NCBI RefSeq assembly: GCF_024296925.1
Contig: NZ_CP101125.1
Coordinates: 3,288,501 to 3,352,500, forward strand
Length of the DNA stretch: 64,000 bases
Source: Pseudomonas nunensis
Lineage (GTDB): Bacteria; Pseudomonadota; Gammaproteobacteria; Pseudomonadales; Pseudomonadaceae
Reading direction: 5' to 3'
How positions within the stretch are numbered: the stretch's first letter is position 1; every line of letters starts with the position of its first letter. A program made the translations under genes and the position numbers. Shown piece after piece: positions 1 to 64,000 of this stretch. The notes beneath the pieces are model-generated. The model saw nothing but the letters and a program-made list of their open reading frames with translations. It searched no databases and was not told the origin of the DNA.

Positions 1-27
1 ATGGCCGCCAACAAGCTCGTCAAGTAA
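1..27 (+). CDS. 3' end of an upstream T6SS gene (partial)
   Basis: The window opens in a frame that reads through Lys-Leu-Val-Lys to a TAA at 25-27, 15 bases before the tssE start. In loci arranged like this one, the gene before tssE is usually hcp or tssC, so this is probably the C-terminus of one of those. Only nine codons are visible, so neither the identity nor the true start can be decided here. Confidence 0.45.
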   Translation: MAANKLVK

Positions 28-42
28 GCGGGCGCGTCGGCC

Positions 43-486
43 ATGGCAGGCACCGGCATTCTTCCTCCGCTGTTCGAACGACTGTCCTCAAGCGACGCCG
101 ACACGGTGCAAGTGTTCGATCGCCAGGGCTTGCTCGACTCAGTGCAAACGGAGTTGCTGCGCCTGTTCAACACCCGACGTGGCCAACGTCCGTTGACCTC
201 CCCGCCGAGCATTCTCGACTACGGCATCGCTGACTGGACCGCCCTGCAACAGCAGCGCAGCGATGACCGTCGTCAGTTGGCGCGGGAAGTGCGCGAGGCC
301 ATCATCCATTTCGAACCGCGCCTGAAACTGGGCGAGGTTCAGGTCAATCCAGTCCCCGGCCATCCGCAGCAACTGAGCATTCGCCTGCTCGGCGAGTTGC
401 GCAGCGGCCAGCAGCTCTGGCCCGTGGCATTTGTCATCGAGAAGGTCGGCGATGGCCTTGAGGTGCGTCATGAGCGACTCGATTGA
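43..486 (+). CDS. tssE: T6SS baseplate component TssE (gp25-like)
   Basis: TssE is the gp25-like wedge protein of the type VI secretion baseplate and acts in the cytoplasm at the inner membrane. The 147-residue product has the family's usual length. It starts with a PPLFERL segment, followed by a SVQTELLRLFNTRRGQRPL stretch and a DYGIADW motif around residue 60, all typical of TssE. The ATG at 43 gives the expected N-terminus, although no strong ribosome-binding site precedes it. The 3' end overlaps tssF by 17 bases, so the two are translationally coupled. The gene order tssE-tssF-tssG-clpV supports the call. Confidence 0.93.
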   Translation: MAGTGILPPLFERLSSSDADTVQVFDRQGLLDSVQTELLRLFNTRRGQRPLTSPPSILDYGIADWTALQQQRSDDRRQLAREVREAIIHFEPRLKLGEVQVNPVPGHPQQLSIRLLGELRSGQQLWPVAFVIEKVGDGLEVRHERLD

Positions 487-2263
487 TCCGCAACTGCTCG
501 ACTACTACCAGCGGGAACTGACCTGGCTGCGACATGCCGGGAGCATTTTCGCCGAACGTTATCCCAAGGTCGCCCGACGCCTGGAACTGTCCCCCGGCGA
601 ATGCCCCGACCCACACGTCGAGCGCCTGCTGGAAGGCTTTGCGCTGCTGGCGGCGCGCCTGCAACGACGACTCGACGACGACTACGCCGAATTCAGCGAT
701 GCGCTGCTGGAGCAACTTTACCCGTTGGCCATGCGCCCGTTGCCGTCCTGCGCGATCGTGCAATTCCAGCCGGACCCGAGCAAAGGCAACCTCGCCGGCG
801 GCTATCCCCTGCCCCGGGACACACCGCTGTTCGTCACCACCAGCAAGGGCGAAAGCATCCACTTTCGCACCAGTGCAGCGGTTCAACTGTGGCCAGTGGA
901 AATCAACGAAGCCTTGCTGCTGGGCAGTGATGAAGCCCAGGCCTTGACCGGCGTTCCCCTGGCCCGCGCGGCGCTGCGCCTGAGCCTGCGTTGCCTCGGT
1001 GAAAGCCAATGGTCGGAGCTGAACATCCAGCATTTGCGCATCCATCTGGCCGCCTCTCCGGTGATCAACGCCTGCCTGTATGACCTGCTCGGCGCCCACG
1101 CGGTGAAGGTGCTGGCCGGGCCGGCGGGCAGCGTGCCGAAAGCGTTGACGGGGCTGCCGCAGATTGTCGGGTTTGCCAGCAATGAAGTCTTGCTGCCGGA
1201 CGAAGACGGTGTGCATCCGGGTATGCGCCTGCTGGCCGAGTACTTTGCCTTCCCGGACAAATTCAACTTCTTCGACCTGCCCCTGGCCGGCGCCAGCAGC
1301 GACAGCCAGACGCTATTTGTGTACATCGTCTTCGACCGTCCGCCCTCCAATCGCATGCACCTTCAGGCCAGCGACATCGCCCTCGGTTGTGCGCCGGTGA
1401 TCAACCTGTTCCCGCGCACCTCCGAACCACTGCGCCCGGACGGCACCCGCAGCGAGTATCGACTGGTGGCCGACAGTCACCGCGAAAACAGTGTCGAGAT
1501 CCACAGCATCCGCGCGGTGCGCGCCACCACTCGCCAAGGCGTGCAACGGGTGCCGGCCTATTACGGCAGCCAGCACGGTGGCGGCGACAAACAGTGCTAC
1601 TGGCATGCGCGACGCGTCAGCGGCATGACCCCGAATCGCCTCGGCACCGACCTGTTGATGAGCCTGGTGGACACCCGACTCGACCCGCTCTCGGACAGGA
1701 TCGAATACAGCCTCACCGCCGAACTGCTGTGCACCAATCGGCACCTGGCGCAAAGCCTTCCCGCCGGGACGCCGTTGGGTTTTGAGCGGCCGGGTCCGGT
1801 GGCCTGGGCACGTCTGCGCAACCCGCCGAGCCCGCAGAGTCTGCCGCGACTGGACGGTGAATCGCGCTGGCGGCTGGTGTCGCAACTGACCCTCAATCAT
1901 TTGTCGCTGGCCGAAGGGCCCCAGGCGTTGGACGCCCTCAAGGAAATCCTGCAACTGCACAACCTGCGCGATGAAGCCAGCGCCCTGCGGCAGATCGAAG
2001 GCCTGTTGAGCCTGAGTTGCGAGCGGGTCATCGGCCATGTGGGCGAAGACGCCTGGCGCGGTTGGCGCAATGGGTTGGAGGTGCAATTGCAACTCGATTC
2101 ACAGCATTTTGTCGGCAGCAGCGCGGTGCTGTTCTCGGCGGTACTGGCGCAGTTCTTTTCCCTGTATGCCACGGCCAATCGCTTTGTGCGCACGGTGTTG
2201 GTCCAGTCAGACAAGGAGGTGAAAACATGGCAACCCCAAGCCGGCATGCCGCTTTCCCTCTGA
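470..2263 (+). CDS. tssF: T6SS baseplate protein TssF
   Basis: TssF is the large wedge protein of the T6SS baseplate and forms a complex with TssG, TssE and TssK. The 597-residue product starts MSDSIDPQLLDYYQRELTWL and continues with a GGxFAERYPKVARRLEL-like region characteristic of the family (here GSIFAERYPKVARRLEL). An in-frame extension to 431 exists, but the ATG at 470 is preceded by a GAGG-like site and restores the family N-terminus. It overlaps tssE at its start and tssG at its end (37 bases). Position and length agree with TssF, and no anomalies were seen. Confidence 0.95.
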   Translation: MSDSIDPQLLDYYQRELTWLRHAGSIFAERYPKVARRLELSPGECPDPHVERLLEGFALLAARLQRRLDDDYAEFSDALLEQLYPLAMRPLPSCAIVQFQPDPSKGNLAGGYPLPRDTPLFVTTSKGESIHFRTSAAVQLWPVEINEALLLGSDEAQALTGVPLARAALRLSLRCLGESQWSELNIQHLRIHLAASPVINACLYDLLGAHAVKVLAGPAGSVPKALTGLPQIVGFASNEVLLPDEDGVHPGMRLLAEYFAFPDKFNFFDLPLAGASSDSQTLFVYIVFDRPPSNRMHLQASDIALGCAPVINLFPRTSEPLRPDGTRSEYRLVADSHRENSVEIHSIRAVRATTRQGVQRVPAYYGSQHGGGDKQCYWHARRVSGMTPNRLGTDLLMSLVDTRLDPLSDRIEYSLTAELLCTNRHLAQSLPAGTPLGFERPGPVAWARLRNPPSPQSLPRLDGESRWRLVSQLTLNHLSLAEGPQALDALKEILQLHNLRDEASALRQIEGLLSLSCERVIGHVGEDAWRGWRNGLEVQLQLDSQHFVGSSAVLFSAVLAQFFSLYATANRFVRTVLVQSDKEVKTWQPQAGMPLSL

Positions 2264-3252
2264 ACCTAAGTGAAAAGCTGCGCCGCGATCCGCAAGCGTT
2301 TGAACTGCTGCAAGCGCTGTTGCTGCTGGAGCGTGAACACCCGCAGGCCGAATCCCTGGGCAGCGGCACTTCGCCCCAGGCGGAAGCCATTCGCCTGCGC
2401 GGGCCATTGACGCCGCTGTTCGCCGCCAGCGAAATCGAAAGCCTGACCCAGCAGAACGGCGAGCAACCCGTCCTCAGCACACCGGTATTCGGCCTCGGTG
2501 GCCCCGATGGGCCCCTGCCCTACGCCTATCAGGAATGGCTGCAACAACGGGCTCGGGCCAAGGACCATGCGCCGGCGGAATTCCTCGACCTGTTCCAGCA
2601 TCGTCTGTTGAGCCTGTTGTACAAGGTGATGCGTAAACACCGGATCGCCATTGGCTTTACGGTTCCCGGCGCCTCGCCGGTTCAGTCTCAATTGCGCGCG
2701 CTGACCGGGTTGTTGCCCAAAGCCTTGCAGGAGCGCGGGGCCATGCCCGACTCGGCGGTGTTGGCGTGTAGCGCGTTGTTCGCCGACGGACGCCGCTCAC
2801 TCGCCGGTTTCGCCGCTGTGGTCCGCGAGCATTTCGAACTGCCGGTGGAACTCAGCGCCTATGAAGGCGCCTGGCGCGAGATCCCGCCCGCCAGCCGCAG
2901 CCGCATGATCCCGGGCGGCCGCAATCTGCAACTGGGTCGCACGGCAGTGGCCGGCACTCGGGTCTGGGATGAACACGCGGGTTTCAGAATGACCCTCGGC
3001 CCGTTGTCCTCGGCCCAGGCTGCAAAGTTTTTGCCGGACGGCGAATCCCACCCGGCACTGGCCAGCCTCAGCGCTCTGTACTTCGGGCCGGACCTGGATT
3101 GCACGCTGGTGTTGCTGGTGCGCGGCGCCGGCCCGATGAAACTCGGTCGCGAGGCGCCGCCGCTGCTGAGCTGGAACGGCGGTTTGCAACGTCAGACCAG
3201 CCTCGCGGTGCAACGCATCGAAACCCGTCTTCGTCAGCTGGAGATCACCTGA
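2227..3252 (+). CDS. tssG: T6SS baseplate protein TssG
   Basis: TssG is the partner of TssF in the T6SS baseplate wedge. The product is 341 residues, normal for the family. It begins MATPSRHAAFPLNLSEKLRR and contains the FELLQALLLLEREHP segment near the N-terminus and an RLGREAPPLL-type motif (KLGREAPPLLSWNG) near the C-terminus. The start was placed at ATG 2227 because an AAGGAGG Shine-Dalgarno lies at 2213-2219; the longer frame upstream is only the tssF shadow. The stop lies two bases before the clpV start. Confidence 0.94.
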   Translation: MATPSRHAAFPLNLSEKLRRDPQAFELLQALLLLEREHPQAESLGSGTSPQAEAIRLRGPLTPLFAASEIESLTQQNGEQPVLSTPVFGLGGPDGPLPYAYQEWLQQRARAKDHAPAEFLDLFQHRLLSLLYKVMRKHRIAIGFTVPGASPVQSQLRALTGLLPKALQERGAMPDSAVLACSALFADGRRSLAGFAAVVREHFELPVELSAYEGAWREIPPASRSRMIPGGRNLQLGRTAVAGTRVWDEHAGFRMTLGPLSSAQAAKFLPDGESHPALASLSALYFGPDLDCTLVLLVRGAGPMKLGREAPPLLSWNGGLQRQTSLAVQRIETRLRQLEIT

Positions 3253-3254
3253 AC

Positions 3255-5798
3255 ATGGAACTGGCCAGCCTGATCGGACGCCTCAACCCGGACAACCGCC
3301 GCGCCCTGGAACGCGCCGCGCAACGCTGTCTGCAACGGGGTCATCACTACGTCGAAATCGAACACCTGTTGCTGGAGTTGCTGGACATCGAGGGCGGCGA
3401 CTTCGCCTGGCTGCTGCCGCGATTTGGTCTGGAACGCGATGCCCTGACGGTGGAAATCAACAAGGCTCTGGAACTGTTCAAATCCGGCAGCACGCGCACG
3501 CCGGCGTTGTCGACCCACACCACCGGGCTGCTGGAAGATGCGGTGGTTCAGGCCAGCGTATTGGGGCTGGACAGCATTCGTTCGGGCTTGCTGCTGTTGG
3601 CGTTGATCGACCGCGATGAGCGTCGCAGCCTGTTGCTCAACAGCGCTTCGTCGCTGTTGAAGATTCCTCGCGAAGCGCTGCGCAGCAACTTGCTGGAATG
3701 GACGGAAAGTTCTCGGGAACACGTCGGTGGCACCCGTCCTGCCACGCCGGGCCAATCAGCGCCGAAACAGGATTCGGTGCTGGACCAATACACCCAGGAC
3801 CTGACTGCCGATGCGCATGCCGGGCGCATCGATCCCATAGTGGGGCGCGACGGTGAGATTCGTCAGTGCATCGACATCCTCCTCCGCCGCCGGCAGAACA
3901 ACCCGATTCTCGTGGGCGCGCCAGGCGTGGGCAAGACTGCGGTAGTCGAAGGTCTGGCCTTGCGCATCGCCGCCGGGGATGTGCCGCCGTCGTTGCAGGA
4001 AGTCAGCCTGCGGGTGCTCGACCTCGGGCTGTTGCAGGCGGGTGCTGGCGTCAAAGGCGAATTCGAACAGCGTCTCAAAGGTGTGATCGACGCGGTGCGC
4101 AGCGCGGAAAAACCAATCATCCTGTTCATCGACGAAGCCCACACCTTGATCGGAGCCGGTGGCGCGGAAGGAGGCAGCGACGCGGCCAATCTGCTGAAAC
4201 CGGCCCTGGCCCGTGGGGAGTTGCGCACCCTGGCGGCGACGACGTGGCTGGAGTACAAAAAATACTTCGAGAAAGACCCGGCATTGGCGAGACGTTTTCA
4301 ACTGGTGCAAGTCGAGGAGCCGGATGAAATCACCGCCGTGGAAATGCTCCGTGGCGTTGCGGCGAAACTGGAACAGCATCACGGTGTGCAGGTGCTGGAT
4401 GCAGCGATTCATGAAGCGGTGAAATTGTCCCATCGCTACATCTCCGGTCGGCAGTTACCGGACAAAGCCATCAGCGTGCTCGACACCGCATGCGCCCGGG
4501 TCGCCCTCGGTCAGCATGACGTTCCGCCCCCGCTGGAAAGCTTGCGGCATCGACAAAACAGCCTCAAGGATGAAGTCGAACGCCTGCGCCGGGAACAGGC
4601 CACCGGGCTTGATCACCGCGAACGCATCACCCTGCTGGAAAGCGAATCCATCAGTAATGTGCAGGCGATTCGCGAACTGGAAACCCGCTGGAACGAAGAA
4701 CGGGTCGCCGTGCGTGAATTACTGGAAACCCGCCGCGAACTGCTCGCCCTCAGCGAACGCGCCGACAGCGATAAACCTGACGAAAACATCGACAGCCGCA
4801 TCGATCACCTGGCCGCCGAACTGGTGCGCCTTGAAGCAGGCCTCGACGCGATTCGCCAGGACGATCCGCTGGTGCCAGAACAGGTCGACACCAAAACCGT
4901 CGCCGCCGTCATCGCCGGTTGGACCGGCATCCCGGTCGGCAAAATGCTCGCCGACGAAGCCCACGCCGTGCGCACCCTCGGCCAGCGCATGGGCCAGCGC
5001 GTGATGGGCCAAAGCATCGCCCTCGGCACCATCGCCCAGCGCTTGCAAGCCTACCGCGCCGGCCTCACCGACCCGCAAAAACCAGTCGGCGTGTTCCTGC
5101 TGGTCGGCCCCACGGGCGTGGGCAAAACCGAAACCGCCTACGCCTTGGCCGACGCGTTGTACGGCGGCGAACGCAACCTGATCAGCATCAACCTTTCCGA
5201 ATACCAGGAAGCCCACACCGTCAGCCAACTTAAAGGCGCCCCTCCCGGTTATGTCGGTTATGGCAGCGGCGGCGTGCTCACCGAAGCCGTGCGGCGAAAA
5301 CCGTATTCGGTGGTGTTGCTGGATGAAATAGAGAAAGCCCATCCGGACGTATTGGAGGCGTTTTACAACGTCTTCGACAAAGGCGTGATGGAGGACGGCA
5401 CCGGGTTGGTGGTGGACTTCAAGAACACCGTGATGCTCGCCACCAGTAACGTTGGGGCGGAGTTGCTACTGGATACGCCAGTAACACAACTGGGCACAGA
5501 TGCGTTTAACGAAGCGTTGCATAAGGTGTTGCTGCAAGCATTCAGACCGGCGTTTCTGGCGCGCATGACGGTGGTCGCGTACCGGCCGCTGGATGAGGCG
5601 ACGCTGGAAGGAATTGTGTTGGCCAAGTTGGAGAAATTGCGTGGTCGGTATAAAGCGGCGACAGGGAAACAGTTTGAATTTGATGCCGGAATTGTGCAGG
5701 CGGTGTTGGCCAAGTGCAGCGCGGCGGGTGCGCGGGATGTTGAGAATGTGTTGATGACGCAGGTGACGGGGAAGTTGGCGGAGTGGGTGTTGGAGTGA
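3255..5798 (+). CDS. clpV: T6SS sheath-recycling ATPase ClpV (TssH)
   Basis: This is a ClpB-type AAA+ ATPase that disassembles the contracted TssB/TssC sheath in the cytoplasm. The 847-residue product has an N-terminal Clp repeat domain (about 1-150). The first AAA+ module has Walker A GAPGVGKT near residue 221 and Walker B ILFIDEAH near 289. A middle coiled coil spans about 400-530, and the second AAA+ module has GPTGVGKT near 618 and VVLLDEIE near 686. The ATG at 3255, just after the tssG stop, gives the usual MELASLIGRL N-terminus. The 3' end becomes visibly less GC-rich, leading into the atypical cargo genes that follow. Confidence 0.96.
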   Translation: MELASLIGRLNPDNRRALERAAQRCLQRGHHYVEIEHLLLELLDIEGGDFAWLLPRFGLERDALTVEINKALELFKSGSTRTPALSTHTTGLLEDAVVQASVLGLDSIRSGLLLLALIDRDERRSLLLNSASSLLKIPREALRSNLLEWTESSREHVGGTRPATPGQSAPKQDSVLDQYTQDLTADAHAGRIDPIVGRDGEIRQCIDILLRRRQNNPILVGAPGVGKTAVVEGLALRIAAGDVPPSLQEVSLRVLDLGLLQAGAGVKGEFEQRLKGVIDAVRSAEKPIILFIDEAHTLIGAGGAEGGSDAANLLKPALARGELRTLAATTWLEYKKYFEKDPALARRFQLVQVEEPDEITAVEMLRGVAAKLEQHHGVQVLDAAIHEAVKLSHRYISGRQLPDKAISVLDTACARVALGQHDVPPPLESLRHRQNSLKDEVERLRREQATGLDHRERITLLESESISNVQAIRELETRWNEERVAVRELLETRRELLALSERADSDKPDENIDSRIDHLAAELVRLEAGLDAIRQDDPLVPEQVDTKTVAAVIAGWTGIPVGKMLADEAHAVRTLGQRMGQRVMGQSIALGTIAQRLQAYRAGLTDPQKPVGVFLLVGPTGVGKTETAYALADALYGGERNLISINLSEYQEAHTVSQLKGAPPGYVGYGSGGVLTEAVRRKPYSVVLLDEIEKAHPDVLEAFYNVFDKGVMEDGTGLVVDFKNTVMLATSNVGAELLLDTPVTQLGTDAFNEALHKVLLQAFRPAFLARMTVVAYRPLDEATLEGIVLAKLEKLRGRYKAATGKQFEFDAGIVQAVLAKCSAAGARDVENVLMTQVTGKLAEWVLE

Positions 5799-5831
5799 CG
5801 CTTTTTAACCAACAGCGCCGAGGAGATAGCA

Positions 5832-6503
5832 ATGGGAAATAGTCCATCGAGCAACAAACCCAAACCGCCTGAATCGCCAGTACCTGTGCTGGCGACGCTC
5901 GCGTTACTCAGAGCACGTCCGGAGGTGTTTTTCACAACCTATGGTGTGTTCATGAGCTACAAGGCGGGACACGACGGCAACGGCGGAAAATGCTCTCTTA
6001 TATTAAAAAAGACTACGGCGGCCAATGCATACGAGTTGGAAATTGGAAATGAAGCCGGTACCGATTGGTTCCTGCCTTTCAGAGATAAGCGTGCAGAGTT
6101 TATCGACGTTCCCAAAGGCCAGCCGGATGGCACCCTTGTCGTCACACACCCTATGAATGGCTGTGCTCTCTCGGTCCACGAGACGACTTCAGGCCAACTG
6201 CGTTTCTTTCATGACTCCGACGGCAAATGCATGGGTGAACTGCCCTCGGAAACGGGCGCAGAAAAATTCCGCGTAACGGCCTCTACCTATCGCAGCGGCA
6301 TGACCCTTGATGAAGAAGAAAACAAACTACGGAAAATGAACATGATACAGAATACAGTCAACGCAATCATTTCAGTCAAAAGAGGAGTGAACTGGGAGAT
6401 CTATAACTCAGCCATCATCACTATTTTCAACTTCGAAATGGAGCGTGTCCCTATCTGGATCACCAAAAACATACCCTACAAGCTGGGGAGCTTTATAGAG
6501 TAA
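5832..6503 (+). CDS. Unknown T6SS-linked protein, possible CNF/CheD-like deamidase toxin
   Basis: I do not recognise this 223-residue protein. It lies between clpV and vgrG, a common site for secreted effectors, and starts after an AGGAGA ribosome-binding site. No signal peptide or membrane helix is evident. Residues 105-132 contain a conserved-looking Cys in THPMNGCALSV (Cys111) and a His in LRFFHDSDG (His127), 16 residues apart, each at the end of a predicted beta strand. CNF1, BLF1 and CheD-type glutamine deamidases use a Cys and a His in the same order at similar spacing after an SGC-like turn. The resemblance is by eye only. The coding sequence is more AT-rich than its T6SS neighbours, suggesting acquired cargo. 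Confidence 0.6.
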   Translation: MGNSPSSNKPKPPESPVPVLATLALLRARPEVFFTTYGVFMSYKAGHDGNGGKCSLILKKTTAANAYELEIGNEAGTDWFLPFRDKRAEFIDVPKGQPDGTLVVTHPMNGCALSVHETTSGQLRFFHDSDGKCMGELPSETGAEKFRVTASTYRSGMTLDEEENKLRKMNMIQNTVNAIISVKRGVNWEIYNSAIITIFNFEMERVPIWITKNIPYKLGSFIE

Positions 6504-6610
6504 GCAGATGCCATTTATCAGCAACAATGAAAGTGGGTGTTTATATTTTTAACCGCAAGCCCGATCAACCTGCCATTTTTTGTAGCTCACGGATTCAGTA
6601 CGGAGAAAAC

Positions 6611-7351
6611 ATGGGGATTACCTATAATCCGACAACAGACACCTTTGTTTCCGACGGCGCACGTCCTGGAGCCCACTTGAACATTGGCGTCCTGAAAGTA
6701 CTCATTGAAGATATCATCAACAACACTCCATTGAATGATGCCGAGCAATTGTTGCTCGATGCCCACGACCCTCATTCGATAGGAAATTCCCATCAGATTG
6801 CACAACAAATGAAAAGTAAAAATTTTTTATCCTCCAACAACTGTGCGGTGTGCCACAAAATCCCCTATTCGGCGGTCGAAAAGAGCTTTTTGAAGCTGGT
6901 GAAAACCAACCCTGCACCCAAGTCACTTCCGTGGGGTCATCTTGAGCTTTTACTGCAAGGGCTTTACGGAAATGGTTATGCCAGCGTTGCAGCACAGGAA
7001 GTCGCACTGTTGCAGAAACACCTCGCTTCCGCAAAGACCAAGCCACAAGCCGCACTGGAAGTGAACCGCATGCTACTTGAGTTTGACAAATCGACAGATA
7101 ATTTGTACGTCGGTTTTGCCCAGACCAATTCGAGTATCGGTGATCGGATTGACAAGCATTATGACGTGGTGACGCCCGGCACCGCGCCGGTTACAGCGAC
7201 ACCCAGAGGCGCAAATCTCGAGAAACTGCTCAACTATTTAGAAGGCAGTTTGAACCTCGGACTGACCAAACCCGTTCAACTCTTTGTAAAGGGGCTCAAA
7301 TGGGAGGAGTCCAGTAATGTCAGCCACATAGGATGGTTGGTCGTGACTTAA
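6611..7351 (+). CDS. Unknown protein with CxxCH motif, T6SS cargo region
   Basis: This gene is not recognised. The frame is open from 6527, but the ATG at 6611 has a GGAG five bases upstream and is the better start, giving 246 residues. The N-terminal half is acidic and helical. Residues 76-90 read NNCAVCHKIPYSAVE, with Cys78, Cys81 and His82 forming a CxxCH cluster that could bind zinc. It has no haem-protein context and no signal peptide, so a c-type cytochrome is unlikely. The C-terminus ends in SHIGWLVVT. Its place between two other unknown, AT-rich genes and upstream of vgrG suggests effector, immunity or adaptor function, but the sequence does not decide which. Confidence 0.55.
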   Translation: MGITYNPTTDTFVSDGARPGAHLNIGVLKVLIEDIINNTPLNDAEQLLLDAHDPHSIGNSHQIAQQMKSKNFLSSNNCAVCHKIPYSAVEKSFLKLVKTNPAPKSLPWGHLELLLQGLYGNGYASVAAQEVALLQKHLASAKTKPQAALEVNRMLLEFDKSTDNLYVGFAQTNSSIGDRIDKHYDVVTPGTAPVTATPRGANLEKLLNYLEGSLNLGLTKPVQLFVKGLKWEESSNVSHIGWLVVT

Positions 7352-7458
7352 AATAAACTCCTATAAAACTTCTTTTTTTATTTTCCAGTAAACAACGTGT
7401 ATGACATGGCAAAGGATCATCGAGTAATGCGTGCTTTCTAATTACAGGAGCGTATTCA

Positions 7459-8151
7459 ATGCCATTAGGTCACTGGGGCACTGAAATGAAGAAACAGAAC
7501 TTCAATGAAATCACTTATCTTGGAAAATACCCCGTTCTGGTGCAATGGTGCACCCAGAATGGAAAAGACTTTACGCTGCCCCAGTCCACCATAGATTATA
7601 ACAATCTGACAGCAGGAGAAAAAACCGCCGCCGAGACGAGATTTCTGGCGACAACCGCCGGCAACTGTGGCGAGCTGGCTAATTATTTCCTTGAGTTGAC
7701 GGGAGCCAAATATACACCTGGCGGAGTTCCAATCGATCACATTGAGCATGTACTGACCCAACAACCCAGTGGCGTTTTTCGAATTCACCTCGGCAAAGCT
7801 CATACGTTCATAGGCATCAAAAGTACCGACGCATCCTGCCAGATCGAATTACTTCAGGCGTGGCAGGGCGAATATACTATTGATGACTGGTTGAAGCGCG
7901 GCAACAATGTGTTCACTGTTGCGGAATTCATCACCACACTCAAAGATATCAACGACGCTGTAAAATTCTCGACGGCATCAAAAAGCCTGTGCGAAGTGAA
8001 CTCCAAGGGAAAACTCAAGGCTCCCCAAAAGGTTTCTTGCTTCGGGTTCAAATCCATAGATGCGTCTCTTATCAAGACCTGTTTCTCACTTAAAACACTG
8101 TACGACGGTCACACGGAGTCGAAAGCTGATAAATACGAGTGGCCCATGTAA
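7459..8151 (+). CDS. Unknown T6SS-linked protein, possible papain-fold cysteine hydrolase
   Basis: This 230-residue protein is not recognised. It starts at ATG 7459 behind a CAGGAG site. A Cys sits at the start of a helix in TTAGNCGELANYFLEL (Cys70), a His opens a strand in GKAHTFIGIK (His115), and a polar residue follows in ELLQAWQGEY (Gln133). A nucleophile Cys at the head of a helix, then His, then a third polar residue is the layout of papain-like toxin domains, so an effector with protease, deamidase or transglutaminase-type chemistry is possible. No signal peptide or membrane segment is visible. It is AT-rich relative to vgrG and lies directly upstream of it. Confidence 0.57.
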   Translation: MPLGHWGTEMKKQNFNEITYLGKYPVLVQWCTQNGKDFTLPQSTIDYNNLTAGEKTAAETRFLATTAGNCGELANYFLELTGAKYTPGGVPIDHIEHVLTQQPSGVFRIHLGKAHTFIGIKSTDASCQIELLQAWQGEYTIDDWLKRGNNVFTVAEFITTLKDINDAVKFSTASKSLCEVNSKGKLKAPQKVSCFGFKSIDASLIKTCFSLKTLYDGHTESKADKYEWPM

Positions 8152-8217
8152 AAAAGAAGATCAATAGACACAATTATTTCAGTCACTTGTGAAGTTGACA
8201 CCCATTGAGGCTGCTAC

Positions 8218-10227
8218 ATGCCCCGCACCACCGACAGCAACACCACCCTCTCCATCACCGCCACTTCGCTGTCGGCGCTTTACCCTGAATCACTGTCTGG
8301 CGAGGAAGCCCTCAACTCACTCGGTTCGCAAACCCTCAACGGCCTTAACGACGGCGCCTCCCTCATCCTGACCACCGCTGTCGCCACCCACGTCACCACC
8401 ACTTTGCACAACGACGCCCTGCTCCGTCCGTTCGACGCGCTGGTCGCCGAAATCCGCCAACTCCCGGCCGACGCCACCGCCGAACGTTATCAACTGGTGC
8501 TAAGGCCGTGGCTCTGGTGGCTGACACTGGCCAGCAACAACCGCGTGTTCCAGAACCTCAGTACGTCGGACATCGTCACCACGATTTTCAAGGCCCACGG
8601 CTTCACCGATTTCCTGCTCAAACTCACCGGCAGTTACACCCCGCGCGAATACTGCGTGCAGTACGGCGAAACCGATTTCGCCTTCGTCTCGCGCCTGCTG
8701 GAGGAAGAAGGGATTTTCTGGTTTTTCACCCACGAGGCCGGCAAGCACACACTGGTGCTGGGGGACAGTAACGACGCGTTTGTGCCGATCCCCAACGGGC
8801 CAACAGTCACCTATCTCGGCCAGCAATTGGGCGAGCGTGAGTTGCATGGCATTCGCTCCGGCCAGGTCTGCATGCAAGCGGTGGCCGGGGTGTATCGCGC
8901 GACGGATTACGAGTTCACCACGCCGACGACTTCGCTCTACGGCCAGGCCGAAGCCGTCGCCGGGCCGCTGTCGATGTACGAGCATCCGGGAGGCTATAAC
9001 GCCAAGGCGCGCGGCGATGCGTTGACCAAGCAGCGGGTCGACGGGTTGCGCAGTCAGGAGAAACGTTTTGTCGGTGAAAGTGACTGCCGCTGGCTGGTGC
9101 CGGGGCATTGGTTCACCCTTGCGGGGCACGATGATGCGAGCCTGAATATCGATTGGGTGGTGACGGCGGTCACCCACGAAGCCAGTCACGAAAACTATAG
9201 AAATCGCTTTGAAGCGATCCCCAAAGCCACGCCGTTTCGTCCGGCGCGGACCACGCCCAAACCGCGAATGCATACACAAACCGCGATCGTCGTCGGCAAG
9301 TCCGGCGAAGAGATCTGGACCGATGAATACGGCCGGATCAAGTTGCAGTTCCCTTGGGACCGCGACGGCAAGAATGACGAAACCAGTTCCTGCTGGGTGC
9401 GGGTGGTGTTGCCCTGGAGCGGCAAGGGGTTCGGCATGCAGTTCATCCCGCGTATCGGTCAGGAAGTGATCGTGACCTTTATCGATGGCGACCCCGATCG
9501 GCCGCTGGTGACCGGTTGCGTCTACAACGGCGACAACGCCCTGCCCTACGCGCTGCCGGCGAATCAGACCCAGTCCGGGATCAAGACCCAGTCGTCCAAG
9601 GGCGGTGGCGGGTTCAACGAATTGCGTTTCGAGGACAAGAAGGATGCCGAAGAGGTGTTCTTGCAGGCGCAGAAGGATTTCAAGATCAACGTGCTCAACG
9701 ACACCACTGCCACGGTTGGCCACGACGAAACCCTGACCGTGCAAAACGCGCGCACGCGCACGGTGAAGGAAGGTGACGAGACGGTGACGCTTGAGAAAGG
9801 CAAACGCAGCGTGACGATCCAGACCGGCAGCGACACGCTCGATGTGAAGGACAGCCGCACGGTGACCGTCGGCGCTGATCAGACCCACAGCACCGGCGGC
9901 AACTATGAGCATAAGGTCACCGGTAATTACAGCCTGACGGTGGACGGCAACCTGACGATCAAGGTATCCGGCACGCTGACCCTGCAAAGTGGCGGTAGCT
10001 TCAGCATTAAGAGTGGCGCCGATTTGGCGGCGGAGGCCAGTACGTCAGTCACGCAAAAGGCCGGCACATCCATGAGCAATACCGCCGGCACTTCACTGAC
10101 CAACAAGGCCGGCACCACGCTGACCAACGACGCTGGTGTCAGCTTGATGAACAAGGGCGGTGCCGAGCAGACCGTGGACGGCGGCGGCATGCTGACCATC
10201 AAGGGCGGGTTGGTGAAGGTCAACTGA
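8218..10227 (+). CDS. vgrG: T6SS spike protein VgrG
   Basis: VgrG forms the trimeric gp27/gp5-like spike that tips the Hcp tube and carries effectors out of the cell. The 669-residue product has the gp27-like part (about 1-330, with YTPREYCVQYGETDFAFVSRLLEEEGIFW near 140), the gp5 OB-fold (IKLQFPWDRDG and GFGMQFIPRIGQEVIVTFIDGDPDRPLV), and a beta-helical needle. The last 60 residues are a run of AGTSxxN-type repeats ending GGLVKVN. No extra C-terminal toxin domain follows, so this VgrG is structural and any effector must be a separate protein. The start follows a GAGG site at normal spacing. Confidence 0.96.
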   Translation: MPRTTDSNTTLSITATSLSALYPESLSGEEALNSLGSQTLNGLNDGASLILTTAVATHVTTTLHNDALLRPFDALVAEIRQLPADATAERYQLVLRPWLWWLTLASNNRVFQNLSTSDIVTTIFKAHGFTDFLLKLTGSYTPREYCVQYGETDFAFVSRLLEEEGIFWFFTHEAGKHTLVLGDSNDAFVPIPNGPTVTYLGQQLGERELHGIRSGQVCMQAVAGVYRATDYEFTTPTTSLYGQAEAVAGPLSMYEHPGGYNAKARGDALTKQRVDGLRSQEKRFVGESDCRWLVPGHWFTLAGHDDASLNIDWVVTAVTHEASHENYRNRFEAIPKATPFRPARTTPKPRMHTQTAIVVGKSGEEIWTDEYGRIKLQFPWDRDGKNDETSSCWVRVVLPWSGKGFGMQFIPRIGQEVIVTFIDGDPDRPLVTGCVYNGDNALPYALPANQTQSGIKTQSSKGGGGFNELRFEDKKDAEEVFLQAQKDFKINVLNDTTATVGHDETLTVQNARTRTVKEGDETVTLEKGKRSVTIQTGSDTLDVKDSRTVTVGADQTHSTGGNYEHKVTGNYSLTVDGNLTIKVSGTLTLQSGGSFSIKSGADLAAEASTSVTQKAGTSMSNTAGTSLTNKAGTTLTNDAGVSLMNKGGAEQTVDGGGMLTIKGGLVKVN

Positions 10228-10241
10228 GGAGGTTTACGACG

Positions 10242-10784
10242 ATGTCATCCAGCAAAGTGGACCTGGACCGTGGTGACAGCCACATGGACGGGCGCCTGGT
10301 CGATGAGCGCCTTGAAGGCCCGCTGCATATCAAGGAAGCCGGGCGGCCCCAGGCGGATCTGAATTACAGCCAGGGGGAACTGCAGGGCACCAGTTTGCTG
10401 TATCACCCCAATGGCAAGGTCTCGGCGCATTTGCCTTTTGTGCGGGACAAATTGCAAGGCGTCGCCAGTTTCTATGCGCCCGAGGGTTGGTTGCAGCGCA
10501 AGGCCAGTTACCGCCGGGGTTTGTTGCATGGTGAGGCGAATAATTACTTCCCGGACGGGCAGCTGGCCGAGGCGGAGTTCTATCGCGACGGGGTGCGTGA
10601 GGGGCGATATCAACGCTTTCATCCCAACGGTAAACCGGCGGTGGATGCGCGGTATCTGAATGGACAGTTGGTAGAGCCCGAGCGGGGGTTTGCCAGCGAT
10701 GGACGACCGCTGGATGCCGAGGGCAAGCCGATATCCAGGGTGCGTTGGTGGGTTCGGCGGTGGACGGATCCTGAGCAGGTTTGA
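10242..10784 (+). CDS. MORN-variant/YwqK-like repeat protein downstream of vgrG
   Basis: The 180-residue product consists largely of repeats of about 22 residues with the pattern G-x-x-x-G-x-x-x-x-Y/F-x-P-x-G, for example LQGTSLLYHPNGKVSAHLPF, LQGVASFYAPEGWLQ and LHGEANNYFPDGQLAEAEF. This is the MORN-variant repeat of YwqK-family proteins, often labelled antitoxin-like. Such genes commonly follow vgrG in Pseudomonas, where an adaptor or immunity role is plausible. A GAGGAGG site lies across the vgrG stop, so the gene is in the vgrG transcript. The repeats cover about residues 30-150, and the C-terminus (RVRWWVRRW) is basic and aromatic. Confidence 0.8.
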   Translation: MSSSKVDLDRGDSHMDGRLVDERLEGPLHIKEAGRPQADLNYSQGELQGTSLLYHPNGKVSAHLPFVRDKLQGVASFYAPEGWLQRKASYRRGLLHGEANNYFPDGQLAEAEFYRDGVREGRYQRFHPNGKPAVDARYLNGQLVEPERGFASDGRPLDAEGKPISRVRWWVRRWTDPEQV

Positions 10785-10800
10785 GTTTTGTGTTGGTCGT

Positions 10801-10943
10801 GAGGGCCTCTTCGCGGGCAAGCCTCGCTCCTACAGGGGAAAGCAATCCAATGTGGGAGCGGGCTTGCTCGCGAAGGGGCCGGCACATTCAATATCAATCT
10901 CGTCTGACACACCGCCTTCGCGAGCAAGCCCGCTCCCACAGGG
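10801..10943. repeat. REP elements, family A (three units)
   Basis: One single unit (about 10801-10836, GCGGGCAAGCCTCGCTCC variant) is followed by an inverted pair: TGTGGGAGCGGGCTTGCTCG at 10851 and its reverse complement ending near 10942. This fills most of the gap between the YwqK-like gene and the convergent PAAR-like gene. Confidence 0.88.
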
Positions 10944-10950
10944 TTGGGTG

Positions 10951-11343
10951 TCAGGGAATGAGCATCTGCATCTGCCCCGGCATGGCGATTTTGATCACAC
11001 CTGCCCAGTTGCACATCAGGATGCTGTTGGCGTCCAGCGCGGGCATGTTGCCCAGCAGCACGGTTGGCGTGCCGGGGAGCCAGGGCGAGGCGGTGGCCGG
11101 GATGCACGGCATCGGGGTCAACACACCGAGGGCGGCTGCGGTGGCGGCCGCGACCATTGGGTTGGCCATGCTCATGCACACGCCGAAAGGCATGACGTTG
11201 ACCAACGGAATGTGGTCCATGATGTTGGCGGCCGGCATGCCGCCGGTCAGGGTTCGGTTCACCGGCAACACGTTGAGCACGGCGGGTGCCGCGCCGAAAC
11301 TGCATTGCAGGGTGGCGGTGGCACAGACTTGCGGACAGCCCAT
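10951..11343 (-). CDS. DUF4280 PAAR-like T6SS tip protein
   Basis: The product is a 130-residue protein beginning MGCPQVCATATLQCSFGAAP. It matches the DUF4280 pattern: paired N-terminal cysteines, LQCSFG, the central INVMPFGVCMSMANP-like segment (LVNVMPFGVCMSMANP), a GVLTPMPCIPAT stretch, and a glycine/isoleucine-rich end. These PAAR-like proteins cap the VgrG spike or recruit effectors. ATG 11343 was chosen because GGAAGGAGC lies just upstream; the longer frame to 11367 lacks a site. The gene converges on the vgrG operon across a block of REP elements. Confidence 0.82.
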   Translation of the reverse strand: MGCPQVCATATLQCSFGAAPAVLNVLPVNRTLTGGMPAANIMDHIPLVNVMPFGVCMSMANPMVAAATAAALGVLTPMPCIPATASPWLPGTPTVLLGNMPALDANSILMCNWAGVIKIAMPGQMQMLIP

Positions 11344-11531
11344 TTCTAAGCTCCTTCCTGGAAACACAGCATCCCCAGAACCATAGACCGCCGCGCCGGT
11401 TCTCGCATCAGGAACGCTGATTATCCAGCAACACGCTAACCTATAAGACCGAGCCGCGCTTGTGGCACGCCCGTCTCACCATTAGATTAGCCAATGATGT
11501 CTGGCCTCCAAAATAAGCAGAAGGGATAAGC

Positions 11532-12599
11532 ATGGCGCTTACTGACCAGTCCACCCGTATCCGCTCCGGCGAAGAACTCGATGCCAGCCTGATCGATCCG
11601 TACCTCAAGGCGCATATTCCGGGCTTGAGTGGCGAACCTGTGATCAGCCAGTTTCCTGGCGGTGCGTCGAACCTGACCTACTTGCTGGAATACCCCGAGC
11701 AGGAATTCGTCCTGCGACGTCCGCCGTTCGGCCACAAGGCCAAGTCCGCCCACGACATGGGCCGCGAGTTCCGCATTCTCAACCAGCTCAAGGACGGCTT
11801 CCCGTACTGCCCCAAGGCCTACGTGCACTGCACCGACGAATCGGTGATCGGCGCCGAGTTCTATGTGATGGAACGGGTCAACGGCATCATCCTGCGTTCG
11901 GAACTGCCGCCGGAACTGGGCCTGGATTCGGCCAAGACCGAAGCGCTGTGCAAAAGCTTTATCGACAAATTCGTCGAGTTGCACCGGGTTGACTACAAGG
12001 CCTGCGGCCTGGCCGATCTCGGCAAACCCGAAGGCTATGTCGCACGGCAGATCAAAGGCTGGAGCGAACGCTACGAGAAAGCCCTGACCCCCGACGCGCC
12101 ACAGTGGGAAGCGGTCAAGGCCTGGCTCAACGACAAGATGCCGGCCGACCACCCGACGTCGAGCATCGTCCACAACGATTACCGCTTCGACAACGTGATC
12201 CTCGACCCGAACAACCCGATGGAGATCATCGGCGTGCTCGACTGGGAACTGACCACCCTCGGCGACCCGCTGATGGATCTGGGCAACACCCTCGCCTACT
12301 GGATCGAGGCCGGCGACCCGGCACCAGTGCAACTGATGCGCCGCCAGCCAAGCCACGCGCCGGGCATGCTGACCCGCCGAGAATTCGTCGATTACTACGC
12401 CGAACGCTCAGGCATCCAGATCGACAATTTCGACTTCTACTACACCTACGGCCTGTTCCGCCTGGCCGGCATCGTGCAGCAGATTTACTACCGTTTCTTC
12501 CATGGTCAGACCCAGGACAAACGCTTCGCGCAGTTCATTCACATGAACAAACTGCTGGAGCAGATGAGCTTGCAGGTCATTTCGAAATCCAGCCTCTGA
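11532..12599 (+). CDS. APH-family phosphotransferase (ACAD10/11-like)
   Basis: The protein has 355 residues with the aminoglycoside phosphotransferase/choline kinase fold. FPGGASNLTYLL near the N-terminus corresponds to the nucleotide loop. The catalytic loop is IVHNDYRFDNVI (His-Asn-Asp) and the metal-binding segment is GVLDWELTTLGDPLMDLG. Members of this subgroup occur next to acyl-CoA dehydrogenases and short-chain dehydrogenases in Pseudomonas and are thought to phosphorylate hydroxylated acyl compounds, not antibiotics. The next gene is an SDR on the same strand 38 bases away, consistent with a small lipid- or hydroxyacid-related operon. The substrate cannot be read from sequence. Confidence 0.85.
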   Translation: MALTDQSTRIRSGEELDASLIDPYLKAHIPGLSGEPVISQFPGGASNLTYLLEYPEQEFVLRRPPFGHKAKSAHDMGREFRILNQLKDGFPYCPKAYVHCTDESVIGAEFYVMERVNGIILRSELPPELGLDSAKTEALCKSFIDKFVELHRVDYKACGLADLGKPEGYVARQIKGWSERYEKALTPDAPQWEAVKAWLNDKMPADHPTSSIVHNDYRFDNVILDPNNPMEIIGVLDWELTTLGDPLMDLGNTLAYWIEAGDPAPVQLMRRQPSHAPGMLTRREFVDYYAERSGIQIDNFDFYYTYGLFRLAGIVQQIYYRFFHGQTQDKRFAQFIHMNKLLEQMSLQVISKSSL

Positions 12600-12637
12600 T
12601 CCAGGCTGTCTAATAAGACTTTTTATAAGAGAATCCC

Positions 12638-13405
12638 ATGTCCAAGACTCAGTTGTTCGACCTCGACGGCAAGATCGCTTTCGTCTCCGGCGCCAGCCGT
12701 GGCATCGGTGAAGCCATCGCCAAACTACTGGCCCAGCAAGGCGCCCATGTGATCGTTTCGAGCCGCAAACTCGACGGCTGCCAACACGTGGCCGACGCGA
12801 TCATCGCCGCCGGCGGCAAAGCCACTGCCATCGCCTGCCACATCGGCGAAATGGAACAGATCACCCAAGTCTTCGCCGCCATCCGCGAACAGTTCGGGCG
12901 CCTGGACATTCTGGTCAACAACGCCGCGACCAACCCGCAATTCTGCAACGTGCTGGACACCGACCTCAGCGCCTTCCAGAAAACCGTCGACGTGAACATC
13001 CGCGGCTACTTCTTCATGTCCGTGGAAGCCGGCAAGCTGATGCGCGACAACGGTGGCGGCAGCATCATCAACGTCGCATCGATCAACGGCATCTCGCCGG
13101 GGATCTTCCAGGGCATCTATTCGGTGACCAAGGCGGCGGTGATCAACATGACCAAAGTCTTCGCCAAGGAATGCGCGCAATTCGGCATCCGCTGCAACGC
13201 CCTGCTGCCGGGCCTGACGGATACCAAATTTGCTTCGGCGCTGGTGAAGAACGATGCGATTCTGAAGACTGCGCTGCAGCAGATTCCGTTGAAGCGCGTG
13301 GCGGATCCGAGTGAGATGGCGGGCGCGGTTTTGTATCTGGCGAGTGATGCGTCGAGCTATACGACTGGGGTTTCGTTGAATGTGGATGGTGGGTTCTTGT
13401 CCTGA
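12638..13405 (+). CDS. Short-chain dehydrogenase/reductase
   Basis: This is a classical SDR of 255 residues. The cofactor-binding glycine motif VSGASRGIGEAIA is at residues 16-28, NNAAT is near 95, and the catalytic triad is Ser148, Tyr161 and Lys165 (YSVTK). The end LNVDGGFLS is the typical SDR C-terminus. It is probably a cytosolic NAD(P)-dependent alcohol or 3-hydroxyacyl dehydrogenase. It follows the phosphotransferase gene and is followed by an intrinsic terminator at 13428, so the two probably form one transcription unit. Confidence 0.88.
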   Translation: MSKTQLFDLDGKIAFVSGASRGIGEAIAKLLAQQGAHVIVSSRKLDGCQHVADAIIAAGGKATAIACHIGEMEQITQVFAAIREQFGRLDILVNNAATNPQFCNVLDTDLSAFQKTVDVNIRGYFFMSVEAGKLMRDNGGGSIINVASINGISPGIFQGIYSVTKAAVINMTKVFAKECAQFGIRCNALLPGLTDTKFASALVKNDAILKTALQQIPLKRVADPSEMAGAVLYLASDASSYTTGVSLNVDGGFLS

Positions 13406-13427
13406 TTTGATTCGCCGGAACACAAAG

Positions 13428-13454
13428 AAGGCAGCCTCAGGGCTGCCTTTTTTT
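13428..13454 (+). terminator. Rho-independent terminator after the SDR gene
   Basis: A 9-bp stem, AAGGCAGCC paired with GGCTGCCTT, with a four-base loop runs into a tract of seven T residues. It lies 23 bases after the SDR stop codon. Confidence 0.92.
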
Positions 13455-13463
13455 GTTGAGTTT

Positions 13464-13570
13464 GAGGGCCCCTTCGCGAGCAAGCCCGCTCCCACAGGGG
13501 ATTAGGGTTGGCTGCAAATATCGCATCCCCACAGATCCAATGTGAGAGCGGGCTTGCTCGCGAAGCAGGC
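13464..13570. repeat. REP pair, family A
   Basis: CTTCGCGAGCAAGCCCGCTC near 13472 and the inverted copy GAGCGGGCTTGCTCGCGAAG ending near 13566, separated by about 55 bases. Confidence 0.88.
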
Positions 13571-13687
13571 GACTCGGTCTCACAGACCAGCTCGACACAA
13601 AGAAATTTAATTCCAACATTTGCAAATAACGAATATTTATTCCATAAATAGCCCTCCTCAAAACAAAAATCCAAAAGGACCCCGGCT

Positions 13688-14803
13688 ATGCGCGAACTCG
13701 GTATCGGACTCATCGGCACAGGTTTCATGGGCCGTGCCCACGCCTTGGCGTTTCGTAACGTCAGCGCGGTCTTCGAGCTGCCCTTGAAGCTCAAACTCGC
13801 CGCCCTCGCCGATGCCGATCCGCAGCGCGCGCGGCAGTGTGCCGAGGCCTGGGGTTTCGATGGCGCCCACAGTGACTGGCAACTACTGATCGACGACCCG
13901 AAGGTCAACCTGATCGCCATCACCACGCCCAATCATCTGCACTACCCCATGGCCATGGCCGCCCTCGCCGCTGGCAAACCGGTGTATTGCGAAAAACCCT
14001 TGGCGGTGAGCCTCGAACAGGCCAACGCCATGCGCCTGGCGGCGAAAACGGCGGGTGTGGTGACGCGAGTCGGTTACAACTATCAGCACAACCCGATGAT
14101 TGGGCTGGCGCGGGAACTGATTCAGAACGGCGAGTTGGGCGACCTCATCAGTTTCCAGGGTGAGTTCAGCGAAGATTTCATGGCCGATGCCGCCTCGCCC
14201 TGGTCCTGGCGTTGCGACGCCGCGCATGCCGGTGGTGCGCTGGCGGACCTGGGCAGTCATTTGCTGGCGATGGCGCGTTATCTGGTGGGCGATGTCGAAG
14301 CGGTGTGCGCCGACACCCAGACCGTGCATCGGCAGCGCCCCGCCGCCGCTGGCAGCCAGGAACAACGCAGCATCGCGGTGGACGATCAGGTGCATGCGCT
14401 GCTGCGGTTTGCCAATGGCGCCCGGGGCACGTTCAGCAGCAGTTGGCTCAAACACGGCTACAAGAATCACCTGAGTTTCGAGATCAGCGGCACCAAAGGC
14501 ACCCTCGCCTTCGATCAGGAACGCTTGAATGAATTGCGCCTGTTTCGTGCCGGTCAGGATGGCTTCCAGCGTTTGCTGGCGGGGCCGAATCTACCGGGTT
14601 ACGCGGCGTTCAGCCCGGCGGCCGGGCATCAGCTCGGCTACAACGAACTCAAGACACTGGAAGTGCACGACCTGGTGATGGCGTTGGCCGGGCTCAGCCA
14701 GGGCGGGACAGATTTCGAGCAGGCGTGGGAAATCGAGCGATTGGCGACGGCGATACGTCTGGCCGCCGACGAGGCACGCTGGGTCAGGCTTGAAGAGGTT
14801 TAG
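13688..14803 (+). CDS. Gfo/Idh/MocA family oxidoreductase
   Basis: The protein is an NAD(P)-dependent sugar or inositol dehydrogenase of 371 residues. The Rossmann motif GIGLIGTGFMGRAHA is at residues 5-18 and the family motif CEKPLAVSLEQA at 101-112. The C-terminal half has the GFO/IDH beta-sheet domain with GGALADLGSHLLAMARYLVG near 190. It stands alone between REP elements with an AAAGGA site before ATG 13688. The substrate is unknown and there is no sugar transporter beside it. Confidence 0.87.
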   Translation: MRELGIGLIGTGFMGRAHALAFRNVSAVFELPLKLKLAALADADPQRARQCAEAWGFDGAHSDWQLLIDDPKVNLIAITTPNHLHYPMAMAALAAGKPVYCEKPLAVSLEQANAMRLAAKTAGVVTRVGYNYQHNPMIGLARELIQNGELGDLISFQGEFSEDFMADAASPWSWRCDAAHAGGALADLGSHLLAMARYLVGDVEAVCADTQTVHRQRPAAAGSQEQRSIAVDDQVHALLRFANGARGTFSSSWLKHGYKNHLSFEISGTKGTLAFDQERLNELRLFRAGQDGFQRLLAGPNLPGYAAFSPAAGHQLGYNELKTLEVHDLVMALAGLSQGGTDFEQAWEIERLATAIRLAADEARWVRLEEV

Positions 14804-14822
14804 TGCCGGGTGAAATTGAATC

Positions 14823-14914
14823 TGTGGCGAGGGAGCTTGCTCCCGCTGGGTCGCGTAGCGGCCCCCATCAAGGGACGGCTGTGCAGTCCGACGGGAGCAA
14901 GCTCCCTCGCCACA
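14823..14914. repeat. REP pair, family B
   Basis: TGTGGCGAGGGAGCTTGCTC and its inverted copy GAGCAAGCTCCCTCGCCACA, about 50 bases apart. This is a different family from the commoner TGTGGGAGCGGGC type. Confidence 0.88.
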
Positions 14915-14935
14915 AGTTATTCGGTTTCCGTTTGA

Positions 14936-15157
14936 TTATTGAGTCACGCAGCGGGTGGTCGTGGTGGTTCTAGTCACCTGCTCATCCATGCGCGCGTCGC
15001 CCATCACATCGGTTTTATCCAGGGTTTCACAGGTACGTTCAGGCGGTGGCGGTGGTGTCACAGGGGGCGGAGGCGGAGGACTGGCACAACCACTGAGTAT
15101 CAACGCGCAAAATGCGAGCGACAGTGGCGTAAAAACGCGTTTCCCAAGACTGTTCAT
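14936..15157 (-). CDS. Small proline-rich lipoprotein
   Basis: The ATG at 15157 gives a 73-residue protein with a type II signal peptide: basic MNSLGKR, a hydrophobic core, and lipobox LILSGC with the acylated Cys at residue 24. A run of prolines (PPPPPPVTPPPPP) follows, then ERTCETLDKTDVMGDARMDEQVTRTTTTTRCVTQ with two further cysteines. It is probably membrane-anchored; the function is not recognised. The reading frame extends upstream to 15208, but that start would bury the signal peptide. Confidence 0.72.
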   Translation of the reverse strand: MNSLGKRVFTPLSLAFCALILSGCASPPPPPPVTPPPPPERTCETLDKTDVMGDARMDEQVTRTTTTTRCVTQ

Positions 15158-15343
15158 AGGCAGACCTGCGGTGGGTAATCGACGTATTTCCGCGACCCGC
15201 AAATACACCGCGCAGCCGCGGACCGGTCACAGAAAAATAAGTACCACGCATTTCTTATAGCCTAGCTATCGGCCAATGCCAGTAAACACCATGAAACGAG
15301 GGGGATGTATCGATCACAAATGGCGAGAACACCATCAATCTAC

Positions 15344-15434
15344 TGTGGGAGCGGGCTTGCTCGCGATGACGGTGTATCAGTCAACAATGATGTTGAATGT
15401 GATGGCCTCATCGCGAGCAAGCTCGCTCCCACAG
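15344..15434. repeat. REP pair, family A
   Basis: TGTGGGAGCGGGCTTGCTCG and the inverted copy CGAGCAAGCTCGCTCCCACA about 45 bases apart. The remaining sequence from 15158 to 15443 holds only the lipoprotein promoter region and no recognisable gene. Confidence 0.88.
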
Positions 15435-15443
15435 GGGTATGAC

Positions 15444-15701
15444 TTACGAGGTTTCGGGGCGGTGCAAGCCATTGCTCTCAAGCTCATATCGCAGCTCTTC
15501 GATCAATGCGACCACGGCCTCCGGGGTCCTGAGGTTCGCCACACTCAACCCGCTGACCACCAGATCCACCTGGCCAGACGCCGGGTGATAGAGCTTCACG
15601 GTCAGGGAATTGTCGCCCGTGAGCGTGCATTCACAAGCCAGTGGCGAAAAACTGCGCTCCAGTTGAGCACGCAACTGCGCTAGATAGATCATCCGCTTCA
15701 C
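15444..15701 (-). CDS. DUF1652 family protein
   Basis: The product is an 85-residue Pseudomonas-type DUF1652 protein with the pattern LERSFSPLACECTLTGDNSLTVKLYHPASGQVDLVVSGL followed by a helical IEELRYELES segment. The function of the family is not known. The GTG start at 15701 overlaps the stop of a 17-codon ORF (GTGA), which would couple translation. ATG 15692 is an alternative start and gives MIYLAQL. Confidence 0.8.
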   Translation of the reverse strand: MKRMIYLAQLRAQLERSFSPLACECTLTGDNSLTVKLYHPASGQVDLVVSGLSVANLRTPEAVVALIEELRYELESNGLHRPETS

Positions 15702-15751
15702 CCGACCAACACTGCTTGATCGAGCACACTATTGAACTGTTGATTAGCCAT
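15698..15751 (-). CDS. Possible 17-codon leader ORF before DUF1652
   Basis: ATG 15751 follows AAAGGAAC at good spacing and encodes MANQQFNSVLDQAVLVG before a TGA that overlaps the GTG start of the DUF1652 gene by four bases (GTGA). The arrangement suggests a short upstream ORF that delivers ribosomes to the next gene. It is too short for homology to be judged by eye. Confidence 0.4.
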   Translation of the reverse strand: MANQQFNSVLDQAVLVG

Positions 15752-15885
15752 CTGGCTGTTCCTTTACCTGTTTCGAAGGGGACGCGATAGCGCTCCGAGG
15801 GCGCCTTTCGCACCCTGACAGACTAAGAACTGTCGCCCCTCTTCAGAACATCCATTTGCACCCTCCCCCCTAGTGCATTTGCACC

Positions 15886-17382
15886 TTATCGCTGGCCCTT
15901 GGGTCGCCACTCGCTGGAGAACAAACCACGCTCCCGCGCCCAGACAATCGCCTCGCTGCGACTGTGCACATCCAGCTTCGAATACACCGTGGAAACGTGA
16001 TTGCGCACGGTGTTCGGTGCCAGTTTCAACCGAGCCGCGATTTCCTTGTCGGCCAGGCCTTCGCAGATCAGCCCGAGCACATCGCGCTCCCGGGCCGTGA
16101 GGTCGGTGAACGATACGCTGGGCAACTTCGGCGAGTTGACGCTCTTCACGTTGGCGAGTTTTTCGATCAGGGTGCGACTGAACCAGGAGGCGTCTTTCAT
16201 CACCTCTTCAATCGCCGACACCAGCTCCAGCTCGGTGCGTTTACGTTCGGTGATGTCCATAAACACCAGCAGGTAGCAGGGGCTGTCCTGGATGTTCACG
16301 GTGTCGGCCGACACGGTGCACTCGATTAATTCGGCGCCCTTCTTGCGCACCTGCACATCAACTCGATCCAGGCTGCCGGCCTTCTCCAGCGCGGCGAACA
16401 GTCGCGTGCGGGTGCTTTTGTCGTCAATAAAATCGACCTCGGTCACGGTCTTGCCGAGGACTTCCTCGCTGGGATAGCCCAAGGTATCGAGGAAGGCTTC
16501 GTTGACGTCGATCACCAGCTGATTCTCGGCGCTGCACACCAGCGTCGGCACCGGCGTCAGGCGAAAGGCCTTGGCGAAACGTTCCTCGCTCTGGCGCAGG
16601 GCGAGTTCGACCTTGTAACGCGGTTCCATGTCGACGAATGAAAACAGCATGCAGTCTTCTTCGTTGAGCTCCAGAGGCTGCCCGGCCACGATCACCTGCT
16701 TAGTACTGCCATCCGGCAGTTTCAGCTCGGCCTGCATCTGCGGAATGGTCGAATGCTGGCGCAGACGCTCGATCGCCAAGTCTTTCTTTTCCGCGCCTTC
16801 CAGGATGTCCAGCTCATAGATCGACACGCCGATCACCTGATCACGGCTGTAGCCAGTCATTTCCTGGAAGCCCTGATTGACCTTGATGTAGCGCAAGTCG
16901 CTGAGACGGCAGATCACCGCCGGGGCCGGGTTGGCGTTGAAGGTTTTCTCGAAACGCTGCTCGGCGCTGGCCCATTCGGTGACGTCGTTCATGATCAGCA
17001 CCAGGGACTCCGGCTCACCGGTGCCGTTAGCAAGGCCCATGCTGCGCACGCTATGCACTCGCATGCGTTCTTCGTCGTCGGCCGGCATCACTTCCACCAG
17101 CACATCACTGAAAATCTCGCCCCGGGCGATCCGGTTGATCGGGTAATTGTCCACCGGCACCGGGTGATTATTGCGATAGCGCAAGGCGAAACGCTGGGCG
17201 TACTCCTCGGCATTGGCGCCCAAATCGCCAATCCGGCTGACCCCGTGCATGGCCAGCGCGGCGTCATTGGCCCAGAGAATGGTCTGGTCAAGCTCCAGTA
17301 GAATCACCCCGTCGGACAAACCGGCGATGATCTGCTGCAACTGACGACGATTGGTTTCGGTGGTCAGGACGTCCTGGCTCAT
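15886..17382 (-). CDS. Soluble multi-PAS LuxR-type transcriptional regulator
   Basis: The 498-residue protein has no visible membrane helix. It contains about three PAS repeats (roughly residues 10-120, 130-245 and 255-375), each starting with a DGVILLELDQTILWAND-like strand, and the last ends in FMDITERKRTELEL. A LuxR/FixJ helix-turn-helix follows at the C-terminus (SFTDLTARERDVLGLICEGLADKEIAARL and VRNHVSTVYSKLDVHSR). It would sense an intracellular signal directly and bind DNA, a one-component design. ATG 17382 was chosen for its GGAG site and MSQDVLTTE N-terminus. No partner gene is adjacent, so the signal is unknown. Confidence 0.85.
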   Translation of the reverse strand: MSQDVLTTETNRRQLQQIIAGLSDGVILLELDQTILWANDAALAMHGVSRIGDLGANAEEYAQRFALRYRNNHPVPVDNYPINRIARGEIFSDVLVEVMPADDEERMRVHSVRSMGLANGTGEPESLVLIMNDVTEWASAEQRFEKTFNANPAPAVICRLSDLRYIKVNQGFQEMTGYSRDQVIGVSIYELDILEGAEKKDLAIERLRQHSTIPQMQAELKLPDGSTKQVIVAGQPLELNEEDCMLFSFVDMEPRYKVELALRQSEERFAKAFRLTPVPTLVCSAENQLVIDVNEAFLDTLGYPSEEVLGKTVTEVDFIDDKSTRTRLFAALEKAGSLDRVDVQVRKKGAELIECTVSADTVNIQDSPCYLLVFMDITERKRTELELVSAIEEVMKDASWFSRTLIEKLANVKSVNSPKLPSVSFTDLTARERDVLGLICEGLADKEIAARLKLAPNTVRNHVSTVYSKLDVHSRSEAIVWARERGLFSSEWRPKGQR

Positions 17383-17544
17383 TGGATCTCCACATATTGC
17401 GGCGGCGCTGTTACGCGCCGCTCTGTGAAGATTACGACCGCGGGGGATTACGATCGTGCAACCGAACCCGCTCAATGCTCGTGGCAGACACCTTCAATGC
17501 AGAGTTTGAAAGTAAAGACCGTGGCCGTTTTGGCGGTCGGGAAA

Positions 17545-18471
17545 TCAACTTAGAATTTCATTGATTTTGGGTGAGTCCGAGTTCTTCAGCAAATCAATCA
17601 ACCAGGTTCTAAAAGCCACGACTTTTTTCGAGTTGGCTAATTCAATCGGGGTCACGAGATAAAAGCCGAGGTCGGACTTTAACCTCAGATCAAACGGTGC
17701 AACCAATCGACCAGCCTGCAGATCATCATCAACGTAAGTTGAGCGCCCAATGCAAACGCCCAAACCGTCAATAGCGGCTTGTACCGCCATCATCGCCAAG
17801 TCAAATGTCAGTCGCGTGTCTTCGGCCATTTTTTTCGGTTGTCCGGCAGCACTCAACCAGATATTCCAGTCGTTACGGGTCATCCCGCTGACTTGCAACA
17901 GTGTCTGATTAGCCAGGTCAGCCGGACTTTTCAAGGCGTTTGGACCGGTCAACAACTTGGGACTGCACACAGGGAAAACTTCGTCGGACATCAGCCAGTC
18001 GGCGCGCAAGCCCTTCCACTCGCCGAAACCGTAACGGATGGCGGCGTCGATTCCACCCTTGCGAAAGTCGACCAGTTCGGTCGAAGCCGTGACACGCACA
18101 TCAATAGTGGGAAACGCTTTCTGGAATGACGCCAACCGTGGCAACAGCCATTTAGAGGCCAATGAAACCAGGGTGCTGATGGTCAACACGCTGTTGTTGC
18201 AGGTGTCCAACAACCTTTCAGTCGAATAGCGTATTTCCTGAAAGGCAGAACGAATGCCGGGCAAGTAAGAGTGCCCCTCGCTGGTCAATGCCAAGCCGTC
18301 CTTTAGTCTCAAGAACAGTCGGATACCCAGTTCATCTTCGAGTCGTCGAATCTGATGGCTGATCGCAGTTTGAGTGACGTTCAACTCTTCTGCCGCTTTG
18401 GTGAAACTCATATGCCGAGCTGCGCACTCGAATGCTTTCAAGCCATTGAGGGACGGGATTCTGGTGGCCAT
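17545..18471 (-). CDS. LysR family regulator (GcvA-like)
   Basis: The 308-residue protein has an N-terminal winged helix (SLNGLKAFECAARHMSFTKAAEELNVTQTAISHQIRRLEDELGIRLF, residues 7-53) of the GcvA/AmpR subgroup and a substrate-binding-like effector domain after about residue 90. It is divergent from a glutathione transferase gene 175 bases away. By the usual LysR pattern it probably controls that gene from the shared region 18472-18646. Confidence 0.9.
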   Translation of the reverse strand: MATRIPSLNGLKAFECAARHMSFTKAAEELNVTQTAISHQIRRLEDELGIRLFLRLKDGLALTSEGHSYLPGIRSAFQEIRYSTERLLDTCNNSVLTISTLVSLASKWLLPRLASFQKAFPTIDVRVTASTELVDFRKGGIDAAIRYGFGEWKGLRADWLMSDEVFPVCSPKLLTGPNALKSPADLANQTLLQVSGMTRNDWNIWLSAAGQPKKMAEDTRLTFDLAMMAVQAAIDGLGVCIGRSTYVDDDLQAGRLVAPFDLRLKSDLGFYLVTPIELANSKKVVAFRTWLIDLLKNSDSPKINEILS

Positions 18472-18646
18472 ACGTCTTGGTAATGTTCATGAGATTTTGT
18501 CATACAGTAGCAGCCAAGAAGTCCATTGCGAAATGTTTCAGCTATCGCGGATCCTAGCGTCGCCTGGCATCCGACCAAGATGTCCAGAGCAGTTTTCACA
18601 AGCGTATTCCACGATCCTGAAACGTGACACGCCCAAGGAGATAAAC

Positions 18647-19258
18647 ATGAAGCTGTACTTCGCCCCCATGACTTGCTCATTGTCCCCGCACATCGTGCTG
18701 CGCGAATTGGGTCTTGCCTTCGAGTTGATCCGTATCAACAACAAGACCAAGCAAACCGCTGACGGGCGCAACTTCCTCGACATCAATCCCAAGGGCTACG
18801 TGGCCGCCCTGGTACTGGACAACGGTGAAGTGCTGACCGAAGGGCCGGCGATCATCCAGTACCTGGCCGATCTGGTGCCGGGCAACACACTGGCACCGGC
18901 CAACGGCAGTTGGGAGCGGGTTCGCCTGCAAGAATGGCTGAACTTCATTTCTTCAGAGATACACAGCGGTTGCGCTCCGCTGTTCAACGCCGATTTCCCG
19001 GAAGCCACCAAGACTGTTTTCCGGCAAAAGCTGTTCAAGCGATTTGAGTACCTGAGCGAAGCGCTCGCCAAACGGGACTACCTGATGGGCACCTTCGGCC
19101 TGGCCGACGGCTATCTGTTTACCGTCCTCAAATGGTTGCCGTTCTTCAACATCGACATCAACGACTGGCCGGTATTGGCCTCGTTCATGGACCGGATCGA
19201 ATCACGCCCGAGCGTGCAGGCCGCCATTGCAGCAGAAGAGGCAACGCAGCCGGTTTAA
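18647..19258 (+). CDS. gstA: Glutathione S-transferase, beta class
   Basis: The protein has 203 residues. It begins MKLYFAPMTCSLSPHIVLREL, which is the bacterial beta-class signature with catalytic Cys10. The N-terminal thioredoxin-like domain contains KGYVAALVLDNGEVLTEGPAIIQYLAD, with the cis-Pro loop and glutathione-binding EGPAI segment. The all-helical C-terminal domain contains FGLADGYLFTVLKW. It is a cytosolic enzyme conjugating glutathione to electrophiles. ATG 18647 follows AAGGAG; the longer frame upstream runs through the LysR promoter and is not real. Confidence 0.92.
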   Translation: MKLYFAPMTCSLSPHIVLRELGLAFELIRINNKTKQTADGRNFLDINPKGYVAALVLDNGEVLTEGPAIIQYLADLVPGNTLAPANGSWERVRLQEWLNFISSEIHSGCAPLFNADFPEATKTVFRQKLFKRFEYLSEALAKRDYLMGTFGLADGYLFTVLKWLPFFNIDINDWPVLASFMDRIESRPSVQAAIAAEEATQPV

Positions 19259-19309
19259 CCGCCACGGCTGATTGAGTGACGCCGTTGTTTTTAAGGCATA
19301 CGCAAAACC

Positions 19310-19400
19310 TGTGGGAGCGGGCTTGCTCGCGAAAGCGGTTGATCAGTCAACAACGATGTTGAATGTGCTGGCCTCTTCGCGAGCAAGCCCGCTCCCACAA
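19310..19400. repeat. REP pair, family A
   Basis: TGTGGGAGCGGGCTTGCTCG and its inverted copy flank about 45 bases between the GST and DUF6124 genes. Confidence 0.88.
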
Positions 19401-19405
19401 TGGAC

Positions 19406-19663
19406 TTACTGTGCCTGCTCCTGCGGGTCAAGATTATCCAGCGCCCGGTTCACCGCCAGTTCGCCAAGCATGATGACCTGAGTGATGCCAAGCAGTGTGT
19501 TGCGGTGCGGGCCTTCGAGGAATCCCGCCAGATCACTGGCCATGACGTTGGCCGAGGCCAGCGATTCACAGGCATGAGCCAGCAACGACTCGGTGTTGAT
19601 GTCGGGGGAGACGAAGAAGAATGGACTGGGTTTGCGCGGGGGATTGGGGGTGTCTTTAAACAT
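19406..19663 (-). CDS. DUF6124 family protein
   Basis: An 85-residue Pseudomonas-specific small protein. It has the family layout MFKDTPNPP, FFVSPDINTESLLAHACESLASANVMASDLAGFLEG, and a C-terminal LLGITQVIMLGELAVNRALDNL helix. The function is unknown. ATG 19663 has AGGAG upstream, and the in-frame extension to 19711 is not supported. The 520 bases upstream (19664-20184) contain an inverted repeat and a REP pair but no convincing gene. Confidence 0.78.
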   Translation of the reverse strand: MFKDTPNPPRKPSPFFFVSPDINTESLLAHACESLASANVMASDLAGFLEGPHRNTLLGITQVIMLGELAVNRALDNLDPQEQAQ

Positions 19664-19858
19664 GGTGAAACTCCTGTAGAGACGGAGCCGTCCCGACCTG
19701 TCGCTAAACAAGTAAGGGTGGCGGCTGAACGCAGGTTAGCGAACCGGGTACAGGCACCCCGGTAGACCCCGAAGGTCTCCCGCGCACAGCCGCCAAAACA
19801 CAAATTGCAGACAAAGCTGCAATAGAGCTCGGAGTACTGTTGCGCCTGTATAGGATCC

Positions 19859-19895
19859 GGGTCGCTAAACCCGATCGCTGAACATTCAGCGACCC
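19859..19895. repeat. Inverted repeat upstream of DUF6124
   Basis: GGGTCGCT at 19859-19866 and AGCGACCC at 19888-19895 form perfect 8-bp arms around 21 bases. A related GTCGCTAAAC sequence is near 19700 as well as inside this repeat. It could be an operator or hairpin for the DUF6124 gene; no protein is evident in the interval. Confidence 0.4.
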
Positions 19896-20062
19896 AGAGA
19901 TGATAAAGACCCGGTACAAGGCGCAAAAGCCGGCGGATTCTGGCGTAGTTGTAGGCAAAGGCGCAAGGCGATGTAGCCTCGCTTTCCCCCTCGTAGGAAA
20001 AGTCTTTAGCTACAAGATTTTTCGATAATGGCGGCCAGAGCGGTCAGGAAAAATGAACCGAA

Positions 20063-20169
20063 AGATCAAAAGATCGCAGGCTGCGCCAGCTCCTACAGAA
20101 ATTGCATACAACACGAAACATCGGATGTACCTGGTTCCTGTAGGAGCTGCCAAAGGCTGCGATCTTTTC
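20063..20169. repeat. REP pair, family C
   Basis: Arms reading AAAGATCGCAG-CTG-C-AGCTCCTACAG and the inverse CTGTAGGAGCTGCCAAAGGC...GATCTTTTC lie about 40 bases apart just beyond the end of the DHH gene. Confidence 0.82.
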
Positions 20170-20184
20170 GGCGCACTGATTTAG

Positions 20185-21105
20185 TTACGCACTGATCGAA
20201 GCAGCCAACCCCATCGCAACCAATTCTTTGCGCAAGATAGCCCGTTCAAAGACAAGCATCCCGGACTGACAACATACCTGCAGCAAATCGCTTAACTTCT
20301 GCTGACTGATAATAGGTCCCGCCAGAAAGTAACTCCTGCGCTCGCTAATACTGATGACATTCAGCAGCCAGTCATCCCCTTGTACCGCCAGCCATTCAGC
20401 GATCGTTTGACGATGCAGCTGAATCAATGCCTTGGCGTTCCACACCGTCATCTGCGCAAATACCTGAGGCAAACCTGTTTCCGGCTTCATCCGTTTCATG
20501 TCCGCCGCCAACGCTGCGGCAAGATCGGATTCGATCATCGACTGGCATTCGAGGAAATACAGTTCAGGCCAGTCTTCGGGCAGTTTGGCGTACCGCATCA
20601 GCGTCTCATACGCCCGGACATCCGCCTCAGTGACCTGTCGCCCGGTGAAGTTCATCGTGTTGTCGAGGATCGCCGTCGCCAGCAGGGCTGCGCTTTGCTC
20701 GCTGATTTGCGGCAATAACCCTGCCGCTTCCCAACGCTCAAACACCTGCGTCGCCGCAGCGCCAATCCGCCGAATGTCAGCGGCGCGGCCCAGTTTCTGC
20801 GTCCAGTAATGCTCGAAACCTGGATGGTGATCGATCACTTCCACGACCCGATCGAGCACCACCAGAGGATCGAAATGATCATAGTCAGAGACGTCCACCA
20901 GCACGAATTCATCGCCGGCCACGGGCAGGTAGTCGTCCAGGGTAACCGGCCAGTCGAGGACGGTTTTCGAGACACTGGCATTGGGCGCCGCGCTACTGAC
21001 CGCGCGCGCCGTGACGCCTTGAAGATTGAGCAATTCGGCATAGGCAATCGCGCAGGCGTACGCGTCAATATCCAGATAGGCCGAACCTGATGTGACCACT
21101 TTCAT
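20185..21105 (-). CDS. DHH family phosphoesterase in a selD operon
   Basis: The product has 306 residues. The DHH motif is IDHHPGFEHYW (Asp92-His93-His94). Further acidic ligands are visible in SAYLDIDAYACAIAYAELL (Asp12, Asp14) and LVDVSDYDHF (Asp71, Asp74), the layout of DHH exopolyphosphatases, pyrophosphatases and nanoRNases. A C-terminal DHHA domain is not obvious, so the substrate is open. The ATG overlaps the stop of the cysteine desulfurase by one base (TGATG), meaning tight coupling. The longer frame to 21201 only overlaps that gene. Association with selD and a desulfurase suggests a substrate that carries phosphate and perhaps selenium or sulfur; this is inference. Confidence 0.8.
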   Translation of the reverse strand: MKVVTSGSAYLDIDAYACAIAYAELLNLQGVTARAVSSAAPNASVSKTVLDWPVTLDDYLPVAGDEFVLVDVSDYDHFDPLVVLDRVVEVIDHHPGFEHYWTQKLGRAADIRRIGAAATQVFERWEAAGLLPQISEQSAALLATAILDNTMNFTGRQVTEADVRAYETLMRYAKLPEDWPELYFLECQSMIESDLAAALAADMKRMKPETGLPQVFAQMTVWNAKALIQLHRQTIAEWLAVQGDDWLLNVISISERRSYFLAGPIISQQKLSDLLQVCCQSGMLVFERAILRKELVAMGLAASISA

Positions 21106-22298
21106 CACAGTTGTGCCATCGATTGCTGTGGATGATCCGCGCAGGTCAGGCTTAGCGCTTGTGCGAAACCTTCGATAATCCGTTCGTAGGCAAATTGGCA
21201 ATGCTCTTCGTCAATGGAAATGCGCAACGTGCTACTGGCCATTCGCTCGGGGTATCCCAGTTGAGTGACAGTATGGGAAACACTGTTCTTTTTGTCGGAA
21301 CACGCCGACCCGGTAGTGATGTAGATCCCCCGGTTGTTCAACGCCCATTGCAACTTTTTGGTATTGACCCCTGGTAGTGCGACGAAGCTGACACACGGTA
21401 TGCGTGAGGCATGCTGGCCGATCACGACGACGTCACCAAGCAACGCTTGCAGCCGGCACTCGAACGCCGCTCGGGCCTGCTGAGCCAAGGCATTACCGAA
21501 TGAAAACTTGGTTTGCTTCTCCAAAAGTGCCGTTTCTATCGACAGGATACCTGGGTAGTTCTGGGTGCCACCGCGCAGCCCACCTTCCTGCCCACCGCCG
21601 GCGATCAGCGGCGACAAACCATAACGGTTCCTCGCGTACAGAAACCCGACACCAGGCAATGCGCCGAATTTATGTCCGGATGCAACAGCAAAATCGACGC
21701 CGCTGGCATGCAGATCTACCGCGATTTTGCCAATCGCCTGGGTCATGTCCGAGAAGAACAATCCACCGTAGGTCTTTACCAGATCGGCGATCGGCTCGAT
21801 GGGCTGAATCACCCCGGTTTCGTTATGCACCGCCATGACGCAAACCAGTATCGGACGACCCTCATGGGTTTCCAGCAACTGCTTCAATTGTTCGGTATCG
21901 AGCAATCCATCTGCGTGATGCCCGATTTCCAAGGCTTGCAGACCCTCCAGGCAGTAGCGCTTGATGTTCTGCAACGTACAGGAATGCTCGATCACAGAGT
22001 GGAGTACCAGCGGCTGGTCATGTTTATAGCGTTCGAAAAAGTCATGAAATACCTGCGCGCAACCTTCACTGGATCCACTGTTGAATATCAGGCAGTCGGC
22101 GTCGACGCTCAAGAGACTGGCAATCGTCCCGCGCGCCCGCTCCACACGCTCCAGCAAATGAACACCGAGGGCGTGATTGGCATTGGGGTTGGCGCATTGT
22201 TTTGTCGAAAACAACATTTGAAGCATGTCGCTTACACTCTTTGAAACCGGCGCCGAACCACACACATCGGCATAAATAGCATCCACAGCAATATCCAT
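21105..22298 (-). CDS. Cysteine desulfurase (NifS/IscS-like) in a selD operon
   Basis: A class V PLP aminotransferase-fold protein of 397 residues. The PLP lysine is in ASGHKFGALPGVGF (Lys210), the cofactor-contacting segment is AVHNETGVIQP, and the persulfide cysteine is in TTGSACSDKKNS (Cys333), so it should release sulfur from cysteine or selenium from selenocysteine. The N-terminus YADVCGSAPVS is unlike the usual YLDNAATTP, and it is not next to iscU, sufE or similar partners. ATG 22298 has GGAAG at good spacing; a GTG at 22307 is an alternative. It lies between a permease and a DHH gene, downstream of selD, and probably feeds the same pathway. Confidence 0.87.
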   Translation of the reverse strand: MDIAVDAIYADVCGSAPVSKSVSDMLQMLFSTKQCANPNANHALGVHLLERVERARGTIASLLSVDADCLIFNSGSSEGCAQVFHDFFERYKHDQPLVLHSVIEHSCTLQNIKRYCLEGLQALEIGHHADGLLDTEQLKQLLETHEGRPILVCVMAVHNETGVIQPIEPIADLVKTYGGLFFSDMTQAIGKIAVDLHASGVDFAVASGHKFGALPGVGFLYARNRYGLSPLIAGGGQEGGLRGGTQNYPGILSIETALLEKQTKFSFGNALAQQARAAFECRLQALLGDVVVIGQHASRIPCVSFVALPGVNTKKLQWALNNRGIYITTGSACSDKKNSVSHTVTQLGYPERMASSTLRISIDEEHCQFAYERIIEGFAQALSLTCADHPQQSMAQL

Positions 22299-22370
22299 AT
22301 CAAACACTTCCAGTTTTCTGTTTTATGTCATTCAGGATGCTGCTCGCACCAAGCGAGCAGTCAGTCTTTG

Positions 22371-23141
22371 CTAGAAAATTAAACGCGCCATGAGTTGGAC
22401 CGAACACAACAGAACGAACACGTTGAGTGCCCGTTTGAGGTGTCGTGAATCCAGGCGGTGCGACAGTGCTGCTCCCAGATAGCCCCCCAGCAATATCCCC
22501 ACCACCAATTCTGCGGTGTAGTCGAGGAAATCCATTTGTGAGCCCACCCTCCCGAGTAATGCACCACTGGCTCCGATGACGCCGATCACTGCGGAGGTCG
22601 AAATGGCTTGTTTGATCTGCAGGCCAAAAAGGCTGATCAGGACAGGCAGGTAAATGAACCCGCCGCCCTGACCGACCAAGCCACACAACACGCCCAGAAT
22701 CAAACCTGTCAGCGGTAACGACACGACCTGATGATTGCACAGTAAAGCCACCGGCCTGCGGAACAGGTACGTCACCATCAACGACATAAGTCCCAACAGG
22801 CCAAAAACGAACAGGATGAAGTTTTCACTGAAGGCATCGGCATGGATCGAAGCGAAGAAGTTAGCGATGGCCATCGGCACGGCGAAACTTCGGATCACTC
22901 GCCAATCGGGCCTAAACCTCACACGGTGCAGCGCGAACGACACCATTGAGGAGAAAAATCCCTGTGCCGAAGAGAGGCCGGTCACAACTTCAATCGGCAG
23001 TTTCTGACCGCCGAGCATCGGGTAAACAAGCACCAACAGAGGGGTCACAATGATCCCGCCGCCAATACCGAACAAACCCGACATGAAACCGGCCATCACG
23101 CCAACTCCGATCATCATCGGATAGACCGTCATGGCGACCAT
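22371..23141 (-). CDS. TauE/SafE family membrane permease in a selD operon
   Basis: A polytopic inner-membrane protein of 256 residues with about eight helices. The family's two inverted halves are each marked by a glycine-rich loop: GLFGIGGGIIVTPLL near residue 25 and GLVGQGGGFIYLPVL near residue 155. TauE/SafE proteins move sulfite, sulfoacetate and other small anions. The start overlaps the selD stop by one base (TAATG), so translation is coupled. A selenium- or sulfur-oxyanion substrate is plausible from context only. Confidence 0.88.
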   Translation of the reverse strand: MVAMTVYPMMIGVGVMAGFMSGLFGIGGGIIVTPLLVLVYPMLGGQKLPIEVVTGLSSAQGFFSSMVSFALHRVRFRPDWRVIRSFAVPMAIANFFASIHADAFSENFILFVFGLLGLMSLMVTYLFRRPVALLCNHQVVSLPLTGLILGVLCGLVGQGGGFIYLPVLISLFGLQIKQAISTSAVIGVIGASGALLGRVGSQMDFLDYTAELVVGILLGGYLGAALSHRLDSRHLKRALNVFVLLCSVQLMARLIF

Positions 23142-24190
23142 TAGCAGACCTTGATCTTGCCTGTCCCTTCAGTGATTTGCCCAATCACCGACAAGTCGGG
23201 GCAGATACTGCGCCAAGCTTGCTGGTTGGCCGCAAAACCGGCTGCACTGACGGTGAACAGCAATCCACCGTTGGTTTGCGGGTCATGCAACAAAAACTTC
23301 CTGGCAAGTGAAAGCTCGGCAAGGTATGCAATGTTTTGAGCATACTTTTTGATGTTGGCAAAGATGCCACTGTCAGCGGAAGTGACCGCGACAGCGAGTG
23401 CTTCGGCGCCGTCATAAAAGGCCAGGGTATTCATGTCCAGCGAAACGTCCAACTGGCCCAACCCGACCATTTCGCTGATATGGCCGATCAAGCCGAAACC
23501 GGTAATGTCGGTCAGGCTGCTGACGTCCTGACATTCGCTCAAAGTACGACCAAAGGCGTTGTCACCTGTAATCCGGGCCAACGTATGGGGGGCCAGATCA
23601 GATTGTTCCAGGACTCCAGCCTTCAGTGCATTCGCCAGAATGCCAACGCCCAGTGGTCGCGTCATGACCAGTAAATCGCCAGATTGCGCCGTGTTGTTTT
23701 TCTTGAGCCGATGCTTTTCAACTTCACCGATTATCGAAAAACCATATAAAGGCTGGCTGTTCTTGATCGTATGACCGCCTACGATGCTGACGCCGAATTT
23801 GTTCATAACCGACTGCGCGCCCAAAATCATCTGTGTCACCTGCTCGACCGAAACAACTTCCGGGTCGAAGGCCATGATCGAATTGGCGATCAGCGGATAA
23901 CCACCGGACGCAAAGATATCGCTGACGGCATTACTTGCAGCCAATTGGCCAAAAATATAGGGATCATTGACGATAGGGGAGAAATAATCTGTGGTGAAGA
24001 GCAGATAGTTATTGCCGTTGTCATAGACAGCGCAATCATCAGAAGACTCGAAACCCAACACAACTCTGTCATCAGATACCGTATTGGCCGCAGCCGTTTG
24101 CGAAAGTATTTTTGTTAAAACGCTGGAAGGAATCTTGCACCCGCATCCACCGCTTTCAGATTTATCCATAATCTGACAAGACATCGACAT
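23141..24190 (-). CDS. selD: Selenide, water dikinase SelD
   Basis: SelD makes selenophosphate from selenide and ATP. The 349-residue protein has the catalytic segment GGCGCKIPSSVL with Cys16 and Lys19 in the positions of the essential E. coli Cys17 and Lys20. It also has the ATP-binding TTDYFSPIVNDPYIFGQLAASNAVSDIFASGG region and DPQTNGGLLF near the C-terminus. ATG 24190 is preceded closely by AAGGAAG, and ATG 24184 is an alternative. It is first in a four-gene operon with permease, desulfurase and phosphoesterase genes, with no selA, selB, selU (mnmH) or selenoprotein gene nearby. It may therefore be a second, specialised copy. Confidence 0.92.
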   Translation of the reverse strand: MSMSCQIMDKSESGGCGCKIPSSVLTKILSQTAAANTVSDDRVVLGFESSDDCAVYDNGNNYLLFTTDYFSPIVNDPYIFGQLAASNAVSDIFASGGYPLIANSIMAFDPEVVSVEQVTQMILGAQSVMNKFGVSIVGGHTIKNSQPLYGFSIIGEVEKHRLKKNNTAQSGDLLVMTRPLGVGILANALKAGVLEQSDLAPHTLARITGDNAFGRTLSECQDVSSLTDITGFGLIGHISEMVGLGQLDVSLDMNTLAFYDGAEALAVAVTSADSGIFANIKKYAQNIAYLAELSLARKFLLHDPQTNGGLLFTVSAAGFAANQQAWRSICPDLSVIGQITEGTGKIKVC

Positions 24191-24488
24191 CACACTTCCT
24201 TAGCATCCATTTCCATATTTTCAACAGAGCATCCGCTCTGCCACTCGTGTTACCTGATATTTCAGGCAGGGCAAAATCGCACATCTTTATGACGTAAATG
24301 TGACAGCTAAAAGGGATGAGACGATGCCGATATCGCTTAGAAGGAAGCAGGAAGATTTGTGCGTTTCCATAAATTGCCCCGATAACTCGCCCACTCTGTT
24401 CTAAAGTTGATGAACACACCCGCCCGACTTCAAGCAGTGTCCGGCCCTGACTTTGTATGGAAACCCAGGCAGGTAAAGGAGACAGTCG

Positions 24489-25988
24489 ATGATTCTGGTC
24501 GCTCGCCCGTTGATCAGCCTTCCCTCGCAAAGAAGCACTGTGCGGCTTTGGGTCGGTTTGTTCGGTATCGAGAACCCGCAGGTGCCGACGTTTTTTCTGG
24601 GGGCGACGCCGGCCTCACAGGTCCCGGCTAACCCCGCGTCCGGGGAGAAGCTTTATCCAATCGACGATGGCGCAACGAATGCGGCGAAAAAACCGCTGAA
24701 CCATCAGGGCGTGTTTACCTTTGCCCGGTTGGGCGCGGGTATCAATCACTGTTTGCGCATCGTTGCCAACGGTGTCGAATACAGCCTCGCGTTTGTGTCC
24801 CAACCTGATGCGGTGCCGGCCAACGGCGCGCCGTTGAATGTTCTGCTGACGTCCTGTTACTACCAGCCCAATGGCGATGACAAGGCGCTGGAGAGCGCTG
24901 TCGCGCACCTGCCCTCCGGCTACAAGCCGCACCTGAGCCTGATGGTCGGCGATCAGGTTTACCTGGACGTGCCGGTGATTCCGTCCTGGCGTTTCAGCCT
25001 GGAAGGCGTGCAAAAGCTGATCGGCCAGAAGTATTACAAGAACTGGTGCTCCGACTCCTTGGGCACGGGCGGCCTGCAATCGGTGCTCCGGACCGCGCCG
25101 ACTGCTTGCATCCCGGACGATCACGAGTTCTGGAACAACTATCCCCTCGACCAGTTTCAACTGCCGCCGCTGGCCTTTGTCGACAAGCAGGACTGGTCTG
25201 ACACGGCGATGGATTTGTACGCCGGTTTCCAGTTGGGCGGGCCAGCGAAGACGCCGCAGGAGATTCCCGGTTTCCAGCGCATCGAGGTCGATCCGCTGAT
25301 CATTTTGCTGCTCGACACCCGGACCCGGCGCGACGACACCTTCAATCGCCTGATGCCCGACGATGCCGCGATGGCCCTGCAAAAATGGGCCGATGACCTG
25401 ATTCTGGCCAAGCAGAACAACGCACCCAAAGTCGGTGTGTTGTCGGCAGGCCAGCCGCTGTTTACCAAGCCGCCGGGGGACTTCAGCAAAAAATACGTCG
25501 ATGCCGACCTGGCCAACTATCAGCAATTCGAACTGATCGAGGTGCAACTTGAGCGGCTGGCCAGCCAGGGTATTCCGGTGGTGTTCCTGACCGGCGATGT
25601 GCACTGGAGTCGTGTGTGTGCGGCCCGCCACGGCTCGCAACCGACACCGATGTTGTACGAAGTGATCTGCTCGCCATCAACCATGATTCCCCGTGGCTCA
25701 CTGGCGAAAATCACCCTCGACACCCTGCGCGGCAAGGACTGGCCCGGTTACCCCGAAGCGCCGGAAGAAAAGGACCTGACGAACAAGTTCGGCAGCCGCA
25801 ACAGTTTCGTCGTGTCCTGCACCACCCAGGACAACTATTTCCAGTGCAACGGCAATCAGATTGCCGTGTTGCAGTTCACCCGATCAGGTTTTGGCCTGGA
25901 CATGAAAGTGACGTTTTTCGGGGTCAGCAACGACAGTCGACTCAAGCAACCCAAGTCCACCGCTAACTACCTCTTACGCTTTTATTGA
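24489..25988 (+). CDS. PhoD-like metallophosphoesterase
   Basis: The protein has 499 residues with the PhoD/alkaline phosphatase D metal-binding pattern: LLTSCYYQ, HLSLMVGDQVYLD, the CIPDDHEFWNNY box, LLLDTRTRR, and VFLTGDVHWSRV. No signal peptide or Tat motif is seen, so it is probably cytoplasmic, unlike secreted PhoD. AAAGGAGA precedes ATG 24489. The next gene starts 23 bases after its stop and is probably co-transcribed. The likely role is phosphodiester or phosphomonoester hydrolysis; the substrate is unknown. Confidence 0.85.
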   Translation: MILVARPLISLPSQRSTVRLWVGLFGIENPQVPTFFLGATPASQVPANPASGEKLYPIDDGATNAAKKPLNHQGVFTFARLGAGINHCLRIVANGVEYSLAFVSQPDAVPANGAPLNVLLTSCYYQPNGDDKALESAVAHLPSGYKPHLSLMVGDQVYLDVPVIPSWRFSLEGVQKLIGQKYYKNWCSDSLGTGGLQSVLRTAPTACIPDDHEFWNNYPLDQFQLPPLAFVDKQDWSDTAMDLYAGFQLGGPAKTPQEIPGFQRIEVDPLIILLLDTRTRRDDTFNRLMPDDAAMALQKWADDLILAKQNNAPKVGVLSAGQPLFTKPPGDFSKKYVDADLANYQQFELIEVQLERLASQGIPVVFLTGDVHWSRVCAARHGSQPTPMLYEVICSPSTMIPRGSLAKITLDTLRGKDWPGYPEAPEEKDLTNKFGSRNSFVVSCTTQDNYFQCNGNQIAVLQFTRSGFGLDMKVTFFGVSNDSRLKQPKSTANYLLRFY

Positions 25989-26011
25989 ATCGATCCGACA
26001 GGAGATCTGCC

Positions 26012-26776
26012 ATGGCGCACGCGCGCAACTCTTCGGCAAAGGATAAAAACCCGGATTTCGTACCGTTGAAACGCACCAAGCAGGAAGGCAATGACGCTTG
26101 GGTGCTGCGGGCGATTCAGAAGCTCGACCTGAACCCGAAAGAGTGGTCGTTCATCGCGCTGTTCGGCGCCATCGACATCCTCGCGTTCCGTCTCCGGGTG
26201 GCTCAATCACACTTGCGTAATGACCTGCTGCCTTCGTATTGGTCCGAGTCTGCATTTATCAACGTTGCACCGCGCTCGGCAGCCAAGACCACCGCGATCC
26301 ACGTGCCGTTGTTCCAGCCGGAACAGGCCGCGTTCGCGACCAAACGCAACGGCGTGGTGGAACAGCCCTTGAGCCATTTTGCCGATGCCACGCACTGGGA
26401 AAACGTCTGCGTGATTGCGCTGCCGGTGCCGCAACAGACCATTCGCGAGTCGATCAATCGCTTCCAGCATTCACGCTCGCCGGTCGATAGCCTGGAGCAT
26501 ATTCTGCGCTGGCTCGCCTACGCCTGGGGCGCCGATCGCACGCCAAACCCAATCCATGAAGGCATCGGCATGCCCGGCGCGACCATGCTCGAAGCGGTCT
26601 ACAACACGGCGCAATTCGACGTTACGCCGGGGCTGGAATCCCGGGCGGCGTGCCCGGAATACCTGTGGATCATGGCCAAGTATTGGTATCCGTATTACCA
26701 GCAACTGGGCACCCAACAGACACCTCGCGGGTTCTTCCATATCCAGCACACCTACGACATCAAGGAAACCCGCTGA
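26012..26776 (+). CDS. Hypothetical protein paired with PhoD-like gene
   Basis: This 254-residue protein is not recognised. ATG 26012 follows CAGGAGA; the frame is open to 25985, but that start lacks a site. The sequence is aromatic-rich, with tryptophans throughout and conserved-looking runs KEWSFIALFGAIDILAFRL, HWENVCVIALPV and CPEYLWIMAKYWYPYYQQLG. No signal peptide or strong transmembrane helix is seen. Its only visible clue is the close spacing to the PhoD-like gene, which suggests a functional pair. Confidence 0.7.
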   Translation: MAHARNSSAKDKNPDFVPLKRTKQEGNDAWVLRAIQKLDLNPKEWSFIALFGAIDILAFRLRVAQSHLRNDLLPSYWSESAFINVAPRSAAKTTAIHVPLFQPEQAAFATKRNGVVEQPLSHFADATHWENVCVIALPVPQQTIRESINRFQHSRSPVDSLEHILRWLAYAWGADRTPNPIHEGIGMPGATMLEAVYNTAQFDVTPGLESRAACPEYLWIMAKYWYPYYQQLGTQQTPRGFFHIQHTYDIKETR

Positions 26777-26779
26777 GCC

Positions 26780-26817
26780 GTCGCCGGTTCACGTCGCGTC
26801 GAGGCGTGAACCGGCGA
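26780..26817. terminator. Hairpin between convergent genes
   Basis: A perfect 14-bp stem, GTCGCCGGTTCACG (26780-26793) with CGTGAACCGGCGAC (26804-26817), with a 10-base loop, sits between the ends of the PhoD partner gene and the convergent amidohydrolase gene. There is no strong T-tract, so it may act as a bidirectional terminator or mRNA end. Confidence 0.55.
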
Positions 26818-26828
26818 CAGATTTCCAC

Positions 26829-28112
26829 TCACACCGCGAGTTGACCGCTGGCAATCGCCGCCGACGCCGCCAGCATCGCCCGCAACAACACCGCACACCC
26901 GGCAGCCAGATCATCCGGCGCGGCGTTTTCGATTTCGTTGTGGCTGATCCCGCCTTCGCACGGCACGAAAATCATCCCGGCCGGACCGAGTTCGGCGACG
27001 AAGATTGCGTCATGCCCTGCCCCGCTGACGATGTCCATGTGTGACATGCCCAGCCCTTGCGCGGCGCCACGGACCGCGTCGACGCAACCCTTGTCGAAGT
27101 ACAGCGGCGGGAAGTCGGCGGTGGGGGTCAGTTCGTAAGTCAGGCCATGTGCTTCGCAGGTGGTTTCAATGACTGCGCGCACCTCGGCGATCATCGAATC
27201 CAGGCGCGCCGGTTCCAAGTGCCGGAAGTCGAGGGTCATGCGCACTTCGCCGGGGATGACGTTGCGTGAGCCGGGGTAGGCTTGCAGGCAACCGACGGTG
27301 CCGCAGGCGTGGGGTTGATGGCCGAGGGCGGCGCGATTGACCGCACCGACGATGACGGCGGCACCGACCAGGGCATCCTTGCGCAGGTGCATCGGCGTCG
27401 GGCCTGCGTGGGCTTCGACGCCGCGCAGTTTCAGGTCGAACCATTTCTGGCCGAGTGCGCCCATTACCACGCCGATGGTTTTGTGTTCGTCTTCGAGGAT
27501 CGGGCCTTGCTCGATGTGCGCCTCGAAATAGGCGCCGACGGCGTGGCCGCTGACCTTGCGTGGGCCGGCGTAGCCGATGGCGTTTAGCGCATCGCCAACG
27601 CTGACGCCCTCGGCATCGACTTTGGCCAGGGTTTCTTTAAGGGTGAATTTTTCCGCGAACACGCCGGAGCCCATCATGCACGGTGGGAAACGCGAGCCTT
27701 CTTCGTTGGTCCAGACCACCACTTCCAGCGGCGCTTCGGTTTCCACGCCAAGGTCATTGAGGGTGCGCAGCACTTCGACACCGGCCAGCACGCCGAAGCA
27801 GCCGTCGAACTTGCCGCCGGTGGGCTGGGTGTCGATGTGGCTGCCGGTCATGACCGGTGGCAGGTCGGGATTACGACCGGGGCGGCGAGCGAAGATGTTG
27901 CCGATGCCGTCGACGGTGACGGTGCAGCCGGCCTCTTCACACCAGTTGACGAAAATGTCCCGGGCCTGGCGGTCGAGGTCGGTCAGGGCCAGGCGACAGA
28001 CCCCACCCTTGACTGTGGCGCCGAGCTTGGCCAGTTCCATGAGCGACTGCCACAGGCGATCGCGGTTGATGTGCTGATGGGTGGATTGCAGAACGTCTAC
28101 GGCAGCGTTCAT
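26829..28112 (-). CDS. Zn-dependent N-carbamoyl amidohydrolase (beta-ureidopropionase type)
   Basis: An M20-family amidase of 427 residues of the hydantoinase/carbamoylase group. Metal-binding motifs visible are TGSHIDTQPTGGKFDGCFGVLAG (His and Asp ligands) and WTNEEGSRFPP (Glu ligands). A dimerisation-domain segment GVEAHAGPTPMHLRKDAL and a C-terminal GAGHDAIFVAELGPAGMIFVPCEGGISHNE follow. In the reductive pyrimidine pathway it hydrolyses N-carbamoyl-beta-alanine to beta-alanine, CO2 and ammonia. It is grouped with an NCS1 permease, dihydropyrimidinase and PreT/PreA, which supports this role over amino-acid carbamoylase. GAGGAGA precedes the ATG. Confidence 0.9.
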   Translation of the reverse strand: MNAAVDVLQSTHQHINRDRLWQSLMELAKLGATVKGGVCRLALTDLDRQARDIFVNWCEEAGCTVTVDGIGNIFARRPGRNPDLPPVMTGSHIDTQPTGGKFDGCFGVLAGVEVLRTLNDLGVETEAPLEVVVWTNEEGSRFPPCMMGSGVFAEKFTLKETLAKVDAEGVSVGDALNAIGYAGPRKVSGHAVGAYFEAHIEQGPILEDEHKTIGVVMGALGQKWFDLKLRGVEAHAGPTPMHLRKDALVGAAVIVGAVNRAALGHQPHACGTVGCLQAYPGSRNVIPGEVRMTLDFRHLEPARLDSMIAEVRAVIETTCEAHGLTYELTPTADFPPLYFDKGCVDAVRGAAQGLGMSHMDIVSGAGHDAIFVAELGPAGMIFVPCEGGISHNEIENAAPDDLAAGCAVLLRAMLAASAAIASGQLAV

Positions 28113-28168
28113 GGGGATCTCCTCAGGCTGTTCTTATGAGTTTCTTCAGGCAATTCTTTGGTGCTTTT

Positions 28169-28249
28169 GAGGCCGCCTTCGCGGGCAAGCCTCGCTCCTA
28201 CAAGGGCCTGCGTAAACCTGTAGGAGCAAAGCTTGCTCGCGAAGAGGCC
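28169..28249. repeat. REP pair, family A variant
   Basis: CTTCGCGGGCAAGCCTCGCT and an inverted, partly diverged copy (TGTAGGAGCAAAGCTTGCTC) lie between the amidohydrolase and permease genes, in the middle of the minus-strand pair. Confidence 0.82.
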
Positions 28250-28254
28250 ATCCA

Positions 28255-29739
28255 CTACACCGCTGATTTCGCGACGGACGGGCTCGGGCGCATCGAGCAC
28301 AACCCGTAATAAATCACCCCACCCAGCGCCGAGCCGGTAAACCAGCCGTAGCTGTAGAACCAGCTGAATGCATCGCTGCCCAGCGACAGCAACGTCAGCA
28401 CCACCGGCACGCCAAACGCGATAAACCCGTACCAGTTCCAGGCCGGGTACACGTCATCGCGGTACAGGCCAGCCAGGTCCAGCTGCTGTTTCTTGATCAG
28501 GAAATAATCCACCACCATGATCCCGGCAATCGGCCCGAGCAGGCTGGAGTAGCCGAGCAACCAGTTGGAATAGACGGTTTCCAGGCTCACGTCAGAGACG
28601 ATCAAACCGAGTTTTTTCAGCAGCTCATGCCCCATCAGCAGCAAGCCGACCAGCCCGGTGAGCAACACGGCTTTGGTGCGATTGATGTGTTTCGGTGCGA
28701 TGTTCTGGAAGTCGTTGGTCGGCGAAACGATGTTCGCAGCGGTGTTGGTCGAGAGTGTGGCGATGATGATCAGCGCCATGGCCACGGCAACCCAGACCGG
28801 GCTCTGGATATGGCCGATCAGCGTGACCGGATCAGAGACAGTCACGCCCACCAGTTTTACCGACGCGGCGGTCATTACCACGCCGAGGGAGGCGAACAGG
28901 AACATGGTCAGCGGCAAGCCGATAATTTGCCCGACAATCTGGTCCTTCTGGCTTTTCGCGTAGCGGCTGAAGTCCGGGATGTTCAGCGACAACGTGGCCC
29001 AGAACCCGACCATCGCGGTCAGCCCGGCGGCGAAGTAACTGACCACGCTCGCCCCTTCCGGACGCTTGGCCGGGATCGCCAGCAATTCGGTCATCGACAC
29101 ATTCGGCATCGCCCACACCAACAGCCCGACGCCCACCGCCACCAACAGCGGCGCCGACAGGGTTTCCAGCCATTTGATCGATTCGGCACCACGGATCACC
29201 ACCCACAGGTTCAGCGCCCAGAACACCATGAAGCCGATGACTTCACCGGTACCGCCGAGGGATTTCCAGCCCTCGAACACTGAACCGAGAAACAGGTGAA
29301 TCGCCAAGCCGCCGAACATGGTCTGGATGCCGAACCAGCCGCACGCCACCAGCGCCCGGATCAGGCACGGCACGTTGGAGCCGAGGATACCGAAGGACGA
29401 ACGCAGCAGCACCGGGAACGGAATGCCGTACTTGGTGCCGGCGAACGCGTTGAGGGTCAGCGGGATCAGCACGATGATGTTGGCAAACAGAATCGCCAGC
29501 AACGCTTCGCCGACCGTCAGGCCGAAGTACGCGGTGAGCACCCCACCGAGGGTGTAGGTGGGCACGCAGATCGACATGCCGATCCACAGCGCGGTGATGT
29601 GCCATTTGTTCCAGGTTCGTTCGTGCACCTTGGTCGGTGCCATGTCGTGGTTGTAACGGGGACTGTCGAGGACGTCGGTGCCGGCTTCGAGCTCAAACAA
29701 GCCGTCGCGCTCGGTCACTTGCGATCTGATCTGTTGCAT
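28255..29739 (-). CDS. NCS1 family nucleobase/hydantoin permease
   Basis: A 12-helix inner-membrane symporter of 494 residues. The N-terminus has the NCS1 pattern KWHITALWIGMSICVPTYTLGGVL, followed by NAFAGTKYGIPFPVLLRSSFGILGSNVPCLIRALVACGWFGIQT, which forms the substrate site in Mhp1-type transporters. It probably imports uracil, thymine or a related ring for the catabolic enzymes encoded around it. ATG 29739 has GGAG at good spacing. An upstream ATG at 29775 lacks a site. Confidence 0.91.
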   Translation of the reverse strand: MQQIRSQVTERDGLFELEAGTDVLDSPRYNHDMAPTKVHERTWNKWHITALWIGMSICVPTYTLGGVLTAYFGLTVGEALLAILFANIIVLIPLTLNAFAGTKYGIPFPVLLRSSFGILGSNVPCLIRALVACGWFGIQTMFGGLAIHLFLGSVFEGWKSLGGTGEVIGFMVFWALNLWVVIRGAESIKWLETLSAPLLVAVGVGLLVWAMPNVSMTELLAIPAKRPEGASVVSYFAAGLTAMVGFWATLSLNIPDFSRYAKSQKDQIVGQIIGLPLTMFLFASLGVVMTAASVKLVGVTVSDPVTLIGHIQSPVWVAVAMALIIIATLSTNTAANIVSPTNDFQNIAPKHINRTKAVLLTGLVGLLLMGHELLKKLGLIVSDVSLETVYSNWLLGYSSLLGPIAGIMVVDYFLIKKQQLDLAGLYRDDVYPAWNWYGFIAFGVPVVLTLLSLGSDAFSWFYSYGWFTGSALGGVIYYGLCSMRPSPSVAKSAV

Positions 29740-30137
29740 GGCCACTCCACTGTTCTTTGAATTATTTTTGCTCATCAGGGGCTGGTGCCTGGGAGGCGCG
29801 AGCCGACGATGGCCGGAGGAACTGACAACTTTTACGGACCGGCCAAGGTGTCAGCGGCGGCATCAATAAACGTGCCGGGGTCCCCGCTGGTGCATCGCGC
29901 CGTGCCATAAAAACTTTATAACCAACTGATGTTCATCAGTTTTATTCATTCAACTTTCGAGTCCCCGGTTACTTGCCTCATCAATCAGGCCGAATGTGCA
30001 GCAAGTTGTCGGAACAGTCAGGACTCAATCTGGTGCATGGATCTTTTTTTCAAAGTTGCGCATCAACCATAGACCATCCTCAAGCGGCTGATTTCACATA
30101 AGAAATCTGGTCTTTTTTTCGATCCTGTCAAGTGCGT

Positions 30138-30165
30138 CAAAATGGTGATTGGCCTCACCATTTTG
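30138..30165. promoter_or_regulatory. Palindromic operator candidate in the pyrimidine intergenic region
   Basis: Perfect 11-bp arms CAAAATGGTGA and TCACCATTTTG flank a 6-base spacer. A third partial copy (TTTTGGTGAT) follows directly. It lies in the 622-base AT-rich region 29740-30361 between the divergent permease and dihydropyrimidinase genes, which otherwise shows no gene. The TetR regulator encoded at 34711-35331 is the obvious candidate ligand. Confidence 0.6.
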
Positions 30166-30334
30166 GTGATTTGTGTTTTTTATCGTTAGTTATCAACGTG
30201 TTATTAACTATATAAGCTTATAAAAAATAATCTTGCTCATTCGATCAACACCAGCTAGCGTCTATTCTTGACAGCGCTGACAGGAATACACCTGTTTGCA
30301 TCAGCTTCATATAAAACATTTAGAACTGGCATAA

Positions 30335-31801
<1,467 letters not shown>

Positions 31802-31805
31802 GATC

Positions 31806-31893
31806 GAGGCCTTCGGCCTTCGCGGGCAAGCCTCGCTCCTACATTTTGGAATGCATACCCCTGTAGGAGCGAGGCTTGCCCGCGAAGAGGCCG
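31806..31893. repeat. REP pair, family A variant
   Basis: CTTCGCGGGCAAGCCTCGCT and the inverted GTAGGAGCGAGGCTTGCCCG lie between dihydropyrimidinase and preT. Confidence 0.86.
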
Positions 31894-31960
31894 GCCCAGG
31901 CAACACAAAAACCACTGCCCACCAGAGGCAGCACCTCAAAAAAACATGAGGCCTTAAACC

Positions 31961-33328
31961 GTGATCAAGACCCTGAACCACCTCCCGCATCCTTACGAGA
32001 ATGCGGCCGCCCTCGCCGGCCATTTCACCGATCTGGCGCCGCCGCTCAATGACCGTCAGGCGCATCTGGAAGCCTCGCGCTGTCTGTATTGCTACGACGC
32101 GCCATGCGTGAACGCCTGTCCGAGCGAGATCGATATTCCGTCGTTCATCCGCAATATCCATCAGGAAAACGTCCAGGGCGCCGCGCAGAAAATCCTCTCG
32201 GCGAACATCCTCGGCGGCAGTTGCGCACGGGTGTGTCCGACGGAAATCCTGTGTCAGCAAGCCTGCGTGCGCAACAACGATCACGAGTGCGCGCCAGTGC
32301 TGATCGGCCTGCTGCAACGCTACGCCGTGGACAACGCGCATTTCAGCGAACACCCATTCCAGCGCGCCGCCTCCACCGGCAAGCGCATCGCGGTAGTCGG
32401 CGCCGGTCCGGCGGGTTTGTCCTGTGCCCATCGCAGTGCGATGCACGGGCATGACGTGGTGATTTTCGAGGCGAAGGAAAAGGCTGGCGGCCTCAATGAA
32501 TACGGAATCGCCAAGTACAAACTGGTGGACGACTACGCGCAAAAGGAGCTGGATTTCCTGTTGCAGATCGGTGGCATCGAGATCCGTCACGCACAGAAAC
32601 TCGGTGAGAACCTGACGCTGAGCGAACTGCATCAGCAATTCGACGCGGTGTTCCTCGGCCTTGGACTGGCCGCCAGCAAACAACTGGGACTGGACCATGA
32701 AGATGCACCGGGGCTGCTGGCCGCCACCGACTACATCCGCGAACTGCGCCAGGCCGATGACCTGACGCAACTGCCGCTGGCCGACCGTTGCATCGTGCTC
32801 GGCGCCGGCAATACCGCGATCGACATGGCGGTGCAAATGGCCCGGCTCGGTGCTCGCGATGTGAATCTGGTGTATCGCCGGGGTGTCGAGGACATGGGCG
32901 CCACCGGTCACGAACAGGACATCGCCAAGGCCAATCAGGTGCGCCTACTGACCTGGGCACAACCGGAACAAGTGCTGCTCGACGATCAAGGCAACGTGCG
33001 CGGCATGCGGTTCGCCCGCACAACCATGGTCGAAGGTCGTCTGCAAACCACCGGGCAAACCTTCGAACTGGCCGCCGATGCGATCTTCAAAGCCATCGGC
33101 CAGACCTTCGACGGCAGCGCCCTCGCCGACCCGTTGGCGCGTGAACTCAAGCGCCAAGGTGATCGAATCCAGGTGGACGACAACCTGCGCACCAGCATCC
33201 CCGGCGTGTATGCCGGCGGCGACTGCACCAGCCTCGATCAGGACCTCACCGTGCAAGCGGTGCAACACGGCAAACTCGCCGCAGAAGTGATCAACATCCA
33301 ACTCATGCTCAACGTGGAGGCTGCGTAA
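31961..33328 (+). CDS. preT: NAD-dependent dihydropyrimidine dehydrogenase subunit PreT
   Basis: The GltD-like flavoprotein subunit of bacterial dihydropyrimidine dehydrogenase, also called PydX. The 455-residue protein begins at GTG 31961. N-terminal cysteine clusters for Fe-S centres are CLYCYDAPCVNACP (near 42-55) and CARVCPTEILCQQAC (near 88-102). An FAD motif VVGAGPAGLSCAHR follows near 144, and a NAD(P) motif VLGAGNTAIDMAV near 284. It passes electrons to PreA, whose ATG follows its stop directly. Confidence 0.93.
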   Translation: MIKTLNHLPHPYENAAALAGHFTDLAPPLNDRQAHLEASRCLYCYDAPCVNACPSEIDIPSFIRNIHQENVQGAAQKILSANILGGSCARVCPTEILCQQACVRNNDHECAPVLIGLLQRYAVDNAHFSEHPFQRAASTGKRIAVVGAGPAGLSCAHRSAMHGHDVVIFEAKEKAGGLNEYGIAKYKLVDDYAQKELDFLLQIGGIEIRHAQKLGENLTLSELHQQFDAVFLGLGLAASKQLGLDHEDAPGLLAATDYIRELRQADDLTQLPLADRCIVLGAGNTAIDMAVQMARLGARDVNLVYRRGVEDMGATGHEQDIAKANQVRLLTWAQPEQVLLDDQGNVRGMRFARTTMVEGRLQTTGQTFELAADAIFKAIGQTFDGSALADPLARELKRQGDRIQVDDNLRTSIPGVYAGGDCTSLDQDLTVQAVQHGKLAAEVINIQLMLNVEAA

Positions 33329-34603
33329 ATGGCCGATCTCTCGATTGTCTTCGCCGGCATCAAAGCCCCCAATCCGTTCTGGCTGGCCTCCGCGCCACCG
33401 ACCGACAAAGCCTACAACGTGGTCCGCGCCTTCGAGGCTGGCTGGGGTGGCGTGGTCTGGAAAACCCTGGGTGAAGACCCGGCGGCGGTCAACGTCTCGT
33501 CGCGCTACTCGGCGCACTTTGGCGCGAACCGCGAAGTGATGGGCATCAACAACATCGAGTTGATTACCGACCGCTCGCTGGAGATCAATCTGCGGGAAAT
33601 CACCCAGGTCAAAAAGGACTGGCCGGACCGTGCGTTGATCGTGTCGCTGATGGTGCCGTGTGTCGAAGAGTCGTGGAAATTCATCCTGCCGCTGGTGGAG
33701 GCCACTGGTGCCGACGGTATCGAACTGAACTTCGGCTGCCCCCACGGCATGCCTGAACGTGGCATGGGCGCGGCGGTCGGCCAAGTGCCGGAATACGTCG
33801 AACAGGTCACTCGCTGGTGCAAGACCTATTGCTCGCTGCCGGTGATCGTCAAGCTCACGCCGAACATCACTGACATCCGTGTCGCCGCCCGTGCGGCCCA
33901 CCGTGGCGGCGCGGATGCGGTGTCGCTGATCAATACGATCAACTCGATCACCAGCGTCAACCTGGAACAAATGGTCGCCATCCCCACCGTCGGCCACCAA
34001 AGCACCCACGGCGGTTATTGCGGCTCGGCGGTGAAGCCGATTGCGCTGAACATGGTCGCCGAAATCGCCCGCGACCCGCAGACCCAAGGCCTGCCGATCT
34101 GCGGGATTGGCGGCATCGGCAGTTGGCGCGATGCAGCGGAATTCATCGCGCTGGGCAGCGGCGCGGTGCAGGTATGCACGGCGGCGATGCTGCATGGCTT
34201 CCGGATTGTCGATGAGATGAAGGATGGCTTATCACGCTGGATGGACAGTCAGGGCTACGCCAGCATTTCGGAATTTTCCGGGCGGGCGGTGGGTAATACG
34301 ACGGACTGGAAGTACCTGGATATCAACTATCAGGTGATCGCGAAGATTGATCAGGAGGCGTGTATTGGCTGTGGGCGTTGCCATATTGCTTGCGAGGACA
34401 CGTCGCACCAGGCGGTTGCCAGCATCAAGCAAGCGGATGGGACGCATAAATATGAAGTGATTGATGACGAGTGTGTGGGGTGCAATTTGTGCCAGATCAC
34501 CTGCCCGGTGGAGGATTGCATCGAGATGGTGCCGATGGATACCGGCAAGCCGTTTCTGGATTGGAATCATGATCCGAGGAATCCCTATCACGTTGCCGTC
34601 TGA
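33329..34603 (+). CDS. preA: NAD-dependent dihydropyrimidine dehydrogenase subunit PreA
   Basis: The FMN-containing catalytic subunit that reduces uracil or thymine. The 424-residue protein has a dihydroorotate-dehydrogenase-like barrel (MADLSIVFAGIKAPNPFWLASAPPTDK at the start; ELNFGCPHGMPERGMGAAVGQ near 135). Two C-terminal 4Fe-4S motifs follow: CIGCGRCHIACEDTSHQ and CVGCNLCQITCPVEDC. The ATG directly follows the preT stop (TAAATG). The loop GMGAAVGQ has no cysteine where the mammalian enzyme has its catalytic one, as appears usual for the bacterial PreA type. Confidence 0.94.
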   Translation: MADLSIVFAGIKAPNPFWLASAPPTDKAYNVVRAFEAGWGGVVWKTLGEDPAAVNVSSRYSAHFGANREVMGINNIELITDRSLEINLREITQVKKDWPDRALIVSLMVPCVEESWKFILPLVEATGADGIELNFGCPHGMPERGMGAAVGQVPEYVEQVTRWCKTYCSLPVIVKLTPNITDIRVAARAAHRGGADAVSLINTINSITSVNLEQMVAIPTVGHQSTHGGYCGSAVKPIALNMVAEIARDPQTQGLPICGIGGIGSWRDAAEFIALGSGAVQVCTAAMLHGFRIVDEMKDGLSRWMDSQGYASISEFSGRAVGNTTDWKYLDINYQVIAKIDQEACIGCGRCHIACEDTSHQAVASIKQADGTHKYEVIDDECVGCNLCQITCPVEDCIEMVPMDTGKPFLDWNHDPRNPYHVAV

Positions 34604-34611
34604 TCGTTGAA

Positions 34612-34708
34612 GATCAAGAGATCGCAGCCTCGTTTCACTCGACAGCTCCTACAGGGCAACGCATTTCTCTGTAGGAGCTGTCGAGTGAAACGAGGCTGCG
34701 ATCTTTTG
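34612..34708. repeat. REP pair, family C
   Basis: Long arms (over 35 bases each) running from AAGAGATCGCAGCCTCG to AGCTCCTACAG and the exact inverse, 15 to 20 bases apart, lie between the convergent preA and TetR genes. The arms nearly match those at 62383-62470. Confidence 0.9.
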
Positions 34709-34710
34709 AC

Positions 34711-35331
34711 CTAAGGCTCCAACCCAATCCCGCGCAATATCACGCTCGTCACCGTCTGCACCGCCCGCTCGAACTGCATGTCCGACAGCGGCTGGTGGTC
34801 ATTCAGAATGTTCACCTGATGATCAAAATCCGCGTAATGCTGGGTCGAGGCCCAGATCATGTACAGCAGCGCCGAAGGCTCCACCGGCAGGATGCGTTTG
34901 TCCTCCACCCACTGGCGAATTTTTGCTTCTTTCATCTTGGCCCAGTCGTACAGGCTAGCGTCCAGCGCTTCGCCCAGCGTCGGCGCGCCGTGGATGATTT
35001 CGTTGGCCCAGACTTTCGAACCGTACGGCCGGCTGCGGGAATGGTTCATCTTGGCGCGGATGTAGCTGCTGAGCACCACTCGCGGGTCGTCGAACATTTC
35101 GAAGCACAAGGCGTCCTGCTTCCAGACTTCCAGCAGGTCGAACAACACCGCACTGTACAGCTCGCCCTTGGTGCTGAAGTAGTAATGCAGATTGGAGCGC
35201 GGCAGTTGCACTTCGGCGGCGATGTCCGCCATGGCGGTGCTGCCGAAGCCTTTTTCGGCGAAGACCTTTTCGGCCCCGAGCAGGATTTTTTCGACGTTAC
35301 TGCGACGAATCTCGATCTTGTGATTGCCCAT
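34711..35331 (-). CDS. TetR family regulator (RutR-like), pyrimidine catabolism
   Basis: The 206-residue protein has an N-terminal TetR helix-turn-helix (NVEKILLGAEKVFAEKGFGSTAMADIAAEVQLPRSNLHYYFSTKGELY, residues 11-58). The C-terminal domain has RutR-like features, including NEIIHGAPTLGEAL and MIWASTQHYADFDHQV. RutR-type proteins respond to uracil and control pyrimidine degradation. The gene is convergent with preA at the end of the pathway cluster, fitting a local regulator. ATG 35331 follows AGGGAG; the 94-codon in-frame extension upstream is not supported. Confidence 0.86.
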   Translation of the reverse strand: MGNHKIEIRRSNVEKILLGAEKVFAEKGFGSTAMADIAAEVQLPRSNLHYYFSTKGELYSAVLFDLLEVWKQDALCFEMFDDPRVVLSSYIRAKMNHSRSRPYGSKVWANEIIHGAPTLGEALDASLYDWAKMKEAKIRQWVEDKRILPVEPSALLYMIWASTQHYADFDHQVNILNDHQPLSDMQFERAVQTVTSVILRGIGLEP

Positions 35332-35453
35332 GAGGGCTCCCTGACAACAGCGTTGTCCAAGACTAGCATCCGCTCTGGGTCGCGGCGACAGACCTTTTTC
35401 ACTTCCCCGGGGAAAACCGATTGGGTAGCATCCGCCGCACTTTTCCCGCCGCA

Positions 35454-35909
35454 ATGGATCACCCCACCGTGAACATTCGACCTCGCGTCGCCACCGACGA
35501 TGCCGCCCTCGCCGCCCTGTGGGAACGCTCGGTGCGCGCCACCCATGATTTCCTGAGCGAAGACGATATCCAGTTCTTCCTCCCGCTGGTGCGCGACGCC
35601 TACCTGCCGGCATTGACGGTGTGGGTCGGCGACAACCCGGACGGCACGCCCGCCGGCTTCATCGCCACCGGCAACAGCAACGTGGAAATGCTGTTTATCG
35701 AACCGGCCTATCGGGGTCAGGGCATCGGTCGACAGTTGCTCGACCACGTCAAAGTCCTGCACGAAACCCTGAGCGTCGACGTCAACGAACAAAATCCTCA
35801 GGCCCACGGCTTCTATCTGCACTATGGTTTTGAACAGACCGGCCGCTCGCCAACCGATGGCGAAGGCCGGCCGTTCCCGATCATTCACCTGAGATTGCGC
35901 GCGGCGTAA
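35454..35909 (+). CDS. GNAT family N-acetyltransferase
   Basis: A 151-residue GNAT of the YjaB/PhnO-like type. The acetyl-CoA loop is VEMLFIEPAYRGQGIGRQLLDH (Arg/Gln-x-x-Gly-x-Gly/Ala), preceded by the PAGFIATGNSN strand and followed by a HGFYLHYGFEQTGR segment. The ATG at 35454 is used; GTG 35469 would give VNIRPRVATDD and is also plausible. The substrate is unknown. It is divergent from the TetR gene. Confidence 0.84.
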   Translation: MDHPTVNIRPRVATDDAALAALWERSVRATHDFLSEDDIQFFLPLVRDAYLPALTVWVGDNPDGTPAGFIATGNSNVEMLFIEPAYRGQGIGRQLLDHVKVLHETLSVDVNEQNPQAHGFYLHYGFEQTGRSPTDGEGRPFPIIHLRLRAA

Positions 35910-35976
35910 ACATTCCCCGGCGCGTACCGTTCATGCTTAAGTGACGCCCATTAAACTGCCCAGAAGGAAACTGACC

Positions 35977-36342
35977 ATGCTGCTGAAAAAAGCCCTGACC
36001 ACCGCCGCCCTGCTCGGCTCACTGCTCGCCGCGTCGTCGGTGTTTGCCCACGCACATCTGAAAAGCCAGACCCCGGCCGCCGACAGCACCGTGAGCGCAC
36101 CTGCGGAACTGCGCCTAGTATTTTCCGAAGGCGTTGAAGCGACGTTCACCAAAGTCACGATCAAAAAGGACGGTGTCGATGTGCCGGTGAAAAACCTGGC
36201 CACCGAAGGCAGCGACAAGAAAACCCTGGTCGTTACCCCGGCCGTACCGTTGGCCGCCGGCGCCTATAAAGTCGAATGGCACGCGGTGTCGGTCGATACC
36301 CACAAAAGCGAAGGCGCCTACAGCTTCAAGGTTGGCCAGTAA
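35977..36342 (+). CDS. copC: CopC-like periplasmic copper-binding protein
   Basis: The 121-residue protein has a signal peptide ending SVFA after residue 24, so the mature protein begins HAHLKSQTPAA. An N-terminal His is the CopC copper-ligand arrangement. The Ig-like core has LRLVFSEGVE and a C-terminal HAVSVDTHKSEGAYSFKV with two more His ligands. ATG 35977 follows AGAAGGA. It is paired with the membrane protein CopD three bases downstream and probably handles periplasmic copper for import or tolerance. Confidence 0.9.
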   Translation: MLLKKALTTAALLGSLLAASSVFAHAHLKSQTPAADSTVSAPAELRLVFSEGVEATFTKVTIKKDGVDVPVKNLATEGSDKKTLVVTPAVPLAAGAYKVEWHAVSVDTHKSEGAYSFKVGQ

Positions 36343-36345
36343 TTC

Positions 36346-37206
36346 ATGACCGACGCGCTGGTGCTGTGCCGCTTCCTGCATTTTGTGGTGGTGCTGATGC
36401 TGTTCGGGGCCTGGGTGTTCAGGCCCCTGCTGTTGAAGGCTGATGCCGAATATTTGGATCGGCGGCTGGCGCGTGTGAGTCTTGGTCTGACCGCCGTGGC
36501 ATTGGTCAGCGGCGTGACCTGGCTGCTGCTGATCACCGCAAGCATGGCCGGGGCCTGGGACGCGGCTTTTGATCCGTCGACCCTGGGCCTAGTGCTGCGC
36601 AATACGTTTTTCGGCCAGGTCTGGACTTGGCATCTGCTGCTCAATGCGGTGCTGCTGGGGTTGCTGCTGACGCCGTTGCGCACCCACGTGCCGCTGAGAC
36701 TGATCGTGAGTGGCCTGCTGCTCGCGACCCTGGCGCCGGTCGGTCATGGCGCGATGCTCGACGGGCTCAGCGGCCAGTTGCTGATTCTCAACCAGATCAT
36801 CCACCTGACCTGCGTCGGCGCCTGGCTCGGCGGCTTGATGCTGTTGGTGATGATCCTGCGTCACCCGTCCGGCCATTCGTTAAGCACGATCCTGCGGCGT
36901 TTCAGCGGCGTGGGTTATGGCTTGGTCGCGGGGTTGGTGATTACTGGGTTGATCAATGTTCGCGTGCTCACCGGCGCATTCTGGCCGACGCCGTTACTGT
37001 CCGGGTTCGCCTTGATTCTGTTGATCAAGGTCGTGCTGGTGGCGTTGATGCTGGGGCTGGCGCTGTTCAATCGGTTGCGGATCAAGGACTGCGAACAGCG
37101 GGTTGGCATGCTCAAGGCCAGCGTGATCCTAGAGTGGTTGTTGGGGATGGGCGCGGTGGCGGCGGTTTCGCTACTGGGCACCATGCCGCCAATGATCGCC
37201 AGCTGA
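36346..37206 (+). CDS. copD: CopD-like copper-transport membrane protein
   Basis: The 286-residue integral membrane protein has about eight helices and belongs to the CopD/PcoD family. MTDALVLCRFLHFVVVLMLFGAWVFRPLLL opens it, with His residues in or near helices (RFLHF, HLLLN, GHGAML, IIHLTCVGAWLGGL) that could bind copper. It starts four bases after the copC stop and is surely co-transcribed. Confidence 0.9.
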   Translation: MTDALVLCRFLHFVVVLMLFGAWVFRPLLLKADAEYLDRRLARVSLGLTAVALVSGVTWLLLITASMAGAWDAAFDPSTLGLVLRNTFFGQVWTWHLLLNAVLLGLLLTPLRTHVPLRLIVSGLLLATLAPVGHGAMLDGLSGQLLILNQIIHLTCVGAWLGGLMLLVMILRHPSGHSLSTILRRFSGVGYGLVAGLVITGLINVRVLTGAFWPTPLLSGFALILLIKVVLVALMLGLALFNRLRIKDCEQRVGMLKASVILEWLLGMGAVAAVSLLGTMPPMIAS

Positions 37207-37219
37207 CCCACAGATCCCC

Positions 37220-37310
37220 TGTGGGAGCGGGCTTGCTCGCGAAGGCGGTGTGTCAGGCGACATTGATGTTGAATGTACCGCCGCCTTCGCGAGCAAGCCC
37301 GCTCCCACAT
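37220..37310. repeat. REP pair, family A
   Basis: TGTGGGAGCGGGCTTGCTCG and its inverse lie between the convergent copD and membrane-fusion genes. Confidence 0.9.
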
Positions 37311-38471
37311 TTAGTTTTGTGTGGTGTCAGGATTATCGCTATGCCCTTCCCCAGCCGTATCAATACTCACCACCACCGACATCCCCGGCCTTAGCCGCTC
37401 ACTCTGTTCCTGCCCCTCATCCACGGTAATCCGCACCGGCACGCGCTGGGCGATTTTGACGAAGTTGCCGGTGGCGTTATCCGCCTGCAACAAGCTGAAC
37501 TCGGAACCGGTAGCCGGTGAAATCCGCTGCACCCGCCCCTTGAATTTGCGATGGTCGAGCGCATCGACGGTGAAGCTCACCGGTTGGCCGACCCGCACGT
37601 CGTCCATCTGGGTTTCCTTCATGTTGGCGATCACCCACAACTGGTTCGGCACCAGCGCCATCAACTGCGCACCGGAGTTGACGTAGGCGCCGAGGCGCAC
37701 GCCGATCTGCCCGAGCTGGCCGTCACGCGGGGCCAGGACGCGGGTGTTGGACAGGTCGATGCGCGCCAGTTGCACCGCCGCTTCCGCACTGGCCACCGCC
37801 GCTTCCAGCGAACCGCGATTGACGATCACCGTTTGAAGGTCCTGCCGGGCGATTTCCAGATTGGCTTGAGCCTGGGCCACCGCCGCAATGGTCTGGGCGT
37901 TGGCGGCCAAGGTCACGTCCAGCTCGCGTTTGGACACCGAGCCATCGTTGATCAGTTCTTTGTTGCGCCGCAGATCGGCCTCGCTTTTGCGCGACTGAGC
38001 CTGGGCGTCGGCGACCGCTGCTTGACGCAACTTGATGGTCGCTTCGGCGCTGTTGCGTTGCTGCACCACGTTGGCCAGCGCGGCTTTCTGCACCGCCAAT
38101 TGCGCCAGGGATTGATCGAGGTGTTGCTTGTAGATCCGGTCATCGAGCCGCACCAGCAAGTCGCCAGCCTTCACAAACTGGAAATCCGTGACCGGCACTT
38201 CGTACACGTAGCCGCTGAGCTGCGGGCCGATGATCGTCACCTGGCCGCGCACCAGGGCGTTTTCCGTGGTTTCCACCGCGCTGCTGAACGGCGGCAGTTG
38301 CCAGGCGTACAACACGATCAGCACGCCGACGATGGCAATCGCGGCAAAGCCCAATGACGAGATGACCCGCACCCGCAACGAGCGCGGTTCGGTGTCCGGC
38401 GTGGACGGAGGCGCCACGCCTTCTGGGGTGGCGGCGATAGCGTTGGTGGTCGTGGTGGTCGGTTCGGTCAT
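37311..38471 (-). CDS. HlyD/EmrA-like membrane fusion protein
   Basis: The periplasmic adaptor of an EmrAB-type efflux pump, 386 residues. It has a cytoplasmic tail, one N-terminal helix (VISSLGFAAIAIVGVLIVLYAW, about 40-61), and a biotinyl-lipoyl half-motif TIIGPQLSGYVYEVPVTDFQFVKAGDLLVRLD. A long coiled-coil hairpin (about 110-210) follows, then VLAPRDGQLGQIGVRLGAYVNSGAQL and a beta-barrel domain. ATG 38471 overlaps the transporter stop (ATGA). No outer-membrane channel gene is adjacent. Confidence 0.9.
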   Translation of the reverse strand: MTEPTTTTTNAIAATPEGVAPPSTPDTEPRSLRVRVISSLGFAAIAIVGVLIVLYAWQLPPFSSAVETTENALVRGQVTIIGPQLSGYVYEVPVTDFQFVKAGDLLVRLDDRIYKQHLDQSLAQLAVQKAALANVVQQRNSAEATIKLRQAAVADAQAQSRKSEADLRRNKELINDGSVSKRELDVTLAANAQTIAAVAQAQANLEIARQDLQTVIVNRGSLEAAVASAEAAVQLARIDLSNTRVLAPRDGQLGQIGVRLGAYVNSGAQLMALVPNQLWVIANMKETQMDDVRVGQPVSFTVDALDHRKFKGRVQRISPATGSEFSLLQADNATGNFVKIAQRVPVRITVDEGQEQSERLRPGMSVVVSIDTAGEGHSDNPDTTQN

Positions 38472-40132
38472 GAAGAAGTGGCACCGTTGGGTTGAACGGA
38501 TGGAGTGGCAGGCGCTGGGGCGACGGTTTGGGTGGTGCTCATCAACCACAGGGCGCGAATGGAGATCCAGATCATGGTCAGCACCGCAATCACGGCGATC
38601 AGCATGAACACATCGTTATAGGCCAGCACATTGGCTTCACGCGTGGCCGCCGTCGCCAGACTGCGAATACCTTGAATATTGCGCAAACTTGGATCGGCGA
38701 TCAGTGAACCCACTGCGTTGCCGCCGCTCTGCACTCGGGCAGCGACACGCGGGTCCATCAGCGTCAGGTGCTCGACGATGTTGCTGGAATGGAATTTCTC
38801 GCGAACGATCTGGAACGTGCCGAGTAACGCCGCGCCAATCAAGCCGCCGAGGTTCTGGCAGATCCCGAACAGCACCGAAAAACTCACCAGATTGCGCGGG
38901 TTGGTCAACACCCGGCGCGTGCCGAGGACCATGGTCGGACCGAGGAAAAACGTGCCGCCGAAGGCTAGCAGAAACTGGCTGAAGTACATGTTTTCCGGGC
39001 GGGTCAGGTTGTTCGAATAACTGTCGATCACCGAGCCAACCGCCATCAGCGCCAAGGACACAATCAGCGGCATGAACAAGTGTTTGGGATCGATGGTCAG
39101 GGCGCTGGTGGCCAGACCCGCGATGCTGCCGAGCAACATCACCACGTACAGGCTGTGCAACTGCTGACTGCTCATGTTCAGCATCTGCATGAAACCGACC
39201 GCGCCGGTGGACTGCTCGGACAACACCATGCGAATCAGGATCACCGCCAACGCCAGGCGAATCATCACGCCGCTGCCGAGCCAACGCGTCATCAGCATCG
39301 GGTTGCTGCGGTTATGTTCGATGGCCAGGCCGGCGAGGATCAGCACGATGGAGGCCGCCGAGGCGACGCCGATCCACGGTGCTTCCAGCCACCAGTCGAT
39401 GCGCCCCAGAGAAAGCACGGCACACAGCAAGGCCACGCCGCTCGCGAGGATAGCGAAGGTCAGGAAGTCGAGTTTTTCGAAGGTCTTGAAGCGGTCACCC
39501 GGCGGCAACTTGAGCAGGAACACGCAGCCCAGGGTCAGCAGCGCCATGCCCAATTCGAACAGGTACAAGCCGCGCCATTCGGCGATCTGCATCAGGTCTT
39601 CGGAGAATAATCGCGCCAGCGGCAGTGCCAGTTGCGACGTCCCCAACCCCAGCACCAACGCCTTCATCCGCCATTTCGCTGGGAACGCCTGGATCATGTA
39701 ATACAGGCCCAGGGAACTCAGCGCCGCACCGACCATGCCATGGGCCGCGCGCACGGCGATGGCCGAGCTCAAATCGTTGACGAACAAGTGGCCGAAGGTC
39801 ACCAGCGCGTAGAGCACCAGGAACACTTCGGTGAACGCGCGCAAGCCGAACTGCTGGCGAAACTTCACCAGCAGCAGGTTCATCGAGACGTTGGTCATGA
39901 CATAGGCGGCCGGCAGCCAGGCCATCTCGGCGGTGGTCGCGCCGAGCGCACCTTGCAGGTAAGGCAGGTTGGCGATGACCAGCGAATTGCCGAGGCCACC
40001 GGTCAACGCCACCAGCAAACCCACCAGCGCATAGGCCAGGCGTTTGGGCGTGGAGTGATCGGGCGTCGAGGGAGAACCGGGCAAACTGGGCCGCTCGTGG
40101 GGCTGCCAGTCGCGCGGGGCGTAGTGATCCAT
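38468..40132 (-). CDS. DHA2-type MFS efflux transporter (EmrB-like)
   Basis: A 554-residue major facilitator protein with about 14 helices. The first helix is followed by VIANLPYLQGALGATTAEMAWLPAAYVM, the DHA2 pattern at motif D1/A, and an RAAHGMVGAALSSLGLYYMIQAFP segment contains the family motif B/C region. It works with the membrane fusion protein encoded directly downstream. The substrate is unknown; no regulator is adjacent. Confidence 0.9.
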   Translation of the reverse strand: MDHYAPRDWQPHERPSLPGSPSTPDHSTPKRLAYALVGLLVALTGGLGNSLVIANLPYLQGALGATTAEMAWLPAAYVMTNVSMNLLLVKFRQQFGLRAFTEVFLVLYALVTFGHLFVNDLSSAIAVRAAHGMVGAALSSLGLYYMIQAFPAKWRMKALVLGLGTSQLALPLARLFSEDLMQIAEWRGLYLFELGMALLTLGCVFLLKLPPGDRFKTFEKLDFLTFAILASGVALLCAVLSLGRIDWWLEAPWIGVASAASIVLILAGLAIEHNRSNPMLMTRWLGSGVMIRLALAVILIRMVLSEQSTGAVGFMQMLNMSSQQLHSLYVVMLLGSIAGLATSALTIDPKHLFMPLIVSLALMAVGSVIDSYSNNLTRPENMYFSQFLLAFGGTFFLGPTMVLGTRRVLTNPRNLVSFSVLFGICQNLGGLIGAALLGTFQIVREKFHSSNIVEHLTLMDPRVAARVQSGGNAVGSLIADPSLRNIQGIRSLATAATREANVLAYNDVFMLIAVIAVLTMIWISIRALWLMSTTQTVAPAPATPSVQPNGATSS

Positions 40133-40210
40133 TCAAGGGCCTTGTTCTGAGAGGCTGTCAGTTTGCCGCAAAACCGTAAGCGAAGCACAAATCCCTGTGG
40201 ACATCGAACC

Positions 40211-40304
40211 TGTGGCGAGGGGGCTTGCTCCCGCTGGAGTGCGAAGCGCTCCCAATATTTTGGGTCTGCTTCGCAGCCCAGCGGGAGCAAGCTCCCTCGC
40301 CACA
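40211..40304. repeat. REP pair, family B
   Basis: TGTGGCGAGGGGGCTTGCTC and the inverse GAGCAAGCTCCCTCGCCACA lie between the divergent transporter and porin genes. The rest of this 343-base gap holds porin promoter and operator-like sequences. Confidence 0.88.
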
Positions 40305-40358
40305 GTTATCTTTCACTGGGGAGTGATGTCGACTACAGGTTATTTTTTGCAGCCCCAC

Positions 40359-40371
40359 GTCATCGTACAAC
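40359..40371 (+). promoter_or_regulatory. Operator candidate, uronate regulon site 1
   Basis: GTCATCGTACAAC. It matches the reverse complement of site 2 (40418-40430) at 12 of 13 bases and site 3 upstream of udh at 10 of 13. It resembles operators of FadR-type GntR regulators. Confidence 0.5.
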
Positions 40372-40417
40372 TTGTGATTGACATTCCCGCAAAGCCTCGC
40401 AAATAATCGCCGCCAAT

Positions 40418-40437
40418 GTTGTACGACGACGTATAAC
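40418..40437. promoter_or_regulatory. Operator candidate, uronate regulon site 2
   Basis: GTTGTAC and GTATAAC flank GACGAC in an imperfect palindrome, 38 bases before the porin start. The reverse complement of its first 13 bases is GTCGTCGTACAAC. Confidence 0.52.
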
Positions 40438-40475
40438 AAAAAATAAAAACAACAAAGAAACAAGGGAGCGTCACT

Positions 40476-41771
40476 GTGAGCAAGCTCGTCCGCCATTCCT
40501 CCGTCTGCACCCCTCGCCCGACTTTCGTCCGCCGCCACACCCTGAGCCTGATCGGTTGCAGCAGCCTGGCCCTGGCCTTGCCCATGAGCGGCCACGCCGA
40601 GGGTTTTGTCGATGACGCCAGCGCCACGCTGAACCTGCGCAACGCCTACTTCAATCGCAACTACACCAACCCGGCCTACCCCCAGGGCAAGGCGGAAGAG
40701 TGGACGCAAAGCTTTATCCTCGACGCCAAGTCCGGCTTCACCCAAGGCACGCTCGGGTTCGGCGTGGATGTGCTGGGGCTGTACTCGAAAAAGCTCGATG
40801 GCGGTAAAGGCACTGGCGGCACGCAACTGTTGCCGCTGGATCACGATGGTCGCCCGGCGGACAACTTCGGTCGCACCAACGTGGCGTTCAAGGCCAAGGT
40901 CTCGAAGACCGAATTGAAGGTCGGCGAATGGATGCCGGTGCTGCCAATCCTGCGTTCGGATGACGGCCGTTCCCTGCCGCAAACCTTCCGTGGCGGCCAG
41001 GTCACTTCCAGCGAAATCGATGGCCTGAAGCTCTACGGCGGCCAGTTCCGCGCCAACAGCCCGCGCAACGATTCGAGCATGGACGACATGTCGATGAACG
41101 GCAAAGCGGCGTTCACCTCGGACCGTTTCAACTTCGGCGGCGGTGAATACACTTTCAATGAAAAACGCACGTTGGTCGGCGTCTGGTACTCGGAACTCAG
41201 CGACATTTACCAACAAGAATATTTCAACCTGAGCCACAGCCAGCCCATCGGCGACTGGACCTTGGGCGCCAACCTCGGGTTCTTCACCGGCAAGGAAGAC
41301 GGCAGCGCCCTGGCCGGCGATCTGGACAACAAAACCACCTTCGCCATGCTCTCGGCCAAATACGGCGGCAGCACCTTCTATGTCGGCCTGCAAAAACTTA
41401 CTGGCGACAGCGTCTGGATGCGCGTCAACGGCACGAGCGGCGGGACCCTGGCCAACGACAGCTACAACTCCAGCTACGACAATGCCAAGGAAAAATCCTG
41501 GCAACTGCGCCACGACTACAACTTCGTCGCCCTCGGCATTCCCGGTCTGACCATGATGAACCGCTACATCAGCGGCGATAACGTGCACACCGGGGCGATC
41601 ACCGACGGCAAGGAATGGGGCCGCGAGAGCGAACTGGCGTATACCGTGCAGAGCGGCGCGCTGAAAAACCTCAACGTGAAATGGCGCAATGCGAGTATCC
41701 GCAAGGACTTCAGCACCAACGAGTTCGATGAGAACCGGATCTTTATCAGCTATCCGATTTCGTTGTTGTAA
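40476..41771 (+). CDS. OprD family outer-membrane porin
   Basis: The 431-residue porin has a signal peptide ending at about MSGHA (residue 41) and the OprD pattern GFVDDASATLNLRNAYFNRNY near the mature N-terminus. Many alternating amphipathic strands follow, and the C-terminus ends in a strand with IFISYPISLL. OprD-family channels import small carboxylates or basic amino acids. Being upstream of uronate dehydrogenase and sharing operator-like motifs with it, this one probably admits uronates such as glucuronate or galacturonate. The start is GTG 40476 after AAGGGAG. Confidence 0.9.
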   Translation: MSKLVRHSSVCTPRPTFVRRHTLSLIGCSSLALALPMSGHAEGFVDDASATLNLRNAYFNRNYTNPAYPQGKAEEWTQSFILDAKSGFTQGTLGFGVDVLGLYSKKLDGGKGTGGTQLLPLDHDGRPADNFGRTNVAFKAKVSKTELKVGEWMPVLPILRSDDGRSLPQTFRGGQVTSSEIDGLKLYGGQFRANSPRNDSSMDDMSMNGKAAFTSDRFNFGGGEYTFNEKRTLVGVWYSELSDIYQQEYFNLSHSQPIGDWTLGANLGFFTGKEDGSALAGDLDNKTTFAMLSAKYGGSTFYVGLQKLTGDSVWMRVNGTSGGTLANDSYNSSYDNAKEKSWQLRHDYNFVALGIPGLTMMNRYISGDNVHTGAITDGKEWGRESELAYTVQSGALKNLNVKWRNASIRKDFSTNEFDENRIFISYPISLL

Positions 41772-41824
41772 GACGGGGATCGCTTCAAGACTGAAACCCT
41801 ATTCGCGCGGCAACTCACTTTTTT

Positions 41825-41957
41825 TGTAGCAGCTGGCGAAGCCTGCGTTCGGCTGCGAAGCAGTCGCAAAACCTGCGTACGCGGTTCTTCTGATACACCG
41901 CGCCGCTTGGGTTCACGACTGCTTCGCAGCCGAACGCAGGCTTCGCCAGCTGCTACA
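41825..41957. repeat. REP pair, family D
   Basis: Arms beginning TGTAGCAGCTGGCGAAGCCT and ending in the exact inverse AGGCTTCGCCAGCTGCTACA, each continuing about 20 bases further inward (GCGTTCGGCTGCGAAGCAGTC), with about 50 bases between. It occupies much of the 323-base gap between porin and udh. Confidence 0.9.
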
Positions 41958-42043
41958 TCGATTGCGGAGCGACAAGACCCTCCGTCAACTTCCAACGCTG
42001 GTGCGTTGACAAGCACCGGAAAGCCTAACGATACTTCGCCCAA

Positions 42044-42056
42044 GTCATACGACAAC
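42044..42056 (+). promoter_or_regulatory. Operator candidate, uronate regulon site 3
   Basis: GTCATACGACAAC, sharing GTCAT-N3-ACAAC with site 1 upstream of the porin. It ends 38 bases before the udh ATG, the same distance as site 2 from the porin start. Confidence 0.5.
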
Positions 42057-42094
42057 TTACAACAACTGCAATGACTCCGAATTCAGGAACCGCC

Positions 42095-42913
42095 ATGACC
42101 ACGACTTCCCCTGCCCCTTTCAATCGCCTGCTGTTGACCGGCGCCGCCGGTGGCCTCGGCAAAGTGTTGCGTGAAACCCTGCGCCCTTATGCCAACGTGA
42201 TTCGCCTGTCGGACATCGCCGACATCGCGCCGGCCCTCGATGACCGCGAAGAAGTCGTGACCTGCGACCTCGCCGACAAAAACGCCGTGCATCAACTGGT
42301 CGAAGGCGTGGACGCGATCCTGCACTTTGGCGGCGTCTCTACCGAGCACGCGTTCGAAGAAATCCTCGGCGCCAACATCTGCGGCGTGTTCCACATCTAC
42401 GAAGCCGCGCGCCGTCATGGTGTGAAGCGAGTGATCTTCGCCAGTTCCAACCACGTCATCGGCTTCTACAAACAGGACGAAGTGATCGACGCCCACTCCC
42501 CGCGCCGCCCGGACAGCTACTACGGTTTGTCCAAGTCCTACGGCGAAGACATCGCGAGCTTCTACTTCGATCGTTACGGCATCGAAACCGTCAGCATCCG
42601 CATCGGCTCTTCGTTCCCGGAACCGCAGAACCGCCGCATGATGAGCACCTGGCTGAGCTTCGGCGACCTGACCCAATTGCTCGAACGCGCGCTGTACGCG
42701 CCGAATGTCGGCCATACCATCGTCTACGGCGTGTCCGACAACAAGAACGTCTGGTGGGACAACCGCTACGCGGCGGGCCTGGGTTATGTGCCGCAGGACA
42801 GCTCCGAAGTGTTCCGCGAAAAAATCGAAGCACAACCGATGCCTGCGGCGGATGACCCGGCGATGGTTTACCAGGGTGGCGCGTTCGTGGCGTCCGGCCC
42901 GTTCGGCGATTGA
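42095..42913 (+). CDS. udh: Uronate dehydrogenase
   Basis: The NAD-dependent enzyme oxidises D-glucuronate or D-galacturonate to the aldarolactone. The 272-residue extended-SDR-fold protein has RLLLTGAAGGLGKVL (residues 11-25), HFGGVSTEHAFEEILGANICGVFHIYEAARRHG, FASSNHVIGFY, catalytic Tyr143 and Lys147 in SYYGLSKSYGED, and IRIGSSFPEPQNRRMMSTWLS. It matches the known Pseudomonas Udh throughout. ATG 42095 has CAGGAA upstream. The lactone product is probably handled by the next gene. Confidence 0.95.
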   Translation: MTTTSPAPFNRLLLTGAAGGLGKVLRETLRPYANVIRLSDIADIAPALDDREEVVTCDLADKNAVHQLVEGVDAILHFGGVSTEHAFEEILGANICGVFHIYEAARRHGVKRVIFASSNHVIGFYKQDEVIDAHSPRRPDSYYGLSKSYGEDIASFYFDRYGIETVSIRIGSSFPEPQNRRMMSTWLSFGDLTQLLERALYAPNVGHTIVYGVSDNKNVWWDNRYAAGLGYVPQDSSEVFREKIEAQPMPAADDPAMVYQGGAFVASGPFGD

Positions 42914-42939
42914 GTCAACGTCCAAAGGAATGAGTCGCC

Positions 42940-43827
42940 ATGCAAGCCGAATTGATTGTCGATACCCGTAACGCGGTCGGTGAATGCCCGGTCTGGGTCC
43001 CCGAGGAAAACGCCCTGTACTGGGTCGATATTCCCGCCGGGGGCTTGCAGCGCTGGAGTGCCGCCACCGGGCACGTGGATGCCTGGACCACCCCGGAGAT
43101 GCTCGCCTGCATCACTCGTCACCGCGACGGCGGCTGGGTCGCCGGGATGGAGAGCGGATTCTTTCATCTGCGCCCGCACAACGACGGCAGCCTCGACAGC
43201 GAATTGCTCGCCCACGTCGATCACGCCCGCCCGGACATGCGCCTGAACGATGGGCGCTGCGATCGCCAGGGGCGTTTCTGGGCCGGCAGCATGGTGCTGA
43301 ACATGGGCGCCAACGCCGCCGATGGCACGTTGTATCGCTACAGTCATGGGCAGCGCGGGCCGCTTGAGCCACGCCTGACCGGCTTCATCGTGCCCAATGG
43401 CCTGGGTTTCAGCCCGGATGGCCAGACGATGTACTTGTCCGATTCTCACCCTTTGGCCCAGCAGATCTGGGCCTTCGATTACGACATCGCCAGCGGCACG
43501 CCGAGCAATCAGCGGTTGTTCGTCGACATGAATCACTTCGAAGGCCGTCCCGACGGCGCCGCTGTGGATGCTGACGGCTGCTACTGGATCTGCGCCAACG
43601 ATGCCGGGTTGATTCACCGGTTTACCCCGGATGGCCGGCTCGACCGCTCCCTCTCGGTGCCGGTGAAAAAACCGACCATGTGCGCGTTTGGTGGCAGTCG
43701 ATTGGATACGTTATTCGTGACCTCGATTCGGCCGGGTGATGATCATGATGAACAGTCTTTGGCGGGTGGGGTGTTTGCCCTGAATCCTGGGGTGAAGGGA
43801 TTGCCTGAGCCACTGTTCCAGGATTGA
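42940..43827 (+). CDS. SMP-30/gluconolactonase family lactonase
   Basis: A six-bladed beta-propeller hydrolase of 295 residues. The metal ligands of the family are visible as Glu14 in NAVGECPVW, Asn in TGFIVPNGLGFSPDG, and Asp in GRPDGAAVD; MRLNDGRCDRQGRFWAGSM supplies substrate-contact residues. Beside udh it probably opens the glucaro- or galactarolactone to the aldarate. AAAGGAATGAG precedes the ATG, and the gene lies 26 bases after udh. Confidence 0.92.
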   Translation: MQAELIVDTRNAVGECPVWVPEENALYWVDIPAGGLQRWSAATGHVDAWTTPEMLACITRHRDGGWVAGMESGFFHLRPHNDGSLDSELLAHVDHARPDMRLNDGRCDRQGRFWAGSMVLNMGANAADGTLYRYSHGQRGPLEPRLTGFIVPNGLGFSPDGQTMYLSDSHPLAQQIWAFDYDIASGTPSNQRLFVDMNHFEGRPDGAAVDADGCYWICANDAGLIHRFTPDGRLDRSLSVPVKKPTMCAFGGSRLDTLFVTSIRPGDDHDEQSLAGGVFALNPGVKGLPEPLFQD

Positions 43828-43839
43828 TCAACAGCCTGA

Positions 43840-43930
43840 AAGATCGCAGCCTTCGGCAGCTGCTACAGGATTGACGTTCGCCCGGATGTACCCGATCTCT
43901 GTAGGCGCTGCCGAAGGCTGCGATCTTTTC
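43840..43930. repeat. REP pair, family C
   Basis: AAGATCGCAGCCTTCGGCAGC and the inverse GCTGCCGAAGGCTGCGATCT (20-base cores) separate the lactonase from the epimerase-like gene by about 130 bases. Confidence 0.88.
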
Positions 43931-43954
43931 AACCCTTCACGCAGAACAAAAATC

Positions 43955-44821
43955 ATGAAACTGCTCGAACTCGAAGACAACCTCACCCACCTCACCCTCG
44001 CCCCGGAACTCGGTGCGAGCATCGTCAACTGGACGGTTCGCAGCACCGGCCAGCCGCTGCTGCGCCACAACGACGCCCAGGCACTGAACACCGGCCTGCC
44101 CGGCAAACTCGGTTGCTATCCCTTGGCGCCTTGGTCCAACCGGATTTCCGAGGGCGGTTTCGACTGCCCCGAAGGCTGGCTCGCGCTAAAACCCAACAGC
44201 CTCACCGATCCTCTGCCGATTCACGGCAGCGCCTGGCAACAAGCGTGGCGGATCGTTTCCCGGACCGCCAACGAAGCCGTCCTGCGACTCGACAGCACCA
44301 GCCCTTTCGCCTACCGCGCCGAGCAGCGTTTCCACTTGAGCGAAGGACGGTTGAGCATCGATCTGAAGGTCACTCATCTCGGCGAACACGCGGTGTGGCA
44401 CGGCCTCGGTTTGCACCCTTACTTTCCACGCACCGCACACACCCAATTGCAGGCCAAGGCCCGGCAAGTCTGGTTGTGCGACGCCGCAAAACTACCGACT
44501 CAACTCAGCGCGATACCCGAAGCCTGGGATTTCCAGCAGCTCAAGGCTTTGCCTGAAACCCTGGTGGATAACGGCTTCTGCGAATGGGACGGCCACTGCC
44601 TGATCCAGCAACCAGAGCTGGGTTATGAGCTGGAATGCCAAGCCACTGGCAGCGACTACTACCTGCTCTATTGCCCGGTGGGCCTGGGGTTTTTCTGCAT
44701 CGAGCCGGTGAGCCACCCGGTCAACGCGCATCACTTGCCCGGTCGGCCAGGCTTGCGTTTGCTGGAGCAAGGCCAATCCGCTGAGCTGGGTTTCAGCCTG
44801 CAATACCGCGCACTCGCCTAA
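43955..44821 (+). CDS. Aldose 1-epimerase (mutarotase) family protein
   Basis: A 288-residue galactose-mutarotase-fold protein. Visible features are ELGASIVNWTV, LGCYPLAPWSNRISEGGF (Asn-Arg contact), PIHGSAWQQAW (catalytic His), HGLGLHPYFPR (second His) and a C-terminal IEPVSHPVNAHHL region. It would speed anomer interchange of a sugar or uronate, fitting the uronate genes upstream. The ribosome-binding site before ATG 43955 is weak. Confidence 0.87.
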   Translation: MKLLELEDNLTHLTLAPELGASIVNWTVRSTGQPLLRHNDAQALNTGLPGKLGCYPLAPWSNRISEGGFDCPEGWLALKPNSLTDPLPIHGSAWQQAWRIVSRTANEAVLRLDSTSPFAYRAEQRFHLSEGRLSIDLKVTHLGEHAVWHGLGLHPYFPRTAHTQLQAKARQVWLCDAAKLPTQLSAIPEAWDFQQLKALPETLVDNGFCEWDGHCLIQQPELGYELECQATGSDYYLLYCPVGLGFFCIEPVSHPVNAHHLPGRPGLRLLEQGQSAELGFSLQYRALA

Positions 44822-46545
44822 CCCAGCAACTGACTGAGCACCGCGCGCAACTTGCCGGGTTTCACCGGTTTATTCAGCAGTGGCGCGTCGAGTCGTTGCA
44901 GGGAGCGGCGGCACTGGTCGGTACGGTCGGCGGTGATGATCACCGCCGGAATGGCCCGGTCGAAATGCTCGCGCAAGTGCCGCACCACGTCACAGCCCAC
45001 CACCCCGTGGTCGAGGTGATAGTCCGCCAGAATCAGTTCCGGTGCGCGCCCCTGTAACGCCGCTAACGCCGAAAATTCATCGGTGGCGATCACCACTTCG
45101 CAGCCCCACTGCCCGAGCAACGCGCTCATGCTCTCGAGGATGCTGACTTCATTGTCCAGCACCAGCAAACGGCGGCCCGGCAACGGATTACCGGTGCCCG
45201 GTTGCGGTGCAGCGAGGCTGATCGGCAGCGGCACTTCATGGGATATCGGCACGTCGATGCTGAACACCGACCCGCGTCCCGGCCAAGAACGCACCTGAAT
45301 CCGGTAGCCGAGAATCTTCGCGATGCGCTCAACGATGGCCAACCCAAGCCCCACGCCTTTGCGGTCAGCGGCGCGGCCAACGTCCAGTTGATTGAACTCC
45401 AGGAAGATCGAATCCAGCCGATCCGCCGCGATCCCGCGTCCGGTGTCCCAGACTTCCAGACGCAGGTTATCGCCCCGACGACGCGCCCCAAGCAGGATGC
45501 AGCCCTCGTCGGTGTAGCGGCAGGCGTTGCTGAGGAAGTTGCGCAGGATCCGCGTCATCAGGCGCAGGTCAGTGCTGATCGCAAAGTCGCCCATGTGCAC
45601 CCGCAGGTTCAGCCCCGCCGCCTCGGCCACAGACTGGAATTCCGACACCAGTGGCGCGAGCAATTCATCGAGCCGGTACAGCGCAACGTCCGGCTTCACC
45701 GCTGCCTGATCGAGGCGCGAGATATCCAGCAAATCCGTGAGCAAATCCTCGGCGCCTTCAAGCGCCTGATGCGTGCGCTCCACCAGCACCTGCTCGACAT
45801 CAGGCAACTTGCGCTCGCGCAGGGTTGAGATCAGCAACCGTGCGGCATTGAGCGGTTGCAGCAGGTCGTGGCTGGCGGCGGCGAGGTATTTGTCCTTGCT
45901 GCGATTGGCCGCCTCGGCAGCGTCGCGGGCATCGCGTAGGGCTTGGGCGATCTGTTTACGTTGGGTGATTTGCTGTTGCAGGTTGTGGTTGGCTTCGAGC
46001 AATTCGTCGGTGCGTGCGGTGACCCGCCGTTCCAATTCGTCGTTGAGTTGTTGCAAGCGTTGCTGGGCGAGTTTGCGTTCGGTGATGTCGGCGACAAAGC
46101 CTTCCACCAGCCCTTCCTGATCAGGCTTGAGCAACAGGTTCATCAGCACGTCGAGGCTGCTGCCGTCCTTGCGCCGCAATTGGGTTTCATAGCCGTGCAG
46201 GCTGCGTTCGGTCTTGAGGATCTCGCCGATGCGTTCCAGCTCCTTCGCACCGCCGACAAACAGGTTGCTGGCCAGGTCCGCCAGGGAAAACAGCACCTCC
46301 TGAGGATTGTCGTAGCCAAGCATCCGCGCCAGCGCCGGGTTGGCGGCGCGCATGCCTTCCAACAGGCTGGCCTGGAAGATCCCGTGCACCGCGTTTTCGA
46401 ACAGCCACTTGTAGCGATTGCGTTCGGCTTCGAGCTCGTCAAGGCGCGCGTTGAGTTCCGGGTAATGGCTCTTGCGCGCCGAGTGGCTGCCTAATCCCAG
46501 CAGTCCGGCGAGCGCCCGCTGTTGCTCGTCAGAGGGCTTCGCCAT
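44818..46545 (-). CDS. PAS hybrid sensor histidine kinase (ErcS-like)
   Basis: A soluble hybrid kinase of 575 residues: PAS domain (about 45-160), coiled coil, HisKA with phospho-acceptor His226 in AAASHDLLQPLNAARLL, and an HATPase domain with NFLSNACRYT, DTGRGI and GVGLGLAIV. A C-terminal receiver has Asp508 in LILADYHLD. No membrane helix is seen. The start at ATG 46545 has GAGG upstream and overlaps the Fe-ADH stop by 17 bases. In P. aeruginosa the kinase ErcS lies beside ErcA in the ethanol-oxidation regulon; the arrangement here is the same, so it probably takes part in that cascade. Confidence 0.88.
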   Translation of the reverse strand: MAKPSDEQQRALAGLLGLGSHSARKSHYPELNARLDELEAERNRYKWLFENAVHGIFQASLLEGMRAANPALARMLGYDNPQEVLFSLADLASNLFVGGAKELERIGEILKTERSLHGYETQLRRKDGSSLDVLMNLLLKPDQEGLVEGFVADITERKLAQQRLQQLNDELERRVTARTDELLEANHNLQQQITQRKQIAQALRDARDAAEAANRSKDKYLAAASHDLLQPLNAARLLISTLRERKLPDVEQVLVERTHQALEGAEDLLTDLLDISRLDQAAVKPDVALYRLDELLAPLVSEFQSVAEAAGLNLRVHMGDFAISTDLRLMTRILRNFLSNACRYTDEGCILLGARRRGDNLRLEVWDTGRGIAADRLDSIFLEFNQLDVGRAADRKGVGLGLAIVERIAKILGYRIQVRSWPGRGSVFSIDVPISHEVPLPISLAAPQPGTGNPLPGRRLLVLDNEVSILESMSALLGQWGCEVVIATDEFSALAALQGRAPELILADYHLDHGVVGCDVVRHLREHFDRAIPAVIITADRTDQCRRSLQRLDAPLLNKPVKPGKLRAVLSQLLG

Positions 46546-47692
46546 AGACGACCTCGACATCTCGCTGACTGGACTCGCGCGGGTTGGTCAGGATGCACGG
46601 GTCGTGCATCGCGTGCTGCGACAGGAATGGAATGTCCGCCATGCTGACCCCGTGCAGGCCCAGGGTTTCGTGGAAGCCTATCGCGTGTTTCAACGCGATC
46701 AGGTGTTCCACCAAACGCCCACAGATCTGCCGGTGATTCAGGCCCCGGCAATCGATGCCGAAGGTCTCGGCGATCACCTTGAAGCGATCTGGCGCCGAGT
46801 TGTAGTTGAACGCCACCACGTGTTCCACCAGCACCGCGTTGCACAAGCCGTGGGGCAAGTCGAGGAAGCCGCCGAGGCTGTGGGACATCGCGTGTACAGC
46901 GCCGAGGATCGCATTGGAGAACGCCAGCCCGGCCTGCATGCTGCCGAGCATGATTTTCTCGCGCAGGGCGATGTCCGTCGGGTTGGCGATCATCTGCACC
47001 AGGTTGCCATTGATCAGGCGCATCGCCTCCAGTGCATGCGGGTCGGTCAGCGGGCCGTGACCGGTGGAGACGAAAGCTTCGATGGCGTGCACCAACGCGT
47101 CGATGCCGGTACACGCCGCCAGGAACGGGTCCATGCTCAGGGTGGTTTCCGGGTCGATCAGCGACACGTCAGGCACCACGGCTTTGCTGACGATCGAGAA
47201 TTTCATGCGCTCTTGCTGGTTGGAAATGATCACGAATTGCGAGACGTCCGCCGAGGTGCCGGCGGTGGTCGGGATCAGGATCAGCGGCGGGCTCGGCACG
47301 CGGATGGTGTCCACGCCCTCGAATTCCAGAATGTTGCGCCCGTGGGCCACGACGATGCCGATGCCTTTGCCGCAATCCATCGGGCTGCCGCCACCGATCG
47401 CCACGATCACATCGCAGTGATTTTCCTTGTACAACTCGGCACCGAGCATGACTTCTTCGACCCGGGGGTTGGGCGAGACATCGCTATACAGGAAGTAATC
47501 GATGCCCTGGGCTTGCAGGCTGGCCTCGACATCCGCGACCCAACCGGCGGCAATCACCCCGGGATCGCTGACCACCAGCACCTTGCGAGCGCCGAAGGTC
47601 TTGGCGTAGTTGCCGACGTTGTGCCGGCAACCGGCACCAAAAATGATTTCAGGCGAAACGAATTTACGCAACTGGCTGAGATTCTGGCTCAT
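46529..47692 (-). CDS. ercA: Iron-containing alcohol dehydrogenase (ErcA-like)
   Basis: A group III Fe-ADH of 387 residues. The NAD-binding motif GGGSPMDCGKGIGIV is near residue 98. The metal-site region runs from DALVHAIEAF to HAMSHSLGGFLDLPHGLCNAVLVEHVVAFN, giving the expected Asp/His ligands. In P. aeruginosa the homologue ErcA has a regulatory role in ethanol oxidation. ATG 47692 gives MSQNLSQLRKFVSPEIIFG; the long upstream frame only reads through a REP element. Confidence 0.87.
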   Translation of the reverse strand: MSQNLSQLRKFVSPEIIFGAGCRHNVGNYAKTFGARKVLVVSDPGVIAAGWVADVEASLQAQGIDYFLYSDVSPNPRVEEVMLGAELYKENHCDVIVAIGGGSPMDCGKGIGIVVAHGRNILEFEGVDTIRVPSPPLILIPTTAGTSADVSQFVIISNQQERMKFSIVSKAVVPDVSLIDPETTLSMDPFLAACTGIDALVHAIEAFVSTGHGPLTDPHALEAMRLINGNLVQMIANPTDIALREKIMLGSMQAGLAFSNAILGAVHAMSHSLGGFLDLPHGLCNAVLVEHVVAFNYNSAPDRFKVIAETFGIDCRGLNHRQICGRLVEHLIALKHAIGFHETLGLHGVSMADIPFLSQHAMHDPCILTNPRESSQRDVEVVYGEAL

Positions 47693-47817
47693 TGGAAAGC
47701 CTGTTTTTATTGTTTTGGAAGGTAGATCCACACTAAAGCATCCGGCTGCGAATGCAATCAGACCAATGGGTAGCACGGTTGAGTCGTTCCCAAACTTTAA
47801 ATCCAGTGGAGATCCCC

Positions 47818-47909
47818 TGTGGGAGCGGGCTTGCTCGCGAAAGCGGTGGGTCAGTTGACATGGATACTGACTGACACGACGCCTTCGCGAGCAAGCCCGC
47901 TCCCACAGG
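47818..47909. repeat. REP pair, family A
   Basis: TGTGGGAGCGGGCTTGCTCG and its inverse lie between ercA and pqqE. Confidence 0.9.
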
Positions 47910-47931
47910 GGAATTTGTGTCAACTTCAGGC

Positions 47932-49074
47932 TTATCCGCGATATATCAGCCGCGAAGCCTTTTCATTGCGCAACGTCAGGTGTTCCATGCCCTGCCCCGG
48001 CGCATCGGCTTCTTCCCGGGCCTTGAGGATCACCCCGTGATGCGGCGACTTGCTGCACACCGGATCGGCGTTTTCGGCATCGCCGGTCAGCATGAACGCC
48101 TGGCAGCGACAGCCACCGAGGTCCTTGTGCTTTTCATCGCAGGAACGGCACGGTTCCTTCATCCAGTCATCGCCCCGAAAACGATTGAAGCCAAACGAGT
48201 CGGTCCAGATGTGTTCGATGCTGTGCTCGCGCACATTGGGAAACTGCACCGGCAGTTGTCGGGCGCTGTGGCACGGCAATGCGGTGCCGTCCGGGGTGAT
48301 GTCGAGAAACAGGTTGGCCCAGCCGTTCATGCAGGTTTTCGGGCGTTCTTCGTAATAGTCCGGGGTGACGAAAATCAGCTTGCACGGGTGGCCCTGGGCT
48401 TCAAGCCGTTCGCGGTATTCGTTGGTGATGCGCTCGGCGCGCTGCAACTGATCGCGGGTCGGCAACAGCCCGACGCGGTTGAGTTCAGCCCAGCCGTAGA
48501 ACTGACACGTAGCCAACTCGACGAAATCCGCCTCCAGTTCCAGGCACAAGTCGATGATCCGGTCGATGCGGTCGATGTTGTGCCGATGGGTGACGAAGTT
48601 CAGCACCATCGGATAGCCCTGGGCTTTAACGGCGCGAGCCATCGCGAGCTTCTGGGCGAAGGCCTTGCGCGAGCCGGCGAGCATGTTGTTCACCGCTTCG
48701 TCGGCGGCCTGGAAACTGATCTGGATATGGTCGAGCCCGGCGACCTTGAAGTCGCGGACCTTTTGCTCGGTCAGGCCGATGCCGGAGGTGATCAGGTTGG
48801 TGTAATAACCCATGTCCCGCGCAGCCTTGATCAGCTCGGCGAGGTCTTGGCGCACCAACGGTTCGCCACCGGAGAATCCCAGTTGCGCGGCGCCCATGTC
48901 CCGCGCTTCGCGGAACACGCGAATCCATTCGTCGGTGCTCAGCTCCTCACCGGATTGGGCGAAATCCAGCGGATTGGAACAATACGGGCATTGCAGCGGG
49001 CAGCGATAGGTCAGTTCTGCCAGCAGCCACAGTGGCGGCCCCGGTGGCGCATCACTCGATCCAGAATTGCGCAC
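47932..49074 (-). CDS. pqqE: PQQ biosynthesis radical SAM protein PqqE
   Basis: PqqE forms the Glu-Tyr carbon-carbon cross-link in the PqqA peptide. The 380-residue protein has the radical SAM motif CPLQCPYC (Cys25, Cys29, Cys32). Auxiliary-cluster cysteines lie in the C-terminal part ([43 protein letters not shown]). The start is GTG 49074 with GGAGG just upstream, inside the end of pqqD (23-base overlap). The longer frame is the pqqD shadow. Confidence 0.96.
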
Positions 49075-49324
49075 GGGCCACCTCCAGAAACGCCAGCACG
49101 TCCTCGTCGATGTCCGATACACCGGGAAAACTCGCGCACAGCAAATTGATAATCGCCGCCACACTGCGTTTGCCATCCACCAGATCGAGGATCTGCCCGG
49201 CGCTGGCGTTGAGTTTGATCATGCCTTCGGGGTACAGCAGCACGTGGCAATCCTGCCGGGGTTCCCATTGCAGGCGAAAACCCTGGCGCAAGGCCAGTAA
49301 CTGTTCGCGGCTGATCAGGCTCAC
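49052..49324 (-). CDS. pqqD: PQQ biosynthesis peptide chaperone PqqD
   Basis: PqqD binds PqqA and presents it to PqqE. The product has 90 residues with the family core [43 protein letters not shown]. The GTG start overlaps the pqqC stop (GTGA) and gives the expected N-terminus [16 protein letters not shown]. It overlaps pqqE at its 3' end. Confidence 0.95.
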
Positions 49325-50073
49325 AGGGCAATCCCCCGGTGCCAGACGTTTTCGCGGGTGACGCTGTGGTATGGCGGGCGTTCCAGCTCGTAGGCCATGC
49401 TCATCGCATCGAGCATGCTCCACAGCACATCGAGTTTGAACTGGAGGATTTCCAGCATGCGTTGCTGACCTTCAAGCGTGACGTAATGCGCTAGGGTGAT
49501 GCGCAAACCATGCTCGACATCGCGCCGCGCCTGACTCAAACGCGTGCGGAAATAGTCGTAGCCGTTGACGTCGATCCACGGGTAATGGGTCGGCCACGCA
49601 TCGAGACGGGATTGGTGGATTTGCGGGGCGAACAGTTCAGTCAACGAGCTGCTGGCCGCTTCCTGCCAGCAGGCGCGGCGGGCGAAATTGACGTAGGCGT
49701 CCACGGCGAAACGCACGCCGGGCAGTACCAGTTCCTGGGAGAGGATTTGTTCGCGGTCTAGCCCCACCGCTTCGCCCAGGCGCAGCCACGCTTCGATTCC
49801 GCCTTCGCTGCCGGGCGCGCCGTCGTGGTCGAGGATCCGTTGCAGCCATTCCCGGCGCACGTCGCGGTCCGGGCAGTTGGCGAGGATCGCGGCGTCCTTG
49901 AGCGGGATGTTGACCTGGTAATAGAAGCGATTGGCGACCCAGCCCTGGATCTGCTCACGACTGGCGCGGCCGGCGTACATGGCTTGGTGGAACGGGTGAT
50001 GGATGTGGTAATAGGCGCCTTTGGCGCGCAGGGCCAATTCGAATTCGCTGGGGGACATTGGGGTGTTGGTCAA
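49321..50073 (-). CDS. pqqC: Pyrroloquinoline-quinone synthase PqqC
   Basis: PqqC performs the final ring closure and oxidation to PQQ. The 250-residue helical protein contains the family landmarks [42 protein letters not shown], and [26 protein letters not shown]. An AGGAG lies seven bases before TTG 50073, so this rare TTG is preferred; the next in-frame ATG at 50058 would be 22 bases from the site. It is separated from pqqB by a REP pair. Confidence 0.94.
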
Positions 50074-50110
50074 AGTGGTTCTCCTGGGCGTTCTGCGGTG
50101 TCTGGTCTGG

Positions 50111-50211
50111 CACCTTCGCGAGCAAGCCCGCTCCCACAGGGGGCTCTGTTGTTCACACATTTTGTGGCCAGTGGAGATCTCCTGTGGGAGCGGGCTTGCT
50201 CGCGAAGAGGC
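50111..50211. repeat. REP pair, family A, inside the pqq operon
   Basis: CTTCGCGAGCAAGCCCGCTC and the inverse TGTGGGAGCGGGCTTGCTCG lie between pqqB and pqqC and would form a strong mRNA hairpin within the operon. Confidence 0.9.
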
Positions 50212-50217
50212 CGCCGG

Positions 50218-51132
50218 CTACAACACAAGACTCATGCCGTCATAAGCCACCTCAACCCCACGCCGCTCCAGCAACGCCCGCTCAGCCGAGTCTTCATCCA
50301 GGATCGGATTGGTGTTGTTAATGTGGATCAGCACCTTGCGCTGACGCCCAAAACCTTCCAGCACTTCGAGCATCCCGCCAGGTCCGCTTTGCGGCAGATG
50401 CCCCATTTCACTGCCCAGGCTCTGGCCGACTTCACACACGCGCATTTCGTCGTCGCGCCATAGCGTGCCGTCCAGCAGCAGGCAATCGGCGCGCTGCATC
50501 CAACTCAATACTTCTGCGTCGACTTGCCCCAGCCCCGGCGCATAGAACACCGAGGCGCCGTTGCGCAGGTCTTCGATAAACAGGCCGATGGTGTCCCCCG
50601 GTTGCGGGTTGCCACGGTTGGGCGAGTACGGCGGTGCGTTGCTGACCAGGGGAATCGCCTGAAATTGCAGGTGCGCGCAAGCCGGAATATTGAACGGCTC
50701 ACCCGCCAGTCCGATCGGCTGCCAGTGCAAACCGCCGTTCCAGTGTTTGAGCATGCTGAACAGCGGAAAACCGCTGCTCAAATCCTCATGCACCCGCTCG
50801 GTGCACCACACGTTATGCGGGCAGCCTTCGCGCAGGCTCAACAACCCGGTGCAATGGTCGATCTGACTGTCCAGCAGGACGATCCCGGCGATGGCGGTAT
50901 CGCGCAATCGGCGCGCCGGTTGCAGCGCCGGGAAGCTTTCCAGTTGCGCACGAATGTCCGGTGAAGCATTGCACAGCACCCAGTCCACGCCGTTGTCGCT
51001 GACGGCAATCGACGACTGCGTGCGCCGTTGTGCGCGCAGGCTACCGTTGCGCACACCGGTGCACTGGCGACAGTTGCAGTTCCATTGCGGGAAACCGCCA
51101 CCAGCGGCGGAACCAAGAACCCGGATGTGCAT
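50218..51132 (-). CDS. pqqB: PQQ biosynthesis protein PqqB
   Basis: A metallo-beta-lactamase-fold hydroxylase of 304 residues that acts on the processed Glu-Tyr intermediate. The N-terminus [22 protein letters not shown] carries the Cys zinc site, followed by [24 protein letters not shown] (His motif) and a C-terminal [14 protein letters not shown] 51132 has GGAG eight bases upstream; TTG 51138 is unlikely. Confidence 0.95.
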
Positions 51133-51154
51133 GAGCAATGCTCCAGAAGGCAGG

Positions 51155-51180
51155 CCCGGCCAACACTGCCGCTGGCCGGG
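51155..51180 (-). promoter_or_regulatory. Hairpin between pqqA and pqqB
   Basis: A perfect 8-bp stem, CCCGGCCA with TGGCCGGG, and a 10-base loop lie just after the pqqA stop. It could attenuate transcription or stabilise the pqqA message, so that PqqA peptide is made in excess over the enzymes. Confidence 0.6.
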
Positions 51181-51187
51181 TGGTCAA

Positions 51188-51259
51188 TCAACGGTTGGCG
51201 AAATACATCGTCACTTCGAAGCCAATACGCAGATCGGTAAACGCGGGTTTAGTCCACAT
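51188..51259 (-). CDS. pqqA: PQQ precursor peptide PqqA
   Basis: A 23-residue precursor beginning MWTKPAFTDLRIGFE. The Glu15 and Tyr19 (FEVTMYF) that become PQQ are in the required E-x3-Y spacing. The ATG at 51259 has GAGGA upstream. It is first in the pqqABCDE order. Proteolytic release needs a PqqF/G-type protease, which is not encoded in this window. Confidence 0.95.
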   Translation of the reverse strand: MWTKPAFTDLRIGFEVTMYFANR

Positions 51260-51401
51260 GGGTCAATCCTCTTCTTGTGCCGGGCAATTCCGGTAAAGCC
51301 ATTAATGCACGGCGCGCCAAGGGCCCGAATGCTACTTTCGAAGGAGGTGGCGGCGTGCGTTGGTAGGGGGTGATTGGGTTTTCCAACACACCAAAAACCA
51401 A

Positions 51402-51494
51402 TGTGGGAGCGGGCTTGCTCGCGAAAGCGGTGTGTCAGGCAACATCACTGCTGAATGACACACCGCTTTCGCGAGCAAGCCCGCTCCCACAGGG
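51402..51494. repeat. REP pair, family A
   Basis: TGTGGGAGCGGGCTTGCTCG and its inverse lie between the aldehyde dehydrogenase end and the pqqA promoter region. Confidence 0.9.
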
Positions 51495-51516
51495 GAATTG
51501 CAGGGTTGCTGAAGGG

Positions 51517-53037
51517 TTAGAAGAACCCCATCGGGTTGATGTCGTAGCTCACCAGCAGGTTTTTGGTCTGTTGGTAATGGTCGAGCATCATCTTGTGGTT
51601 TTCACGGCCAACGCCGGACTTCTTGTAGCCACCGAACGCGGCATGGGCCGGGTACAGGTGGTAGCAGTTGGTCCACACGCGACCAGCCTTGATCGCCCGG
51701 CCCATGCGGTAGGCGCGGTTGATGTCGCGGGTCCACAGGCCGGCGCCGAGGCCGAACTCGCTGTCGTTGGCAATCGCCAGGGCTTCAGCTTCGTCCTTGA
51801 AGGTGGTGATGCCCACCACCGGACCGAAGATTTCTTCCTGGAACACGCGCATTTTGTTGTGGCCCTTGAGCAGGGTCGGCTGGATGTAATAACCCGTCGA
51901 CAAGTCGCCCTCAAGCCGTTCCGCCGCGCCGCCAGTCAGCAACTCCGCGCCCTCCTCCTGGGCGATTTTCAGGTACGAGAGGATCTTGTCGTATTGCTGC
52001 TCCGACGCCTGGGCGCCGACCATGGTTTCAGTGTCCAGCGGGTTGCCGCGCTTGATCTTGACGATCTTCTGCATCACCACTTTCATGAAGTCGTCGTAGA
52101 TCGATTCCTGCACCAACGCCCGGGACGGACAGGTGCAAACTTCGCCCTGGTTGAAGAACGCCAGGACCAAACCTTCAGCTGCTTTCTCGATGAACTGCGG
52201 CTCGGCGTTCATGATGTCTTCGAAGAAGATGTTCGGCGACTTGCCGCCCAGTTCCACGGTACTCGGAATAATGTTCTCGGCGGCGCAATGCATGATGTGC
52301 GCGCCCACTGGGGTGGAACCGGTGAAGGCAATCTTGGCGATGCGCTTGCTGGTGGCCAACGCTTCACCGGCTTCGCGGCCAAAACCTTGCACGATGTTAA
52401 GCACGCCGGCCGGAACTAAATCAGCGATCAGCTCGGCGAAAACCATGATCGACAGCGGGGTTTGCTCGGCAGGTTTGAGCACCACGCAGTTGCCGGCGGC
52501 CAGGGCCGGGGCAAGTTTCCACGCGGCCATCAGCAGCGGGAAGTTCCACGGGATGATCTGCCCGACCACGCCCAGCGGCTCGTGGAAGTGATAGGCAGTG
52601 GTCAGCTCGTTGATCTCGGCGGCGCCGCCCTCTTGGGCGCGGATGCAGCCGGCGAAGTAGCGGAAATGGTCAGCGGCCAGCGGTACGTCGGCGTTGAGGG
52701 TTTCGCGCACGGCTTTGCCGTTGTCCCAGGTTTCGGCGACGGCGAGGATTTCCAGGTTTTGTTCGATGCGGTCGGCGATTTTCAGCAGCACCAGGGAGCG
52801 ATCCTGGGCCGAGGTCTTGCCCCAGGCATCGGCTGCGGCGTGAGCGGCGTCGAGGGCTTTGTCGATGTCAGCGGCGCTGGAGCGCGGGAACTCGGCGATG
52901 ACTTCGCCGTTGACCGGCGAGGTGTTGGTGAAGTACTCGCCATTGACCGGCGGCACGAATTCGCCACCGATGAAATTGCCATAGCGCGGCTTGAAGGAAA
53001 CGACGGCGCCGGGTGTGCCAGGTTGTGCGTAGATCAT
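51517..53037 (-). CDS. exaC: NAD-dependent aldehyde dehydrogenase (ExaC/PedI type)
   Basis: A 506-residue cytosolic ALDH with [35 protein letters not shown], the catalytic Glu in VELGGKSPN and catalytic Cys in [16 protein letters not shown]. The C-terminus [10 protein letters not shown] is typical of the AcoD/ExaC group. It oxidises the aldehyde made by the PQQ alcohol dehydrogenase encoded next door. ATG 53037 has GAGG upstream. Confidence 0.93.
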
Positions 53038-53173
53038 GGTGGGCCTCTGTCTGGGTCGATGCCTGTCGGGCAAACAGGCGATGCACCGATAGTAGAGAGC
53101 CCCGCGCGCCAGACGAATGCGCCGTTGGCAGGGGGACTCTCGTTATTTGGTCGTAGATTTCACACAAATCCAA

Positions 53174-53263
53174 TGTGGGAGCGGGCTTGCTCGCGAAAGC
53201 GGTGTGTCAGTCACATCATTGTTGCCTGACACTCCGCCTTCGCGAGCAAGCCCGCTCCCACAG
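53174..53263. repeat. REP pair, family A
   Basis: TGTGGGAGCGGGCTTGCTCG and its inverse lie between pedH and the aldehyde dehydrogenase. Confidence 0.9.
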
Positions 53264-53288
53264 GAGGGGTATGCGGTGGGCTTGGGTT

Positions 53289-55067
53289 TTAGTGTTTGGC
53301 CACTACCAAGTCTTTCGGCAATTTGAAGGTCCAGAGCATGCCGCCCTGGTTGAAGTCCTTGATGCGCTTGGCCACTTCGCCGCCCCACAGCGGCACCGCG
53401 CCGCCCCAGCCGGAGAGCACCGAGACGTACTGTTCGCCGTCCATTTCCCAGGTCACAGGCGAGCCAAGCACGCCGGAGCCGGTCTGGAATTCCCAGACCT
53501 TTTCACCGGTCTTGGCATTGAACGCCTGGAGGAAACCTTCCGGCGTGCCGGTGAACACCAGGTTGCCCTTGGTGGTCAGCACTCCGCCCCACAGCGGCGC
53601 GTAGTTCTTGTGGCGCCAGACTTCCTTGCCGGTGACCGGATCGATGGCGCGCAGCACGCCGATGTAATCTTCGTTCAACGGCTTGATGGTGAACCCGGCG
53701 CCGAGGAACGCCGCGCCTTTCTTGTAGGCGATGCCTTCGTTCCAGATGTCCATGCCCCACTCGTTGGATGGCACGTAGAACAGCTTGGTGTCCTTGTTGT
53801 AGGCCATCGGCATCCAGTTTTTCGCGCCGAGGAATGCCGGGGCGACGAAGACTGAACTGCCCTTGGCTTCAGAGCCCGGTGCGCCGGGACGGCTGGCTTC
53901 GTTGTAGATCGGCCGACCATCCTTATCCAGGCCGGTGGCCCAGGTGATCTTGTCCACGAACGGGAAACCACGGATGAACTTGCCGTTGGTGCGGTCCAGC
54001 ACGTAGAAGAAGCCGTTACGGTCAGCTGTCGCGGCGGCTTTGATTTCCTTGCCGCCCTCGGTGTAGTTGAACGACACCAATTCGTTCACGCCGTCATAGT
54101 CCCAACCGTCGTGGGGCGTGCTCTGGAAGTGCCATTTGATCGTGCCGTCGTCCGGGTTCAGCGCCAGGCGCGACGAGGAGTAGAGGTTGTCGCCCGGACG
54201 CAGGTGCGAGTTCCACGGCGCCGGGTTGCCGGTACCGAACAGCAGCAGATTGGTTTCCGGGTCGTAGTAACCGCCGAGCCACGGTGCCGCACCGCCGGTT
54301 TTCCACAAATCGCCGGGCCAGGTCTTGCCCGCTTCGCCGCCGGAGATGCCGTTCTCTATCGCTTTGCCGTCCTTGTAGACATAGCCCATGTGGCCTTCGA
54401 CCGTTGGCCGGGTCCACAGCAGCTCGCCGTTTTTCGGGTCATAGGCGGAGATCTTGCCGACCACGCCGAACTCGCCACCGGCCACGCCGGTGATCAGTTT
54501 GCCGTTGATCACCAGCGGCGCGGCGCTGATGGAATAGCCTTCCTTGTGATCGGCTACCTGCTTGCTCCACACCACTTTGCCGGTGTCTTTGTTCAGGGCC
54601 ACGAGCTTGGCGTCGAGGGTGCCGAAGAACACCAGGTCGCCGTACAGCGCCACACCACGGTTAATCACGTCGCAGCACGGACGGATGTCATCCGGCAGGC
54701 GCGCGTCGTATTGCCAGAGTTTCTTGCCGGTGCGCGCGTCCACCGCGAACACCCGCGAGTAGGAACCGGTCATGTACATCACGCCGTCCTTGATCATCGG
54801 CTGCGCTTGCTGACCGCGCTGTTTTTCACCGCCAAAGGAAAAGGCCCATACCGGCCGCAGGTCCTTGACGTTGTCGACGTTGAGGGTGTCCAGCGGGCTG
54901 TAGCGCTGACCCTGGACGCCCAGACCGTTGGTGACGATCTGCTCCGGGTTCTTGGGGTCCTGGAGAATGTCCTGGTCAGTGACGGCGGCCAATGCCGAGC
55001 CGGACAACAGCATGGCACTGAGCAGCGCGCTCAAGACGAAGGGTTGGCGACGTGCGGGTTGGGTCAT
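53289..55067 (-). CDS. pedH: PQQ-dependent alcohol dehydrogenase, lanthanide type (PedH-like)
   Basis: A periplasmic type I quinoprotein of 592 residues: signal peptide (about 1-27) then an eight-bladed propeller. The vicinal disulfide is Cys131-Cys132 ([10 protein letters not shown]). Metal ligands are Glu199 (GGEFG), Asn281 (GTGNPAPW) and catalytic Asp323, and WDYDGVNE places an extra Asp at 325, two residues after it. That extra Asp distinguishes lanthanide-dependent enzymes (XoxF, ExaF, PedH) from calcium-dependent ones. It oxidises ethanol and other alcohols and passes electrons to cytochrome c. A candidate regulatory motif lies at 55175. No calcium-type paralogue (PedE/ExaA) is in the window. 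Confidence 0.9.
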
Positions 55068-55174
55068 GACGGCTACCTCTGCGGTTTTTGTTATACCCGG
55101 GAAATTTTCCCGGTCTGGTGCAGATTCTTGGGCGCCGCCGCCTCTGCAACAATTGCCCGCAGTGTTGAGATTGC

Positions 55175-55188
55175 TAGTTCCTTAGTAC
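55175..55188 (-). promoter_or_regulatory. Candidate PQQ-regulon box A, upstream of pedH
   Basis: The plus strand reads TAGTTCCTTAGTAC, one of four similar 14-mers in this locus (pattern TASKWCYWWRGTAC). It is 107 bases before the pedH start. Confidence 0.5.
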
Positions 55189-55227
55189 GGGGTCGATGAT
55201 GCCACCCCCTAAGACTCACCTCGACCT

Positions 55228-55359
55228 GTAGCAGCTGGCGAAGCCTGCGTTCGGCTGCGCAGCAGTCGTAAACCCGACTTGCACGGTTTGCCTGATGCAC
55301 CGCGAACGCTGATTTCACGACTGCTGCGCAGCCGAACGCAGGCTTCGCCAGCTGCTACA
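55228..55359. repeat. REP pair, family D
   Basis: TGTAGCAGCTGGCGAAGCCT with extended arms and its inverse fill most of the gap between pedH and the metallohydrolase gene. Confidence 0.9.
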
Positions 55360-55376
55360 AGGGTTGCGCCGTTGGG

Positions 55377-56315
55377 TCATTGGGTCGCGGTGGAATCGAT
55401 GCGGGTCATTTGGGCGCGTTCGTAACGCGGGTACAGGTGACTGACACTGCGAATCAGCTCATACCGACTCAGGCTGATCCCGCCAAAGCGCTCGGGAATC
55501 GGGCTGCGGATCATCTCGGACATGTCGCTGCCGTTGGCGGCGCCGTCGCGCAGCAGTTGATCGAGCCAGGTCAGGTAGTCGCGCATTTGTTCGAAGGGTC
55601 TGGCATCCGTGGCCACCGGTCCGTGGCCGGGCACGATCAGGGTCCAGGGCAAGCCTTGCAGGGTGGCGATGTCCGCCAGCCACACCGCCAGCCCCGGACT
55701 GTTCGGGGTGGTCAGGGCCCGTTGATAAAACACCAGGTCGCCGGCAAACAGCACGCCGGTTTGCTGGTCGAGAATAGCCAGATCCGCCCCCGTATGCCCA
55801 CCCAGGCTTAGCAGGCGCAAATCGTGGTTCCCAAAACTTCGAACGCCCGGTGTCAGCGTCTCGGTAGGCAACACCACTTCGGTGCCGCGCATCCAGTCGC
55901 CCACCAGGCGATACATGTTCTCGGCCATCGCATCGCCCTGCTGATGCAACAGCTCGGTGGTGCCGGCCAACGCGCCAATCGGCACATCGGTGAAGGCCTG
56001 ATTGCCCAGCGCATGATCGGGGTGATGGTGGGTCAGCAGCACTTCGATCACCGGTTTATCGGTGACCGTCGCAATCGCCTTGCGCAGCGCTTCGCCATAG
56101 CGTTTCGACGGTCCGGTGTCGATCACCACCACTCCGCGTTCGGTGACGATGAACCCGGTGTTGACGATGTTGCCGCCGTTGGCCTTGGCGAAATTGTCAG
56201 TGCTGCCTTCCAGCAGCCAGGTGTCGGCGGCGATCAGCCGGGGTGTGAGCGAGTACTCCAGCTCCGCCAGGGCCGGCAGGCTCAAAGCGATCAACAACAG
56301 CCACATCCAACGCAT
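55377..56315 (-). CDS. Quinoprotein-associated periplasmic zinc metallohydrolase
   Basis: A 312-residue metallo-beta-lactamase-fold protein with a signal peptide (about 1-17), the zinc motif THHHPDH at residues 95-101, the second-site GGHTGAD, GDLVF and PGHGPV. It belongs to the group found with PQQ dehydrogenases and SoxYZ-like carriers (SoxH-related). The exact reaction is unknown. AAAGGAG precedes the ATG, and the gene lies 15 bases after the carrier-protein gene. Confidence 0.88.
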   Translation of the reverse strand: MRWMWLLLIALSLPALAELEYSLTPRLIAADTWLLEGSTDNFAKANGGNIVNTGFIVTERGVVVIDTGPSKRYGEALRKAIATVTDKPVIEVLLTHHHPDHALGNQAFTDVPIGALAGTTELLHQQGDAMAENMYRLVGDWMRGTEVVLPTETLTPGVRSFGNHDLRLLSLGGHTGADLAILDQQTGVLFAGDLVFYQRALTTPNSPGLAVWLADIATLQGLPWTLIVPGHGPVATDARPFEQMRDYLTWLDQLLRDGAANGSDMSEMIRSPIPERFGGISLSRYELIRSVSHLYPRYERAQMTRIDSTATQ

Positions 56316-56330
56316 GACGCGCTCCTTTGG

Positions 56331-57092
56331 TCAGGGTATCGCCGCATCGAATTGATTGCCGCTGTTGTCGCGCAACAACAGGCGCGTCTGCCCTGCCCCT
56401 TCGATGTCGAAGGTCAGATTGGGGTTTTCGCTGACGGCGGGAAACAGTTCCAGACGCGCCAGCAGTTGATCGTTCTGATCCCGCAGTTCGGCGTGATTGA
56501 TAAAGAATTCCGGGATGCCGCTGACCATGCCGTTGTCCATCGGGTGCGCCACCTGCAAGCGCACGCGACTGTATTCGCCACGGGGATAACGCCCGCCGAG
56601 CACTTCGCCGATGTGTTCTTCCCAACCCGGCTGAGTGCGCACCACGCTCGGCGCCGTGCAACCGCCGCCCGCCGCATCGATCAGGGTCGAGCCGACGTGC
56701 CAAATCCCATCGCGGGTCAGCACCGCTGCGCGCAATGGCGTGGCTTGCTCGATGCGGATGCGGATCGACAGCCACGGCAACACCCGCTCCAGCGGTTGGA
56801 AATCGACGATTTTCGGCAGCGGATTGAGTTCGGCCCAGGCGAGGATTTTCACCACCTCACCCTTGAACGCCCGAGCGTCGATTTCCAGCGGTACCTGGCG
56901 TGCGTCCTCAGCGAATGGCGGCGCCAGCAGCTTGACCCGCTGATCGAACACGAACGGGGCGTCACCGAGCATTTGCTTGTGATAGAACGCCCACATCACC
57001 GACGGCACCGGGTCCTTGCCCGGATCAGTGTCTGCTGCGTGGGCGGCCATCGGCAACCAGCAGGCCAACAGGCAACTCGCTCGCCAGTTCAC
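56331..57092 (-). CDS. Quinoprotein-associated SoxYZ-like carrier protein
   Basis: A 253-residue exported protein (signal peptide to about AHA, residue 19). It combines a SoxY-like N-terminal domain, with the carrier cysteine in AGGGCTAPS (Cys145), and a C-terminal SoxZ-like Ig domain containing HPMDNG and a FFINHAELRDQND segment. SoxYZ carriers hold substrates on a Cys-terminated swinging arm; here the partner is probably the neighbouring metallohydrolase. The start is GTG 57092, overlapping the upstream stop (TAGTG). Confidence 0.87.
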   Translation of the reverse strand: MNWRASCLLACWLPMAAHAADTDPGKDPVPSVMWAFYHKQMLGDAPFVFDQRVKLLAPPFAEDARQVPLEIDARAFKGEVVKILAWAELNPLPKIVDFQPLERVLPWLSIRIRIEQATPLRAAVLTRDGIWHVGSTLIDAAGGGCTAPSVVRTQPGWEEHIGEVLGGRYPRGEYSRVRLQVAHPMDNGMVSGIPEFFINHAELRDQNDQLLARLELFPAVSENPNLTFDIEGAGQTRLLLRDNSGNQFDAAIP

Positions 57093-57967
57093 TATTGATA
57101 CATCTCCGGCACTTCGTACTGCAGGCCGTAACCGGCGTAAATCGCTTGCACTTTGCCTTCGCGGATCAACGCTTCCAGCGCCTCCTCCACGGCATACGAC
57201 AATTGCCGGTTGCTTTCATGCACCGCCATGCCGATTTCCCAGCGTTGCTTGCCCATGTTCGGGTAGGCGTTTTCCGCCAGCGCCACTTGCGGGTCGTGGG
57301 CTTCATGCACTTGCCAATCGACCTCGCCGCGCATCGCCATCACCGCATCGACTTCACCGGCCTTCATCGCCGCAAAGGCCTGGGGCACGCCGGGATAGTG
57401 GTGGGTCTTGGCGGCGAGCATGCCGTTGAACACCGAGGTCAGGTAGAACGACGGCACGCTGTCGACTTCGACGCCAATCGGGTGCTGCTCGAACACCGCG
57501 ACGCTGCCCACCGACTCCAGGCGACGCCGGTCAAACGCGACTTGCCATTGTTCGTTCTGGTATGGGCCGAACATCACCACATGATCGTTTTCCAGCTCAC
57601 CGAGCTCGTTGCGCTTTTGTGAGTAATCGCGGTCGTAGGGCACGCGCATCATCAGGTCGGCCAGTTGCTGATTGTGCAATTGGCTGCTGCGCCAGATGTA
57701 ATCGCGCAGGTCGTCGTCGAGCTTCTCCCCGGCCGGCGCCCAGATCAGTTTGAGCTTCACGCCCAGCGCCGTGGCCAAGGCTTGTGCGAGGTCCACATCC
57801 ACTCCGCGCGGCTGTCCGACATCCTCGAAACTGTAGGGGGCGAAATCCTTGTAGACCGCGACTTTCAGTTCCCCGGCAGCGATCATTTGGTCATAGGTAC
57901 GGACCTGCGCCTGCGCCACCTGGCAGCACAGCAACACAGCACTGATCAACACAGCGAGCAGGCGCAT
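57092..57967 (-). CDS. Quinoprotein-associated periplasmic solute-binding protein
   Basis: A type-3 extracellular solute-binding protein of 291 residues with a signal peptide ending at about AQAQ (residue 21). It starts ELKVAVYKDFAPYSFEDVGQPRGVDVDLAQALATALG and has EVDAVMAMRGEVDWQ in the second lobe. Homologues accompany PQQ alcohol dehydrogenases (XoxJ-like) and are thought to help activate the enzyme, not to serve an ABC importer. No ABC genes of the matching type are adjacent. GAGGAG precedes the ATG. Confidence 0.86.
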   Translation of the reverse strand: MRLLAVLISAVLLCCQVAQAQVRTYDQMIAAGELKVAVYKDFAPYSFEDVGQPRGVDVDLAQALATALGVKLKLIWAPAGEKLDDDLRDYIWRSSQLHNQQLADLMMRVPYDRDYSQKRNELGELENDHVVMFGPYQNEQWQVAFDRRRLESVGSVAVFEQHPIGVEVDSVPSFYLTSVFNGMLAAKTHHYPGVPQAFAAMKAGEVDAVMAMRGEVDWQVHEAHDPQVALAENAYPNMGKQRWEIGMAVHESNRQLSYAVEEALEALIREGKVQAIYAGYGLQYEVPEMYQ

Positions 57968-57970
57968 GGA

Positions 57971-58432
57971 TTACTCCTCGACGTGCACGCTATCCAGGTA
58001 AGTACGCACCGCCCACAGGGCTTCCTGACTCAGGTAATCGGCCATTTTCGGCATGTAGACCCGGCCGTCGCGCACCGCGCCGTGACGCACCCGTTCGACG
58101 AACCATTCATCACCGGCATCGCCGACATCGAGCAGGCGCAAGTCGGGAGCGATGCCGCCGGACTTGGCTTCCAGGCCATGGCAGGCCGCGCAGTTCTGGT
58201 TGTAAGCCGACGAGCCGATTTCCACCGCTTTATCGTGTTGCGGCGAGGTGCGATACGGGTTGACTGACGCCCAGCCATCGCCATCCACCGGCACGCCGGC
58301 GTCCTTGATCGGGGTCAGGCCCGGGGTTTCCACCGCTTGCGGCACCACGTTGCCATGGGCCCAGACCGAACCTGCGCTGATAAAACCGGCCAGCAGCCCG
58401 GCAACCAGCAAGGCGTTGCGTTTTGTTGTCAT
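57971..58432 (-). CDS. pedF: Cytochrome c for PQQ alcohol dehydrogenase (c550, PedF/ExaB-like)
   Basis: A 153-residue periplasmic monohaem cytochrome. It has a signal peptide to about VWA (residue 25), haem motif CAACH (Cys81, Cys84, His85) and probable sixth ligand Met127 in GRVYMPKM. It would accept electrons from the PQQ dehydrogenase and pass them to the terminal oxidases. It is the first gene of the minus-strand accessory operon and shares a divergent promoter region with the ABC genes. Confidence 0.9.
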   Translation of the reverse strand: MTTKRNALLVAGLLAGFISAGSVWAHGNVVPQAVETPGLTPIKDAGVPVDGDGWASVNPYRTSPQHDKAVEIGSSAYNQNCAACHGLEAKSGGIAPDLRLLDVGDAGDEWFVERVRHGAVRDGRVYMPKMADYLSQEALWAVRTYLDSVHVEE

Positions 58433-58538
58433 TGTTATGCCCTCAGGATTGCACGCAAAACCTCTGTGAAGAGGCTATGGCACCCATCTTAGGAAGCACT
58501 TCGCCGCAACCCCATGCTGCTTTGGTGGCCGCCGCCCA

Positions 58539-58552
58539 GTACCTTGGTAGTA
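58539..58552 (-). promoter_or_regulatory. Candidate PQQ-regulon box B
   Basis: The minus strand reads TACTACCAAGGTAC. It lies 106 bases before the cytochrome start, in the divergent interval. Confidence 0.5.
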
Positions 58553-58580
58553 GGGCTTGTGGCGCACCGTCGCCGCGAAT

Positions 58581-58594
58581 TACGACCTTGGTAC
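58581..58594 (+). promoter_or_regulatory. Candidate PQQ-regulon box C
   Basis: The plus strand reads TACGACCTTGGTAC. It lies 78 bases before the ABC solute-binding gene start. Confidence 0.5.
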
Positions 58595-58672
58595 TGGCTC
58601 TCCGGTACTTTCTGCATATTTCCTCGGCCCCTCGGGCTTCCTATGCTGGCGCTACCCGTCATGGAGTGCCCT

Positions 58673-59857
58673 ATGCGCCAGCTCGCCCCTTACGCCTTGA
58701 TCTACCTGCTGGCGATTGCCTGCGCCGCCGGCCTGGCGACCCAGAGTCAGGCCGCCGACGCGCCGTTGCAGGTGCAAATTGGCTACCTGGGCTATCTCCC
58801 CGATCCGGGGCCGCTGCTGTCGAATGTGATTCCCGAACCCGCCGATGCCGGCCTGCGTGGCGCTGAACTGGCGATCACCGACAGCAACAGCACCGGACGT
58901 TTTCTCAACCACAGCTACAGCCTGGTCAGCGCCAGCGCAGAGAGCCCGGATGCGCTGATCGAAGCCGCGAAAGCCCAGCACGACCAAGGCCTGCGCCTGT
59001 TTGTGGTGAATGCGCCAGTGGAAACCCTGCGCCGGCTCAGCGCGGTGCTGACCGACAGTTTGCTGTTCAACGCCGGCAGCCCGGATGACAGTCTGCGCAC
59101 CACCGACTGCTTGCCGAACGTGCTGCACACCTTGCCGAGCCGGGCGATGCTCGCCGATGCGCTGGCGCAATTTCTGGTGGTGCGCAAATGGCAGCGGGCG
59201 CTGCTGATCGTCGGCCCGACCCCGAATGATCAAGCCTATGCCGCCGCCCTGCGCCGTGCCGCCAAGCGCTTCGGTCTGAAACTGGTGGCGGAAAAAGCCT
59301 GGAGCTTCGACAACGATCAACGCCGCAGCGCCCAGGCGGACATGCCGCTGTTCACCCAGACCGCCGAGTACGACGTGGTGCTGGTGGCGGACGAGCGCGG
59401 CGACTTCGGCGAATACGTGCCTTACCAGACCTGGTATCCGCGTCCGGTGGCCGGCACTCAGGGTTTGACCCCGGTGGGCTGGCACAAAACCGTGGAAACC
59501 TACGGCGCCGCGCAACTGCAAAAACGCTTCGAGGCCATGGCCGGACGCTGGATGAATGACCGGGATTTCGCCGCGTGGATGGCCGTGCGCAGCATCGCCA
59601 GTGCCGTGAGCAAACTGCGCCAGGTCGATCCGATGGCGATCCGCGCGCTGGAGATCAGCGATCAATTGCCGCTGGACGGTTTCAAGGGTCGCAAGCTCAG
59701 TTATCGGCCGTGGAACGGCCAGTTGCGCCAACCGATTCCCATCGTGCAACCACGAGCGCTGGTCAGCACCTCGCCCCAGGACGGTTTCCTGCACCCGTTC
59801 AACGAAATGGACAGCCTCGGCTATGACAAGCCAGAAGTGACCTGCCGTTTTCCCTGA
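58673..59857 (+). CDS. PQQ-associated ABC transporter substrate-binding protein
   Basis: A 394-residue exported protein (signal peptide about 1-30, ending QSQAADA) with the periplasmic-binding fold of the branched-chain amino acid type: QVQIGYLGYLPDPGPLL, then LVVRKWQRALLIVGPTPNDQAYAAALRRAAKRFGLK. It belongs to the set of ABC proteins found only beside PQQ alcohol-oxidation genes in Pseudomonas. ATG 58673 is preceded by GGAG at seven bases; upstream in-frame ATGs are less well placed. Confidence 0.87.
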   Translation: MRQLAPYALIYLLAIACAAGLATQSQAADAPLQVQIGYLGYLPDPGPLLSNVIPEPADAGLRGAELAITDSNSTGRFLNHSYSLVSASAESPDALIEAAKAQHDQGLRLFVVNAPVETLRRLSAVLTDSLLFNAGSPDDSLRTTDCLPNVLHTLPSRAMLADALAQFLVVRKWQRALLIVGPTPNDQAYAAALRRAAKRFGLKLVAEKAWSFDNDQRRSAQADMPLFTQTAEYDVVLVADERGDFGEYVPYQTWYPRPVAGTQGLTPVGWHKTVETYGAAQLQKRFEAMAGRWMNDRDFAAWMAVRSIASAVSKLRQVDPMAIRALEISDQLPLDGFKGRKLSYRPWNGQLRQPIPIVQPRALVSTSPQDGFLHPFNEMDSLGYDKPEVTCRFP

Positions 59858-59894
59858 TTTTTTCCATCACAACGACAATAAAAAGGAATCCGCC

Positions 59895-60854
59895 ATGCGC
59901 CGTACCCTGCTCTCATGCGCCCTGCTGCTTGCCGCCGGGCACGCCGTGGCCAGCACTGCCTGGGTCTCCAACGAAAAGGACAACAGCCTGAGCCTGATCG
60001 ACATGCAGACCCTGCAAGTCACCGACACCCTGCCCGTCGGCCAGCGCCCGCGCGGTCTGTTGCTGTCCCACGACAGCAAGTTGCTGTACATCTGCGCCAG
60101 TGACTCGGACCGGGTCCAGGTGATGGATGTGGCCACTCGCAAGATCATCAAGGAGTTGCCATCGGGCAAAGACCCCGAGCAATTCGCCCTGCATCCCAAC
60201 AACCGTTGGCTTTACGTTTCCAACGAAGACGATGCGCTGGTGACCGTGATCGATACCGAAACCTCCAAGGTGCTGAGCCAGATCAACGTCGGCGTCGAGC
60301 CGGAAGGCATGGCCGTCAGCCCCGACGGCAAATGGGCGGTGAACACCAGCGAAACCACCAACATGCTGCACTGGATCGACACCAGCACCCAGACCCTGGC
60401 CGACAGCACGCTAGTGGATCAGCGCCCGCGCTTCGTCGAGTTTTCACCGGACGGTTCACAGCTGTGGGCCTCGGCGGAAATCGGCGGCACGGTGACGATT
60501 CTCGACGTGGCGACGCGCAAGGTCCTCAAGACCGTGAACTTCCAGATCAAGGGCGTGCACCCGGACAAAGTGCAGCCCGTGGGGATCAAGCTGAGCGCCG
60601 ACGGCAAGTACGGCTTCGTCGCCCTCGGCCCGGCCAACCATGTGGCGGTGGTGGATGCCAAGACTTTCGAAGTGCTGGATTACCTGCTGGTCGGCCGGCG
60701 CGTGTGGCAGATGTCGTTCACCCCGGACCAGAAGCAATTGCTCGCCACCAACGGCGTGAGCGGCGATGTGTCGGTGATTGATGTCGACAGTCTCAAGGTC
60801 AGCAAGTCGATCAAGGTCGGGCGCTATCCATGGGGCGTGGTGGTGACCCCATGA
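59895..60854 (+). CDS. PQQ-associated YVTN beta-propeller protein
   Basis: A 319-residue periplasmic protein with a signal peptide ending VASTA (about residue 20). It has six to seven repeats of the YVTN type, for example DSKLLYICASDSDRVQVMDVATRKIIKELPSG and NRWLYVSNEDDALVTVIDTETSKVL. It is a regular member of the PQQ-linked ABC cluster; the biochemical role is unknown. AAAAGGAA precedes the ATG, and the stop overlaps the ATPase start (ATGA). Confidence 0.88.
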   Translation: MRRTLLSCALLLAAGHAVASTAWVSNEKDNSLSLIDMQTLQVTDTLPVGQRPRGLLLSHDSKLLYICASDSDRVQVMDVATRKIIKELPSGKDPEQFALHPNNRWLYVSNEDDALVTVIDTETSKVLSQINVGVEPEGMAVSPDGKWAVNTSETTNMLHWIDTSTQTLADSTLVDQRPRFVEFSPDGSQLWASAEIGGTVTILDVATRKVLKTVNFQIKGVHPDKVQPVGIKLSADGKYGFVALGPANHVAVVDAKTFEVLDYLLVGRRVWQMSFTPDQKQLLATNGVSGDVSVIDVDSLKVSKSIKVGRYPWGVVVTP

Positions 60855-61582
60855 ACGCTCTGGAAGTCAGCGAGCTGAGTTTCGCTTATGGCGCAAAAGA
60901 AGCGCTGCGCCAGGTGAGTTTCAGCCTGGTGCCGGGGCGCTTTGCGGCATTGCTGGGGCCGAACGGTGCGGGGAAATCGACGCTGATTGCTCTGCTGACG
61001 CGGCTTTATGATTTGCAGCGCGGCGATATTCGGGTCGGCGGCTGTTCGTTGCGCGATACCCCGCGCCCGGCACTCAAGCAATTGGGCGTGGTGTTTCAGC
61101 AAAGCACGCTGGACCTGGACCTCAGCGTCGAACAAAACCTGCGTTATCACGCCGCGCTGCACGGCATGTCCCGGCGCCAGACCGGCCTGCGTGTCGACGC
61201 CGAACTGGCGCGCCAGGCACTGACTGAACGCCGTCGTGAAAAAGTGCGTGAACTGAATGGCGGCCACCGTCGCCGGGTGGAAATCGCCCGGGCGTTACTG
61301 CATGAACCGCGTTTGTTGCTGCTGGACGAAGCCAGTGTCGGCCTCGACCCGGCCAGTCGTTTGGCACTCAATCAACACATCCGCAGCCTGTGCCGCGAGC
61401 AAGGCATCAGTGTGCTCTGGACCACGCATTTGCTGGATGAGGTGCAGGCCAGCGACGACTTGTTGATCCTGCATCAAGGCCGACTCGTCGCCAGCGGCCA
61501 AGCCGACGCGCTGAGCCTGGAACACGGCGGTGACCTCGGTTCTGCCTTTGCTCGACTGACCACCGCAGGAGCCGCCCGATGA
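60851..61582 (+). CDS. PQQ-associated ABC transporter ATP-binding protein
   Basis: A 243-residue ATPase with Walker A LGPNGAGKST (about residues 36-45), Q-loop VVFQQS, signature LNGGHRRRVEIARAL (a variant of LSGGQ), Walker B LLLLDEAS and H-loop TTHLLDE. It powers the ABC-2 permease encoded next, with ATGA overlaps on both sides. The substrate has not been established. Confidence 0.92.
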   Translation: MNALEVSELSFAYGAKEALRQVSFSLVPGRFAALLGPNGAGKSTLIALLTRLYDLQRGDIRVGGCSLRDTPRPALKQLGVVFQQSTLDLDLSVEQNLRYHAALHGMSRRQTGLRVDAELARQALTERRREKVRELNGGHRRRVEIARALLHEPRLLLLDEASVGLDPASRLALNQHIRSLCREQGISVLWTTHLLDEVQASDDLLILHQGRLVASGQADALSLEHGGDLGSAFARLTTAGAAR

Positions 61583-62370
61583 ACGCTTATTGGCAGTGTT
61601 TCAGCGGCATTGTGCTGCGCGAATGGCTGCGTTTTGTGTTGCAGCGCACGCGGTTCCTCAGTGCTTTGGTGCGGCCATTGTTGTGGCTGTTGGTGTTCGC
61701 CGCCGGGTTTCGCGCGGCGCTGGGCATTGCGATCATCGAGCCATACGACACCTACATTCCGTACGAGGTGTACATCATTCCGGGGCTGGCTTGCATGATC
61801 CTGCTGTTCAACGGCATGCAGGGCTCGTTGTCGATGGTCTACGACCGGGAGATGGGCAGCATGCGCGTGCTGCTCACCAGCCCCCTGCCGCGGATTTTCC
61901 TGCTGTGCAGCAAATTGCTCGCGACCTCACTGATTTCGCTGTTGCAGGTGTATGCCTTCCTCGCGATTGCCTGGGTCTACGGCGTGCAACCACCGGCCAT
62001 GGGCTTGCTGATCGCCTTGCCGGCGTTGCTGCTGGTGGCGTTGATGCTGAGTGCACTGGGGTTGTTGCTGTCGAATGCGATCCGCCAGTTGGAGAACTTT
62101 GCCGGGGTGATGAATTTCGTGATCTTCCCGCTGTTTTTCCTGTCGTCGGCGCTGTATCCGCTGTGGAAAATGCGCGAGTCGAGTGAGTGGTTATATTGGC
62201 TGTGTGCGTTGAATCCGTTTACCCATGCGGTGGAATTGGTTCGGTTTGCCTTGTATGAACGCTTTAACCCGCTGGCACTCGCGGTGTGCCTGGGGTTGGC
62301 GCTGGTGTTCGTGCTGCTCGCCGTACTCACCTTCAACCCGCAACACGCCGCCCTGCGCAAAGCCACCTGA
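61579..62370 (+). CDS. PQQ-associated ABC-2 type permease
   Basis: A 263-residue inner-membrane protein with six helices of the ABC-2 exporter type, containing GLACMILLFNGMQGSLSMVYDREMGSMRVLLTSPLPR (the cytoplasmic coupling region) and FFLSSALYPLW. Together with the ATPase it forms an exporter probably linked to alcohol catabolism (PedC-like). Confidence 0.9.
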   Translation: MNAYWQCFSGIVLREWLRFVLQRTRFLSALVRPLLWLLVFAAGFRAALGIAIIEPYDTYIPYEVYIIPGLACMILLFNGMQGSLSMVYDREMGSMRVLLTSPLPRIFLLCSKLLATSLISLLQVYAFLAIAWVYGVQPPAMGLLIALPALLLVALMLSALGLLLSNAIRQLENFAGVMNFVIFPLFFLSSALYPLWKMRESSEWLYWLCALNPFTHAVELVRFALYERFNPLALAVCLGLALVFVLLAVLTFNPQHAALRKAT

Positions 62371-62382
62371 CACACATCCCCC

Positions 62383-62470
62383 GTAGGAGCTGTCGAGTGC
62401 AACGAGGCTGCGATCTTTTGATCTTTAAAAGCAAAGATCGCAGCCTCGTTGCACTCGACAGCTCCTACAG
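62383..62470. repeat. REP pair, family C
   Basis: Arms of about 35 bases from GTAGGAGCTGTCGAGTGCAA to GATCTTTTGATC are mirrored almost exactly. It is nearly the same element as at 34612-34708. Confidence 0.9.
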
Positions 62471-62499
62471 GGAGATTGTGTTGAGCACAGGCACAAAAT

Positions 62500-62513
62500 T
62501 ACTACTTTAGTAC
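62500..62513 (+). promoter_or_regulatory. Candidate PQQ-regulon box D
   Basis: The plus strand reads TACTACTTTAGTAC. It lies 80 bases before the rhodanese-like gene start. Confidence 0.5.
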
Positions 62514-62593
62514 TGCTTTACCTGTCTATCGTCGCATTCCCTTCGCACCGCGACTGGCATGTAATGGGTTCATAACTATAAGGATTGAACCCC

Positions 62594-63151
62594 ATGCCGC
62601 GTGCCCGACGTCGTCTGCTACGCCCTTGCCTTGCTGCCCTGTCGCTCAGCCTGTTGCTGAGTACCGCGCAGGCCGAAACCCCGCTGTTCTCCGCTGACGG
62701 CTACCGTATCAGCCTGTACCGCAGCCCGACGCCGAATCAGTTGCAAGGCGCGACCATCCTCGACACCCCCGCCCTGCAAACCCTGCTCAACCAGACACCG
62801 CGCCCGGTGCTGATCGACGTCTATCGCCGCCAGTGGCTGCAAGGACGGTTCATCGAAGACCAGCCCCACGCGAACCTGCCCGGCAGCCATTGGCTGGCCA
62901 ATACCGGTGACGGTGATCTGACGCCTGACTGGCAGGCTTACTTTGCGCGTAATCTGGACACATTCACCGACGGCGACCACCAGCAACCGCTGGTCTTCTA
63001 CTGCCGCTCCGATTGCTGGTTGAGCTGGAACGCGGTAAAACGCGCCACCGCCATGGGCTATAAGTCAGTGTATTGGTATCGCGATGGCCTGGATGCCTGG
63101 CAAGCGGCGAACCTGCCTGTTGCGCCGGCCCAGCCCGAGCCCTTTCCCTGA
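62594..63151 (+). CDS. PQQ-associated rhodanese-like protein
   Basis: A 185-residue exported protein with a signal peptide ending TAQAE (about residue 27) and a rhodanese-like fold. PVLIDVYRRQW and LPGSHWL are the entry strands, and the active loop is VFYCRSDCWLSWNA with Cys137 and Cys141 in place of the usual CRxGxR loop. This two-Cys loop followed by Trp marks the PQQ-linked subgroup. It may handle a periplasmic thiol or persulfide for quinoprotein maturation. ATG 62594 has AAGGA upstream; TTG 62585 is not preferred. Confidence 0.88.
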   Translation: MPRARRRLLRPCLAALSLSLLLSTAQAETPLFSADGYRISLYRSPTPNQLQGATILDTPALQTLLNQTPRPVLIDVYRRQWLQGRFIEDQPHANLPGSHWLANTGDGDLTPDWQAYFARNLDTFTDGDHQQPLVFYCRSDCWLSWNAVKRATAMGYKSVYWYRDGLDAWQAANLPVAPAQPEPFP

Positions 63152-63206
63152 CTGAACACTGCGTGTTGTTGCCCCACCCAAAAACACAATAATGAGGTGA
63201 AAGGCT

Positions 63207-63872
63207 ATGTACAAAATTCTGATTGCCGACGATCACCCGCTGTTTCGCGAGGCCATTCATAACGTCATCAGCGACGGGTTCCCCGGCAGCGACGTGATGG
63301 AAACCGCCGACCTGGACAGCGCCCTGCTGCTGACCCAGGAACACGACGACCTGGACTTGATCCTGCTGGACCTGAACATGCCCGGCATGCACGGCCTCAA
63401 CGGTCTGATCAACCTGCGCAACGAGGCGCCGACCATTCCGGTGGTGATCGTCTCGGCCGAGCAGGACAAACAGATCGTGCTGCAAGCCATCACCTATGGC
63501 GCGGTGGGTTTCATCACTAAATCCTCGCCACGCCTGCAAATGACCGAGGCGATCCAGCAGATCCTCAACGGCAATGTGTACCTGCCGCCGGACATCATCC
63601 GCACGCAAAAACCCGGCACCCATCGGCGCATGAACGACAACCCGAGCTTCCCGCCGGAACTGCTCCAGGCTCTGACCCGCAAGCAGTTGCTGGTGCTTGA
63701 ACGCATGACTAAGGGCGAGTCGAACAAACAGATCGCCTACACCCTGGAAATCGCCGAAACCACGGTCAAGGCGCATGTGTCGGCGATCTTGCGCAAATTG
63801 AATGTGCACAATCGGGTGCAGGCAATATTGAGTGCCGGGGATATTGATTTCGGGTCTTACTTACGGCGCTGA
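63207..63872 (+). CDS. agmR: LuxR-type response regulator (AgmR/ErbR/PedR1-like)
   Basis: A 221-residue response regulator: receiver domain with phospho-acceptor Asp55 ([15 protein letters not shown]), Asp8/Asp9 acidic pocket (IADDHPLF), and Lys in FITKSSPR. The C-terminal LuxR helix-turn-helix is [47 protein letters not shown]. The homologues AgmR, ErbR and PedR1 activate PQQ alcohol dehydrogenase and ABC genes, making this the likely master regulator of the locus and a candidate ligand of boxes A-D. GAGGTGAAAGG precedes the ATG. Confidence 0.92.
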
Positions 63873-63903
63873 AACACAACTCCTGAGCGCAGGACACACT
63901 CCC

Positions 63904-64000
63904 TGTAGCAGCTGGCGAAGCCTGCGTTCGGCTGCGCAGCAGTCGTGAATCAGGCAATGGGGTTCATCAGGACGACCGCGCCGTCAGGGTTTACGACTGC
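63904..64000. repeat. REP element, family D (cut by window end)
   Basis: TGTAGCAGCTGGCGAAGCCT and its inner continuation match the left arms at 41825 and 55228. The right arm begins at the window edge (TTTACGACTGC). Confidence 0.8.

What the first reader, a model, noticed from the sequence alone, without database searches (positions are those of the whole stretch)
20185..24190. selD operon with permease, cysteine desulfurase and DHH phosphoesterase
SelD keeps its catalytic Cys and Lys. The genes are coupled by one-base overlaps (selD-permease, desulfurase-DHH), so the four products probably act together. None of the standard selenium-use genes (selA, selB, mnmH, or a selenoprotein) is present, nor is a selenoneine-type glycosyltransferase. 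A desulfurase could deliver selenide, SelD would make selenophosphate, a TauE/SafE permease could move an anion, and the DHH enzyme would act on a phosphorylated product. I know of no described pathway with this composition.
Basis: partly seen in the sequence, partly recalled or inferred. Interest (0 to 1): 0.8.

Follow-up and report, generated by a model that had tools for sequence, protein, structure and literature searches.

The report
Second selenophosphate operon with phosphate-type promoter
A few Pseudomonas bacteria carry a second, separate set of selenium-activating genes whose promoter looks like a phosphate-starvation switch, hinting at an undescribed link between selenium handling and phosphate hunger.

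Summary
The four genes are real, intact and operonic: SelD2 (catalytic Cys and Lys kept), a TauE/SafE permease, a NifS/IscS-type desulfurase and a DHH hydrolase with a family II pyrophosphatase fold. The Pseudomonas genome also has a canonical selD-mnmH pair, selA, selB and a formate dehydrogenase locus, so SelD2 is an extra copy.

SelD2 and its desulfurase hit the same 6 of 398 Pseudomonas genomes, always with all four genes in the same order. Two of the six lack selB.

Two findings change the picture. First, DHH is separable: of 20 DHH genomes among 199, 19 have no intact selD2/csd beside it, and in two of these csd remnants (one also a selD remnant) still lie before an intact DHH gene. Second, a PHO-box-like repeat precedes selD2, and similar repeats precede many lone DHH genes: at least 12 of 14 matches in 15 of 26 regions, against 0 of 409 control ORFs. 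The genome's own pstS scores 12.

Best reading: a phosphate-starvation-inducible second selenophosphate module of unknown end product. A desulfurase-like gene near selD in orphan-SelD genomes was already published.

The parts
23141..24190 (-). selD2, second selenophosphate synthetase (349 aa; GTG 24193 is an alternative start)
   Evidence: TIGR00476 295 bits, over the cut-off of 125; GGCGCKI kept; separate clade from the canonical Pseudomonas SelD
22371..23141 (-). TauE/SafE-family permease (256 aa)
   Evidence: PF01925 134 bits; present in all six operons, 85-87% identical in the other five; no solved relative by sequence at E 0.1
21105..22307 (-). NifS/IscS-type cysteine desulfurase or selenocysteine lyase-like enzyme (400 aa)
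   Evidence: PF00266 159 bits; best solved match 1ecx, with the PLP lysine (SGHKF) and loop cysteine (GSACSD) aligned (residue roles from family knowledge)
20185..21108 (-). DHH hydrolase, family II pyrophosphatase / exopolyphosphatase fold (start GTG 21108 or ATG 21105)
24289..24306 (-). PHO-box-like direct repeat CTGTCAC-ATTT-ACGTCAT, 12 of 14 consensus matches
   Evidence: footprint GTCAYATTT shared by seven selD2 promoters, one of them of a decayed operon
24270..24283 (-). TGTGCGATTTTGCC just downstream of the box, possible -10 region; variants of it recur upstream of many lone DHH genes
26829..28112 (-). hydantoinase/carbamoylase-family amidase; marks the chromosomal site shared by four of the six operons (here with two other genes in between) and twelve lone DHH genes
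   Evidence: TIGR01879 444 bits, cut-off 204; neighbourhoods

Best explanation
The operon is a dedicated second selenophosphate module under phosphate-starvation (PhoB-type) control. Proposed working: PhoB-phosphate binds the direct repeat upstream of selD2 (inferred). The desulfurase releases selenium from selenocysteine or a related donor (inferred from the kept lysine and loop cysteine). SelD2 turns selenide and ATP into selenophosphate (inferred from the kept Cys and Lys and the conserved Asp residues in the alignment with E. coli SelD). The TauE/SafE protein moves an anion of this chemistry, selenite, sulfite or the product, across the membrane (family-level inference). The DHH enzyme is a phosphohydrolase, probably also of the phosphate-starvation set, that stands last in the operon and can outlive the other three genes. 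The most likely use is selenium handling when phosphate transporters are induced and selenite enters with phosphate. Shown here: gene content, conserved order, second-copy status, purifying selection, loss of the selenium genes with DHH retained, and the promoter repeat. Not shown: any activity, PhoB binding, or the end product.
For: Same four genes, same order, in 6 of 398 Pseudomonas genomes; SelD2 at E up to 1e-75 and desulfurase at E up to 1e-100 hit exactly the same six. All six also have canonical selD followed by mnmH. selB is over cut-off in own and in G230, G372, G346 but not in the operon genomes G295 and G359. SelD2 forms a clade apart from SelD1, SH-aLRT 100. dN/dS 0.05-0.26 for the four genes in four operon pairs (two of these pairs have saturated dS) and 0.14-0.22 for DHH in six pairs from genomes without an intact operon. 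PHO-box-like repeat at least 12/14 in 15 of 26 regions: 4 of 6 selD2 promoters, 11 of 19 DHH upstream regions, 0 of 1 selD remnant; controls 0 of 409 other mechanically called ORFs and 3 of 2600 dinucleotide shuffles. pstS of the same genome scores 12 and the unidentified gene after it 13. Two decaying operons, L027 and L028, with DHH intact. In yeast selenite enters through phosphate transporters (PMC5020356, passages).
Against: No experiment. The box was noticed first and scored afterwards, and the 26 regions are related by descent. Eleven of 26 score below 12: selD2 promoters L053 (11, at another place) and L056; DHH upstream regions L027, L028, L030 (9), L032, L033, L035, L042, L045; the L028 selD remnant. 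The best sites of L027 and L028 lie 4 bases before DHH, in csd remains. The consensus is the E. coli one. Other genes matched by the PstS family model in this genome score 11 or less. A second site scoring 12 precedes the window's DHH gene inside csd and is probably chance, and a third lies elsewhere in the window, with 1.6 expected per window by mononucleotide shuffle. Making selenophosphate costs ATP phosphate, which sits oddly with phosphate starvation. The selenite-entry idea rests on yeast. Selenium specificity of SelD2 and of the desulfurase is inferred.
Confidence: 0.45

Rival explanations
1. A conventional isozyme pair: desulfurase and SelD2 form a selenocysteine-recycling route that feeds selenophosphate to the ordinary users MnmH and, where present, SelA, while SelD1 handles inorganic selenium. 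The permease and the DHH enzyme are accessory.
For: All six operon genomes keep a canonical selD followed by mnmH, so a user of selenophosphate is always present. No acceptor enzyme lies in the operon.
Against: Only 6 of 398 genomes have it. It does not track selB. A PHO-type promoter is not explained.
Confidence: 0.25
2. A new small-molecule selenium pathway: selenophosphate or a product made from it is the end metabolite, and the permease exports or imports it.
For: Dedicated SelD clade always joined to the same desulfurase and permease in the six genomes found; independent of selB.
Against: No transferase or other selenium acceptor was seen in the operon or conserved beside it; no metabolite known.
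Confidence: 0.2
3. The operon acts on sulfur: desulfurase sulfur goes to SelD2, which makes thiophosphate or serves another sulfur transfer, and the permease moves sulfite or a sulfonate.
For: Both the desulfurase and the TauE/SafE family are mainly sulfur families (family knowledge).
Against: SelD2 keeps the Cys and Lys of selenide-using enzymes and aligns over nearly its whole length with E. coli SelD 3u0o, including the conserved Asp residues (roles recalled).
Confidence: 0.1

Closest known systems
Canonical SelD with MnmH (selenouridine) and SelA/SelB (selenocysteine)
   Same: SelD family, catalytic Cys and Lys; both systems are in this genome
   Different: SelD2 is 36-38% identical to the canonical SelD of ten Pseudomonas genomes and lies in an operon without mnmH, selA or selB
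Orphan SelD genomes with a neighbouring desulfurase-like gene (PMC5029168, ISME J 2016)
   Same: selD close to a pfam00266 desulfurase-like gene; Pseudomonas tolaasii 6264 is on their list
   Different: This genome is not an orphan genome. Permease, DHH gene, promoter and decay were not in the passages read; their Supplementary Figure S1 was not seen
Selenoneine cluster senA-senB-senC(selD) (recalled; only starts of abstracts seen in the listing)
   Same: a SelD dedicated to something other than Sec and selenouridine
   Different: no glycosyltransferase among the eight genes scanned
Family II inorganic pyrophosphatase and yeast exopolyphosphatase PPX1
   Different: motif I His is Ser or Ala, and the late metal Asp position reads Asn with Asp one place before (ligand roles recalled); below the family cut-off
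Pho regulon of Proteobacteria
   Same: 7-4-7 direct repeat close to CTGTCAT (definition in PMC4415409, passages), as before pstS here
   Different: no selenium operon in it appeared in searches (no paper; 15 of 77 papers listed)

Membership tests
SelD (TIGR00476) | score over the curated cut-off | tested here: met
   295 bits against 125
SelD (TIGR00476) | catalytic Cys and Lys near the N-terminus | tested here: met
   GGCGCKI in all six operon SelD2
SelD (TIGR00476) | selenophosphate made from selenide and ATP | not testable with these tools
   needs enzyme assay
Group I cysteine desulfurase (NifS/IscS type) | PLP lysine and loop cysteine | tested here: met
   alignment with 1ecx
NifS or IscS equivalog | score over the equivalog cut-off | tested here: not met
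   216 against 530.75 (NifS) and 171.8 against 643.2 (IscS)
TauE/SafE (PF01925) | score over the Pfam cut-off | tested here: met
   134.4 against 32.6
Family II inorganic pyrophosphatase | two-domain DHH fold over the whole length | tested here: met
Family II inorganic pyrophosphatase | score over the equivalog cut-off and motif I His metal ligand | tested here: not met
   57.2 against 283 bits; His replaced by Ser or Ala in 13 of 13 (ligand role recalled)
Orphan SelD trait | genome lacks Sec and selenouridine genes | tested here: not met
   selA, selB, mnmH present
Pho regulon | PHO box upstream | tested here: met
   12 of 14 at 24306-24289; 15 of 26 homologous regions at 12 or more against 0 of 409 control ORFs and 3 of 2600 dinucleotide shuffles
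Pho regulon | PhoB-dependent induction in low phosphate | not testable with these tools
   needs expression data
Selenoneine cluster | SenB-type glycosyltransferase and SenA | not tested
   only the eight genes at and near the operon were scanned, none a glycosyltransferase; genome-wide search not done

The most novel reading that the evidence does not exclude
A further SelD-dependent use of selenium that belongs to the bacterial phosphate-starvation response: PhoB switches on a dedicated selenophosphate-making operon whose product, or whose removal of selenide, matters only when phosphate is scarce and selenite enters through phosphate transporters.
Probability: 0.3. Interest if true: 0.85.

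Novelty: new variant of a known kind. Interest (0 to 1): 0.6.

Why it matters
What SelD does outside selenocysteine, selenouridine, the molybdenum-hydroxylase cofactor and selenoneine is open. Here is an operon with a second SelD in genomes that already have a SelD for the standard uses, which weakens the usual objection that SelD simply serves them. The promoter gives a concrete growth condition, low phosphate, under which to look. If right, it ties selenium handling to phosphate limitation in bacteria. The decayed copies also show that the DHH gene, found in about a tenth of the Pseudomonas genomes sampled and named pyrophosphatase or NrnA in databases, has a function of its own, and in 11 of 19 genomes it has a PHO-type site of its own.

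Tried and rejected
Five of the 19 were also searched whole for SelD2 and gave canonical-type SelD or weaker hits only, and none of the 19 is among the hits.

Canonical function only: rejected as the simple reading, since selD1-mnmH exists in all six operon genomes.

Chance gene order: rejected. NrnA/PAP-phosphatase naming of the DHH gene by databases: not favoured, as solved NrnA chains align over about 174-184 residues or with rmsd of about 11 over the whole length, against 296 residues at 3.6 A for a pyrophosphatase.

My first PHO control counted 1 of 297 ORFs at 12 or more; on checking, that one was selD2 itself, so the clean control, with the four genes and DHH left out, is the one given. 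G070 was first read as a contig edge; the contig runs on and the locus is a decayed operon. P0042, a short metagenome ORF joining SelD and desulfurase parts, looks like a deletion or assembly join and was dropped.

Relatives outside Pseudomonas: SelD2 relatives at about 50% in Pseudoalteromonas luteoviolacea and Photobacterium and a desulfurase relative at 44% in P. luteoviolacea could not be seen in context. A 369-genome class sample held none but the own genome; a 16S pattern meant to find Pseudoalteromonas found nothing; plasmid searches gave no DHH or desulfurase match and SelD matches under 60% identity only (149 records, 40 listed). The single genome-contig scan gave three Pseudomonas DHH loci; L024 has the length of L029 and looks like the same contig, while L025 and L026 were not analysed. 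Rfam gave no riboswitch at the operon. The divergent PhoD-like gene has no box scoring over 9.

Literature: searches; the larger answers were seen only in their listed part (20 of 64, 20 of 189, 15 of 24, 2 of 3, 15 of 77). No paper with this four-gene operon or with a PHO-controlled selD appeared in what was listed; most subscription papers are not in that library. Papers opened: PMC5029168 (passages and the whole of section 12); PMC5322559, PMC4415409, PMC5020356 and PMC10418091 (passages). Others were seen only as listings.

Full report
What is there. On the minus strand the window carries selD (24190-23141), a TauE/SafE permease (23141-22371), a NifS/IscS-type desulfurase (22307-21105) and a DHH-family gene (21108 or 21105 to 20185). 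SelD scores 295 bits against the cut-off of 125 and keeps GGCGCKI. The selD-permease pair overlaps by one base. The desulfurase-DHH pair overlaps by one base with the ATG start or four with the GTG start. A 63-base gap lies between permease and desulfurase.

Host genome. The window lies in a 7.3-Mb single-contig genome; it is Pseudomonas by its named close matches. TIGR00476 finds two SelD over the cut-off: the canonical one, followed by MnmH, and the operon's. selA, selB and a formate dehydrogenase gene set lie together at 2.6 Mb; whether the dehydrogenase has a Sec codon was not checked. So SelD2 is not the only copy.

Conservation. SelD2 at E up to 1e-75 is found in 6 of 398 Pseudomonas genomes. 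The desulfurase at E up to 1e-100 is found in 6 of 398, the same six. In each the order is selD-tauE-csd-dhh on one strand, with identities to the window of 81-86, 85-87, 75-81 and 65-71 percent. In three of the six (L054, L055, L057) selD directly follows a hydantoinase/carbamoylase gene; in the window that gene stands in the same place with two other genes in between; in two (L053, L056) the operon lies elsewhere. In 369 genomes of the class only the own genome matched. More distant SelD2 relatives are in Pseudoalteromonas luteoviolacea and Photobacterium, and a desulfurase relative in the former. In a quick tree of 74 SelD rows, SelD2 with these relatives is apart from SelD1. selB is over the cut-off in four of six genomes tested (G230, G372, G346 and the decayed G070) and in own, but not in the operon genomes G295 and G359. 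The operon therefore does not follow selenocysteine decoding.

The DHH gene is separable. DHH homologues occur in 20 of 199 Pseudomonas genomes, own included. The other 19 have no intact selD2 or csd in the 11-20 kb fetched around the gene, and none of them is among the hits. In twelve of the 19 the gene directly follows the same hydantoinase/carbamoylase gene. Two of the 19 show the operon in decay. L028 has the selD promoter, about 20 selD codons with the Cys and Lys of the motif changed, and two pieces of csd, before an intact DHH gene. L027 has part of the selD leader and pieces of csd. In the DHH tree of 25 rows, operon and lone genes are mixed: four changes, at least three forced by well-supported branches (L028 counted with the operon group; several branches are weak and some rows have long branches). 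dN/dS for DHH is 0.14-0.22 in six pairs from genomes without an intact operon and 0.08-0.26 in four operon pairs, two of which have saturated dS for some genes. So the three selenium-type genes can be lost while DHH keeps working on its own.

Promoter. Upstream of selD2, at 24306-24289 on the minus strand, stands CTGTCAC-ATTT-ACGTCAT, a 7-4-7 direct repeat like the PHO box (definition in PMC4415409, passages). Best score in 350 bases against CTGTCAY-N4-CTGTCAY: at least 12 of 14 in 15 of 26 regions, made up of 4 of 6 selD2 promoters, 11 of 19 DHH upstream regions and 0 of 1 selD remnant. Controls: 0 of 409 other mechanically called ORFs and 3 of 2600 dinucleotide shuffles of the same regions; 0.23 percent of 5200 mononucleotide shuffles. 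A first control of 297 ORFs held one hit, which was selD2 itself. In the window two of 56 called genes reach 12: selD2, and DHH by a site inside csd that is probably chance; one further site lies at 30326. The same genome's pstS (TIGR02136 over cut-off) scores 12, and the next gene, for which no NCBIfam match was found, 13; the spacers CCAA and ATTT of the pstS site recur at lone DHH genes and at selD2. Other genes at PstS-family places score 11 or less. Seven selD2 promoters share GTCAYATTT and TGCGA. Against: L053 and L056 score 11 (elsewhere) and 10; the box was seen before it was scored; the sequences are related.

How it may work. PhoB-type activation in low phosphate, selenium release by the desulfurase, selenophosphate made by SelD2, anion movement by the permease, and a phosphohydrolase, DHH, as the last gene. 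In yeast, selenite enters through phosphate transporters; the paper's introduction names Pho84 at low phosphate, though its own mutants showed no role for Pho84 under the conditions used (PMC5020356, passages). A cell inducing phosphate uptake may thus need to deal with selenide. All activities are inferred. Rivals: a recycling isozyme for MnmH/SelA, a new selenium metabolite, or sulfur chemistry.

Prior work. PMC5029168 (section 12) reported at least 26 orphan-SelD organisms, among them P. tolaasii 6264, and named a desulfurase-like gene as one of three SelD neighbours, each in at least three organisms of different phyla. Seen against that, what is new here is the fixed four-gene operon, its place in genomes that already have a canonical selD-mnmH, the PHO-type promoter, and the stepwise loss with DHH kept. 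Searches listed no paper with these, within the listed part of each answer.

Noticed in passing
window 19714-19800 (-): Rfam C4 antisense RNA (RF01695), 67 bits, beyond the 3' end of the DHH gene.
   Followed up: no
window 24489-25988 (+) and 25985-26776 (+): A PhoD-like phosphatase (26.4 bits, just under the Pfam cut-off of 27) and a 263-aa protein without a Pfam or NCBIfam match stand divergent to selD2; among the six operons only this one has them beside it.
   Followed up: partly
L027:7898-7980: An 83-base piece similar to part of the DHH gene lies about 1.8 kb from the intact one, a further trace of rearrangement.
   Followed up: no
P0042 (metagenome protein): 358-aa ORF joining the C-terminal half of SelD2 to the C-terminal half of the desulfurase, without the permease.
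   Followed up: partly
names and the list: Close desulfurase relatives occur in Pseudomonas gingeri and P. asplenii, and P. tolaasii 6264 is on the published orphan-SelD list; P. gingeri and P. tolaasii are mushroom-associated (recalled), which may be a habitat hint.
   Followed up: no
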